Source: Pseudonocardia sp.
Lineage (GTDB): Bacteria; Actinomycetota; Actinomycetes; Mycobacteriales; Pseudonocardiaceae
NCBI RefSeq assembly: GCF_025965585.1
Contig: NZ_JAOPWR010000117.1
Location: 1-45,623, forward strand
Direction: 5' to 3'
DNA length: 45,623 nt
In this document: positions 1 through 45,623 of the stretch, in pieces
Layout of the letters: every line of letters starts with the position of its first letter
How positions within the stretch are numbered: position 1 is the stretch's first letter
The notes under the pieces: model-generated
Seen by the model: the letters and a program-made list of their open reading frames with translations, nothing else
Told to the model about the DNA's origin: nothing
The model's database searches: none
Translations under genes and position numbers: made by a program

Positions 1-248
1 AGTGTCGCCGCGGCGTCGCGGCCCGGTGTGCCGGCGGCCACGTACGTGGTGACGAGCCGCCCGGGGCCGACGTCCAGCACCGCGGGAACGGGCGGCCCGT
101 CCGGCACGGCGAGCCACCGCAGCCCGGCTGCCTCCGCCGCGTCGTCGCCCGCCTTGACGACCACGGTGCGCCCGTCCGCGAGCTCCACCCGCTCGACGCC
201 GCTGCCGAGGGGGACGCTCCGGACGACCTGCTCGCCGAGGACCGTCAC
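1..248 (-). CDS. Fructosamine kinase family protein, N-terminal part (cut by window edge)
   Basis: Only the first 82 codons are inside the window; the gene runs off the left edge. The start is a GTG whose last bases overlap the TGA of the upstream phosphatase gene (GTGA at 248-245), so the two are translationally coupled. The visible sequence opens with a short basic/hydrophobic stretch and then VVVKAG followed by EAAGLRWLAV, which fits the beta-strand Lys and the helix of the aminoglycoside/fructosamine kinase fold. Family members phosphorylate fructosamine (glycated) adducts on proteins or small molecules so that the sugar falls off. Pairing with a low-molecular-weight phosphatase fits a protein deglycation unit, because phosphatases of this type occur next to fructosamine kinases in bacteria. 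The catalytic half is not visible, so the family call rests on the N-terminus only. Confidence 0.62.
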   Translation of the reverse strand, partial: MTVLGEQVVRSVPLGSGVERVELADGRTVVVKAGDDAAEAAGLRWLAVPDGPPVPAVLDVGPGRLVTTYVAAGTPGRDAAAT

Positions 249-709
249 TTGTGCATACGCACCCAGTCGATCATGCCGGGCACGGCCGCCTTCACCTGCG
301 CCAGCACCTCGACGAAGCCCTCGTCGTCGCCGTAGTACGGGTCGGGGACGTCCGCCCCGGCGGGCGAGGCGGGGTCGAAGGAGCGCAGCAGCCGGACGCG
401 GTCGGGCTCGGGCACCTTCGACTGGACGGCGCGGCGATGGGTGTTGTCGAGCGCCACGATGAGGTCGGCGGAGAGCTGCTCGGCGTCGATCTGGCGGGCG
501 ACGTGCTCGGCGGGGTAGCCCTCGGCGCGCAGCACGGCGGCGGCGCGGTCGTCGGCGGCCGCGCCGACGTGCCAGCCGCCGGTGCCGGCGCTGGTGACCT
601 GCACGCCGTCGGCGAGCCCGGCGCGTTCCAGCTCGGTGGCGAAGACCTTCTCGGCGATGGGGGAGCGGCAGATGTTGCCGGTACAGACGAAGGTGACGTG
701 AAGGCTCAC
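245..709 (-). CDS. ptpA: Low-molecular-weight protein tyrosine phosphatase
   Basis: Cytoplasmic phosphatase of the LMW-PTP family, which removes phosphate from tyrosine residues or small phospho-metabolites. From the chosen GTG (709) it is 154 residues, the usual family size. The P-loop CTGNICRS lies about eight residues from the start and contains the nucleophilic Cys and the phosphate-binding Arg. The general-acid motif DPYYGDDEGF is present near the C-terminus (about residue 120). The reading frame stays open upstream to 811, but those residues are Arg/Gly-rich shadow sequence and would put the P-loop too far from the N-terminus. The stop overlaps the start of the fructosamine kinase gene. 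A 149-bp divergent gap separates it from the CobC-like operon. Gene order resembles the ptpA region of mycobacteria, but secretion or virulence roles cannot be inferred here. Confidence 0.9.
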   Translation of the reverse strand: MSLHVTFVCTGNICRSPIAEKVFATELERAGLADGVQVTSAGTGGWHVGAAADDRAAAVLRAEGYPAEHVARQIDAEQLSADLIVALDNTHRRAVQSKVPEPDRVRLLRSFDPASPAGADVPDPYYGDDEGFVEVLAQVKAAVPGMIDWVRMHK

Positions 710-858
710 CGGTGCAGTCTTGCCGACCGTTCGGCCACGCAAAGGACCGGCGCCCACTTCCGGGTGGCGACCGCGGCGACGACCGTGTCCCGTGTCACCT
801 GCCGTTCCCACACGCGGGAGCCGGTGGTCCGGCCGGCCCGTCGCCGTAGGGTGCCTAC

Positions 859-1944
859 ATGGATCACCGTCATCCGGGAGCTCCCGACGACGTCGCGCCG
901 CTGCGTCACCACGGCGACGTCGACGCCGAGCCCGGGCTGCTCGACTTCGCGGTGAACGTCCAGGGCTCGGGCCCGCCCGGCTGGCTGCGCGACCGCCTCG
1001 TCGCCGCCCTGGACGACCTCGGCCGCTACCCCTCGGCCGCGCACGACGCCCGCGCCCGCGAGGTCGTCGCCGCGCGGCACGGGCGCCGGCCCGACGAGGT
1101 GCTGCTCCTCGCCGGCAGCGCGGAGGGCTTCGCGCTGCTCCCGGCCCTGCGCCCGCGCCTCGCCGCGGTGCTGCACCCCGGGTTCACCGAGCCGGAGGCC
1201 GCCCTGCGCGACGCCGGCGTGCCCGTGACGCGGGTGCTCACGAGCGTCGCGGACGGCCATCGCCTGCACCCCGCCGACGTCCCCGCCGAGGCGGACCTCG
1301 TCGTGGTCGGCAACCCCACCAACCCGACGGGCGTGCTGCACCCGGCCGCCGACGTGGCCGCGCTGGCCGCGCCGGGCCGGGTGCTGCTCGTCGACGAGGC
1401 GTTCGCCGACGCGATCCCGGGTGAGGGCGAATCCCTGGCCGCGCAACGGATCCAGGGCGTGCTCGTGTTCCGCAGCCTCACCAAGACCTGGGCGCTGGCG
1501 GGCCTGCGCGCCGGGTACGCGCTCGGCGAACCCGGGCTGCTCGCCCGCCTCGCCGCCCCGCGCCCGCCGTGGCCGGTGTCCACCCTCGCGTGCGAGGCCG
1601 TGATCGCCTGCTGCGAGCCGGCGGCCGTCGCGGAGGCCGAGGCGATGGCCCGGCGCCTCGCCGTCGCCCGGGCCGAGCAGGAGGCGGCGCTGACCGCGGT
1701 GCCTGGCGTCGAGGTGCTGCCCGGCCGCGCGCCCTACCTGCTGCTGCGGCTGCCCGACGGCCACGGGGAGCGCGTGCGAGGCGAGCTCCGGGCGTCCGGG
1801 ATCGCGGTGCGCCGCGGTGACACGTTCCCGGGCCTGGGCCCCGACCACATCCGCGTGGCGGTCCGGCCGCGTGAGCAGGTGGAGCGGCTCGTCGCCGGGC
1901 TCCACGCCGCGTGTGCGCGCACGGCGGTCGGGAGCCCGGCATGA
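859..1944 (+). CDS. cobC: CobC-like PLP-dependent aminotransferase (threonine-phosphate decarboxylase family)
   Basis: Fold-type I PLP enzyme of 361 residues. Visible landmarks are [10 protein letters not shown] (substrate/PLP loop, about residue 150), LLVDEAFAD (Asp pairing the pyridine nitrogen), and [17 protein letters not shown], where the Lys in SLTK forms the Schiff base and the final Arg contacts PLP phosphate. The closest family is histidinol-phosphate aminotransferase/CobD-CobC, and the mycobacterial gene at this position is called cobC. That enzyme would make the aminopropanol arm of cobalamin from threonine phosphate, but no other cobalamin gene is nearby, so the substrate is uncertain. 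It is the first gene of a tightly packed operon; its TGA overlaps the ATG of the NIF3 gene (ATGA). The ATG start is preceded by a weak GTAGGG Shine-Dalgarno about 10 nt away. Confidence 0.8.
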
Positions 1945-3110
1945 GCGCCCGTGTCGGCGACGTCATCGCCGCCCTCGAGGCCGCCTACCCGCCCGCGCTC
2001 GCCGCGGACTGGGACGCCGTCGGCCTCGTCTGCGGCGACCCGGACGAGCTCGTCTCCTCGGTGCTGGTCGCGGTCGACCCGGTGCCCGAGACCGTGGAGG
2101 AGGCGGCAGACGACCAGCTGCTCGTCACCCACCACCCCCTGCTGCTCCGCGGGGTGCACGGCGTCGGCGCCGACACGCCCAAGGGCGCGCTGGTGCACCG
2201 CCTCATCCGCAACGGCACGGCGCTCTTCACCGCCCACACCAACGCCGACTCCGCCGATCCCGGCGTGTCCGACGCCCTCGCGGCCGCGATCGGGCTGACC
2301 GTCGAGTCGCCGCTGGTCGGGGTGCCGGAGCAGGCCCTGGACAAGATCGTCACGTTCATCCCGGTGGGCCCGTCGATCACCGCCGTGCACGACGCGCTCT
2401 CGGCCGCGGGCGCGGGCAGCATCGGCGACTACAGCCACTGCTCGTTCGCGACGGCGGGCACCGGCCAGTTCAAGCCGCTCGACGGCGCGCACCCCGCGAT
2501 CGGCGAGGTCGGGCGGCTGGAGCGCGTCGCCGAGACCCGCCTGGAGATGGTGCTGCCGCGCGGGAGGCGGGCCGCGGTGGTGGCGGCGCTGCGGGCGTCG
2601 CACCCGTACGAGGAGCCCGCGTTCGACGTGCTGGAGCTGGCCGAGCTGCCGTCGTCGCGGGGGCTGGGCCGGATCGGGACGCTCGCGGAGCCCGAGCCGC
2701 TGTCGGCGTTCGCCGAGCGGGTCGCCGCCGGGCTCCCCGCCACGGCGTGGGGCGTGCGCGCGGCGGGCGACCCGGACCGGATCGTCGGGCGGGTCGCGGT
2801 GTGCGGCGGTGCGGGCGATTCGGCGCTGGGGGCGGCGACCGCGGCCGGCGTCGACGCCTACGTCACGGCCGACCTGCGCCACCACCCGGCCTCTGAGCAC
2901 CTCCTCGCGGGCACCCTGGCCGGGCGTCCGACCCCCGCGCTCGTCGACGTGGCGCACTGGGCGTCGGAGTGGCCGTGGTGCGCGCAGGCGGCCGACGTCG
3001 TGCGCGCGGCGCTTGGCGGTAGCGTCGAGGTTCGCGTTTCGCGTCGCCGCACGGATCCGTGGACGGTGGCGCCGGACACCGGAAGACAGTCCCAACTGAA
3101 GGATGGCTGA
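1941..3110 (+). CDS. Nif3-like dinuclear metal center protein
   Basis: Conserved protein of 389 residues in the NIF3/YbgI family (often labelled GTP cyclohydrolase I type 2, a function not firmly established for most members). It shows the dinuclear metal ligands of the family: [10 protein letters not shown] near residue 70, TAHTNAD near residue 105, and [11 protein letters not shown] near the C-terminus carrying the last His and Glu. At 389 residues it is the long form, with a PII-like insertion between the two NIF3 halves (the stretch around VTFIPVGPS and [13 protein letters not shown] is typical). The start ATG at 1941 overlaps the previous stop and is preferred over an in-frame codon at 1911, which lies inside the cobC-like gene. 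The TGA at 3108-3110 abuts the next ATG directly. Confidence 0.88.
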
Positions 3111-3848
3111 ATGAAGGCCGACCCCGCCGTCCAACGGCGGCTGCTGGACCTCGCCCAGGTCGACGCCGAGCTCTCGAGGCTCGCCCACCGCCGCCGCACC
3201 CTGCCCGAGGTCGCCGAGCTCGTCGCGGCCGAGGCGGCCGTGCGCACCGCCAAGGACAAGCTCGTGGAGGTGGAGACCACCGCGGGCGACCTCGACCGCG
3301 ACATCCGCCGCATCGAACGCGACGTCGAGGGTGTGCGCGCCCGCACCGACCGCGACAACCAGCTGCTCGCCGGCTCCGGCATCGCCGCCAAGCAGGCCGC
3401 CGACCTGCAGCACGAGCTGGAGACGCTCAAGCGCCGCCAGGGCGTGCTGGAGGACGAGCAGCTCGAGATCATGGAGCAGCGCGAGGCCGTCGGCCTGGAC
3501 GTCGAGCACTCCCGCACCGAGGTCGACGCCGCGGAGCAGTTGGTGGCCGACATCATCGAGCGCCGCGACACCGCCGTCGCCGACATCGACGCGGGTGAGG
3601 GCGGCCGACGCCGGGCCCGCGAGGAGGCCACGAAGGGCCTGCCCACCGAGCTGCTCGCCGCCTACGACAAGCGGCGCGCGTCCCAGGGGGTGGGTGCGGC
3701 CCTGCTGCAGCAGCGTCGCTGCCAGGCGTGCCGTCTCGAGCTGGACCGCACCGCACTGTCGGAGCTGAAGGCCGCCCCCGCCGACGAGGTGGTGCACTGC
3801 GAGGAGTGCGGCGTGATCCTGGTCCGCACCCCGGAGTCGGGCCTGTGA
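3111..3848 (+). CDS. Coiled-coil zinc-ribbon protein (C4-type, Rv2229c-like)
   Basis: Protein of 245 residues. Residues 1 to about 180 are rich in Glu, Arg, Leu and Ala in heptad-like order and should form a long antiparallel coiled coil. The C-terminus carries CQAC and CEEC spaced about 28 residues apart, a four-Cys zinc ribbon. This is the architecture of the DUF164/CT398 family, whose members are thought to act as adaptors in nucleic-acid or secretion complexes; the exact role is unknown. It begins on the base after the NIF3 stop and ends overlapping the RNase H start, so it is made from the same transcript. The order NIF3, zinc-ribbon, RNase H is strongly conserved in actinobacteria. Confidence 0.85.
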   Translation: MKADPAVQRRLLDLAQVDAELSRLAHRRRTLPEVAELVAAEAAVRTAKDKLVEVETTAGDLDRDIRRIERDVEGVRARTDRDNQLLAGSGIAAKQAADLQHELETLKRRQGVLEDEQLEIMEQREAVGLDVEHSRTEVDAAEQLVADIIERRDTAVADIDAGEGGRRRAREEATKGLPTELLAAYDKRRASQGVGAALLQQRRCQACRLELDRTALSELKAAPADEVVHCEECGVILVRTPESGL

Positions 3849-4255
3849 AGCTGATCGTCGAGGCGGACGGGGGCTCGCGGGGCAACCCCGGCCCCGCCGG
3901 CTACGGCGCCGTCGTGCTGGACCCCGTCACCGAGGAGGTGCTCGCCGAGCGCGCCGAGGGACTGGGCGTCACCACCAACAACGTCGCCGAGTACCAGGGC
4001 CTGATCGCCGGGCTGCGCGCCGCGATCGAGCTGGGGGCCACCGACGTCGAGGTGCGGATGGACTCCAAGCTCGTCGTCGAGCAGATGTCAGGGCGCTGGA
4101 AGATCAAGCACCCCGCGATGCAGCCGCTGGCCAAGGAGGCGGGCGGCCTCGTCGAGGAGATCGGCACGGTGCGCTTCGGCTGGATCCCGCGCGCCCGCAA
4201 CAGCCGGGCCGACGCGCTGGCCAACCAGGCGATGGACGCGCAGGCGGGCCTGTGA
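3845..4255 (+). CDS. RNase HI-type ribonuclease H (stand-alone domain)
   Basis: A 136-residue RNase H fold protein. It starts at GTG 3845, which overlaps the previous TGA; the longer frame upstream is the wrong frame of the zinc-ribbon gene. The active-site series is visible: Asp in IVEADGGSRGNPG (residue about 7), Glu in NNVAEYQGL (about 48), Asp in VRMDSKLV (about 71), and the C-terminal Asp in NSRADALANQAMD. It should cleave RNA in RNA/DNA hybrids. In mycobacteria the orthologue is the N-terminal half of one polypeptide with a C-terminal histidine phosphatase; here a TGA after QAGL ends the domain and the phosphatase restarts at an overlapping GTG in another frame. See the matching finding. 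Confidence 0.88.
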   Translation: MKLIVEADGGSRGNPGPAGYGAVVLDPVTEEVLAERAEGLGVTTNNVAEYQGLIAGLRAAIELGATDVEVRMDSKLVVEQMSGRWKIKHPAMQPLAKEAGGLVEEIGTVRFGWIPRARNSRADALANQAMDAQAGL

Positions 4256-4977
4256 GCAGCGAGAACGAGACGGCGATCGGGCCCGAACGCGTCCCTGACG
4301 GCCCTGCTCCGGCCACCCCGGACCCCGCGGCGTCGTCCGCGTGGACCGGGCAGGTCGGCGCACCCACCCGCATCCTGCTGCTGCGCCACGGCCAGACCGA
4401 GCTGTCGGTCGGCCGCCGGTACTCCGGCCACGGCGACCCCGAGCTCACCGCGCTCGGCCACCGCCAGGCGGCCGCAGCGGCGATGCGGCTGGGCGAGGTG
4501 AAGGACATCACCGCGATCCTGTCCTCCCCGCTGCGCCGCGCCCGTCAGACGGCGGCCGCCGTCGCCGAGACGACGGGCACCCCGCTCGTCGTGCGCGAGC
4601 GGCTGATCGAGACCGACTTCGGCGCCTGGGAGGGTCTGACGTTCTCCGAGGCCCGCGAGCGCGACCCCGAACTGCACGCCGCCTGGCTCGGCTCCGAGGA
4701 CGCCGCCCCGCCCGGGGGCGAGAGCTTCGCGGCCGTCGGGCGGCGCGTCGAGGCCGAGCGCGCGGACATCGTCGCGTCCCACCCGGGGGGGACGGTGGTG
4801 CTGGTCAGCCACGTGACGCCGATCAAGATGGTGCTGCGCCAGGCGCTCGTGGGCGGCCCGGAGATGCTCTACCGCCTGCACCTGGACCTGGCGAGCCTGT
4901 CGGAGGTCAACTTCTACCCGGACGGCGGCGCCAGCGTCCGGTTGGTGAACGACACGAGCTACCACCCGTCGGACTGA
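4252..4977 (+). CDS. Histidine phosphatase (phosphoglycerate mutase-like)
   Basis: A 241-residue histidine acid phosphatase. The first 40 residues are a Pro/Ala/Asp-rich, probably disordered segment that looks like an interdomain linker. The catalytic motif follows: LLLRHGQTE (nucleophilic His), then SSPLRRARQTA (phosphate-binding Arg), ETDFGAWEG (Glu acid/base) and VLVSHVTPIK (second catalytic His). The mycobacterial counterpart, fused to RNase H, has alpha-ribazole phosphatase (CobC) activity, which fits the nearby CobC-like aminotransferase, though the substrate here is not proven. The GTG start overlaps the RNase H stop (GTGA), so ribosomes can re-initiate. It is the last gene of the operon and is followed by an inverted repeat. 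Confidence 0.87.
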   Translation: MSSENETAIGPERVPDGPAPATPDPAASSAWTGQVGAPTRILLLRHGQTELSVGRRYSGHGDPELTALGHRQAAAAAMRLGEVKDITAILSSPLRRARQTAAAVAETTGTPLVVRERLIETDFGAWEGLTFSEARERDPELHAAWLGSEDAAPPGGESFAAVGRRVEAERADIVASHPGGTVVLVSHVTPIKMVLRQALVGGPEMLYRLHLDLASLSEVNFYPDGGASVRLVNDTSYHPSD

Positions 4978-4985
4978 TCGCCCGC

Positions 4986-5027
4986 CGCGCAACCCGATGC
5001 AGCTCGTCGCCTTCGAGGGGTTGCGCG
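4986..5027. terminator. Bidirectional terminator hairpin
   Basis: Perfect 10-bp inverted repeat CGCGCAACCC / GGGTTGCGCG with a 22-nt loop, lying in the 58-bp gap between two convergent genes. It can serve the operon ending at 4977 and, on the other strand, the permease ending at 5036. There is no T-run, as is common in high-GC actinobacteria. Confidence 0.6.
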
Positions 5028-5035
5028 ATGGGTGA

Positions 5036-6259
5036 TCACAGCACCAGCCACAGCGCCACCGCCGCCGCCGCCAGTGCGGGGGGCACCGTCAGCAGGCCCA
5101 GGCTGGTGAACTCCCGGATGCTCGGCTGCTTCTCGGCGCCCAGCACCTGCCGCCACAGCAGCGTGGCGAGGCTGCCCAGGTAGGTGAGGTTCGGCCCGAT
5201 GTTCACGCCCAGCAACACCGCCAGCACCAGCCCGGGCGACGGGTGCGGGCCCAGCACGTCGAGCAGTACGAGCGTGGCGGGCAGGTTGTTGACGACGTTG
5301 GCCAGCACGGCCGCGATGCCGGCCATCGCCAGCAGCCCGACCAGCGTCGGGGCCTCGGGGGTGACGATGCGCAGGGCCGCCGTTAGCCCGTTCGCCCCCA
5401 CCGCCGCGACGACGACGCCCAGCGCCAGCACGAACAGGCAGAACGGGATCGAGGCCGCCTTCACCACGCCGAACGGGGTGATCTCCTGGCGCGCCAGCGC
5501 GCGGGCGGCCAGCACGACGGCGCCGACGGTCGCCACCCACACCGGCATGATGCCCAGCGGCGACGACACCCCGAACCCCACCAGCGTCAGCCCGATCACC
5601 ACCAGCGCGAACAGCGGGGCCGGCCGGTCGTCGGGTTCCGGCGGGGGAGCGGGTCCGCGTAGGTCGGCGCGGAACCACCAGCGCAGCACCAGGTACTCGA
5701 CGGCGATGCTCACCAGCCACGGCAGCACCATCAGCGCGGTGAACCCGAGGAACGTCAGCCCGGACGCGGCGAACGCGAGCAGGTTCGTGAGGTTGGAGAC
5801 CGGCAGCAGCGTCGACGCCGAGTTCGACAGGTGCCCGCACGCGTAGACGTGGGGGCGCTCCGGCAGGCGCACACGCGCGGCCGTCGCGAGGACGACGGGC
5901 GTGAGCAGCACGACGGTGGCGTCGAGGCTCAGTACGGCCGTGGTTCCCGCGGCAGCGGCGAACACCAGTACCAGCAGCCGCTGGGGTCGCCCGGCCGAGG
6001 CCTTCGCGAGGCGGACGCCGAGCCAGGAGAACACGCCCTCGACGTCGGCGAGGTGGCCGAGCAGCAGGATCGCGGCGAGGAAGCCGACGGTCGGCCCGAG
6101 GTCCACCACCTCGGCCAGCGCGGTGGGCAGCGACACCAGCCCGAGTGCCACGGCCAGCACGGCCGCCGGCACCGCGACCGCCGCCTCCGGGATGCCCCAC
6201 GGCCGCGCGACCGCGGTGACGAGCACGGCCAGCAGCAGCAGGGCCGAGACCAGGAGCAT
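5036..6259 (-). CDS. ArsB/SLC13-type ion transporter
   Basis: Integral membrane protein of 407 residues composed almost entirely of hydrophobic segments, about ten to eleven predicted helices. The start ATG at 6259 overlaps the upstream TGA (TGATG) and begins with a hydrophobic helix MLLVSALLLLAVLV; the longer frame is antisense shadow. The two halves carry the ion-transporter superfamily hairpin signatures, notably SNSASTLLPVSNLTN near the middle and NVVNNLPATLVLL with GVNIGPNLTYLGS near the end. These match the ArsB/NhaD/CitT group of the IT superfamily, which move arsenite, sodium/proton or carboxylates. There is no arsR, arsC or other metal-resistance gene beside it, so an arsenite role is only a family possibility. 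It is co-transcribed with a TauE/SafE-like gene, which favours an anion substrate. Confidence 0.8.
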   Translation of the reverse strand: MLLVSALLLLAVLVTAVARPWGIPEAAVAVPAAVLAVALGLVSLPTALAEVVDLGPTVGFLAAILLLGHLADVEGVFSWLGVRLAKASAGRPQRLLVLVFAAAAGTTAVLSLDATVVLLTPVVLATAARVRLPERPHVYACGHLSNSASTLLPVSNLTNLLAFAASGLTFLGFTALMVLPWLVSIAVEYLVLRWWFRADLRGPAPPPEPDDRPAPLFALVVIGLTLVGFGVSSPLGIMPVWVATVGAVVLAARALARQEITPFGVVKAASIPFCLFVLALGVVVAAVGANGLTAALRIVTPEAPTLVGLLAMAGIAAVLANVVNNLPATLVLLDVLGPHPSPGLVLAVLLGVNIGPNLTYLGSLATLLWRQVLGAEKQPSIREFTSLGLLTVPPALAAAAVALWLVL

Positions 6260-7020
6260 CACGTGACGAGCAGATAGATGCCGACCGCGATGCCGAGGAC
6301 CACCACCGACCAGCGCAGCACGTCCTCCGGCAGCCTGCGCGCGACCCGTGCGCCGAGGAACCCGCCGACCAGGGTGGTCGGGGCGAGCAGCGCCACCGCG
6401 AGCCAGTTCACCGGGGCGCCGAACGCGAAGACCGCGACGGTGACGCTGGCGATCACCAGCGACAGCAGGCCCTTGAGTGCGTTGAGCCGCACGAGCGTGT
6501 CGTGAGCGCACAGGGAGAGCGTGGCCACGAGGATGACGCCCAGCGCCCCACCGAAGTACCCGCCGTACACGGCCGCGAGGAAGACCGCGGGCAGCAGTAC
6601 CGCCGTCCGGTCGGGTGAGCCGGCCTCGGGGGCACCGATCCAGCGCTTGATCCACGGCGACAGCCCCAGCAGCACGCTGGCCAGCAGCACCAGGATCGGC
6701 ACGACGGCGTCGAACACCGCGCCCGGGAGGGTCAGCAGGAGCACGCACCCCACCGCCGAGCCCACGACGGCGACGATCGAGGTCAGGACGATGCGCCGGC
6801 GCTGCCCCCGCAGTTCGGTGCGGTTGCCGGCGACCATGCCGACGTAGCCGGGCCACTGCGCCACCGAGTTGGTGACGTTCGCCGCCAGCGGTGGGAAGCC
6901 GACCGCCAGCAGAGCGGGGAACACCAGCAGTGACCCCCCGCCGGCGACGGCGTTGACGCCACCCGCCACCAGTCCTGCGAGGAGCAGGAACACCAACCCA
7001 CCAGGCGACGTGGAGATCAC
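6259..7020 (-). CDS. TauE/SafE family membrane permease
   Basis: Membrane protein of 253 residues with seven to eight hydrophobic segments. The family signature is at the N-terminus, GLVAGGVNAVAGGGSLLVFP followed by NVTNSVAQWPGY, and repeats in the second half (GGYFGGALGVILVATL; LAPTTLVGGFLGARVARR). Members export or import sulfite, sulfoacetate, taurine-derived or other organic anions, usually with an unknown substrate. The ATG at 7020 is the first plausible start. The stop overlaps the start of the ArsB-like gene, giving a two-gene operon on the minus strand. Confidence 0.85.
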   Translation of the reverse strand: MISTSPGGLVFLLLAGLVAGGVNAVAGGGSLLVFPALLAVGFPPLAANVTNSVAQWPGYVGMVAGNRTELRGQRRRIVLTSIVAVVGSAVGCVLLLTLPGAVFDAVVPILVLLASVLLGLSPWIKRWIGAPEAGSPDRTAVLLPAVFLAAVYGGYFGGALGVILVATLSLCAHDTLVRLNALKGLLSLVIASVTVAVFAFGAPVNWLAVALLAPTTLVGGFLGARVARRLPEDVLRWSVVVLGIAVGIYLLVT

Positions 7021-7181
7021 GGCGGCACGCTATCCCGGCGGTCCGCCGCGTGCGTTACGTGGGACACCCCCGGGGGAGCGAGGATGGGGCCGTGGTGGAC
7101 GAGCCGGATCCGGATCCCGCAGGTGGTGACCCCGTGTGTCGACTCGCGGGGTGGGCGGGCCGATCGGCTCCCCGGCCTCGG

Positions 7182-7748
7182 TCAGGGGAGCACCTCGTAC
7201 GTGCGCCAGCCCTCCCCGTCCTTCACGAAGCGGGTCTTGTGCGGCGGGGCGCCGACCTGCCAGAAGTCCATCTGCACCGGCTCGAGGCGGACGGTGGTCC
7301 AGCTCGGGGGCATCTCCACGGTGTCGGCCGCCGCGTCGTAGGCCTGCTGCAACGCCCCGGGAGCCAGCGGCTCGTCGGGTGTGAGGTCCTCGTAGACACA
7401 TGCCAGCACCTGCAGCGGACGGGGGCGGGTGGGGAACGCCGCGCGGGAGGTCGCGGCGTCGAGCTCCGCGGCCGTGCCGGTCAGCACCACCTGCCGGCCC
7501 TGCTCGGCCCACAGGAAGACGGCGGACACGCGGGGGTTGGCGGCGATGTCCTTCGTCTTGGTCGTCGGCACCGACGAGTGGAACCGCAGCGAGGTCGCGT
7601 CCACGACCGTGGCCAGGACCGTGCGCGCGTGCGGGGCGCCGTCGGCGTCGGCGGTGGCCAGCGTCATCGCCGCGGGCAGGCCGCCCGCCTCGGCGGCCCA
7701 CCTCGCGAGGACGTCGAGGGGGTTGCCGGCGAGTTCCTCACGCGCCAC
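7182..7748 (-). CDS. Pyridoxamine 5'-phosphate oxidase-family flavoprotein
   Basis: A 188-residue split-barrel flavoprotein of the PNPOx family. FMN-contact features are seen: HARTVLATVV, LRFHSSVPTTKTKDIAANP and the following strand AVFLWAEQGRQVVLTG, and a C-terminal dimer/substrate segment WTTVRLEPVQMDFWQVG then KTRFVKDGEGWRTYEVLP. The overall arrangement matches PdxH more closely than the F420 split-barrel proteins, but the classical PdxH C-terminal Arg-His signature is altered, so vitamin B6 synthesis is not certain. The GTG start at 7748 lies 11 nt inside the XRE regulator gene, so the two genes form one transcript. The pairing suggests a PLP- or flavin-linked oxidation connected with the divergent catabolic operon. 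Confidence 0.72.
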   Translation of the reverse strand: MAREELAGNPLDVLARWAAEAGGLPAAMTLATADADGAPHARTVLATVVDATSLRFHSSVPTTKTKDIAANPRVSAVFLWAEQGRQVVLTGTAAELDAATSRAAFPTRPRPLQVLACVYEDLTPDEPLAPGALQQAYDAAADTVEMPPSWTTVRLEPVQMDFWQVGAPPHKTRFVKDGEGWRTYEVLP

Positions 7749-8283
7749 TGTGCACCACCACCACGACGCACTCCTCGGGGCCGACCTGACGGAAACGGTG
7801 TTCGACGGTGCCCGCGTACCCGACGCAGTCGCGCGGCCGCAGGATGCGCACCGTGCTCTCGCCGTGCTCGCGCAGCTCCAGTTCCACCATGCCGCGGACG
7901 ACGTAGAGAAGCTCGTGGCGGTCGTGGCGGAAGTACTCGGCGAACTCCTCGGAGACGCCCACGAACTCGGTGACGTCGGCGCTCGGTCCGTGCAGCAGCA
8001 GCCGGCCACCGCCCTGTGCGCCGACATCGTAGGGGACGGTCTCGCCCTCCGGGTTGTCCGCGAGGGCCAGCAAGGCCTGCTGGGTCGTGCCCAGCGCGCC
8101 GGCGATTCGGAACAGCGACCGCATCGACGGCCGGGTGCGACCCAGCTCCAGCTGGGACAGGAACGGTTGCGACAGACCTGACGCGGCCGCAACCTGGACC
8201 AACGTCAGCCCGAGATCACGGCGCATGCCGCGGATGGCCTGCCCGAGACGGACGTCGGCCTCACGCTGCAGGGTGCTCTTCAC
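7738..8283 (-). CDS. XRE-family transcriptional regulator with cupin sensor domain
   Basis: A 181-residue regulator. Residues about 10-70 form an HTH_3/Cro-C1 domain (LGQAIRGMRRDLGLTLVQVAAASGLSQPFLSQLELGR with the recognition helix SQPFLSQLE). Residues about 105-180 form a cupin barrel (FAEYFRHDRHELLYVVRGMVELEL and HRFRQVGPEECVVVVVH) able to bind a small ligand or metal. This architecture is typical of regulators of catabolic genes of the PuuR/SutR type. It is divergent from the amidohydrolase operon across a 107-bp gap that contains repeated ACCTA elements, so it is the natural candidate to control that operon and itself. Confidence 0.87.
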   Translation of the reverse strand: MKSTLQREADVRLGQAIRGMRRDLGLTLVQVAAASGLSQPFLSQLELGRTRPSMRSLFRIAGALGTTQQALLALADNPEGETVPYDVGAQGGGRLLLHGPSADVTEFVGVSEEFAEYFRHDRHELLYVVRGMVELELREHGESTVRILRPRDCVGYAGTVEHRFRQVGPEECVVVVVHSGA

Positions 8284-8329
8284 GGTTCACACGTCCGAGG
8301 GAAGTCGGTGACGAACACGAAACACGGGT

Positions 8330-8358
8330 TACCTACGGTCGGCACCTATAGTACCTAC
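8330..8358 (+). promoter_or_regulatory. Candidate operator/promoter for the catabolic operon
   Basis: The gap between the XRE gene and the operon holds TACCTAC at 8330-8336 and again at 8352-8358, 22 bp apart (about two helical turns), with a third partial copy CACCTAT at 8343-8349. A -10-like TATAGT (8347-8352) sits between the outer copies, so a protein bound here would cover the promoter. No good -35 is visible. The sites are seen in the sequence; binding by the XRE protein is inference. Confidence 0.4.
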
Positions 8359-8390
8359 ATCAATAATCAGCAGGTCAGGAGCAGTAAGCG

Positions 8391-9653
8391 ATGAGAGCCA
8401 TCGGCCCGCCTGACGGCGCCGCCCAGCTCGCGGGTGAGATGGTCGGAGTCGTGCGCGGGGTCCGGCTCCCCGACGGCACGCTCGGTGACGTCGCGCTGGA
8501 GGGTGGCGTCGTCGGGGTGGTGCCGGGCGAGGGCGCCGAGCTCGACGCATCCGGGTGGCGGGTGCTGCCCGCCGCCTGCGAGCCGCACGCACACCTGGAC
8601 AAGGCTCTCACCGCGCCGCGCGTCGATCCCGGAGCGGGCAACGACCTCGTGGCCGCCATCGAGCAGTGGCGCGCGATCCTGCCCGGCATCGACACCGCCG
8701 ACGTGCACGCCCGGGCGCTGGCCGCCGTCCACCGTTACGTGGCCCGCGGCATCACCACGATCCGCACGCACGTCGACGTGGCGCGCGAGGGCGACCCCCT
8801 GCGCGGCGTCGACGCGCTCGTCGCCCTGCGCGAGCAGCTGCGCGGCCGCGTGACGCTGCAGGTCTGCCTGCTGGCCGGCTCCGAGGCCTCCGACGCGGCG
8901 GTCGCCGAGGCCGTGGCCCGCGGCATCGACGTCATCGGCGGCTGCCCGCACCTCGCGCCGGACCCGCACCACGAGGTCACCCGCATGCTCGACGTCGCCG
9001 AGCGCACCGGGCTGCCGGTGGACCTGCACGCGGACGAGCAGCTCGACGTCACCCTGCCCGACGAGCGTTTCGACATCGTCGACCTCGCCGAACAGGTGCT
9101 CGCCCGCGGCCTGGCGCAGCGCGTCACGGCGTCGCACTGCGTGCGCCTGGGCATGCTGGAGCCCGAGCGGCTCGCCCCGATCCTGGACCTGGTGGCCCGC
9201 GCCGGGCTCGGCGTCGTCACGCTGCCGATCACCAACCTCTACCTGCAGGCCCGCGAGGTCACCCACGCCGCTCCGCGCGGGCTGGCGGCGCTCCGGCAGA
9301 TCCTCGACGCCGGAATCCCGCTGGCCGCGGGAGCGGACAACCTGCGCGACCCGTTCAACCCGGCCGGCCGCGCCGACCCGTTCGAGACGACGTCGCTGCT
9401 CATGACGGCGGGCTTCCTCACCGCCGAGCAGGCGCTCGCCGCGGTGACGACGGGCGCCCGCGAGGTGCTGGGCCTCCCGCAGGCCGGCGTGGCCCCCGGC
9501 GACGTCGCCGACCTCATGCTCGTGCCCGACACCGAGGCGGGCGACCTGCTCGCGGGCGCCGAGGACGCCAGGATCGTGCTCCACGGCGGCCGCGTGGTCG
9601 CCGACACCCGGGTCCACCGCGCGGTGGATCTCCCTCTGCTGATCGCGAGGTGA
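8391..9653 (+). CDS. Cytosine-deaminase-like amidohydrolase
   Basis: A 420-residue amidohydrolase-superfamily enzyme. Metal ligands and catalytic residues are visible in order: EPHAHLDKAL (HxH on strand 1, residues about 64-66), VDLHADEQLD (His and catalytic Glu, as in the HxDE of cytosine deaminases), TASHCVRLGM (His), and AAGADNLRDPFNP (the terminal Asp). These correspond to the CodA/atrazine-chlorohydrolase branch, which hydrolyses an amino group or ring bond of pyrimidines, triazines, isoguanine or creatinine. It opens a six-gene operon with its own ABC importer, an FAD oxidase and a creatininase-type hydrolase, so it probably acts on an imported ring compound. An AGGAG Shine-Dalgarno lies about 10 nt before the ATG. 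The stop overlaps or abuts the ABC ATPase start. Confidence 0.82.
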   Translation: MRAIGPPDGAAQLAGEMVGVVRGVRLPDGTLGDVALEGGVVGVVPGEGAELDASGWRVLPAACEPHAHLDKALTAPRVDPGAGNDLVAAIEQWRAILPGIDTADVHARALAAVHRYVARGITTIRTHVDVAREGDPLRGVDALVALREQLRGRVTLQVCLLAGSEASDAAVAEAVARGIDVIGGCPHLAPDPHHEVTRMLDVAERTGLPVDLHADEQLDVTLPDERFDIVDLAEQVLARGLAQRVTASHCVRLGMLEPERLAPILDLVARAGLGVVTLPITNLYLQAREVTHAAPRGLAALRQILDAGIPLAAGADNLRDPFNPAGRADPFETTSLLMTAGFLTAEQALAAVTTGAREVLGLPQAGVAPGDVADLMLVPDTEAGDLLAGAEDARIVLHGGRVVADTRVHRAVDLPLLIAR

Positions 9654-9658
9654 TCACC

Positions 9659-10408
9659 TTGACGACAACAGCGCCCAGCCGTCCCCGGTTGGTGCTGGAC
9701 GGCGTCACGAAGCGGTTCCCCACCGGGACGGTCGCACTGACCGACGTCAGCCTGAGCCTGAACCCCGGCGACTTCGTGTCCGTCGTCGGCCCGTCGGGCT
9801 GCGGCAAGTCGACGCTGCTGCGGCTCGCGTCCGGCCTCGACGACGCCACCAGCGGCACCGTGGGCGTCGACGCCACATCCACCGGCTACGTCTTCCAGGA
9901 CCCCACGCTGCTGGAATGGCGCACCGCCGCCCGCAACGTCGAGCTGGTGCAGGAGCTGCGCGGGGTGCCGCGCGAGGAGCGGCGCAGGCGGGCGCAGGAG
10001 GTGCTCGACCTCGTCGGTCTCACCGGGTTCGAGCGCCAGTACCCGCGCCAGCTCTCGGGCGGCATGCGCATGCGCGTCTCGCTGGCCCGGGCACTCGTAG
10101 CGGAGCCCGACCTCGCGCTGTTCGACGAGCCCTTCGGCGCCCTGGACGAGATCACCCGGCTGCAGATGCAGACCGAGCTGCAGACGATCTTCCGGCTGCG
10201 GCGCTTCGCCGGGCTGTTCATCACGCACTCGGTGTCGGAGGCGGTCTACCTCTCCACCCGCGTGCTGGTGATGAGCGGGCGGCCCGGGCGGATCGTGGCC
10301 GACGTGCCGATCCCGTGGGAGTACCCGCGCCCGCCCTCGCTGCGCTACGACGCCGAGTTCGCGACTCTCACCGGCCAGGTGTCGGACGCCCTGGGAGAGC
10401 ACTCTTGA
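9659..10408 (+). CDS. ABC transporter ATP-binding protein (NitT/TauT/SsuB family)
   Basis: A 249-residue ATPase. Walker A GPSGCGKST (about residue 45), Q-loop VFQDPTLLEWR, ABC signature LSGGMRMR, Walker B LALFDEPFGALDE and the switch His in FITHSVSEAVYL are all intact. The DEPFGALDEITR plus SVSEAVYL style is typical of the nitrate/sulfonate/pyrimidine (NitT/TauT) group. The start is a choice between GTG 9650, overlapping the previous stop, and TTG 9659. I chose TTG because GAGGTGATC at 9647-9655 is a near-perfect match to the 16S rRNA 3' end, with its GAGG core 8 nt upstream of TTG. It energises the permease and binding protein encoded next. Confidence 0.87.
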   Translation: MTTTAPSRPRLVLDGVTKRFPTGTVALTDVSLSLNPGDFVSVVGPSGCGKSTLLRLASGLDDATSGTVGVDATSTGYVFQDPTLLEWRTAARNVELVQELRGVPREERRRRAQEVLDLVGLTGFERQYPRQLSGGMRMRVSLARALVAEPDLALFDEPFGALDEITRLQMQTELQTIFRLRRFAGLFITHSVSEAVYLSTRVLVMSGRPGRIVADVPIPWEYPRPPSLRYDAEFATLTGQVSDALGEHS

Positions 10409-11286
10409 CGCGCCCCGCGATCTCCGTCGACGCCGCGCCGCCCCCCACGCTCGAGGCGCCCCCGTCCCTCGCCGTGGCCGGGTCGCCGGGTCGCCCGTGG
10501 TGGCGCGGCGCGCTCGTCCGCACGACGACGACCGTCCTGGCGCTCGCCGGCATCGCCGCCGTCTGGTACGCGGTGAGCTACCTCGTGCTGCCGTCCGACC
10601 AGCGCTTCCTGCTGCCGCCGCCCGACCAGGCGTACGGCACGGCGCTGTCGAACCCGAACGTCATGGGCCCGATGCTGGAGGGCCTCGGCCGCAGCGTCGC
10701 CGTGGCGATCATCGGGCTGGCGATCGCCGTGGTGATCGGCATCGGCTGGGCCGTGGTGATGTCCCAGTTCTCGTGGGCGGAGAAGATCCTCTACCCCTAC
10801 GCGGTGATCCTGCAGACCATCCCGATCCTCGCCCTGGTGCCGCTCATCGGCATCTGGATGGGCTACGGCTTCCCGGCCCGCATCACGGTCTGCGTGATCA
10901 TCGCGGTGTTCCCGATGATCTCCAACACCTTCTTCGGTCTGCAGTCGGCCACGGCCGAGGCGCACGACCTCATGACGCTCAACCGCGCCACGCGCGCGCA
11001 GCGGCTGCTCAAGCTCCAGTTCCCCGCCGCCGTCCCGTCGATCTTCACGGGGCTTCGCAACGCCGCGGGCCTCGCGGTGATCGGCGCGATCGTCGGCGAC
11101 TTCTTCTTCCAGCAGGGTTCCCCCGGCATCGGCGGGCTGCTGCGCGTGTACACGCAGCGCCTGTCGATGGAGCCCCTGCTCACCGCCGTCACCCTGACGG
11201 CGCTCTTCGGCGTCGCGTTCTTCACCGCGTTCGCCGCACTCGACCGTGCGGTCGTCGGCCGCTGGTACGGCCGGGCGTCACGATGA
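10405..11286 (+). CDS. ABC transporter permease (NitT/TauT family)
   Basis: A 293-residue inner-membrane protein with about six hydrophobic helices after a Pro/Ala-rich N-terminal tail of about 30 residues. The BPD_transp_1 EAA-loop region is visible around residue 195 (SATAEAHDLMTLNRATRAQRLLKLQFPAAVPSIFTGLRNA), which contacts the ATPase. The TTG start at 10405 overlaps the ATPase TGA (TTGA), and the upstream GGGAGAG gives a Shine-Dalgarno. It forms the membrane channel of the importer; the substrate is set by the binding protein downstream. The family normally works as a homodimer, which fits a single permease gene. Confidence 0.86.
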   Translation: MTRPAISVDAAPPPTLEAPPSLAVAGSPGRPWWRGALVRTTTTVLALAGIAAVWYAVSYLVLPSDQRFLLPPPDQAYGTALSNPNVMGPMLEGLGRSVAVAIIGLAIAVVIGIGWAVVMSQFSWAEKILYPYAVILQTIPILALVPLIGIWMGYGFPARITVCVIIAVFPMISNTFFGLQSATAEAHDLMTLNRATRAQRLLKLQFPAAVPSIFTGLRNAAGLAVIGAIVGDFFFQQGSPGIGGLLRVYTQRLSMEPLLTAVTLTALFGVAFFTAFAALDRAVVGRWYGRASR

Positions 11287-11306
11287 CCCCTCTCCAAGGA
11301 GCTCGC

Positions 11307-12485
11307 ATGCGCAGAACAGCCCTCCTGGCCCCGAGGATCGCTGTGGCCCTCGCCGCCGCGCTCGTGCTCGCCGCGTGCGGGTCGGGCACCAGCACCGAGT
11401 CGGCCACGGCGGCAGCCCCCACCGCTCCGGCGGGCGGCCCGCTCGACCTCAAGGCGGCTGGTTGCCCGGCCACCGTCGTCATGCAGCAGGACTGGCAGCC
11501 CGAGGCCGAGCACGGCGCGATGTACTCGGTCGTCGGCCCCGGCTACACGATCGACTCCGACAAGAAGTCCGTCACCGGCCCGCTCGTCGCGCAGGGCGTC
11601 GACACCGGCGTGAAGGTCGAGGTACGGGCCGGCGGCTCGAACACCGGCTTCCAGCCCGTGCCCGCGCTGATGTACATCGACCCGTCGATCACGTTCGGCG
11701 CCGTCAACACCGACCAGGCAATCGTCTCCGCCGCCGCGAAGCAGCCGACGGTCGCCGTGACGTCGCAGATGACCGTCAGCCCGCAGATCCTCATGTGGGA
11801 CCCCGCCAGCCACCCGGGCATGACCACCGTCAAGCAGGTGGCGGGCACCGGCGTCCCCGTCGTGACCTCGGGCGAGATCATCCCCGCGCTGCTGGAGTCG
11901 CAGAGGATCATGGCGAAGAGCCAGGCCGACACCAGCTACGACGGCACGCCCGCGCGCTTCGTGTCCGACCCGAAGATCATGCAGCAGGGCTTCGCGACGG
12001 CCGAGCCGTACATCTACGAGAACGAGATCGCGCAGTGGAAGAAGCCGATCGGGTCCGAGCCGCTGTCGAACTACGGCTACTCGATCTACCCCGAGCCGCT
12101 GGCCGTGCGCTCCGACAAGCTCGCCGAGCTCACGCCGTGCCTGAAGAAGCTCGTGCCGATCATGCAGCAGGCCGAGGTGGACTACCTGAAGACGCCCGGC
12201 CCGACCAACGGCCTGATCATCAAGCTCGTCGACTCCTACCAGACCGGCTGGAGCTACACCGCCGGTGACGCCGACTTCTCCGCCGCCACACAGATCAAGG
12301 GCGGGTTCGTGAAGAACGACCCGGCTTCGGGCGTGTTCGGCCAGTTCGACCCGGCTCGCATGAAGGACACCGTCGCACGCTTCGTGCCGCTGCTGCAGGC
12401 CGCGGGCACCCTGACCGGCCCCGCACCGACCGCCGACTCCCTCTACACCAACCAGTTCATCGACAAGAACGTGAAACTCTCGTGA
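11307..12485 (+). CDS. ABC transporter substrate-binding lipoprotein (NMT1/SsuA-like)
   Basis: A 392-residue secreted lipoprotein. It begins MRRTALLAPR and has a hydrophobic core ending in the lipobox LAAC (Cys at about residue 24) followed by a Gly/Ser/Thr/Ala-rich tether. ATG 11307 was chosen over ATG 11283 because AAGGAG lies 5-6 nt upstream and it gives a normal signal peptide. The mature part has NMT1-type periplasmic-binding features (VEVRAGGSN, FGAVNTDQAIVSAAAKQPTVAV, GYSIYPEPLAVRSDKLAEL). Such proteins bind pyrimidines, sulfonates, riboflavin-like molecules or similar planar ligands. Its stop overlaps the FAD oxidase start. The specific ligand cannot be read from the sequence. Confidence 0.82.
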   Translation: MRRTALLAPRIAVALAAALVLAACGSGTSTESATAAAPTAPAGGPLDLKAAGCPATVVMQQDWQPEAEHGAMYSVVGPGYTIDSDKKSVTGPLVAQGVDTGVKVEVRAGGSNTGFQPVPALMYIDPSITFGAVNTDQAIVSAAAKQPTVAVTSQMTVSPQILMWDPASHPGMTTVKQVAGTGVPVVTSGEIIPALLESQRIMAKSQADTSYDGTPARFVSDPKIMQQGFATAEPYIYENEIAQWKKPIGSEPLSNYGYSIYPEPLAVRSDKLAELTPCLKKLVPIMQQAEVDYLKTPGPTNGLIIKLVDSYQTGWSYTAGDADFSAATQIKGGFVKNDPASGVFGQFDPARMKDTVARFVPLLQAAGTLTGPAPTADSLYTNQFIDKNVKLS

Positions 12486-13840
12486 CCACCACCGCCGGAC
12501 GCACCGCGGCCGCGGCCGCGGCGATCGCGGAGCGCGGGGCGGGCACCGTCTCCACGGAGAAGGGCCTGATCACGACCGTCTCGTCGGACTGGTCGCGGAT
12601 GTCGCCGGTGCTGCAGGAGAAGGTGCCGCCCGGCCGTTACCTCGCCGACGCGGTGGTGCGGCCGGCCACCGGCCAGGACGTGGCGACGATCCTCCAGGTC
12701 GCGTTCGAGCACGACGTTCCCGTCACCCCGCGCGGGGCGGGCACCGGCAACTACGGGCAGGCCACCCCGTTCGACGGCGGCATCCTGCTCGACCTGCGAG
12801 GGCTCACCGCCATCTCTGTCGATCACTCGGGTCGCGTGAACGAGGACACCGTCACCACCGGCGCCGGGGCGCGCATGACCGCGATCGACAAGGTCCTGCG
12901 CGCCGCCGGACGCGACATCTGGATGTACCCCTCCACGAAGACGTCCACGCTGGGCGGCTTCGTGGGCGGCGGCTCCGCGGGCACCGGCTCGATCGAGCAC
13001 GGCACGACCAGCGACGGGTTCGTCGTCGCGGCCACGGTGGCGCCGATGGACGGCAGCGGCGAGCTGTTCACCGTGACGGGCGAGGACCTCGTGCCGTTCG
13101 TCCACACCTACGGCGTCACCGGCGTGGTCGTCGAACTGGAGGTGCGCACCGATCCCGCACGGGACTGGACGGCCGTCTACGCGGCGTTCGACACCTACGC
13201 CGAGCTGGTGGCGGCGCACCGGTCGATGCTGGAGGTGCGGCCGCTGCCGCGGTTGGCGTCCGGCGACGAGCCGGCGCTGGTCCCGACGCTCAACGCTCCC
13301 GTGGCCCTGGATCCCACGAAGTTCAGCCTCCGCGTCATCGCCGAGGCGTCCACTTCTGCCCAGGTGGCGTCGCGGGTGCGGGCGGCGGGGGGTGATGTGG
13401 TGGCAGAGCTGAACGACTACGCCGAGACCGACCGCCTGTCGGGCATGTCCTACAACCACCCCATCTGGTTCCTGCAGCGGGCGTACCCGGAGCGCACCTG
13501 GTTCCACATGGAGACCGGCGGCCTGCCCATCTGGGACGACCCGGAGGCCGTCCGCGCCTGCTACGACGGGCCCGTCCACATGCACCTGGAGATCTTCGCC
13601 CACGGCCCCGGCGCGATGGTCGTCGCCGAGTACCAGGGGGAACAGGCGATGCTCGACGGCATCCCGAAGATGGAGGCCCTCGGCTTGGGCGTGCACTCGC
13701 CGCACCAGTGGTACGTCGACCGCAGCGTCGGGCTGGCCATCGAGACGGCCAAGCGCACCGACCCGAAGGGCCTGCTCAACCCGGGCAAGCTGACGGCCAC
13801 GCCGCCCGTCGACACACGCGTGAACATCGGGGTGCGCTGA
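12482..13840 (+). CDS. FAD-binding oxidoreductase (FAD_binding_4/PCMH type)
   Basis: A 452-residue FAD-linked oxidase or dehydrogenase. The PCMH FAD-binding domain is at about residues 55-230: VVRPATGQDVATILQ, then VTPRGAGTGNYGQ contacting the FAD pyrophosphate, then TLGGFVGGGSAGTGSIEHG. The C-terminal half ends in the conserved tail DPKGLLNPGKL typical of GlcD/VAO-like enzymes. Substrates in the family are hydroxy-acids, alcohols and N-heterocycles. GTG 12482 overlaps the previous stop. In this operon it would perform the redox step between import/ring hydrolysis and the creatininase-like hydrolase. No [4Fe-4S] partner subunit is present. Confidence 0.83.
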   Translation: MTTTAGRTAAAAAAIAERGAGTVSTEKGLITTVSSDWSRMSPVLQEKVPPGRYLADAVVRPATGQDVATILQVAFEHDVPVTPRGAGTGNYGQATPFDGGILLDLRGLTAISVDHSGRVNEDTVTTGAGARMTAIDKVLRAAGRDIWMYPSTKTSTLGGFVGGGSAGTGSIEHGTTSDGFVVAATVAPMDGSGELFTVTGEDLVPFVHTYGVTGVVVELEVRTDPARDWTAVYAAFDTYAELVAAHRSMLEVRPLPRLASGDEPALVPTLNAPVALDPTKFSLRVIAEASTSAQVASRVRAAGGDVVAELNDYAETDRLSGMSYNHPIWFLQRAYPERTWFHMETGGLPIWDDPEAVRACYDGPVHMHLEIFAHGPGAMVVAEYQGEQAMLDGIPKMEALGLGVHSPHQWYVDRSVGLAIETAKRTDPKGLLNPGKLTATPPVDTRVNIGVR

Positions 13841-14604
13841 TGAGGTTCATGGACCTGACCTGGCCCGAGATCGCGGCGCTGCCCGCCGACACCGTGGCCG
13901 TGCTGCCGCTCGGGGCGATCGAGCAGCACGGGCCGCACCTGCCCGTCTCCACCGACTACGTCACGGCGACGGAGATCGCGGCGGCGGCGGTGGACGTCGC
14001 CGAGGCCGACGGCGTGCCCGTGGTCCTGCTGCCCGGGCTGGCGTTCACCAAGTCCGACGAGCACCACGCGTTCCCGGGCTCGATCTGGCTGTCGTGGGAC
14101 ACGCTGATGTCCACGCTGGTCGACATCGGCCGCTCGCTGCAGGCGTCGGGCATCACGCGGCTGCTGTTCGTCAACGGGCACGGCGGCAACTCCGCGCTCG
14201 GGCAGGTGGCCAACCGCGAGCTGCGCCGCCGGTTCGGGTTGCGCACGTTCTTCGCCCACCCCGGCTTGCCGGTGGACCAGGGCGGCGGTGGCTCGGCGGC
14301 GTCGGAGCTCGGGATGGGGGTGCACGGCGGCCACGGCGAGACGTCGCTGATGCTGCACCTGCGCCCCGGGCTCGTGAAGATGGACCTCGCGGTGCCGAAC
14401 GTGCCGGAGGTGTTGCAGGAGTTCCAGCACATCGGGTTCGGCAAGCGCGTGTCGTTCGGCTGGACCAGCGACGACTTCGGCACCGACGGCCACGTCGGCG
14501 ACCCCACCGGTGCCACCGCGGAGGACGGCAAGCGGTTCTTCGCGGGCGCGGTGCCGCTGATGGCGGAGGTCATCGCCGAGGCCCACCGGTTCCGGACGCA
14601 GTGA
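13840..14604 (+). CDS. Creatininase family amidohydrolase
   Basis: A 254-residue metal-dependent hydrolase. The metal-site pattern of creatininase is complete: Glu and His in GAIEQHGPHLP, Asp in STDYV, His in VNGHGGN, and Glu in HGGHGETS. The family includes creatininase (cyclic amide to creatine), the FAPy formamide hydrolase ArfB, the mycofactocin peptidase MftE and keto-inosose hydrolases, all opening C-N or C-C bonds beside a carbonyl. The ATG overlaps the previous stop by one base (TGATG). It is the last operon gene; about 200 bp of non-coding DNA follow before the ArsR gene. No mycofactocin genes are nearby, so an MftE role is unlikely. A cyclic-amide ring-opening step is the most economical reading. 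Confidence 0.83.
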   Translation: MRFMDLTWPEIAALPADTVAVLPLGAIEQHGPHLPVSTDYVTATEIAAAAVDVAEADGVPVVLLPGLAFTKSDEHHAFPGSIWLSWDTLMSTLVDIGRSLQASGITRLLFVNGHGGNSALGQVANRELRRRFGLRTFFAHPGLPVDQGGGGSAASELGMGVHGGHGETSLMLHLRPGLVKMDLAVPNVPEVLQEFQHIGFGKRVSFGWTSDDFGTDGHVGDPTGATAEDGKRFFAGAVPLMAEVIAEAHRFRTQ

Positions 14605-14730
14605 GCCGCACCCTTCCGCGAACTCGGCCGACTGCCCCGCGGCCGACCTGATCGCCATGCCGCCGTGCGTCCGGCGTCCGGATCACCGCGATCATCGGGG
14701 CCGCGAACGCCCTCACGGGAATCGCAATCG

Positions 14731-14793
14731 TCAAACAGTTGGTTGACGATCGGTCGCGCGACCCGCTATGGTCATCGTCAACCGATTGGTTGA
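14731..14793 (+). promoter_or_regulatory. ArsR promoter with two palindromic operators
   Basis: Two related 16-bp palindromes, TCAAACAGTTGGTTGA (14731-14746) and TCAACCGATTGGTTGA (14778-14793), lie 47 bp apart. The second has perfect TCAACC/GGTTGA arms; the first has one arm mismatch. Between them is a promoter: -35 TTGACG (14743-14748), overlapping operator 1, and -10 TATGGT (14767-14772) with an 18-bp spacer, so transcription would start inside or next to operator 2. The arrangement is that of a classical autorepressed ArsR promoter. Binding is inferred, the repeats are seen. Confidence 0.65.
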
Positions 14794-14803
14794 GGTGATG
14801 CTC

Positions 14804-15166
14804 GTGCCGGACCAGCTCTCCAAGGTCTTCGCCGCACTGGCCGACCCGACCCGCCGCGACCTGGTGGCCCGGCTCGCGGTCGGCGACGCCACGGTGGGGC
14901 AGCTCGCCGCCCCGTACGACGTGTCGGTGCAGGCCGTCTCCAAGCACATCAAGGTGCTCCAGGACGCCGGCCTGGTCCGGCGCGACGGCACGTCGCACCG
15001 GCGGCCGGTGCACCTGGACGCCGAGGTCTTCGACCTGGCAACGGCCTGGATCGAGCGCTACCGGCGCCGGGCGGAGGAGCGCTACCAGCGCCTCGACGCC
15101 GTCCTGGCCGCGATGAACGAGAACGACCCGGAAGCCGACGAACGACACGAAGGGACCGCATCATGA
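14804..15166 (+). CDS. ArsR family winged-helix transcriptional regulator
   Basis: A 120-residue ArsR regulator of the non-metal type that precedes SRPBCC genes. The opening LSKVFAALADPTRRDLVARL is the family hallmark; the recognition helix is in YDVSVQAVSKHIKVLQDAGLV. No CxC metal-binding motif is present, so it probably does not sense a metal through the usual site. GTG 14804 is preferred because GAGGTGAT at 14792-14799 sits 8 nt upstream. ATG 14798 is only 2 nt from that sequence, and ATG 14768 lies inside the -10 box. The stop overlaps the next gene (ATGA). It likely represses itself and the two downstream genes through the paired palindromes. Confidence 0.85.
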   Translation: MPDQLSKVFAALADPTRRDLVARLAVGDATVGQLAAPYDVSVQAVSKHIKVLQDAGLVRRDGTSHRRPVHLDAEVFDLATAWIERYRRRAEERYQRLDAVLAAMNENDPEADERHEGTAS

Positions 15167-15645
15167 CCTCGTCCACCGCAGCCCGTATCGAGGCCGACCC
15201 GACGGTGCCGATCATCCGCATCGTCCGCGACTTCGCGGCCACCCCCGCCCAGCTGTTCCGGGCCCACACCGACCCGGACCTGTTCCGGCAGTGGGTGGGG
15301 CCGAACGGGATGGACACCCGGATCCTGCACTGGGACGCCCGCAGTGGCGGCAGCTGGCGCTACGTGGCCGGCCGCGACGGGGCCGAGTTCGGGTTCCACG
15401 GCACCTTCCACGACGTGCGGCCCGACCGGATCGTCCAGACCTTCACGTTCGACGGCGACCCGGACGGCGTCGCGCTGGAGACCCTGACGTTCGAGGACCT
15501 CGGCGACGGTCGCACGCGCCTGCACGCGCAGTCGCTGGTGGAGAGCTTCGAGAGCCGCGACGCGTGGCTGCGCAGCGGCATGGAGACCGGTATCGCAGAG
15601 GGCTACGCCAAGCTCGACCGTCTCGTGGCCGATGGCAGTCTCTGA
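15163..15645 (+). CDS. SRPBCC/AHSA1-domain protein
   Basis: A 160-residue START-fold protein of the Aha1/CalC-like subgroup. Typical features are IVRDFAATPAQLFRAHTDPDLFRQWVGP near residue 20, then GGSWRYV, HGTFHDVRPDRIVQTFTF and a C-terminal helix GMETGIAEGYAKLDRLV. These proteins form a deep hydrophobic pocket and bind or modify small ligands; the substrate is unknown. Its gene overlaps both neighbours, a standard ArsR-SRPBCC module in actinobacteria. Confidence 0.83.
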   Translation: MTSSTAARIEADPTVPIIRIVRDFAATPAQLFRAHTDPDLFRQWVGPNGMDTRILHWDARSGGSWRYVAGRDGAEFGFHGTFHDVRPDRIVQTFTFDGDPDGVALETLTFEDLGDGRTRLHAQSLVESFESRDAWLRSGMETGIAEGYAKLDRLVADGSL

Positions 15646-16228
15646 GCCGTCGCGCCGGCACCGGGAGGTCGCGGGCGCGTTCGGTGAGCGGGTCCTCGGC
15701 ACCGCGGACTGGGATGCGCCCGCCCCGGTTGCCGGCTGGCGGGCCCGCGACGTCGTCGGCCATCTGACGGAGTGGTTCCCCGCCTTCCTGGCCGCGGGTA
15801 CGGGGATCGAGCTGCCACGTCCCGCGGGCGCGGACCCGGTCACGGCGTGGACCGCGCACGCGGACGCCGTGCAGGCGCTGCTCGACAACCCGGCGTCCAC
15901 GCAGCGGGTGCTCCGCAACCCGCACCTCGGCGAGGTGCCGCTGCTCGAGGCCGTCGACCGCTTCTACACCTCGGACGTGTTCATGCACACCTGGGACCTG
16001 GCCCGCGCCACCGGCCAGGACGACCGGCTCGACCCGGAGTTCTGCGCCGGGCTGCTGGCCGGCATGGAGCCGATGGAGCAGGTCATCCGGTCCTCGGGCC
16101 AGTACGGCCCGCGGGTGCCGGTGCCACCTGGCGCCGACCCGCAGACCCGGTTGCTCGGCTTCATCGGCCGCGACCCGTCGTGGCAGCCGGGCGACGTGCC
16201 CAGGCCAGGTACTGCCGGAACCGGCTGA
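15632..16228 (+). CDS. DinB/maleylpyruvate isomerase-like protein (TIGR03086 type)
   Basis: A 198-residue four-helix-bundle protein. The presumed metal-binding His residues lie in DVVGHLTEWFPAF (about residue 47) and in the segment FYTSDVFMHTWDLARATG (about residues 110-127), which is highly characteristic of the TIGR03086/mycothiol-dependent maleylpyruvate isomerase N-terminal fold. Related enzymes use mycothiol as co-substrate, which would fit an actinobacterium. The ATG overlaps the SRPBCC gene by 14 bp, so it is the third gene of the ArsR operon. The reaction is not known. Confidence 0.78.
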   Translation: MAVSEPSRRHREVAGAFGERVLGTADWDAPAPVAGWRARDVVGHLTEWFPAFLAAGTGIELPRPAGADPVTAWTAHADAVQALLDNPASTQRVLRNPHLGEVPLLEAVDRFYTSDVFMHTWDLARATGQDDRLDPEFCAGLLAGMEPMEQVIRSSGQYGPRVPVPPGADPQTRLLGFIGRDPSWQPGDVPRPGTAGTG

Positions 16229-16380
16229 TCTCGCCGAGCCCGAGGTGTCCTCCGGCGTGGTCGAGGGGCCACCTCGATGGCCGGATACTGGCGGAGTGCC
16301 ATGTCCGCCCGCTGACGATCCGGTGTGTCTGTTTCCGGTGGGGTCGCCGGCATCCCGCTGCCGGGCGGTAGAGTTTCGTT

Positions 16381-16789
16381 GCGGACGAGCTGGCCGGGCG
16401 GCCGCGGCGGAGCTCTCGAGCTCCGCCGAGGAAAGTCCGGACTCCGCAGGGCAAGGTGGTTGTCAACGGCAACCCGGGGCGACCCGCGGGACAGTGCCAC
16501 AGAGAACAAACCGCCTCCCGTGCAAGCGGGCGGTAAGGGTGAAACGGTGGTGTAAGAGACCACCAGCACCCCGGGTGACCGGGGTGGCTAGGTAAACCCC
16601 ACCCGGAGCAAGGTCAAAAGGGTCCCGTCCTCGGACGGGACCTGCGCAGGCGTTCGAGGGCGGCCCGTCCGAGCCTGCGGGTAGACCGCTCGAGCCCACC
16701 GGCGACGGTGGGCCTAGATGGATGGTCGCCGAACGGTGCGCCGCAAGGCGCCCGGGAACAGGATCCGGCTTACAGGCCAGCTCGTCCGC
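16381..16789 (+). ncRNA. rnpB: RNase P RNA, bacterial class A
   Basis: Catalytic RNA that trims the 5' leader of tRNA precursors. Ends are set by helix P1: GCGGACGAGCTGGCC (16381-16395) pairs perfectly with GGCCAGCTCGTCCGC (16775-16789). Other landmarks are the P3 hairpin with 10-bp arms around CTCG (16405-16428), conserved GAGGAAAGTCCGG (16428-16440), ACCCGCGGGACAGTGCCACA, the P10-P12 region GGGTGAAACGGTGGTGTAAG with AGAGACCACC, CAAGGTCAAAAGGG, and the core AGATGGATGGTCGCC (16716-16730). A -10-like TAGAGT (16369-16374) lies about 7 nt upstream of the 5' end. The 3' strand of P1 doubles as the insertion site of the downstream island, which restores a complete RNA. Confidence 0.96.
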
Positions 16790-16792
16790 CCC
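16764..16792 (+). repeat. attL-like direct repeat at the rnpB 3' end
   Basis: 29-bp segment ending 3 bp beyond rnpB that recurs at 25901-25929 with 26 of 29 identities. The last 16 bp, CCAGCTCGTCCGCCCC (16777-16792), are identical; the three differences are in the left part (TTACAGG here, TTGCAAA there). Overlap with the end of a structural RNA gene and adjacency to an integrase gene are the standard signs of an attachment site. No flanking similarity extends past the repeat. Confidence 0.78.
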
Positions 16793-16892
16793 AACCCTGT
16801 GAGCTGCAGGAACGGCCTTGATGGTAGTCCGTAGGGCGCATCTGGGGCACATGAGCTCTCGATCTCGTCCGGAGTGATCACCAGCGGACCGT

Positions 16893-18177
16893 TCAGCGGT
16901 GACGCTCCGTGGTCGAGCCGAGAACGGAGTCGATCGCCTCACGGGTCCGGTCGTCCGAGTCCGGACAGAGGTGGGCGTAGGTGTCCAGGGTCTCGGCGGC
17001 GGTGGTGTGCCCGAGCCGGCGCTGCACGGTCTTGATCGACTCGCCGTGGCGGATGAGCAGCGAGGCGTAGTAGTGCCGGAGGGTCGTGGAAGCCGGTCCC
17101 GCGAGGCGCGCGGACCGCCGCGACGGCCGGGCGCCAGACCTCGCGCGAGAACGCGGTGCGTCGCAGGGCCCGCCCGTCCTCGTCGGTGAAGACCAACCCG
17201 TCAGGACGGATCACCGGGTACGTCCGTAGGTGCTCTCGGAACGCCGCGGTGACGACGTCCGGTGGCGGCACCGAGCGGTGCGAGGCCGACGTCTTCGGCG
17301 GCGCGAGGAAGGGATCGCGACGGGGGAGCAGGATCAGCTGCTGCTCGACGCGCAGCGTCCGGCGGTCGAGGTCGAGGCCTTCGTCCACGATGCCGAAACA
17401 CTCGCCCTGGCGCAGCCCGGTGCCGGCGGCGAGGACGACGAACGCGCCGTACCGGTCCGGAACGGCGTCGATCAACGCTTCGACGGTGGCCGTCGTGAGT
17501 GGCGTGATCTCCACGGGCAGCTTCTTCGGCAGCTTCGTGCCCTCGCACGGTGAACCGCCTTGAAGATCGCCGCGACGATGCCGTGGATGACCTGGACGGT
17601 CGCAGGGGACAGGTTGCGCGACAGACCGGTGACCCAGGCCTGCACCTCGCTGGCACGGATCGTGCCGAACCGCCGGTGGCCGAAGGCCGGGTAAGGCGTG
17701 CTGCCGCAGGTTCGTCTTGACGTGCGCCCGTGTGGTCGGGCGATGGACATGCGGGGCGCGCCAGTCCTCGGCGTGGTCGCGGAAGAGCGTCGGATCGTTC
17801 GGGTCGACGTAGGTGCCGTGCACGAGGTCGGCTGAGACGGTGGCCAGAAAGCGCTCGGCGTCGACCTTGCGCGGGAAGGATCGCTTGCGCTGACGGCCGG
17901 CGGGGTCGCGCCACCGGGCGAGCCAGGAGTCGGTGCCAGCCTGGACCCGCTTCTGAACGCTCCCCACGCCGGCCGCCCGCTCAGGCCACGCCACGCCGTC
18001 GGAGAGTGAGGCGAACCAGGCCCGGACGTCGGCGGGGTCGTAGTGCTCGTAGCGGCCGACACGGCGGCCGCGCGGCCCGTACCCGTGGTAACGCCACTGG
18101 TCGAGCGTGGTAGCGGGTACGCCGAGGTACTCCGCCACCTCGCGCACGCCCCACAGCGGTTCGTGCTGTTCGCCCAT
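16893..18177 (-). pseudogene. int: Tyrosine integrase with N-terminal excisionase-like HTH, frameshifted
   Basis: From ATG 18177 (GGAGG 6 nt upstream) the product starts with a MerR/AlpA-type HTH: LWGVREVAEYLGVPATTLDQW, then GRYEHYDPADVRAWFASL. About 70 residues in, at 17967, it runs into an integrase N-terminus (GSVQKRV, WLARWRDPAGRQRKRSFPRKVDAERFL). The usual arrangement is a separate xis then int, so the fusion may itself be a lesion. The frame breaks near 17690 (continuation PAFGHRRFGTIRASEVQAWV in another frame), returns near 17550 with a probable short deletion, and breaks again near 17080, where one extra base disrupts the HDLRHYY box. Catalytic boxes are still readable across frames: TGLRQGE (Arg), H..LRH, and LGHTTAAETLDTYAHL (Tyr). 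Reassembled, it would end at TGA 16893-16895. An active enzyme is unlikely. Confidence 0.82.
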
Positions 18178-18266
18178 GTCTGCCTCCGGTGTCGGCGGGA
18201 TCGTGTCGCTGTCGGAGGTTTCGCGCGCGGCGCTGCGGCGGCGTGGTCGGACTGCTGTCACGTTCC

Positions 18267-18722
18267 GTGGCCACGTCTACCGATTCGTGGTCGAAGCGTG
18301 TGCTTGTCGGTACCGGCGCCAGCGCGGGTGAGGGTCCGTCCGACGCAGGGGATCACCAGGCGGGTCAGGACGGCGACGGGCGGAGCATCGAGGTCGTGTG
18401 GAACTCGTCTACGGGCATGACGGCCTCGGTCGAGTGCCCCGACGGCAAGTTCGCGGTCGGCGGCGGTGTCGAGGGCCCGACCAACACGTCGTCGAGTCCC
18501 GTCATCGGTGCCCCGCTCGCTTTCCCGGGTCGGGGCCAGAACCCCTGGATGGCGACGAGCATGCCGACCGGGCGGGGTATCCCGGTGGCCAACCAGGACT
18601 TCGACTTCGGGTCCGGCGAGTTCAGCACGCCGGCCGGAACGGCGAGTGCGCCGACCGGCTGGTACGGCCAGACGACGAACACCCCGGGTGGGACGCGGGT
18701 CTTCGTGATCTCCTCGGACTAG
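18267..18722 (+). CDS. Hypothetical protein, secreted-type C-terminal domain
   Basis: The last about 105 residues look like real protein: VECPDGKFAVGGGV, then a Pro/Gly/Ser/Thr-rich run, PTGWYGQTTNTPGG and a closing strand TRVFVISSD before TAG. This pattern (Cys-Pro-x-Gly, Ala-x-Gly-Gly-Gly, P-x-G-W, V-F-V) is seen in small exported actinobacterial proteins of unknown function. The N-terminus is unclear: the frame is open from 18189, a GTG is available at 18267, but no signal peptide or good Shine-Dalgarno is visible, so the gene may be 5'-truncated by its neighbour, the divergent integrase. I do not recognise a function. Confidence 0.35.
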   Translation: MATSTDSWSKRVLVGTGASAGEGPSDAGDHQAGQDGDGRSIEVVWNSSTGMTASVECPDGKFAVGGGVEGPTNTSSSPVIGAPLAFPGRGQNPWMATSMPTGRGIPVANQDFDFGSGEFSTPAGTASAPTGWYGQTTNTPGGTRVFVISSD

Positions 18723-18819
18723 ACGACGTGCCGCGACGAGGGTGATCCAGGGGGCGCGTGGCTGCGGCGTGGTCTCAGGGCAGCAAGATATGCAAGAAGG
18801 CATGCTTTTGAGGTCAGGA

Positions 18820-18838
18820 CGGGAACGGGGCGTTCCCG
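18820..18838 (+). terminator. Hairpin with 8-bp perfect stem
   Basis: CGGGAACG / CGTTCCCG with a GGG loop, about 100 bp after the stop of the hypothetical protein gene and directly before the transposase remnant. It could terminate the former or be an end structure of the decayed insertion sequence. There is no T-run. Confidence 0.35.
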
Positions 18839-18842
18839 GGTT

Positions 18843-18910
18843 CATTGCCGGGCGTACAACACCGAGCGCATTCAGGCTCGGCTCAGCTGGCTCTGCCCGA
18901 TGAGTACTAA
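18843..18910 (+). pseudogene. IS3-family transposase remnant (C-terminal tail)
   Basis: Reading from 18843 gives HCRAYNTERIQARLSWLCP, closely resembling the end of IS3/IS150-group OrfB transposases, where YN.ERIQA.L is followed by S/CP.EY and the stop. Here a one-base shift after the CP leads to DEY and TAA in the next frame at 18908-18910. No upstream DDE catalytic domain or terminal inverted repeats remain in reading distance. It marks past insertion-sequence activity in the island. Confidence 0.5.
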
Positions 18911-19054
18911 GCGTGCAGGCTGTCGGACATGATCTGTCGTTGGTGCCCGCTCCTAAGCTCGCCGCGGTGACCCGGCCCAAAGACAGTGGCCCGGCGTCTC
19001 GGCTGACCGCGAGCCTCTCTGTCCCCGATGTGAAGGCTCGGACGCCCGCTGCAC

Positions 19055-19711
19055 CTACTCGTCGCTGTCGCGCGCGGGCTTGCCGGGTTGGGGGAAGGGA
19101 CGGCCGTCACGGGCGGCTTCGACGACCGCCCGGGGTCAAGACCGTTCCGGCGGGCCAGGCCAGCCGGGTGAGCTTCCGCAGGCCGGCTGGGGCGCGCTCG
19201 GTGCCGTCGGCGGGCTCGGCGTTGATGTCGGTGAGCAGGCGGTCCAGCAGGACTGCCAGGAGGAGGTGTCTGTTGCGGTGGTCACCCCAGCCGAGGTCGT
19301 CGCCAGGATGGGTGGGGGCGGGGTAGAGGTACCCATCGGTGGTGCGGATCCAGATCGGCCGGTCGAGGACGACTTCGGCGAAAGCGCTGGTCGCTGGCAG
19401 TTGCGTGGGAGACACGGTCCGGACTCGCCCACCGGTGCGTCGCACGACTGGGGCGTCGGTCAGCGGGTCGAGGAGTGCGTCGTCGCCGTCGCGGAGGTCG
19501 AGCCGGACGAACTGCGCGGTCCGCGCCTGGGCTGGTTGCAGACGCGCGATCCACTCCTGGCCGTGCGGGCTGTCAAGGTTGATCTCGATGGTGCCGGAGA
19601 ACGGGAAGTGCCGCCCGCCATCCCAGGCCATGGCTTGCCCGACGCAGGCCTGGGACAGAATGTCCTCGCGCCCGAGCAGTTCCAACCAGCCAATCCGGCG
19701 GGTGAGATCGG
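19055..19711 (-). pseudogene. Hypothetical island protein, frameshifted
   Basis: The minus strand reads as plausible protein from about 19711 (RRIGWLELLGREDILSQACVGQAM, FSGTIEINLDSPHGQEWIARL, RPIWIRTTDGYLYPAP, GDDLGWGDHRNRHLLLAVLLDRLL). It has mixed hydrophobic and acidic composition, unlike the Arg/Pro-rich antisense frames. Near 19120 the frame appears to shift: one frame stops at 19107, while another continues EAARDGRPFPQPGKP and RDSDE to a TAG at 19055-19057, a more natural end. No start codon with a Shine-Dalgarno is evident upstream of 19711. I do not recognise the family. Confidence 0.4.
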
Positions 19712-19881
19712 GTCCGCGCGCTGCTGCGGGATCACCGGGGACACGCCGCGACCAGCGGCAACGCCGCCCCGACGGCGGCCGTCGCCACCGCACCGGTGGC
19801 GGCAGCGCCCGTACCGGGCCGGTGCAACCCGCCCTGTCGCCGGCTGACCGCCGCCCGCCGACTGCGGCCGGTGTGGAGCGA

Positions 19882-19945
19882 CGTGAAAGTGAGAGTGACG
19901 GCGCCGGCGAGATGAGAGTGGCCGCGCCAGAGGAATGAGAGTGGC
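19882..19945. repeat. Short repeated GAGAGTG elements, possible insertion-sequence end
   Basis: ATGAGAGTGGC occurs at 19912-19922 and 19935-19945, exactly 23 bp apart, preceded by a related AGTGAGAGTGAC near 19888. Repeated short motifs of this kind occur at the ends of some insertion sequences (IS21-like elements have multiple terminal repeats), but no transposase is attached. Between about 19712 and 20191 I see no other supportable gene. Confidence 0.3.
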
Positions 19946-20191
19946 AATGAGACGGCCTTCTGGGGAGCGCGGGGAGAGCCCGTACAGGGCTGCCTGGACC
20001 TGCGAACGCCGCGCCGAGCCGCGTGATGAGACCCGAGCGGTGGACCGGGCCAACATCAACGGCGCCCGATCCAGCGGCTTCTTCGCCAAGCGTCCTGCAG
20101 CAGCCGGGCGTAGCTGACGGCAACCGTGTCCTATGCCGCGCGAGTGGCCGTCACGTAGGAAGGCTCGCTCATCCGACCGCGGCCTCGTCTC

Positions 20192-20485
20192 TCAGCTTCT
20201 GCGGGCGTGGACGAGCCAGGCTGCGGAGTCGGACAGCACGCCCTGGTCGGTGCAGTGGTCGGCGAGGCTTGAGCGGAGGCGCTCATGCGCGCGTGCTCGC
20301 GTTTCGGGATCAAGATCGCGGACCATGCCCGCGTACTGCGTGGAGAAGTATCCGAAGACGTCATCGGGATCGGGACCGAAGTACATGGGCTGCTGCACGC
20401 CCTCGAGTTCGACGTCGGTGAACCCGGAGACGCCCAGGAACGACCGAACCCTGTCGGGATCGCCGAGTGCGACCGGGCTCGGGGC
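20192..20485 (-). pseudogene. SAM-dependent methyltransferase, C-terminal remnant
   Basis: About 96 residues reading TAPSPVALGDPDRVRSFLG, GFTDVELEGVQQPMYFGPD, DDVFGYFSTQYAGMVRDLD and a final helix to AAWLVHARRS. The segment ALGDPDRVRSFLGVSGFTDV is the usual end of UbiE/class I methyltransferases, where a cap helix precedes a last beta strand. The SAM-binding N-terminal half (GxGxG) is absent; upstream sequence in all three frames is Arg-rich and lacks the motif. It is therefore a truncated relic. Between 20486 and 20772 nothing else is supportable. Confidence 0.5.
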
Positions 20486-20772
20486 CGTCGGACCTCGCTC
20501 GCGTGTCGATATCCCCAGCGCGGTGTTCGAGCGCTCGGCGGCGCCGCATTCGCCGCGGGCGTTGCGACGGGCGGTGGCACGCCGTTGGTGTGGTCGGACG
20601 AGCCGAACCATGATCCCGGAAACGGGCACGAAGGAATCCTCGCGGTGCGGCGGATTCTGCGGGACCGTGGGCCCCCTGGCAACTGTGCCCGGCAGTGGTG
20701 ACGGGGAGCGTGCCCGACAGCGACGATGCGCATCCAGGAGACACCCGCACCTCGCGAGGAAAGCGGACTGTT

Positions 20773-21384
20773 ATGAGCGATTCGGATACGGGCGTCACGG
20801 TGGCGTCCTCCGGCATGGCCGGTGCTACGTCGAACGACATGGGGCGGAGCGAGGGCGGGATGCCCCGGCTCTCGGCGATCACGTTGAGAGTCAACGATCA
20901 GGAGCGGCGTCTCGACGTGGATCCACGGACCTCACTGCTCGACGCGCTGCGCGAACATCTGCACCTGAGCGGAACCAAGAAGGGGTGCGATCACGGGCAG
21001 TGCGGCGCCTGCACGGTGCTGATCAACGGCCGGCGCGTCAACTCCTGCCTGACGCTCGCGGTGATGCACGAGGGCGACGACGTGGTGACGATCGAAGGCC
21101 TGGGCGATCCCGAGGGCCTGCACCCCATGCAACTCGCCTTCGTCGAGTGCGACGGATTCCAATGCGGCTACTGCACTCCCGGCCAGATCTGTTCGGCCGT
21201 CGGCATGCTCGCCGAGGTGGAGGCGGGTTGGCCCAGCCACGCCACCGCTGACGTGGCCTCGCCGCGGGTCACGTTGACCGATGCGGAGATCCGCGAGCGG
21301 ATGAGCGGAAACATCTGTCGTTGCGCCGCCTATCCGAACATCGTCGCGGCCGTCCGGAGCGTGGCGGGAGGCGACCCGGGATGA
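20773..21384 (+). CDS. Aldehyde oxidase/xanthine dehydrogenase-family [2Fe-2S] subunit (PaoA-like)
   Basis: A 203-residue iron-sulfur subunit of a molybdenum hydroxylase. The N-terminal plant-type [2Fe-2S] ferredoxin site is [21 protein letters not shown] (residues about 75-95, four Cys), and the second, helical [2Fe-2S] site is CGYC and CRC (in [11 protein letters not shown] and [11 protein letters not shown]). Together they wire electrons from molybdenum to FAD. The first about 35 residues are an extra hydrophilic extension with no twin-arginine signal, unlike E. coli PaoA (YagT), so the complex should stay in the cytoplasm. ATG 20773 has AGGAAAG about 10 nt upstream. The stop overlaps the FAD subunit start. 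Confidence 0.9.
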
Positions 21385-22364
21385 GGCCTTTCACCTACGA
21401 ACGCGTGACGGACGCGCAGGCCGCCGTGGCCGCGGTTTCTCGGCGCGGCGCGAAGTTCATCAGCGGCGGCACCAATCTGCTCGACCTCATGAAGCTCGAC
21501 ATCGAGCGGCCCACCCATCTGGTCGACATCAGCCGGCTTCCGTTGCGGGACATCGAGGAGCTGCCGGACGGCGGACTGCGGATCGGCGCCCAGGCGGCGA
21601 ATTCCGACGTGGCCGCCGATTCCCGGGTGCGCACCCGCTATCCGGTGCTGTCGCAAGCGCTGCTGTCCGGCGCCTCGGGCCAGTTGCGCAACAAGGCGTC
21701 GATCGGCGGAAACCTGTTGCAGCGCACTCGCTGCCCCTATTTCTACGACACGGCCGCGGGCTGCAACAAGCGGGATCCCGGATCCGGATGCTCGGCGGTC
21801 GGCGGGTTCAACCGGATACACGCGATCCTCGGCGTCAGCGACTCCTGCATCGCCACCCACCCCTCGGACATGGCCGTCGCGTTGGCCGCGCTGGAGGCAC
21901 GGATCGAGCTGCTCGACGCCGACCAGTCGGTACGCAGCGTCGCCGTCACGGACTTCTACCGACTCCCGGGCGATACCCCGCACATCGAGACCGAGCTGCG
22001 GCCGGGCGAGATGATCACGGGCGTGGTCCTGCCGCCGCCCCCACCGGGCCGGCAGCACTACCGCAAGGTGCGCGACCGGGCGTCCTACGAGTTCGCGCTG
22101 GTCTCCGTGGCGGCTGTCGTCTCGGCCGATCAGGAAACGATCGGTGAGGCGCGGGTGGCGTTCGGTGGTGTGGCGCACAAGCCGTGGCGGTCGGTCGAGG
22201 CGGAGGCCGCGTTGGCCGGCCGTCCGGCCACGATGGCCACCTATCGCGCCGCCGCGGAGGCGGCATTGCGCGATGCGGTGGGGCAGGGGGACAACGACTT
22301 CAAGATCGAACTGGCCAAGCGCACGATGTGCCGCACGCTGGCGCACGTGGCCCAGGCGAGTTGA
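21381..22364 (+). CDS. Molybdenum hydroxylase FAD-binding subunit (PaoB-like, extra Fe-S Cys)
   Basis: A 327-residue FAD subunit. FAD-binding signatures are [16 protein letters not shown] (near residue 30) and [18 protein letters not shown] (near residue 115); the CO_deh_flav_C domain occupies roughly residues 215-325. Four Cys in the insert [18 protein letters not shown] and [11 protein letters not shown] match the [4Fe-4S]-binding loop known from E. coli PaoB, which separates this group from ordinary xanthine dehydrogenase FAD subunits. ATG 21381 overlaps the upstream TGA. It works with the genes on both sides as one heterotrimer. Confidence 0.9.
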
Positions 22365-22374
22365 GGAAGGCGAA

Positions 22375-24606
22375 ATGATCGGGCAATCCGTGAACCGCGT
22401 CGACGGCCCGTTGAAGGTCGCCGGCCGCGCCACCTACGCCTACGAGCACTGGGAGGGCGGCCAGCCGCTCTACGGGTTCATCGTCGGGGCGACGATAGGT
22501 AGAGGCCGCATCACTCGGATCGAAACCTCCCGCGCCGAACGCTCACCCGGGGTGCACATGGTGATGACCCATCACGACACCCCGGCGCAGGGCACCCCCG
22601 ACCTCTCCATTCCCTTCGAATACTGGCGCGCCTACCCGGTGCTGAGCAGTCCCGACGTTCACCATTACGGTGAGCCCGTTGCGCTCGTCGTCGCCACGAC
22701 CTTCGAACAGGCACGGGCGGCGGCCGATCTGGTCGACGTCGAATATGCCGGCGGGTCGGGCTCCTACGACTTCGCCGCCTGCGAAGATCAGGCATACGCG
22801 CCGGATGGTCTGGCTTACGGCATCATCCCGACCGACACCACCGTGGGCGATATCGATGCCGGGTTCGACTCCGCCCCGGTCAGGATCGATGTGCGCTACA
22901 CGACGCCGTACGAGCTCTCCCAGCCCATGGAACCGCATGCATGTCTGGTGGTACCGGACGGCGAGGACCTGATCGTCCACGTCAGCACGCAGATCGTCGA
23001 CGCGGCGCGCTCCTCGATCGCCGGCACGCTCCAGATCGACCCGGAGCGGATCCACATCGTCACCCCGTACGTCGGCGGGGGATTCGGCTCCAAGCTGCGA
23101 ATCCACGCCGAGACGATCCTGGCGGTGTTCGCCGCCCGCGCGTTGCGCCGGCCGGTCAAGGTCGCGCTGACCCGGCAGCAGATCTTCCATCTCACCGGTG
23201 TGCGACCCAGATCGAGCCAGCGGGTGCGATTGGGCGCGCAGCGGGACGGGCGGCTGGTCGCGATCGCGCACGAGGTCACGATGCACACGAACCGCCACTC
23301 GGAGTACATCGAGCCGACGGCCGCCACCACGCGCAGCCTCTACGCCGCGCCGCACCGGTTGACGAGCCACCGCCTGACCCCGCTGGATCTGCCGCGCGGG
23401 GAAGACGTCCGCGCGCCGGGCGAGGCACCGGGCCTGCTGGCGGTGGAGTCGGCGATGGACGAGCTGGCCGGTGCGCTCGGGATGGACCCGGTCGAGCTGC
23501 GGACCCGCAACGAACCCACCACCGATCCCGAGCGAGGCGTGCCGTACAGCGACCGGCACCTGGTCGACTGTCTACGCGAAGGCGCGCGCCGGTTCGGCTG
23601 GGAGCGCCGCCCCGCCACGCCGGCGAGTGTGCGCGAGGGGCCGCGGTTGGTCGGCTACGGCATGGCCGCGGCCATCCGCGGACACCTCCAAGCAGCGACA
23701 ACGGCGCGGGTGCGGTTGGCGGCGGACGGCACCGCCGTCGTTCGGACGGACATGACCGACATCGGCACCGGCACCTACACCATCCTGACCCAGGTCGCGG
23801 CCGACGGGCTCGGGCTGCCGCTCGGTCGGGTGCGGGTCGAGCTCGGGCGTTCCGAGTATCCGGTCAGCCCGGGGTCCGGTGGCTCGTGGGGCGCCGCCAA
23901 TTCGAGCACCGCGGTGCATCGCGCGTGCGAGGCCCTGCGCGAGAAGCTGGTGGCAACCGCGCGCAACGATGCGCGCTCCGCACTGCACGGCCTGGATCCA
24001 GCCGGTGCAAAGTTCTCGGATGGCATCGTGAGCATCGATGGCGTGTCCGATGCGCTGAGCGAGATCGTCGCGCGCAACCATCCCGACGGTGTGGAGGCGG
24101 AGGGCGAGACCCTCGCCATGACGGACGACCCGAACTACCGTGACTACGCCTTCCACACCTACGGCGCCCACTTCGCCGAAGTGCGCGTCGACGCCGACAC
24201 CGCCGAGATCCGTCTGCGGCGGATGCTGGGCGTGTTCTCGGTCGGTCGCGTGCTCAACGCCAAGACGGCGCGCTCGCAGCTGATCGGGGGCATGATCTGG
24301 GGCGTCGGCGCGGCCCTCGAGGAGGAGGCCGTCGTCGACCCGCGATCCGGTGCCTTCGTCACCCGGGATCTCGCGCAGTATCTGGTGCCGGTCCACGCCG
24401 ACGTCCCCGACGTCGACGCCCTCGTCCTCGACGGGTACGACGACAAGGCCAACGTCCTGGGCGCGAAGGGCCTCGGTGAGCTGGGCATCTGCGGGGCCGG
24501 CGCGGCGGTCGCGAACGCGGTGTTCAACGCCACCGGGGTGCGCGTGCGCGACTTCCCCATCACCCTCGAGAAGGTGCTACCCGGTCTGCCATCCCTGGAG
24601 ACGTGA
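22375..24606 (+). CDS. Molybdenum cofactor-binding aldehyde oxidase large subunit (PaoC-like)
   Basis: A 743-residue catalytic subunit carrying molybdopterin. Landmarks: VNRVDGPLKVAGRATYAYE at the start; GEPVALVVA; PMEPHACLV; TPYVGGGFGSKL (cofactor contact, near residue 235); a segment DVRAPGEAPGLLAVESAMDELA (near 345) contacting the cofactor; DIGTGTYTILTQ; SGGSWGAANSS; and GAKGLGELGICGAG near residue 705, where the Glu is the conserved catalytic base. Length is normal for the PaoC/YagR group. Enzymes of this group oxidise aromatic and other aldehydes to acids. AGGAAGG lies 6-10 nt before the ATG. No XdhC/PaoD-type maturation chaperone gene is in the window, so it must be supplied from elsewhere. 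Confidence 0.91.
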   Translation: MIGQSVNRVDGPLKVAGRATYAYEHWEGGQPLYGFIVGATIGRGRITRIETSRAERSPGVHMVMTHHDTPAQGTPDLSIPFEYWRAYPVLSSPDVHHYGEPVALVVATTFEQARAAADLVDVEYAGGSGSYDFAACEDQAYAPDGLAYGIIPTDTTVGDIDAGFDSAPVRIDVRYTTPYELSQPMEPHACLVVPDGEDLIVHVSTQIVDAARSSIAGTLQIDPERIHIVTPYVGGGFGSKLRIHAETILAVFAARALRRPVKVALTRQQIFHLTGVRPRSSQRVRLGAQRDGRLVAIAHEVTMHTNRHSEYIEPTAATTRSLYAAPHRLTSHRLTPLDLPRGEDVRAPGEAPGLLAVESAMDELAGALGMDPVELRTRNEPTTDPERGVPYSDRHLVDCLREGARRFGWERRPATPASVREGPRLVGYGMAAAIRGHLQAATTARVRLAADGTAVVRTDMTDIGTGTYTILTQVAADGLGLPLGRVRVELGRSEYPVSPGSGGSWGAANSSTAVHRACEALREKLVATARNDARSALHGLDPAGAKFSDGIVSIDGVSDALSEIVARNHPDGVEAEGETLAMTDDPNYRDYAFHTYGAHFAEVRVDADTAEIRLRRMLGVFSVGRVLNAKTARSQLIGGMIWGVGAALEEEAVVDPRSGAFVTRDLAQYLVPVHADVPDVDALVLDGYDDKANVLGAKGLGELGICGAGAAVANAVFNATGVRVRDFPITLEKVLPGLPSLET

Positions 24607-24752
24607 ATCGGCGATGCCGGACCTGGGACGCCGGCCCTGGGGATGCGCGCCCAACCCGCGAGGGATGCAGGCCAGACCGCGGCCGGCGTAATGAGCAGTC
24701 CGTCGAAGCCGGGGCGGCTGCGGGTGACTGCCCACTCTGCCACCTGCCGCGA

Positions 24753-25046
24753 GAGGTCGTCCGGGACGGAACCGAGCCGGTGGCCTGGCCGTCGCACCGC
24801 GATCCCCGAAACTGGACAGGCTTCCGGCCGGCGGCGGCCGGGGAGCGTCGGATCGAGGACATCCCGTTGCGGGAGATCGGCAATGCCATGCGTGCCGCTG
24901 TCGTCGCCTCAGCAGGCATGGATCGTGATGAGCTCTACGCCGATGCCTTGCGCACCTTCGGTCTGATCCGACGGACCCAGGCGGCCGTGGCCAGGCTTGA
25001 TCAGGCTGCTGCGAGCGTCATTGCCCTGCAGGAATACCACCCTTAG
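24753..25046 (+). pseudogene. C-terminal remnant of a DUF3320-type helicase-like protein
   Basis: In the frame ending at TAG 25046 the sequence reads NWTGFRP, then RRIEDIPLREIGNAMRAAV, MDRDELYADALRTFGLIRR and ARLDQA, which resembles the small C-terminal domain of large DUF4011/DUF3320 superfamily 1 helicases (an Ile-x-x-x-Glu-Ile-x-x-Ala-Met helix followed by a Leu/Phe-Gly helix). The helicase motor is missing. The upstream residues are low-complexity. The last bases meet the truncated end of the glycosylase fragment on the other strand, indicating a recombination scar. Confidence 0.4.
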
Positions 25047-25454
25047 ATCGGTCATCAGGTCGAGCAGCTCGACCAGTGGTTCGACGCCGAGATCGAGTTG
25101 CGCCGGCTTCGGGGCGGCGTTGATGTACCAGGGGTAGGCGTTCCATGGCGTCACGTCGGCCGGCGTCATCCCTGCCTCGGTGAACAGCTCCAGCTGCCGC
25201 TCGGCGGTCGGATCGTCGTTCTCGATGCACAGGAACCCCGAACCCGAGCCGGCCTGGGTGGCCGGGCCTGGATCGCGGAGGACGCTGAGGACGCCGGCAT
25301 GGATGCCGCGGTGCAGCGGGGCGACGTGCGGCATCCATCCCCGCACGTCGTCGCGCAGCGAGTCGACGAGCTCGTTGATCGGTTTGACGTGTGGCGCGTA
25401 GCGATCGGCCTCTTGTGCCGCGCGGAACGCAGGATCGGACATTCTTCTCGTCAT
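25014..25454 (-). pseudogene. Uracil-DNA glycosylase, N-terminal fragment
   Basis: From ATG 25454 about 147 residues read as an actinobacterial uracil-DNA glycosylase: YAPHVKPINELVDSLRDD, HAGVLSVLRDPGPATQAGSG, GFLCIENDDPTAERQ, VTPWNAYPWYINAAP and DLRVVFLQGNDA. These include the water-activating/uracil-pocket loop and the NAYPWY segment, but the chain loses similarity at about 25014, before the C-terminal DNA-intercalation His loop. The following frame is antisense to the helicase remnant. It is therefore a 3'-truncated, probably inactive copy. Confidence 0.6.
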
Positions 25455-25999
25455 CGGGCCAGCATGTCGTGCCCGCGGGCTCGACGCACCGGCGTCACCA
25501 GAACTGCGACACCACATGGCTCGGGGTGGTCGTGCGCCGTCAGGTCCGCTGGGTGTCGGCATGGTCCATGCCGAGTATCCGCTCGCGGTCGAGTAGCAGG
25601 CCATGCCCGCTCGTCTGCCGTCAGTTGCAGGAGCCCGCGGGCCGCACCCTACGGCGAGTCCAGCTCCGGGGGGTGCCGTGGTGGAGAACTCGGATGGGTT
25701 GTCGTTCGCCGGTAGCCCTGCCTGGTGGCCGAGCCCTGTTCGATCTGCTGGGGTTGTGGCTGTTTCAGCAAGATCACGGGGCACGAATGGCACAAGCCGT
25801 CGAGACGTCGCGAGAGACGTCACTGACGACTGGGCACATCGGAGCAGCTCAGAGGGGTTGTTGCGAAGCCATCGCAAACCTCGACAACGACCGAACTCGC
25901 TCCGGCTTGCAAACCAGCTCGTCCGCCCCGCGTCCAGGATGCGGCCCGACGCAGAACATCGTCGTCGTGGTCGACCAGGTGCCCCTAAGGTCGAACCCC
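25455..25999. other. Gene-free right end of the island and host junction
   Basis: About 545 bp without a supportable gene. It contains the right att-like repeat (25901-25929) and, just inside it, two GAGACGTC-like octamers near 25800-25820 that could be recombinase or excisionase contacts (speculative). After 25929 the sequence leads directly into the SRPBCC gene. Confidence 0.5.
25901..25929 (+). repeat. attR-like direct repeat
   Basis: Partner of the rnpB-end repeat: 26 of 29 positions match, with the 16-bp core CCAGCTCGTCCGCCCC at 25914-25929 identical. It retains the last bases of helix P1 and the CCCC that follows rnpB, but not the rest of the RNA. It marks where the original chromosome downstream of rnpB resumes. 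Confidence 0.78.
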
Positions 26000-26464
26000 G
26001 TGTACACGACGCAGATCACCGGCCACGTCGACGCCCCACGACCGGCGGTCTACAGAGCGCTGCTCGACCCGACGGCCGTCGCCAGGTGGCGGGTCCCCGA
26101 CGGCATGAGCGGCCATGTGCACCACTTCGACGCCCGCGAGGGCGGGGCGTTCCGGGTCTCGCTCACCTACGCGGTGGAGGGGACGGGCAAGTCGGACGCA
26201 CACACCGACACCTACCACGGCCGTTTCGTGAAGCTCGTGCCCGACGAACAGGTCGTGGAGGAGTTCGAGTTCGAGACGGCGGAGCCGGGGCTCCGCGGGA
26301 CGATGACGATGACGACGACGCTCACCGACGCCGACGGCGGAACCGACGTCCTTGTTCTGCACGAGGGGATCCCCGACGTCGTCCCTGCCGCCGACAACGA
26401 GACGGGCACACGGATGGCCCTGGCGAACCTCGCCGCGCTCGTGGAGGCGAACCGGTCGTCCTGA
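26000..26464 (+). CDS. SRPBCC/AHSA1-domain protein
   Basis: A 154-residue START-fold protein. Family features: ITGHVDAPRPAVYRALLDPTAVARWRVPDGM at the N-terminus, then a beta-rich middle (GGAFRVSLTY, TYHGRFVKLVPDEQVVEEFEF) and a C-terminal helix TRMALANLAALVEANR. GTG 26000 was chosen because it places the first strand right after the start and AAGG lies about 10 nt upstream; other in-frame GTGs further up are in poor sequence. It binds an unknown small ligand. It is not part of an ArsR module here. It is the first host gene after the island. Confidence 0.75.
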   Translation: MYTTQITGHVDAPRPAVYRALLDPTAVARWRVPDGMSGHVHHFDAREGGAFRVSLTYAVEGTGKSDAHTDTYHGRFVKLVPDEQVVEEFEFETAEPGLRGTMTMTTTLTDADGGTDVLVLHEGIPDVVPAADNETGTRMALANLAALVEANRSS

Positions 26465-26477
26465 GCCGCCCTTCCCG

Positions 26478-26512
26478 CTGCGGCGGTGCGGTCGTACCCG
26501 TCACCGCCGCAG
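26478..26512. terminator. Bidirectional terminator hairpin
   Basis: Perfect 11-bp inverted repeat CTGCGGCGGTG / CACCGCCGCAG with a 13-nt loop in the 57-bp gap between the convergent SRPBCC and PabAB genes. Serves both strands. Confidence 0.62.
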
Positions 26513-26521
26513 CAGGGACGG

Positions 26522-28678
<2,157 letters not shown>

Positions 28679-28973
28679 GCCGTCCCTTCCAGGGGAGCTC
28701 GCTGAACGGTCGAGCACCGCCGGGGCCTGGGCGGTGGTGGGTGATACGTCGCCTACCTCCGACAACGAGGGGATATCGCCGCGGATATGTCGGATCTGCC
28801 GTGCCGTGGAGCGGGGGAGCGCACGTCGGCCGGGCCCGGTGTCGGTCTCCGTGCAGGTCTGCAGGGGTACTGAGGTCTCGCGGCCCCGACCGGGGAGTCG
28901 ACCCTCGGCGAGGACGCCGACCAACGCTCGGGGCCGCCCGTCGTCGGTGACGGTCGGAAGAGACGGTGGAACC

Positions 28974-29000
28974 CGATCACCGTATCGGCCCCGGTGATCG
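28974..29000 (-). promoter_or_regulatory. Leader hairpin upstream of pabAB
   Basis: Perfect 9-bp inverted repeat CGATCACCG / CGGTGATCG with a 9-nt loop. On the minus strand it lies 27 nt after the stop of the 12-codon leader ORF and about 300 nt before pabAB. It could act as an attenuator or pausing hairpin. There is no T-run after it, so simple intrinsic termination is doubtful. Confidence 0.4.
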
Positions 29001-29026
29001 CACCGTCCCACGGGGTGGCGTGCCGA

Positions 29027-29065
29027 TCACTCCGGTTCCGCGTGGGCGGCGACCAGGAAGCGCAT
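29027..29065 (-). CDS. Candidate 12-residue leader peptide upstream of pabAB
   Basis: ATG at 29065 encodes MRFLVAAHAEPE and stops at 29027-29029. A strong Shine-Dalgarno GAGGAG (29079-29074) lies 8 nt upstream, better than that of most genes here. It starts about 390 nt before pabAB on the same strand and is followed by a 9-bp hairpin. The peptide has no Trp or run of identical codons, so classical tryptophan attenuation is not supported; another upstream-ORF mechanism or a chance ORF are both possible. Confidence 0.35.
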   Translation of the reverse strand: MRFLVAAHAEPE

Positions 29066-29177
29066 CGAACATTCTCCTCGTGAACGGCTGTCGGTACACC
29101 GCACATCGAACGGTGGGGGGAGCTCCGTTACCGTGCGCAGGATATTCGTCCGTTCGGATACACAATCGGAGGCACGG

Positions 29178-29969
29178 GTGTCGCACGAGGACGTTCTCGT
29201 CTGGGACGGGACGGCCCTGCAGGGGTCCGTCGCCGGAACCGAGCTGCTCGTCGCCGATTCCTGGCTCGTCGACGACGGCGCGGTGGCGGGCCTGGAACGC
29301 CACCGCGCGCGTTTCGTCGGGGCGTGCACGGCCGCCGGCGTGTCTATCGACCACGCCATGCGATTCATGGACGCGGTGCCCGGTCACCTGCCGCTGACCG
29401 GCAGGCTCTTCCCCCGCGTGGAGTACGGCCCCGGGCCCGGCGGGCTCGAGCTGCGCCTGCGGGTGCGGCCCGCGCCCCCCACCACCGAGACGGTCGTGCT
29501 GGCGCCCCACCCGGGCCCCGACCCGCGCCGCGCGCCCCGCACGAAGGGGCCCGACCTCGAGATGCTGGGCGGCGTCCGCGCGCAGGCCGCCGAGCTGGGG
29601 GCGGGGGAGGCCGTGCTCTGCACCGAGGACGGCACCCTGCTCGAGGGCGCCTACAGCTCCGTCGTGTGGTGGCGCGGTGACACGCTGTGTCTACCCGACG
29701 CCGAGCTCCCGGTGCTCGACAGCGTCACGCGCGGCCGTCTGGTCGACGCCGCTGCGCAGCGTGGCGTGGCGGTCCGGCACGAGCGCGTCACCCCCGCCGA
29801 TCTCGACGGCCTGGAGACGTGGTCGCTGAGCGCGCTGCACGGCATCCGCGCGGTCACGGGCTGGCGGGGCTGCGAGGTCCGCACCGGAGCCGTCGAGAGG
29901 GCTCCGCTGTGGCGCGAGGTCCTCGCCGCCGAGGCCGTCCCCCTGGTCCGGGCCGGTCAGCCCGCCTGA
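29178..29969 (+). CDS. pabC: Aminotransferase class IV, PabC-like (aminodeoxychorismate lyase)
   Basis: A 263-residue fold-type IV PLP enzyme. The Schiff-base Lys is in APRTKGPDLE (about residue 135); other landmarks are EAVLCTEDGTLLEGAYSSVVWW (Glu pairing the PLP ring nitrogen and the phosphate loop) and the terminal SLSALHGIRAVTGW that replaces the usual NS..G.. loop. GTG 29178 is chosen because GGAGG (29168-29172) is 5 nt upstream. It would remove pyruvate from aminodeoxychorismate to yield p-aminobenzoate. It sits back to back with fused PabAB, so the pair forms a complete PABA-making unit. Branched-chain or D-amino acid transaminase are alternatives by fold. Confidence 0.78.
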   Translation: MSHEDVLVWDGTALQGSVAGTELLVADSWLVDDGAVAGLERHRARFVGACTAAGVSIDHAMRFMDAVPGHLPLTGRLFPRVEYGPGPGGLELRLRVRPAPPTTETVVLAPHPGPDPRRAPRTKGPDLEMLGGVRAQAAELGAGEAVLCTEDGTLLEGAYSSVVWWRGDTLCLPDAELPVLDSVTRGRLVDAAAQRGVAVRHERVTPADLDGLETWSLSALHGIRAVTGWRGCEVRTGAVERAPLWREVLAAEAVPLVRAGQPA

Positions 29970-30115
29970 CGACGACCGCAGCACGTCGCCCGGCCGGCGG
30001 CCGGCGCGCGCACGCCGAGAACGGGGTCGGCGGGCGGGGGCAGCCGATCCGGGCCGAGATGCGGGCGAGCTCGGCGTCGTCGGAGATGCCCTGGAGGTCG
30101 TGGCGCGGCGTGTAG

Positions 30116-30240
30116 GGCCCCGACGACGTCCTGCTGGGGTACCTGTGGCGCATCGACCCCGGCGAGGAGGGGGCGGGCCCGGGCACCCGGCTGCTCGACA
30201 TCGTCATCGACGGCCTCCGCGCGGGCGCGCCGACCTCGAT
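30116..30240 (+). other. Coding-like fragment in the pabC-GH172 gap
   Basis: Within the 277-bp gap after pabC, one plus-strand frame reads PDDVLLGYLWRIDPGEEG and RLLDIVIDGLRAGAP, hydrophobic-helix-like and faintly reminiscent of TetR-family C-termini. It has an in-frame TAG at 30113-30115 immediately upstream and no start codon. It may be a relic of a regulator, or chance. The GC-rich GGCCGGCGGCCGG near 29990 could be the pabC terminator. Confidence 0.2.
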
Positions 30241-30246
30241 GTACCC

Positions 30247-31314
<1,068 letters not shown>

Positions 31315-31405
31315 ACGGGCAGATCATGCCCGGGTCCCGGCGCGCGGTCGAGCATTCGGGGCAACCGTGCTGGTCAGCACGCCTGCTGCGCGCAATGATC
31401 ACCCG

Positions 31406-32497
31406 ATGCTCGTGCCCGACGTGCTCGCCGCGACGCGCTCCTACGAGGAGTGGGTGAGCGCCTGCACGCCGGTGACGCGCGCCGGCCGGGCCGACCGGCG
31501 CCGCCTCATGGCGAAGGACCCCTTCGCGTTCTTCCGCGGCTCCTATTTCCGCTGGCTGCAGCAGTGGGAGAAGGAGGCGGGCCCGCTCGCCGATGCCCTG
31601 CCCGTGCTCGGGGTGGGGGACGCGCACGTCGAGAACTTCGGCACCTGGCGCGACGCGGAGGGGCGCCTCGCCTGGGGCGTGAACGACCTCGACGAGGCCG
31701 ACGTCCTGCCGTGGACGGAGGATCTCGTCCGGCTGCTGGCGAGCGTGCTGCTCGCGGTCCGGACGTCCCGGCTGGCGATCGCCCCCGCCCCCGCGGCCAC
31801 CGCTGTCCTGGCCGGCTATGCGGGGACGCTCGACGCGGGGGGCGAGCCGGTGCTGCTCAGCGGCGGGTCGCACGACCTGAGGCTGGACCGCGCGGCGCCC
31901 GACGGGCACCGGTTCTGGCGGAGCACCGCGGCGCTGCCACCGGCGACCGACGTGCCGCCGGGCGTCGCGGGAGCGCTGCGGGCGGCCCTTCCCGAGGGCA
32001 CGCGCGACGTCCGGCTGGTGGCCCGCACTGTGGGGATGGGCAGCCGCGACCACCTCCGCGTCGTCGCGCTCGGTGCCTGGAACGGCGGGCCGGTGGCCCG
32101 GGAGGCGAAGGCGCTCGCCCCGCCCGCCACCCGCTGGCTGCGCGGCGACCGTCCCGACGTCGACGCCGCAGGCGCGGGCGGCGCGGACCTGGCCGGGCGG
32201 ATCCGGCACGCGCCCGACCCCACGCTGCGCTTCGCGCGCGGATGGGTGCTGCGCAGGCTCGCGCCCGGCTGCCGCCGCATCGAGCTCGCGGACCTGCCCG
32301 CGGCCCGCAAGGAGAAGCGGCTGCTGCGGGCGATGGGCCGGGAGATCGCGAACGTCCACCTCGCCTCCGCTGCCACGGCCGAGCTGCGCGCCGACCTGGA
32401 GGCCCGGCCCGAGGGATGGTTGCTCGACGCGGCCCGCGGCATGGTCCACGCGGTGCGGGCGGACTTCGCGGCCTTCGCCGCCGGGAGGCGCTCGTGA
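31406..32497 (+). CDS. DUF2252 family protein (kinase-like fold)
   Basis: A 363-residue DUF2252 protein. The key motifs are KDPFAFFRGSYFRWL (about residue 37), LGVGDAHVENFGTW (about 68) and GVNDLDEADVLPW (about 91). GDAH..N and DLDEAD resemble the catalytic loop and metal-binding Asp of aminoglycoside-phosphotransferase-like kinases, which supports a phosphotransferase fold; the substrate is unknown. The ATG at 31406 is the first after the divergent gap. Its TGA overlaps the antiporter GTG (GTGA), so these genes are coupled. Confidence 0.83.
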   Translation: MLVPDVLAATRSYEEWVSACTPVTRAGRADRRRLMAKDPFAFFRGSYFRWLQQWEKEAGPLADALPVLGVGDAHVENFGTWRDAEGRLAWGVNDLDEADVLPWTEDLVRLLASVLLAVRTSRLAIAPAPAATAVLAGYAGTLDAGGEPVLLSGGSHDLRLDRAAPDGHRFWRSTAALPPATDVPPGVAGALRAALPEGTRDVRLVARTVGMGSRDHLRVVALGAWNGGPVAREAKALAPPATRWLRGDRPDVDAAGAGGADLAGRIRHAPDPTLRFARGWVLRRLAPGCRRIELADLPAARKEKRLLRAMGREIANVHLASAATAELRADLEARPEGWLLDAARGMVHAVRADFAAFAAGRRS

Positions 32498-33642
32498 CGT
32501 TCGGGGTGCTCGCGCTCATCACGGTGGCCGGGCTGGCGGGGCCGCTGCTCGCCGCCGTGCCGCGGCTCGGGGTGCCGCTCGTGGTCGGTGAGATCGCCGC
32601 GGGGGTGCTGCTGGGCCGTACCGGTCTGAGGCTGGTCGACCCCGACCAGCCGACCGTCGCCTTCCTCTCCGACGTCGGCTTCGCGATGCTGATGTTCGTC
32701 GTCGGCACCCACCTGCCGCTGCGCGACGCGAGCATGCGCCGGTCGCTGCGCCCCGCCGCGCTGGCCACCGTGCTGCTGTTCGTGCTGGCCGTTCCCGCCG
32801 GGTACCTGCTGACGACACTGGGCCCGGACCGCCCGTTCGTGCTCGCAGTGCTCGTCGCGTCGTCGTCGGCTGCGGTGGCGCTGCCGATCCTGCAGAGTCT
32901 CGGCACGGCCGTGACGGCCACGCCGGCCGCCGCGTTCGCCACGGCGTGGATCACGCTGACCGACGTCGTCACGGTGCTGGCCGTGCCGCTGGTCCTGGCC
33001 ACCGGGGCGCTCGGCCACGTGCTCGCCGGAGCCGGGCTCGTGCTGCTCGGGGGCGGAGTGGTGTTCCTCGGGCTGCGCTACCTGCGGCGCACCGGTGCCA
33101 TGAAGTCCATCCGGAAGATGTCGAAGCGCCGCGGCTGGGCGCTGGACCTGCGGGTCGGCCTCGCCGTGCTCTTCGCGTTCGCGGCGCTGGCCACGGCATT
33201 CGGCACGAGCATCCTGATCGCGGGGTTCACCGCGGGCGTCGTGCTGGCGGCCACCGGTGAGCCGCACCGGCTGGCGCAGCAGCTCGTCGGGGTGGCGGAG
33301 GGCTTCCTGGTGCCGCTGTTCTTCGTGATCCTCGGTGCCCAGCTGCAGTTCGCGGCGCTGTTCACCTCCGACCGGGCGCTGCTGCTGTTCGCGGGGATCG
33401 CGGTGGCCACGACGGCCGCCCACGTGGTGGTGGCGCTGGTGGTGCGCCGCCCGCTCGCGGTCGGTCTGCTGGCCACGGCGTCGCTGGGGGTGCCGTCGGC
33501 GATCGTGTCGATCGGGCTGGCCCAGGGCGTCCTCGACGCGGGGCAGGCCGCCGCGATCGTCAGCGCCGTCCTGGTGACGATCGCCGTGTCCGCAGCGGGA
33601 GGCGTGCTGCTCGGACGGCGCGGCACTACCGTCGGGGCGTGA
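32494..33642 (+). CDS. Cation:proton antiporter (CPA2/KefB-like)
   Basis: A 382-residue membrane protein with about twelve hydrophobic segments. CPA2 features: PRLGVPLVVGEIAAGVLLG near the start, LSDVGFAMLMFVVGTHL, and late helices FGTSILIAGFTAGVVLA and VPLFFVILGAQLQF. It has no C-terminal RCK/TrkA nucleotide-binding domain, unlike KefB/KefC. It likely exchanges Na+ or K+ for protons. GTG 32494 overlaps the DUF2252 stop and its own stop overlaps the Idi start, giving a three-gene operon. Confidence 0.85.
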   Translation: MTFGVLALITVAGLAGPLLAAVPRLGVPLVVGEIAAGVLLGRTGLRLVDPDQPTVAFLSDVGFAMLMFVVGTHLPLRDASMRRSLRPAALATVLLFVLAVPAGYLLTTLGPDRPFVLAVLVASSSAAVALPILQSLGTAVTATPAAAFATAWITLTDVVTVLAVPLVLATGALGHVLAGAGLVLLGGGVVFLGLRYLRRTGAMKSIRKMSKRRGWALDLRVGLAVLFAFAALATAFGTSILIAGFTAGVVLAATGEPHRLAQQLVGVAEGFLVPLFFVILGAQLQFAALFTSDRALLLFAGIAVATTAAHVVVALVVRRPLAVGLLATASLGVPSAIVSIGLAQGVLDAGQAAAIVSAVLVTIAVSAAGGVLLGRRGTTVGA

Positions 33643-34190
33643 CGATCACTTCCTCGGAACAGGTGGTCCTGCTCGACGACGACGGCCGGCCGATCGGGGT
33701 GGCCGACAAGGCCACCGTCCACGGCGCCACCACCCCGCGCCACCTGGCGTTCTCCTGCTACGGCTTCGACGAGGGCGGGTTCGCGGGCGGCCAGCTGCTC
33801 GTCACGCGGCGGGCGCGCGACAAGCGCACGTTCCCGGGCGTGGTCACCAACACCTGCTGCGGCCACCCCGCGCCCGGCGAGGCGCCGGAGGACGCCGTGC
33901 GCCGCCGCCTGGACGACGAGCTGGGCCTGGCCGCCACGGACCTGCGCCTGGTGCTCCCCGACTTCGGCTACCGCGCGTCGGCGGGCGGGATCGAGGAGAA
34001 CGAGCTGTGCCCGGTGTTCGTCGCCGTGCTGACCGGCGAGCCCCGGCCCCGGCCGGACGAGGTCGAATCCTGCGAGTGGTGGACGTGGGAGCGGTTCCTG
34101 GAGGCCGCCGCCGACCCAGGCAGCGAGGTCTCGCCGTGGGCGCGTCTGCAGGCCCCGCTGCTCGACGCCCACCGCCGGACCGCCATGTGA
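33639..34190 (+). CDS. idi: Isopentenyl-diphosphate delta-isomerase type I
   Basis: A 183-residue Nudix-fold IPP isomerase, which interconverts IPP and DMAPP for isoprenoid synthesis in the cytoplasm. Landmarks: VVLLDDDGRPIGVADKATVH, then HLAFSCYGFDE, the catalytic Cys in TNTCCGHP (about residue 75), the degenerate Nudix helix APEDAVRRRLDDELGL, and the catalytic Glu in EENELCPVF (about residue 121). Length is normal for the bacterial type I enzyme. The GTG at 33639 overlaps the antiporter stop. No other MEP or isoprenoid genes are adjacent. Confidence 0.92.
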   Translation: MTITSSEQVVLLDDDGRPIGVADKATVHGATTPRHLAFSCYGFDEGGFAGGQLLVTRRARDKRTFPGVVTNTCCGHPAPGEAPEDAVRRRLDDELGLAATDLRLVLPDFGYRASAGGIEENELCPVFVAVLTGEPRPRPDEVESCEWWTWERFLEAAADPGSEVSPWARLQAPLLDAHRRTAM

Positions 34191-34237
34191 CAGGCTGATC
34201 CCGGGCCGGTCGATCACCGTCGATGTTCGGGGGCGCG

Positions 34238-35214
34238 ATGCGTGAGATCACCATGTTCAGCGGCTCCGCCCACCCGGAGCTGGCGGCGGCGATCTGCCGC
34301 CACCTCGAGGTTCCGCTCGCGCCGTCGCGCGTCACGCGGTTCGCCAACGACTGCCTCGAGGTGCAGCTGCTGGCCAACTGCCGCGAGCGCGACGTGTTCG
34401 TCGTCCAGCCGCTCGTGCCGCCCGTGCAGGAGAACCTGGTCGAGCTGCTGCTCATGCTCGACGCCGCGCGCGGCGCGTCGGCCGCGCGGATCACCGTCGT
34501 CATGCCGCACTTCGCCTACGCCCGCTCGGACAAGAAGAACGCGCCACGCATCTCGATCGGCGCCCGGCTCGTGGCCGACCTGCTGCGCACCGCCGGCGCC
34601 GACCGCGTCCTGACGATGACGCTGCACTCGCCGCAGGTGCACGGCTTCTTCTCGATGCCCGTCGACCACCTGCACGCCCTGCACGAGCTGGCCGTCCACT
34701 TCCGGGGCCGTGTCGACGGGGCTCCGCGTTCGGTCCGCCCCTGGACCTGTCCAACGGCGTGGTCGTCTCGCCGGACCTGGGCAACGCCAAGGAGGCGTCC
34801 CGCTTCGCGCGGCTGCTCGGCGTGCCGGTCGCGGCCGCGGCCAAGGAGCGGCTCTCCGACGACAAGGTCGTGATCAGCTCGATCATCGGTGACGTCCGCG
34901 GCCGCGACGTGATCGTGCTCGACGACGAGATCGCCCGCGGCAGCACCATCGTCGAGCTGCTGGACCGGCTCGCCGAGCACGATGTCGCCTCCGTGCGGGT
35001 GGCCTGCACCCACGGCCTGTTCGCCGACGGCGCGCTGGCCCGCATCGCGGAGCGCGACGACGTCCTGGAGATCGTCTGCACGAACACGGTGCCGCTGCCG
35101 GAAGCGGCCACCTCGGCGAAGCTCACCGAGATCTCGATCGCGCCCGCGTTGGCGGAGGCGGTGCGCCGGATCCACAACGGCGAGTCGGTCAGGTTGCTGT
35201 TCGACGCGCGCTGA
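34238..35214 (+). pseudogene. prs: Ribose-phosphate pyrophosphokinase homologue with frameshift
   Basis: The first part, from ATG 34238, reads as PRPP synthetase: EITMFSGSAHPELAAAI, LANCRERDVFVVQ, MPHFAYARSDKKNAPRISIG and TLHSPQVHGFFSMPVDHL. After AVHFRGR (about 34710) the frame becomes Arg/Pro-rich and stops at 34873. A different frame picks up VVVSPDLGNAKEASRFA and continues through SDDKVVISSIIGDV, the PRPP-binding loop VIVLDDEIARGSTIVELL, THGLFADGALARI, to the stop at 35214. The join at about 34705-34755 has about ten surplus codons relative to the expected short link, so an indel and frameshift split one gene. No frame links the halves, and an internal GTG at 34759 could at most give the C-terminal half. 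A sequencing error cannot be excluded. It is probably a second prs copy. Confidence 0.82.
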
Positions 35215-35255
35215 GGGTTACGACGAGCACCGAGGGTTTCGACGAGCACCGAGGG
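35213..35255. repeat. 19-bp tandem repeat (about 2.3 copies)
   Basis: GAGGGTTACGACGAGCACC is followed directly by GAGGGTTTCGACGAGCACC and a third GAGGG. It starts within the stop region of the PRPP synthetase relic and fills the gap before the convergent aldolase gene. The copies differ at one base. Confidence 0.7.
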
Positions 35256-35261
35256 CGGCGG

Positions 35262-35978
35262 CTACCGGCTGTCCGCGAGATGGGTCGCCGCGGCCGTGCG
35301 CAGCATCGTCGCCTCCGACATCAGCGCCGTGAACGTGCAGCCCATGTCGCGGAACCGGCGTGCGTGGGCGGGGGAGGCGCAGTAGATGCCCACCGGCCTC
35401 CCGGCCTCCCGGCACGGCCCGATGATCGAGCCGAGCAGGTCCTCGTAGGCGGGGCCGCCGTCCTGGGCGCGCAGCGGCATCCCGGCGCCCAGCGCGAGGT
35501 CCGACGGCCCGATGAAGACGGCGTCGAGGTCGTCGACCTCCAGGATGCGCGGCAGGGCCGCCACCGCCGCGGTGGTCTCCACCATCACCACGCAGAGCGG
35601 GTCGGGCCGCTCGCCCAGCCAGCCGGTGCGGGTGGGGCCGTAGCTGCGCGAGCCCCGCGGCGGGTGGTAGCAGGCGGCGACGGCGGCGTCGGCCTCCTCG
35701 GGGGAGTCCACCAACGGCACGATCACCCCGGCCGCGCCGCGGTCCAGCGCCCGTCCGATCGCGGCGGGCTCATTGGCCGTCACGCGCACCAGCGACGGCG
35801 TGCCGGTGGCGTCGATCGCCTGCAGCATCGGGAGCAGCGCGTCGTCGCCGATGAGGCCGTGCTGCTGGTCGACGCAGACGAAGTCGAACCCCACCGAACC
35901 CATGAGCTCGGCCGTGGCCGAGCCGGGCAGTTGCAGCCAGGCGCCGACGGCGTCGTCGGCGAGACGGAGTGTGTCCAC
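35262..35978 (-). CDS. HpcH/HpaI aldolase family protein
   Basis: A 238-residue class II (divalent metal) pyruvate aldolase of the HpaI/GarL type, TIM-barrel fold. Landmarks: GAWLQLPGSATAELMGSVGFDFVCVDQQHGL (catalytic His), MVETTAAVAALPRILEVDDLDAVFIGPSDLALGAG, giving the metal-binding Glu and Asp. Typical length is about 250. The open frame continues upstream to 36119, but with Pro/Gly/Arg-rich residues that overlap the divergent tautomerase promoter, so GTG 35978 is preferred although no Shine-Dalgarno is evident. Reaction: reversible cleavage of 2-keto-3-deoxy or 4-hydroxy-2-keto acids to pyruvate plus an aldehyde. It is divergent from the tautomerase gene. Confidence 0.82.
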   Translation of the reverse strand: MDTLRLADDAVGAWLQLPGSATAELMGSVGFDFVCVDQQHGLIGDDALLPMLQAIDATGTPSLVRVTANEPAAIGRALDRGAAGVIVPLVDSPEEADAAVAACYHPPRGSRSYGPTRTGWLGERPDPLCVVMVETTAAVAALPRILEVDDLDAVFIGPSDLALGAGMPLRAQDGGPAYEDLLGSIIGPCREAGRPVGIYCASPAHARRFRDMGCTFTALMSEATMLRTAAATHLADSR

Positions 35979-36117
35979 GGGGGCACTGTGCCAGAGCGCT
36001 GTCCCAGGCGGGGGCCGGTGATCGCCCGCAGGGCCCGACAGCGCCGAGCCGGACGCGCCCTGGCCGCCGGGCGAGCTCGGGGTGGCACCGTGGCTGCCGT
36101 CGCGGTCACCATGGGGC

Positions 36118-36492
36118 ATGCCCTTCTACCAGTTCACCGTTCCCGCAGGTGGGCCGAGCGCGCAGCGCAAGGCGGAGCTCGCGGCGGCGTTCACGAAGGT
36201 CCACGTGGACGTCACGGGCGCCCCGTCGCGCTATGTCAACTGCTCCTTCGTCGAGGTCCCGCCCGGCAGCCTGTTCGTGGCCGACCGGCCCGTCGAGCAC
36301 GGCCGCATGGTCGGCATCATCCGGGCGGGCCGCACCGAGGCGGTGAAGCGTGAGCTGATCACGGGGCTCGCCGCCGCGTGGTCGGAGGTGACCGGCGAGC
36401 CCGTCGAGGGGTTCGCGCTGTTCCTGCAGGAGGTCCCGGGCCACGCGGTGATGGAGGAGGGTGTGATCCTCCCCGAGGCCGCCGACGACTGA
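36118..36492 (+). CDS. Tautomerase superfamily protein (4-oxalocrotonate tautomerase-like)
   Basis: A 124-residue tautomerase. The sequence MPFYQFTVPAGG leaves Pro as residue 1 after Met removal, the catalytic base of the family. The length of about 125 and the fused two-unit pattern (AELAAAFTKVHVDVTGAPSRYVNCSF) resemble the cis-CaaD/Tautomerase_3 subgroup rather than the 60-residue 4-OT. It probably isomerises keto-enol acids; dehalogenation is also known in the subgroup. It is divergent from an HpaI-type aldolase, whose substrates are also keto acids, so the two may share a catabolic route. The substrate is unknown. Confidence 0.72.
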   Translation: MPFYQFTVPAGGPSAQRKAELAAAFTKVHVDVTGAPSRYVNCSFVEVPPGSLFVADRPVEHGRMVGIIRAGRTEAVKRELITGLAAAWSEVTGEPVEGFALFLQEVPGHAVMEEGVILPEAADD

Positions 36493-36501
36493 CGGCTCAG
36501 G

Positions 36502-36531
36502 GCGCGGCCGGCGTGGTCGCGCCGGCCGCGC
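36502..36531. terminator. Bidirectional terminator hairpin
   Basis: Perfect 12-bp stem GCGCGGCCGGCG / CGCCGGCCGCGC with a 6-nt loop in the gap between the convergent tautomerase and FMN reductase genes. Confidence 0.65.
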
Positions 36532-36578
36532 AGACGGCGCCGCGCGGCATGAACTCAACAGGCGATGAACAAGCCGAG

Positions 36579-37124
36579 CTAGACCTGGGGCGTGATCGCG
36601 CCCAGCGCCTTCGAGCCGCGGACCGCCGACGTCAGGTCCGCCAGGGCTGCCCCGTGCGCCGCCGTGAGGGCGGCGCTGTCCTCGGTCAGCGTGTTCCGGT
36701 CCACGTAGCCGCCGTGGTCGAAGTAGAGGCCGGGGGAGAGCACCTGCACCGCGAAGAAGCTCGCCAACACGTTGCGCAGGTCGTTCGAGGCGAGGAAGTG
36801 ATGGCCGCTCGCGCCGGTGATGACCGTGGCCGCGACCTTGCCCTGCAGCGGCGCGGTCTTCTCTCCCCACTTGCCGCGCTCGGTGCGCTCCAGCAGGTCC
36901 TTGAGCAGCGCGCTGTAGGTGGCCCGGTAGACCGGGCTGCCGAACACCACGGCGTCGGCGGCCTCGATCGCCGCGATCACGTCGGCGACGGGCGTCTCCG
37001 ACAGCTCGACCATCGACGTCGTCGCGCCGGCCTCGGCCGCCCCGGCGAGCACGCCCGCGATGGCGGTGCTGGTGCGGCCGCCCGCGTCGGGGCCGCCGGC
37101 CACTCCGATGATCGTCAGGCTCAC
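36579..37124 (-). CDS. NADPH-dependent FMN reductase
   Basis: A 181-residue flavodoxin-like reductase of the SsuE/MsuE group. Features: an N-terminal beta strand and P-loop TIIGVAGGPDAGGRTSTAI, then VFGSPVYRATYSALLKDLLER (flavin-phosphate and isoalloxazine loop) and VAATVITGASGHHFLA. GTG 37124 follows GGAGG by 7 nt and overlaps the upstream TGA (GTGA). It would supply reduced FMN to a monooxygenase. It is paired with an HpaC-type flavin reductase, but no flavin monooxygenase gene is adjacent, so the partner is elsewhere. Confidence 0.83.
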   Translation of the reverse strand: MSLTIIGVAGGPDAGGRTSTAIAGVLAGAAEAGATTSMVELSETPVADVIAAIEAADAVVFGSPVYRATYSALLKDLLERTERGKWGEKTAPLQGKVAATVITGASGHHFLASNDLRNVLASFFAVQVLSPGLYFDHGGYVDRNTLTEDSAALTAAHGAALADLTSAVRGSKALGAITPQV

Positions 37125-37636
37125 AGCTGTACCTCCGGATCGGCGGTGACGCCGTAGCGCCCGCGGTAGAACAGCAGGGGCAGGCGGGACGCGTCGGCGC
37201 CCAGGTCGGCCACGCGGCCGACGGCGATCGTGTGGTCGCCGCCGTCGTACTCGGCCCACAGTGTGCAGTCCACCCAGGCGCTGACGCCGTTCAGGACCGG
37301 CGCCCCGGACGACGGTGCGGGCCGCCAGTCCACTCCCTCGAACTTGTCGACGCCCGAGCGCGCGAACCCGGCGCTGACCTCCTGGTGGTCGGCCGCGAGC
37401 ACGTTGACGCAGAACGCGCCGATCTCGCGGATCCGCGGCCAGGTGGTTGAGGTTCGGGCGGGGGCGAAGCTGACCAGAGGGGGGTCCAGCGACAGCGACG
37501 CGAAGGACTGACAGGTGAACCCGAGCGGCCCTTCGGGGCCGTTGGCGGTGATCACGACGATGCCCGAGACGAAGTGGCCGAGCACGTCGCGCATCACAGC
37601 GGGGGAGACCGGCCCTGGGGGCGCACTGCCTGTCAT
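37121..37636 (-). CDS. Flavin reductase (HpaC/DIM6-NTAB family)
   Basis: A 171-residue split-barrel flavin reductase. Family features: MRDVLGHFVSGIVVITANGPEGPLGFTCQSFASLSLDPPLVSFAP (residues about 15-60), GAFCVNVLAADHQEVSAGFAR and a C-terminal DHTIAVGRVADL with the LLFYRGRYG tail. Such enzymes reduce free FMN or FAD with NAD(P)H for two-component monooxygenases. The ATG at 37636 gives a normal length; an internal GTG about 10 residues in is an alternative. Its stop overlaps the FMN reductase start, so the two reductases form one transcription unit. Confidence 0.86.
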   Translation of the reverse strand: MTGSAPPGPVSPAVMRDVLGHFVSGIVVITANGPEGPLGFTCQSFASLSLDPPLVSFAPARTSTTWPRIREIGAFCVNVLAADHQEVSAGFARSGVDKFEGVDWRPAPSSGAPVLNGVSAWVDCTLWAEYDGGDHTIAVGRVADLGADASRLPLLFYRGRYGVTADPEVQL

Positions 37637-37786
37637 CCCACGACCCTAGGCACGGACATCACCGCGCGCCCACCCCGTGTGCGGATTCCGGACGAGTGGT
37701 ACCCGCCACACCACGATGAGGTGAACTCCGCCCCGGGACGGCGGTGCAGCTGTCTGCCGGGGCGGGGACCGGGTAGACAACGCAAC

Positions 37787-37837
37787 GACCGGCGTCGTCC
37801 GTGCTCACGGGGAGCCCATCTTCGGACGGCGCCGGTC
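37787..37837 (-). terminator. Terminator of sigB
   Basis: 15-bp stem GACCGGCGTCGTCCG / CGGACGGCGCCGGTC with one G-T wobble position and a 21-nt loop, about 35 bp beyond the sigB stop. It separates sigB from the flavin reductase operon promoter. Confidence 0.5.
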
Positions 37838-37870
37838 AGGTGTGCGTCAGTGGGTGACCGGAGCGGGTGA

Positions 37871-38947
37871 TCAGCTCGCGTACGCGCGGAGCCGGTCGGC
37901 CCGATCCCCGATCCGCAGCTTGGCCATGACCTCGCGCTCGATCTGGCGGACCCGCTCGCGCGAGAGGCCGAACCGGCGCCCGATCTGGTCGAGCGTGCGG
38001 GGCTGGCCGTCATCGAGGCCGTAGCGCATCCGGATGACGTTCTGCTCGCGGTCCTCCAGCGTGGCCAGGACGCGCCGCAGGTCGTCGTGCAGCAGGTGCG
38101 AGATGACCGTGGTCTCGGCGTCGGTGGCCTCGCCGTCCTCGATGAAGTCGCCCAGGGGCGCCTCCTCCTCGGCCCCGACCGGCATGTCCAGGCTCACCGG
38201 GTCGCGGGCGTGGTCGAGCAGGTCCGCGATCTTCTCCTCGGGGATGCCGGACTCGGCGGCCATCTCCTCGTGGGTGGCGTCGCGGCCCAGCTTCTGGTGC
38301 AGGTCGCGCTTGATGCGGGCCAGCTTGTTGACCTGCTCGACGAGGTGCACGGGCAGCCGGATCGTACGGGCCTGGTCGGCCATGCCGCGGGTGATGGCCT
38401 GCCGGATCCACCAGGTGGCATAGGTGGAGAACTTGAAGCCCTTGGCGTAGTCGAACTTCTCGACCGCGCGGATCAGGCCCAGGTTGCCCTCCTGGATGAG
38501 GTCCAGCAGCGGCATCCCGCGGCCGGTGTAGCGCTTGGCCAGCGACACCACGAGCCGGAGGTTGGCCTCCAGCAGGTGGTTGCGGGCGCGGCGGCCGTCG
38601 CGGACGATCGCCCGCAGGTCGGCGGCGTACTGGCGCTCCAGCTCGGTGCTCTCCTCGGCGGCCGAGTCGAGCACGTGCTGCGCGAAGACACCGGCCTCGA
38701 TGCGCCGGGCCAGGTCCACCTCCTGCGCCGCCGTCAACAGCGCGGTCTTGCCGATGCCGTTGAGGTACACGCGCACCAGATCGGCGGCGGGACTCTGGGC
38801 ATCCAGGTCCTCGGCGGACAGCTCGGGGCGTCCGGAGGCCGGAAGGGTGGCAGCGGTGCTCTCGGAGTCGGTACGCTGTCCCGGGATGGCTGTGGTGCCC
38901 GCGTCGATGCTCGTGGCAGCGATCGGGTTCTCCATCTGAATGGTCAT
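37871..38947 (-). CDS. sigB: Group 2 RNA polymerase sigma factor (SigB-like)
   Basis: A 358-residue sigma-70 family protein. Region 1.2: [31 protein letters not shown]. Region 2: [56 protein letters not shown], with the -10-recognition residues. Region 3: [20 protein letters not shown]. Region 4: [28 protein letters not shown]. It lacks the long acidic region 1.1 of the principal SigA, so it fits SigB, the non-essential stress/stationary paralogue of actinobacteria. ATG 38947 has AGGGGAGGAA upstream. The upstream sequence contains an ECF-type promoter, listed separately. Confidence 0.9.
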
Positions 38948-39017
38948 GTGTGGCGTTCCTCCCCTGCGCGACCCGGGCGATGGTCTCTCACACCTCGCCG
39001 GGGTTCTCACAGAATTG

Positions 39018-39044
39018 AACGCCTGCCTTCTCCAGAACGTTCCC
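39018..39044 (-). promoter_or_regulatory. ECF (SigR/SigH/SigE-type) promoter upstream of sigB
   Basis: On the minus strand GGGAAC (39044-39039) and GTT (39020-39018) are separated by 18 bp. This matches the GGAAY-N18-GTT form recognised by oxidative/heat-stress ECF sigma factors of the SigR/SigH/SigE group. It lies about 70 bp upstream of the sigB ATG. Mycobacterial sigB genes are known to be controlled by such sigma factors, which supports the reading. Confidence 0.6.
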
Positions 39045-39085
39045 GCACGACCCTCACGGCGGTGTGACTCTCAGCGAGCCCTCAG

Positions 39086-39120
39086 AACGGTGCCCCCGGC
39101 GGATCGCCGGGGGCACTGTT
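39086..39120 (-). terminator. Terminator after the minus-strand PhaC-like gene
   Basis: GTGCCCCCGGCG / CGCCGGGGGCAC forms a perfect 12-bp stem with a GAT loop (39090-39116); four further pairs, one of them G-T, extend it to 39086-39120. It lies directly beyond the PhaC-like stop at 39129. Confidence 0.68.
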
Positions 39121-39128
39121 CTCGCTGG

Positions 39129-40406
39129 TCAGGGGGCCGGTACGCGCGGAGTTCCCGTCGGGTCGCCCACCGCGGCGGCCGCGCCCCGGCCTCGTGGGCG
39201 CTGGGCCGCCGTCGCGGGCACCGACAGCTCGTACACCGCCTCCAGCAGCGGCGGCCAGTCCTCGCGCAGCGCGTCGCGTCCCATGAACAGGCCCAGGTGG
39301 CCGCCGTTCGCCGTCCGCATCGTGATCTGCTCGCGTGGTGTGCCCACGGCGTCGGCCGCGGCGAACAGCTGCGGCGGCGGCGTGATGTGGTCGGTGGAGC
39401 CGGCCAGCAGGAACAGCGGGCACCTGATGGCGCCCATGTCCGCGCGCCTGCCGTCGATCACGAGGTCGCCGTGGATCAGCTCGTTGCGGTGGAACAGGTG
39501 CTCCACGAGCCACAGGTAGAACGCCCCGGGGATGTCCTGCGTGTGCTTGAACCAGTCCTCGAACACCCGGTAGCGCTCGACGTGCCCGGCGTCGTCGATG
39601 TTCTCCAGCAACTGCAGCTGACGGGAGACCTCCGACTGCGGCTGGATCGCGATGAAGTTGGTGAGCACCGCGCGGCCGGGCATGTTGCCGCCGCCCGCCT
39701 TGACGAGCGCCTTGTACGGCGCCATCCCCAGCGCGCTGGTCAGCACCCGCGTCGACGCGGCGATCACCGACTCGCCCGCGTGGAAGTCGATCGGTGCGCC
39801 CGCCAGCGTCAGCGTGTGCACGCGGTCGGGGTGCAGCGCGGCGTAGATCGCGGCGAGCCAGCCGCCCTGGCAGTCGCCGACGAGGTTGGCGCGGCCGCCC
39901 ATGCGGCGGATCGAGCGGTCGATCATGTCGAGGTAGTCGGTGATCGTGACGCCGCGGGTGGCCGTGGTGGCGGGCCGCCACTCCAGCGCGTAGACGCGCG
40001 TCAGACCGGCGGCCGCGACGACGTCGAGCTGGCTCTGGACGGGGGAGAAGTCCACGACGTTGCTCGAGTGGCCGGCCTGCGGCGGGAGCACGAGCGTGGG
40101 CACGACGTCGTCCTCGGCGTCCTCCGGGGCGGTGAAGTCCCGCAGGTGCGCGAACGGCGTGCTGAACACGATCTCGTTGGCGCGGTGCCAGCGCGGCGCG
40201 CTGCGGTCGTGCATCGCGTTCCACCACATGAGCCCGCGGGTCGCCATGTTCAGCGCCGTGCTGGGGCGGGCGACTGCCTCGACCCACGCGGTGCCGGCGG
40301 CCCGGGTGACTGCGGTGACGGTGCGTGCAGTGGCATCGGCGTTGTAGCCGGTGAGGTACCCCAGGGCCTCGACGACGGACGGTGCGTTCTTCGTAGCTGC
40401 GGTCAC
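39129..40406 (-). CDS. PHA synthase-like alpha/beta hydrolase
   Basis: A 425-residue alpha/beta hydrolase. The nucleophile elbow is VGDCQGGWLAA (about residue 190), a Cys in the G-x-C-x-G-G form of PhaC synthases rather than the Ser of lipases. The other triad members are probably the Asp in LLAGSTDHITPP and the His in NGGHLGLF. Other PhaC-like segments are ALEWRPATTATRGVTITDY and GNMPGRAVLTNFIAIQP. It is shorter than the adjacent 582-residue PhaC and lacks its N-terminal domain, so it could be a second synthase-like subunit or a thiolytic depolymerase. The C-terminal about 35 residues are Ala/Arg/Pro-rich. ATG 40406 opens onto the shared divergent regulatory region. Confidence 0.68.
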   Translation of the reverse strand: MTAATKNAPSVVEALGYLTGYNADATARTVTAVTRAAGTAWVEAVARPSTALNMATRGLMWWNAMHDRSAPRWHRANEIVFSTPFAHLRDFTAPEDAEDDVVPTLVLPPQAGHSSNVVDFSPVQSQLDVVAAAGLTRVYALEWRPATTATRGVTITDYLDMIDRSIRRMGGRANLVGDCQGGWLAAIYAALHPDRVHTLTLAGAPIDFHAGESVIAASTRVLTSALGMAPYKALVKAGGGNMPGRAVLTNFIAIQPQSEVSRQLQLLENIDDAGHVERYRVFEDWFKHTQDIPGAFYLWLVEHLFHRNELIHGDLVIDGRRADMGAIRCPLFLLAGSTDHITPPPQLFAAADAVGTPREQITMRTANGGHLGLFMGRDALREDWPPLLEAVYELSVPATAAQRPRGRGAAAAVGDPTGTPRVPAP

Positions 40407-40459
40407 GGCGGTCCCCTCGCTTGCTGCGCCGCGTCGTCGCGGCTACTGAACGGTAACCA

Positions 40460-40512
40460 TTGCTTGGCGTACCGAGCAAGCACGGATCTACTGCTCGGTA
40501 TCGCAAGCACGG
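40460..40512. promoter_or_regulatory. Operator-like palindromes between the two phaC-type genes
   Basis: The 278-bp divergent gap holds TTGCTTGGCGTACCGAGCAA (40460-40479), a palindrome with TTGCT.GG/CC.AGCAA arms. Its right part TACCGAGCA (40470-40478) is repeated in inverted form as TGCTCGGTA (40492-40500), and GCAAGCACGG occurs directly repeated at 40476-40485 and 40503-40512. The left arm resembles sequence upstream of the phasin gene. A likely binding site for the PHA-locus regulator (inference). Confidence 0.5.
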
Positions 40513-40684
40513 CTGCGCCATCCGGCCGCATTCTCGCCCCGCGACCCGGGCAATCCGTGTACGAGGCGGCGTGATCGGGCACTCAGGTGACCTGTGACCT
40601 GCTCGAACGTCTACCACTGAGTAGGTCGTCACCATGAGTCCGATCCCGATCACGACCGCATGAGCCGCAACGAGGAGGCGTCGA

Positions 40685-42433
40685 GTGACCCGTTCGAATG
40701 GCCAGTTGGACCGGAGGACGGTGGTGGAGGCCGCGGCGGAGGCGACGGCCACGCTGCGTGACCTGCTAGACCCGAAGGGCCTCGCCGCGGCGGTCGATCC
40801 CGTCGGCTTCGGCGGGGCGCTCGCCGAGGCCGGTAAGGCGCTCGTGCGGCGCCCGCTGCCCGTCGCCCGCGGGGTGCTGGGGCTGGCCACCGGGTCGGGG
40901 CGCGCCGCCGTCACGGCGCTGAGGCGGGGCCTCGGCTCCCACGACGCCGGGCCCGCCGCGCTGCCGGACAAGGACCGCCGCTACGCCGACCCGTCCTGGG
41001 AGGGCAACGCCTACTACTTCCTGCTCCGCCAGCAGCACGCGCTGTTCGCGGAGCAGTTGCGGCGGGTGGCCGGTGAGCTCGACCTGAGCCCCACGGCCCG
41101 TCGCAAGGTCGACTTCCTGGTCGCTCAGGCGATCGAGGCCGCCTCGCCCGTCAACTGGCCGTGGTCGAACCCCACGATGATCAAGAAGGCCCTGGAGACC
41201 GGCGGGCAGAGCCTCGTGCGGGGCGCCCGCAACGCCCTGCGGGACGTGGCCACCAACCGCGGCATGCCGCGCCAGACCACGCCCGGGCAGTTCGCTCCCG
41301 GCCGCGGCGTCGCGGCAACGCCCGGCACCGTGGTGCTCCGCAACCGGCTGATCGAGCTGATCCAGTACGCGCCGCAGACCGAGCAGGTGCACGAGATCCC
41401 GCTGCTGCTCTCGCCGCCGTGGATCAACAAGTACTACATCATGGATCTCGCGCCGGGGAAGAGCCTCGTGGAGTGGGCGGTGCAGCACGGCCACACCGTC
41501 TTCATGATCAGCTATCGCAACCCCGACGAGTCGCTGCGCGACGTCACCATGAGCGACTACCTGCGTGAGGGCCTGATCGCCGCGCTCGACACGGTGCAGC
41601 AGATCACCGGCGCCGCGAAGGTCAACGTCGCCGCGCTCTGCCTGGGCGGCACGCTGGCCACGGCCACGGCGGCCTGGCTCGGGGCCCGCGGCGACGACCG
41701 CGTCAACTCGCTGACGCTGATGAACACACTGCTGGACTTCGCCGAGCCCGGGCAGCTGGGCGTCTTCACCGACGACACCACCGTGAACCGCCTCGAGCGC
41801 TCCATGCGCCGCTCGGGCTACCTGCCCGCGGCGAGCATGAAGATCACGTTCGACATGCTGCGGGTCAACGACCTCCTGTGGAACTACGTGATCAACGACT
41901 GGCTGCTGGGCGAGGACCCCGCCGCCTTCGACATTCTCAGCTGGAACGCCGACTCCACGCGCATGCCGGCCGCCATGCAGACCGAGTACCTGCGCACCTG
42001 CTACCTGGAGAACCAGTTCGCCGAGGGCAAGCTGGAGCTCGCGGGGGAGCGGCTCGACCTCGCCTCCGTGAAGCAGGACGCCTACGTCGTCAGCGCCGAG
42101 GCCGACCACATCGCGCCGTGGGCGTCGGTGTATGCGGGAGCGGCCAAGCTCGGCGGCACGGTCCGGTTCGTCCTCTCCAACGCGGGCCACATCGCGGGCG
42201 TCGTCAACCCTCCGTCGGCCAAGTCGCGGCACTGGTTCGGGGAGTCCGACCACCTGCCCGCAGACCCGCAGGGCTGGCGCGACGACGCCGGCGAGCACAA
42301 GGCCAGCTGGTGGGAGGACTGGACGCCGTGGATCGCCGAGCGGGCGGGCGAGCTGCGCACCCCGCCGACGATCGGCAGCGAGGTGTACCCGCCCCTGCAG
42401 GCCGCGCCCGGCAGCTACGTCCTCGGTTCCTGA
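40685..42433 (+). CDS. phaC: Poly(3-hydroxyalkanoate) synthase, class I-like
   Basis: A 582-residue PHA synthase, which polymerises 3-hydroxyacyl-CoA into the storage polyester on granules. The N-terminal domain (residues to about 190) includes RRYADPSWEGNAYYFLLRQQ and NWPWSNPTMIKKALETGG. The catalytic domain has IPLLLSPPWINKYYIMDL, the lipase-like box AALCLGGTLATA with the catalytic Cys (about residue 319), LRVNDLLWNYVINDWLLGEDPAAFDILSWNAD, the Asp in SAEADHIAPW and the His in LSNAGHIAGVVNPP. GTG 40685 follows GAGGAGG by 6 nt. Length matches class I enzymes. It is followed by the XRE regulator and phasin genes. Confidence 0.9.
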   Translation: MTRSNGQLDRRTVVEAAAEATATLRDLLDPKGLAAAVDPVGFGGALAEAGKALVRRPLPVARGVLGLATGSGRAAVTALRRGLGSHDAGPAALPDKDRRYADPSWEGNAYYFLLRQQHALFAEQLRRVAGELDLSPTARRKVDFLVAQAIEAASPVNWPWSNPTMIKKALETGGQSLVRGARNALRDVATNRGMPRQTTPGQFAPGRGVAATPGTVVLRNRLIELIQYAPQTEQVHEIPLLLSPPWINKYYIMDLAPGKSLVEWAVQHGHTVFMISYRNPDESLRDVTMSDYLREGLIAALDTVQQITGAAKVNVAALCLGGTLATATAAWLGARGDDRVNSLTLMNTLLDFAEPGQLGVFTDDTTVNRLERSMRRSGYLPAASMKITFDMLRVNDLLWNYVINDWLLGEDPAAFDILSWNADSTRMPAAMQTEYLRTCYLENQFAEGKLELAGERLDLASVKQDAYVVSAEADHIAPWASVYAGAAKLGGTVRFVLSNAGHIAGVVNPPSAKSRHWFGESDHLPADPQGWRDDAGEHKASWWEDWTPWIAERAGELRTPPTIGSEVYPPLQAAPGSYVLGS

Positions 42434-42452
42434 GGCGGCTCGCGTGCGCGTT

Positions 42453-42476
42453 TTCTCCCCGGTCTTCTCCCCGGTC
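42453..42476 (+). repeat. 12-bp perfect tandem repeat upstream of the XRE gene
   Basis: TTCTCCCCGGTC occurs twice without interruption in the 70-bp gap between phaC and the XRE regulator gene. It could be an operator of tandem half-sites, a pausing element, or a slippage product. Confidence 0.6.
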
Positions 42477-42503
42477 GGAGCGCTGACGCGCGATGATGGG
42501 CGC

Positions 42504-42914
42504 ATGAGCGCCGCACGATCCTCCGCCGACGAACCCGCCGATGCGCCGTCGGCCGCAACCGGGTGGACGGCCCAGATCAACGCCCTGGGCGGCTTCATCC
42601 GGGCGCAGCGGCAGCTCGCCAAGCTGTCGCTGCGGGAGATGGCGTCGATGACGAGCGTCTCCAACGCCTACCTGAGCCAGGTGGAGCGCGGTCTGCACCA
42701 GCCGTCGCTCAAGGTCCTGCACTCCATCGCGGACGCCCTCCAGCTTTCCACCGAGCAGCTGCTCAACCAGGCGGGCTGGGCGTCGGGGGAGCAGCCGGCG
42801 GCGCCCGAGCCCGTGGGCGGCACGGAGGAGGCCATCCGCAACGACCCGCGGCTCTCGCCCGAGCAGCGCACGGCCCTGCTCGGCGTCTACCGGAGCTTCG
42901 TCGACGGGGACTGA
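42504..42914 (+). CDS. XRE-family regulator of the PHA locus
   Basis: A 136-residue HTH protein. Residues about 28-85 form a Cro/C1-type domain: LGGFIRAQRQLAKLSLREMASMTSVSNAYLSQVERGLHQPSLKVLHSIADAL, with recognition helix SNAYLSQVE. The C-terminal tail is short (NDPRLSPEQRTALLGVYRSF) and resembles small actinobacterial regulators adjacent to phasin genes. It lies between phaC and phasin on the same strand and probably plays the PhaR-like role of coupling granule state to phasin expression; that is inferred from position. ATG 42504 is the first in-frame start with a compact N-terminus. Confidence 0.83.
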   Translation: MSAARSSADEPADAPSAATGWTAQINALGGFIRAQRQLAKLSLREMASMTSVSNAYLSQVERGLHQPSLKVLHSIADALQLSTEQLLNQAGWASGEQPAAPEPVGGTEEAIRNDPRLSPEQRTALLGVYRSFVDGD

Positions 42915-42936
42915 CGAGGCGGGCGTCACAGGGCAT

Positions 42937-42972
42937 TTGCTTGACATACTTAACGCTCTTGCGCAGTATAGG
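42937..42972 (+). promoter_or_regulatory. Phasin promoter region
   Basis: A perfect -35 TTGACA (42941-42946) is followed by TATAGG (42967-42972) with a long 20-bp spacer. ATACT/AGTAT form a 5-bp inverted repeat across the spacer (42946-42950, 42965-42969). The sequence TTGCTTG.C.TAC starting at 42937 resembles the left operator arm at 40460, suggesting a common regulator. Confidence 0.5.
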
Positions 42973-43024
42973 TAGCGGCTCCCCGATCGAGGAGCGACAA
43001 CCTACCCCCAGGAGGGACGAGTCG

Positions 43025-43459
43025 ATGACCACCGCCACCGACCAGTTCACCGAATTCGCCAGCCGCACGCAGGACGCGGTCACCGCCGCCGTCCGCACGT
43101 GGGCCGACACCGTCCAGTCCGTCACCACGGGTCTCACCGGTGGGCAGCCGAAGCTCCCCGACGCGCACGTCGTCGTCGACCGGTACTTCGACTTCGCCCA
43201 GCAGGTGCTCGACAACCAGCGCGCCTTCGCCCAGACCGTGCTCGACGCCGGCAGCAAGGCCGCCGAGTCGGTCAGCGAGCAGGCGGCCCGCGCTGCCGAG
43301 TCCGTCACCGATCAGGCCACCCGCGCCGCCGAGTCCGTCACCGCCCACGGGGTGAACGCCACCGAGACCGTCGCGAGCAAGGCCTCCGCCGCCACCAAGG
43401 CAGCGGGCGACCAGGCCACCGGCGCGCCGCGCGCCGCGCGCAACGCCACGAAGAACTGA
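43025..43459 (+). CDS. phaP: Phasin (PHA granule-associated protein)
   Basis: A 144-residue small amphipathic protein. The N-terminal part (TDQFTEFASRTQDAVTAAVRTWADTVQSV, VVDRYFDFAQQVLDNQRAFAQTVLDAGSK) is typical of actinobacterial phasins. The C-terminal half is an Ala/Glu/Thr repeat (AAESVSEQAAR, AAESVTDQATR, AAESVTAHG, ATETVASKAS) with 11-residue spacing, predicted to form a long amphipathic helix that coats the granule, ending in a basic AARNATKN tail. AGGAGGG lies 8-10 nt before the ATG, a strong ribosome site consistent with high expression. Confidence 0.86.
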   Translation: MTTATDQFTEFASRTQDAVTAAVRTWADTVQSVTTGLTGGQPKLPDAHVVVDRYFDFAQQVLDNQRAFAQTVLDAGSKAAESVSEQAARAAESVTDQATRAAESVTAHGVNATETVASKASAATKAAGDQATGAPRAARNATKN

Positions 43460-43475
43460 CTCCCGCGGTACCTGA

Positions 43476-43503
43476 GCCCCGTCCGGCACCAGCCGGGCGG
43501 GGC
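43476..43503 (+). terminator. Terminator of the phasin gene
   Basis: 12-bp stem GCCCCGTCCGGC / GCCGGGCGGGGC (one G-T wobble) with an ACCA loop, 17 bp after the phasin stop. Confidence 0.68.
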
Positions 43504-43861
43504 TTCCGCGTGGGCCCACCCTCCGCAGCGGAGCAGGGATCCGGGCGTCCGGTGCCCACTGACCTGTCGGGCTGAGGGTGCCCGCCGGGCCGGCGTCGGA
43601 CGGGGTGGCCGGGCACTGTGTCACCCCCGACAGGCCGCAGCCACCGACCGCCGGGCGTTGGTGTCGCCCTCCGCGGCCGAGCAGGTGCCGGGGCGTTCCG
43701 GTCCCGGATTCCTGTCGGGACGCGGAGGGCGTCGGCCCACGGGTGGTGCGGTGCCTCGGCCGCGGGGACCGCGGCCGGGTCGGCGCCGCACCTCAGGAAG
43801 GCATGATCACCGTCGGCGCACATCCGGCCGGATATGGTCGGGAACGCGCCCAAATCGGTGA
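43504..43861. other. Repeat- and palindrome-rich gap between phaP and dtd
   Basis: About 360 bp with no supportable gene between convergent genes. A degenerate direct repeat of about 35 bp (43519-43553 and 43667-43702; CCCTCCGC.GC.GAGCAGG pattern) is followed each time by a CCTGTCGGG segment. There is also a perfect 9-bp hairpin CGGCCGCGG/CCGCGGCCG (43757-43777), the palindrome ATCCGGCCGGAT (43822-43833), and a long inverted repeat that ends in the dtd stop. Confidence 0.6.
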
Positions 43862-43866
43862 TCATG
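43802..43866 (-). terminator. Long inverted repeat at the dtd 3' end
   Basis: Perfect 11-bp arms CATGATCACCG (43802-43812) and CGGTGATCATG (43856-43866), 43 bp apart, enclosing the 12-bp palindrome ATCCGGCCGGAT. The right arm includes the dtd stop codon. It could be a terminator or a cruciform-forming site. Confidence 0.5.
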
Positions 43867-44299
43867 ACGTGGGTGGGACCTCCACGAGCAGTGTGAACGG
43901 GCCGTCGTTCACCGACTCGACCGCCATGGCGGCGCCGAACACCCCCGTGGCCACCGTGGCGCCGCGCTCGCGCAGGGCCGCCACCACCGCGTCCACCAGC
44001 GGCTCCGCGTGCTCCGACCCGGCCGCCGCCGACCACGACGGCCTGCGGCCCTTGCGGGTGTCGCCGTAGAGCGTGAACTGGCTGATCACCAGCAGCGGCG
44101 CACCGGCCTCGGCGCACGAGCGCTCGCCGCGCAGGATCCGCAGCTCGTGCAGCTTGCGCGCCATCACGGGCACGGCGTCGGCGGTGTCGTCGCGGTGCAC
44201 GCCGAGCAGCACCAGCAGGCCCGGTCCGGTGATCTCGCCGACGACCGCGCCGTCCACCGTCACCGACGCCCGGGTCACGCGCGTGGCGACCGCCCTCAT
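43862..44299 (-). CDS. dtd: D-aminoacyl-tRNA deacylase
   Basis: A 145-residue DTD enzyme that hydrolyses D-amino acids (and glycine mischarged on tRNAAla) from tRNA. Signature motifs: [23 protein letters not shown] at the N-terminus, [33 protein letters not shown] (the SQxTL motif) and the Gly-cis-Pro motif in [10 protein letters not shown] near the end. ATG 44299 gives the standard length; the open frame upstream belongs to antisense/shadow sequence of the methyltransferase gene. It lies 82 bp downstream of the methyltransferase gene on the same strand and may be co-transcribed. Confidence 0.93.
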
Positions 44300-44381
44300 G
44301 CCGCCGTACCCGGCCGGTGCGCGCCGCGGACGCCTGCGCGCAGCCGCGGGGCCGCGCGGAACGACGCCGAGTCGACCGGTG

Positions 44382-45623
44382 TCACGCCGGCACCAGCAGG
44401 CCGTGGCGGACGAACTCGCGCACCGCCGGCAGGGTCGCGGCCACCAGCTCGTCGGCCGGACGGTCGTGGGCGAACGCCAGCAGCTCCACCAGCTCCCGCA
44501 ACGGCAGCACGCCCGCGCAACCCGCGAGCAGCGCGGCCGCGGGCTCGTCCACCTCGTGGCGCCAGCGCGGGCCGTCCATCCGGGCCACGGCCGCGCCCGC
44601 CTCGGACCAGCCCTCCTCCCCCGGCTCGGCGTAACGCTCCAGCACCACCGACGGGGCGAGGGCCAGCCGAGCGTCGAGCAGAGCGTCATCGGCGGCGTGG
44701 GCGCGCAGCCAGTCGACGCGGTCGAGCCAGCCCTCCACCTCGGGGCCCAGCGGGTCGTCGACCGCGCCGCGGAGGTCCTCGAACACCACGGTGGCGGGCC
44801 CGTCCGTGCGCCGGAGAGCCAGTATCCCGAACCCGATCGCCTCGACGCGCTCGCGCTCCAGCCAGTCCAGCCACACGCCTGCCTGCGCACGGGCGGCGGG
44901 GGAGGCGAGCTCCAGGCCGGCGTCACGCTGCCAGGTGCCGACGTGCAGGGCGGGATCGGCCACCTCACGCTGGATGATCCAGGCGTCCACGCCGTCGGGC
45001 AGCCAGGAGCGGACGCGGTCGGGCCAGTCCTCGCCGCGCACGTGCAGCCACGAGCCGAGCAGCTGCGCCACCCCGCCCGGTTCCAGGTGCTCGGGCAGGG
45101 CCCGCACCAGTGCGGCGAGCGCGGCGTCGCCGTCCTGCCCGGAGTCGCGGTAGACCTGGTCGACGCGCGCGGGGCCGGGCACGAACGGCGGGTTGGACAC
45201 GATCTGGTCGAAGCGGCGCCCGGCCACCGGCTCGAACCAGCGCCCCTCCAGCAGCTCGATGTCCAGGTCGTTGAGGGCGAACGTGGCCCGGGCCAGCGCG
45301 AGCGCCCGCGGGGCGACGTCGGTGCCGGTGACCGACCGCGCGTGCCGGGTGGCGTGCAGCGCCTGTACCCCGCAGCCGGTGCCCAGGTCCATCAGCGACC
45401 CCACCGGACGCCGGCTGGTGGCCGCGGCCAGCGTCAACGACGCCGCGCCGACGCCGGTGACGTGGTCGCGGTCCTGGCGGCGCTGGTCGAGGTCGGAGAG
45501 CACCCACCACTCCGAGCCGGGCTCGTCCCCGCCGTCGACGCCGTACGGGCGCAGGTCGAGCGCGGCGCGCCAGCCCTCGCCGTCACGGCGCAGCAGCCCG
45601 GCGGCCACCGCGTCGGCGGGCGC
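44382..45623 (-). CDS. Class I SAM-dependent methyltransferase, DUF7059-type (5' end beyond window)
   Basis: The frame is open to the right edge of the window, so the visible 413 residues are the C-terminal part of a longer protein. The Rossmann SAM site is [19 protein letters not shown], followed by [22 protein letters not shown], and the catalytic-type motif [12 protein letters not shown] (NPPF as in N6/N5 methyltransferases of the PrmC/HemK kind). A C-terminal winged-helix-like region follows ([26 protein letters not shown]). Actinobacterial homologues of about 500 residues carry a DUF7059 N-terminal domain, only partly visible here. The substrate is probably a protein glutamine or nucleic acid base, but this is not resolved. 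GTG 45608 is an internal codon, not a convincing start. Confidence 0.83.

Follow-up and report, generated by a model that had tools for sequence, protein, structure and literature searches.

tRNA and tmRNA genes are well-known landing sites of mobile elements among non-coding RNA genes, and AICEs are known as tRNA-site elements, from which the rnpB-site AICE lineage described below differs. The open literature that we searched did not yield rnpB as an integration site, although the site lists of TIGER/Islander and older surveys may contain cases. In the accessible part of the 2025 TIGER/Islander study, sites were divided into tRNA/tmRNA genes (33.8%), protein-coding genes (43.4%), and intergenic DNA (22.8%) (PMC12424338); neither rnpB nor RNase P occurs in the accessible text of that study or of PMC4383910. 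Two mycobacteria are reported to have additional RNase P RNA homologues, possibly acquired horizontally (PMC9569102). Here we analyzed a 45,623-nt stretch of Pseudonocardia sp. DNA (hereafter, the window), in which rnpB very probably houses a site-specific island, as it does in many other genomes. Sequence comparisons indicate that positions 16793-25900 are very probably an old integrative element, or the remnant of one, inserted at the rnpB 3' end by a tyrosine integrase of the rnpB type. The identification of the target, the integrase, and the island is supported mostly through relatives.

The class A RNase P RNA gene rnpB is located on the forward strand at 16386-16788 (Rfam RF00010, 291.2 bits, model positions 1-367 of 367), its 3' end serving as the putative attachment site, and a genome-wide search found it as a single copy in the Pseudonocardia genome. 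The 29-bp repeat reported in the initial annotation was confirmed. Its proximal copy (attL, 16764-16792) and distal copy (attR, 25901-25929), both on the forward strand, differ at 3 of 29 positions (26/29 identical), and the recurrence given as 9.1 kb away corresponds to a spacing of 9137 bp. The window contains the 16-bp identical core CCAGCTCGTCCGCCCC (16777-16792, forward strand) twice, starting at positions 16777 and 25914, and the repeat lies well above the window background, where the runner-up reaches 20/29 on the forward strand and 21/29 on the reverse strand. The repeat had been described as starting in the 3' strand of helix P1; it begins 11 nt upstream of this strand, GGCCAGCTCG (16775-16784, within the proximal copy), and it is the core that begins inside it. 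The proximal copy, which completes the target gene, pairs with the P1 5' strand at 10/10 positions and the distal copy at 8/10. Across the genus, P1 was fully paired, wobbles counted, in all 55 readable rnpB loci (57 in total, two unreadable). ARAGORN detected no tRNA or tmRNA gene in the window, and the target of the island is not one of these genes but rnpB.

A tyrosine integrase is present beside rnpB, as previously annotated, but not as an intact gene. The broken gene spans 16920-18261 on the reverse strand with a recognizable part at 16920-17967, and the tblastn alignment with an open relative runs in frame -3 at 17967-17083 and then in frame -1 at 17081-16920 (91% identical). An HTH_17/MerR-like N-terminal domain (~18006-18147; HTH_17 22 bits, cut-off 27) lies in the same reading frame as the broken integrase, and the Pfam Phage_integrase family was not found in the window's integrase ORF. 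Given at least one frameshift in its integrase, the island is probably unable to excise by itself and is probably a fixed relic.

The search for other integrases adjoining rnpB with a like junction was strongly successful. Named genomes were scanned and 80 integrase relatives retained; 54 of these had rnpB within 1.2 kb, and in 47 of the 54 the int 3' end faced the rnpB 3' end, as in the window. The rnpB-adjacent relatives span 12 orders and 16 families of Actinobacteria, counting named ranks and leaving out one locus labelled Bacillus in a record marked UNVERIFIED_ORG. Another 22 of the 80 relatives had no rnpB in the stretch read, and 11 of those were near tRNA-Tyr. The initial annotation regarded rnpB as an uncommon target; within this integrase family, it is the commonest target seen. 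Matches at E 1e-80 occurred in 21 of the 297 genomes of a family sample, where 24 loci were read with 1.5-kb flanks: the two best-scoring loci, whose genomes are apparently those of L089 and L104 (identical rnpB identities and E-values), were beside rnpB and 22 were not, with tRNA-Tyr at three. For more distant relatives, rnpB is therefore mostly not the site used. In a phylum sample, 3/396 genomes had the integrase at E 1e-110, and rnpB was adjacent at a single one of these loci. On the integrase tree, the use of rnpB was clustered, requiring 11 changes compared to a mean of 32 in shuffles; this tree was built by a quick method with 94 rows, partial sequences (L121, L138, L157, L162, and L163) were omitted before the count, and the artificial long branch of row L147 is to be ignored.

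The GC content of the island is ~0.68-0.70, compared to 0.73 on both flanks. The statement that everything between the repeats is accessory or decayed holds, although one operon, encoding a PaoABC-like aldehyde oxidoreductase, has open reading frames and is perhaps a cassette of its own. It comprises, on the forward strand, a PaoA-like 2Fe-2S subunit (20695-21384; PF01799 and PF00111; NCBIfam PaoA 308 bits, cut-off 322), an FAD subunit (21321-22364, with an ORF start maybe near 21382; PF00941 and PF03450), and a PaoC-like molybdenum subunit (22375-24606; NCBIfam PaoC 841 bits, cut-off 1180). A probable relic (24603-25046, forward strand; NF058533 33.5 bits, model positions 1831-1902 of 1903, cut-off 1500) corresponds to the C-terminal end of a ProA-like anti-phage protein. 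Pfam and NCBIfam searches of nine island ORFs revealed no phage structural families and no RepSA or FtsK-like families, and thus no AICE gene set. Homologues of the PaoC-like subunit (76-91% identical) were found in five of the other 61 genomes searched in the genus, and the PaoABC stretch (~20754-24619, 3.8 kb) recurs in five genomes of the genus at 80-87% identity in different surroundings. In all five, the stretches of 8-19 kb surrounding the homologues contained neither rnpB nor an rnpB end, and had the operon alone in common with window positions 14000-31000. With such different flanks and no rnpB end nearby, the cargo is possibly a separate cassette, and the operon may be foreign to the element. 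These observations also speak for a composite origin, in which an rnpB element contributed both att copies together with the end that carries the integrase while PaoABC and other DNA arrived separately, so that the 9.1 kb would not have been a single unit originally. ORFs of different kinds and the ProA-like fragment surrounding PaoABC point the same way, as do other genera: distal rnpB-end copies (24-30 of 31 positions matching) occurred at 6 of 39 loci scanned, and behind two of these six lies another junction motif, consistent with stacking of elements. However, the repeat still brackets the entire stretch, and the GC content is slightly low all through the island. We consider a composite origin a serious contender, if somewhat short of an even chance.

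Neither of the refuting outcomes named in the initial annotation, both repeat copies in relatives without the island genes or synteny of the whole region across the genus, was encountered: none of eight island ORFs appeared in the ~15 kb downstream of rnpB in 56 other genomes of the genus, several of these stretches being shortened by contig ends. The check for an empty site had a mixed outcome. DNA of positions 25930-28660 and the PabB protein were searched against 62 genus genomes, and 56 rnpB loci were inspected; none of the 62 genomes had rnpB followed directly by the sequence from 25930 onward, although an empty site could be overlooked where contigs end shortly after rnpB. Only G034 has pabB behind rnpB as in the window, and 4.4 kb of other DNA intervenes, so this neighbourhood has been altered in further ways. 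An empty site was found in the same genus for another rnpB element, where G005, from a sister species, matches G044 at 36/36 positions over the junction and then at 88.6% over 552 bp; this pair belongs to a second, AICE lineage and not to the window's integrase type. As a candidate type A empty site, G037 was compared with G021, which carries ~6.3 kb extra from rnpB to the flank that both share, with a distal end too worn for a base-exact junction, and the empty-site case therefore rests on G044/G005. The second lineage consists of pSAM2-type AICE integrases that use the same rnpB site with the int gene at the far end. The rnpB end was found beside int in 6 of the 30 loci read (two being the query genomes), and in all six, rnpB and int shared a strand and were 6-19 kb apart. 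In the G044 element, RepSA is clear, an FtsK-like match is weak (below cut-off), and an integrase is present. A hairpin signature after rnpB was matched at six genus loci; on folding eight loci after rnpB, three were well beyond shuffles and five were not, so the hairpin is at most a candidate terminator.

Most rnpB-adjacent relatives share a junction in which the rnpB 3' end is followed, 19-20 nt on, by a TGACCTG-like motif. The window has TGAGCTG at 16800-16806 on the forward strand (pattern TGA[CG]C[TA]G). It follows the P1 CTC at a distance of 19 nt and probably marks where the integrase binds the arm of the element. With no more than one mismatch, the motif was present in 35 of 39 parsed facing loci (10 more were unparsed). 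It is improbable that the motif is instead a native chromosomal feature after rnpB, beside which integrases have settled. This explanation would account for the exact motif in 21 of 57 genus rnpB loci when a type A integrase is found in just 7 of 57 (some loci being shortened by contig ends), and for two of these seven loci, G018 without the motif and G023 with one mismatch. On the other hand, the motif occurs at the usual spacing in two viral contigs, L213 (exact) and L210 (one mismatch), beside an attP-like site without rnpB, and in the genus, to which this survey was confined, G005 and G037 are among the genomes that have neither a visible element nor the motif. Of 41 viral contigs found, 16 were inspected, and five had attP-like sites with an rnpB-end-like sequence beside the integrase and the rest of rnpB missing; the exact pattern of one rnpB end had no match in viral contigs, where the attP-like sites carry other rnpB ends. 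An origin without any integrase, by which the distal copy would be an rnpB fragment from ordinary duplication or recombination, agrees with the broken integrase and the absence of an empty site for the window's island in the genus genomes, but is very unlikely, since the distal copy covers the segment used by relatives, the motif is correctly spaced beside rnpB, and a 26/29 match 9 kb away, close to an integrase of the rnpB type, far exceeds the runner-up.

Under the preferred reading of an integrative element at rnpB, the recombination partners would be rnpB (attB) and an attP that includes a duplicate of the rnpB 3' end, brought together by an integrase of the family recognizing this end. 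The element circle would carry ~20-30 bp of the rnpB 3' end beside the int 3' end, as in the five viral contigs. The integrase is predicted to have a binding site on each side: one is the rnpB end (ACAGGCC..CTCG), and the other is the CTGACCTGC-like motif of the element, which is roughly an inverted repeat of the first. Strand exchange in the identical core would join rnpB to the element. In this way, P1 and the 3' tail of rnpB would stay complete, and the displaced end would come to lie on the far side; later, the integrase would have gained its frameshift or frameshifts.

More broadly, we favor, with some reserve, the interpretation that throughout Actinomycetota rnpB provides a standing docking site, used by at least two probably separately evolved lineages (islands and viral contigs, and AICEs) with int on opposite sides, each integration swapping the 3' flank (with a strong hairpin in some AICE-type cases) and part or all of the P1 3' strand. 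If so, an essential ribozyme would repeatedly have had its 3' end exchanged with mobile DNA, with selection keeping P1 paired. An essential, single-copy ribozyme gene as a target would give both the integrase family and the AICE lineage a conserved attachment site. The site shows where cargo is to be expected, helps to explain variable DNA downstream of rnpB, and may be usable as an insertion point in the genetics of non-model actinobacteria; the function of RNase P RNA with an element-supplied 3' end also becomes testable.

Among known phages and plasmids, all integrase matches were below 60% identity. The integrases of Arthrobacter phage Kukla and Gordonia phage Schmidt are broadly of this family (36-37% identity along most of the protein length), but unlike in the rnpB elements, no rnpB end was found beside them. 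The four phage records and one plasmid inspected had no rnpB end beside the integrase. Compared to pSAM2-type AICEs, which combine RepSA, an FtsK-like protein, and an integrase, the window's island shares only the (broken) integrase. Islands in tRNA and tmRNA genes likewise have an integrase adjoining the target, a target gene restored by the element, and a displaced fragment at the far end, whereas the target here is rnpB. As in other integrase groups that share one site, the members of the rnpB group have a site in common, in this case a non-coding RNA gene that specifies neither a tRNA nor a tmRNA.

The 29-bp repeat reported in the initial annotation was recovered at its two positions (16764-16792 and 25901-25929) with 26 of 29 bases identical and a 16-bp identical core, and the next best matches in the window reached 20/29 on the same strand and 21/29 on the opposite strand. 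The proximal copy lies at the 3' end of rnpB, the RNase P RNA gene (16386-16788; Rfam RF00010, 291 bits), which is single-copy in the searched genome of the window. The repeat had been described as starting in the 3' strand of rnpB helix P1 (16775-16784); this holds for the core, which begins inside the strand, and fails for the repeat as a whole, which begins 11 nt earlier. The 5' strand of P1 pairs with the proximal copy at 10 of 10 positions and with the distal copy at 8 of 10. We consider it very probable that the island (16793-25900) is a site-specific integration, in which a tyrosine recombinase would have used rnpB as attB with P1 retained; its own empty site was not found, and its cargo may be composite. 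This class of mechanism is well known, and the unusual part is the target: no description of rnpB as an integration site was found in the open full-text literature searched, and an earlier report may exist elsewhere.

The GC content of the island is 0.68-0.70 compared with 0.73 outside. Its integrase ORF (16939-18261, minus strand), in the same frame as a weak HTH_17 match, is broken: an open relative aligns across two frames, and the C-terminal part, 91% identical, is out of frame with the remainder. A PaoABC-like molybdenum aldehyde oxidoreductase (20695-24606) retains open reading frames for all three subunits. Beside it, a C-terminal fragment resembling the anti-phage protein ProA (24603-25046; a 72-residue match to positions 1831-1902 of 1903 in model NF058533, far below the cut-off) looks like a relic, possibly of a defence gene. 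Four further ORFs (18189-18722, 19107-20123, 20192-20629, and 24909-25877) matched no Pfam or NCBIfam family. Homologues of PaoC (76-91%) occur in 5 of the 61 other Pseudonocardia genomes, where the segment matching the operon (~20754-24619 in the window) is the sole part shared with the window, with 80-87% DNA identity and differing flanks, and neither rnpB nor an rnpB end was found in the 8-19 kb examined around each. On this basis the operon is accessory, and it may form a separate, travelling-like cassette.

Across the genus, rnpB was present in 58 of 62 genomes, in G046 as fragments only. The 57 loci compared, including the window, comprised rnpB and up to 15 kb downstream, several being shortened by contig ends. 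A second rnpB-end copy (at least 24/28) lies downstream in 7/57, the best places in the remainder reaching at most 21. A related integrase was found in 10/57, either on the minus strand and immediately 3' of rnpB (type A; seven loci including the window) or at the far end, adjoining the distal copy (type B; G007, G040, and G044). In G053 (L082), a 2.7-kb interval downstream of rnpB lies between two 28-bp rnpB ends that are identical; its one long ORF encodes a DUF3754 protein, and no related integrase was found in it. G005, in which no element was detected, matches the distal copy of the G044 element and the DNA beyond it: from the rnpB end onward into the DNA downstream, 36/36 bases agree, followed by a diverged stretch and then 88.6% identity over 552 bp. 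For the G044 element, G005 thus shows the empty site. The rnpB copy of G044 carries GACCGACTCG, with perfect P1 pairing, and its distal copy carries GACCGGCTCG, with one wobble, the same as G005.

Named genomes were scanned with four type A integrases, and the best 80 of 198 relatives were retained. Among these 80, rnpB lies within 1.2 kb of the integrase in 54 and 1.6-4.5 kb away in 4 more; the remaining 22 divide equally into those that have tRNA-Tyr no more than 1.5 kb off (11; 10 Streptomyces plus L162) and those that have neither gene (11). The integrase 3' end faces the rnpB 3' end in 47 of the 54. A different orientation occurs in 7 (L107, L111, L117, L120, L123, L124, and L152), where the integrase is downstream of rnpB and points away, a third arrangement within the family. 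In L136, L139, L140, L143-L146, L148, L150, L155, and L162, which are not beside rnpB, the integrase 3' end is about 1 kb or less from the tRNA-Tyr gene start. The named ranks among the 54 loci comprise 12 orders and 16 families, a tally that excludes one locus labelled Bacillus and marked UNVERIFIED_ORG; one is labelled Dormiibacterota, many are metagenome-assembled, and four are Pseudonocardia genomes also in the genus set. In a control from the window's taxonomic family, only the two best-scoring of 24 loci adjoin rnpB, and these seem to repeat L089 and L104; in a phylum-sample control, one of three loci did. Eleven changes of the type A label are required on a quick 94-row tree, compared with a shuffle mean of 32, and the Streptomyces tRNA-Tyr group is separate.

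A junction motif, TGA[CG]C[TA]G, starts 19-20 nt past the CTC of P1 and was present within one mismatch in 35 of 39 parsed facing loci, two of which have rnpB 1.6-1.7 kb distant. Ten facing loci were unparsed by the script, and most of these carry the motif by eye as well; no exact motif was found in the seven loci of the third arrangement. In the window it lies at 16800, and among the seven type A genus loci it is exact in five, has one mismatch in G023, and is absent from G018. Since it resembles an inverted repeat of the rnpB segment ACAGGCC, we read the pair as putative core-binding sites of the integrase. The exact motif occurs in 21/57 genus loci versus ~0.2 expected (hand calculation, equal base use), suggesting that many rnpB loci bear scars of past elements whose integrase is no longer seen. 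A scan of up to 10 kb at each of 39 loci detected distal copies (24-30 of 31) in six. In two of these six, a TGACC-like junction motif recurs at the same spacing past the distal copy (exact in L114, with one mismatch in L092), an arrangement resembling a second rnpB element lying beyond the first.

Among 41 viral contigs with an integrase relative, the ends of 16 were examined, five of which stop within 51 bases of the match. In L207, L210, L211, L213, and L215, an rnpB-end-like sequence lies 73-97 bp from the integrase match with other DNA ahead of it; these sequences appear attP-like, the arrangement being as expected for attP. About 56 nt of rnpB are still recognised by the profile in L211, and the junction motif is exact in L213 and has one mismatch in L210. 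In L201 and L237, rnpB itself adjoins the integrase, as for integrated copies.

A search with an alignment of three AICE-type integrases, the kind found in the G044 element, matched 64 of 297 genomes of the window's family. An rnpB end directly follows the integrase in the six best-scoring of 30 loci examined (two query genomes and four from other genera) and is lacking in the other 24. In all six genomes, rnpB is on the same strand 6-19 kb from the integrase, and this lineage is missed by a simple scan for integrases adjoining rnpB. A hairpin signature, CCCCGC-CTCC ... GGGGGAGCG, lies directly 3' of rnpB in L067 (G044), L048 (G040), and L077 (G007), which have an AICE-type integrase, and in L042 (G030), L036 (G008), and L032 (G054), where no integrase was seen. 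ACGGCCC repeats in four of these loci (G007, G008, G040, and G044) look like candidate integrase arm sites. The genes of the G044 element, namely RepSA, an FtsK-like match, and the integrase, constitute the gene set of pSAM2-type AICEs, the FtsK-like match being weak.
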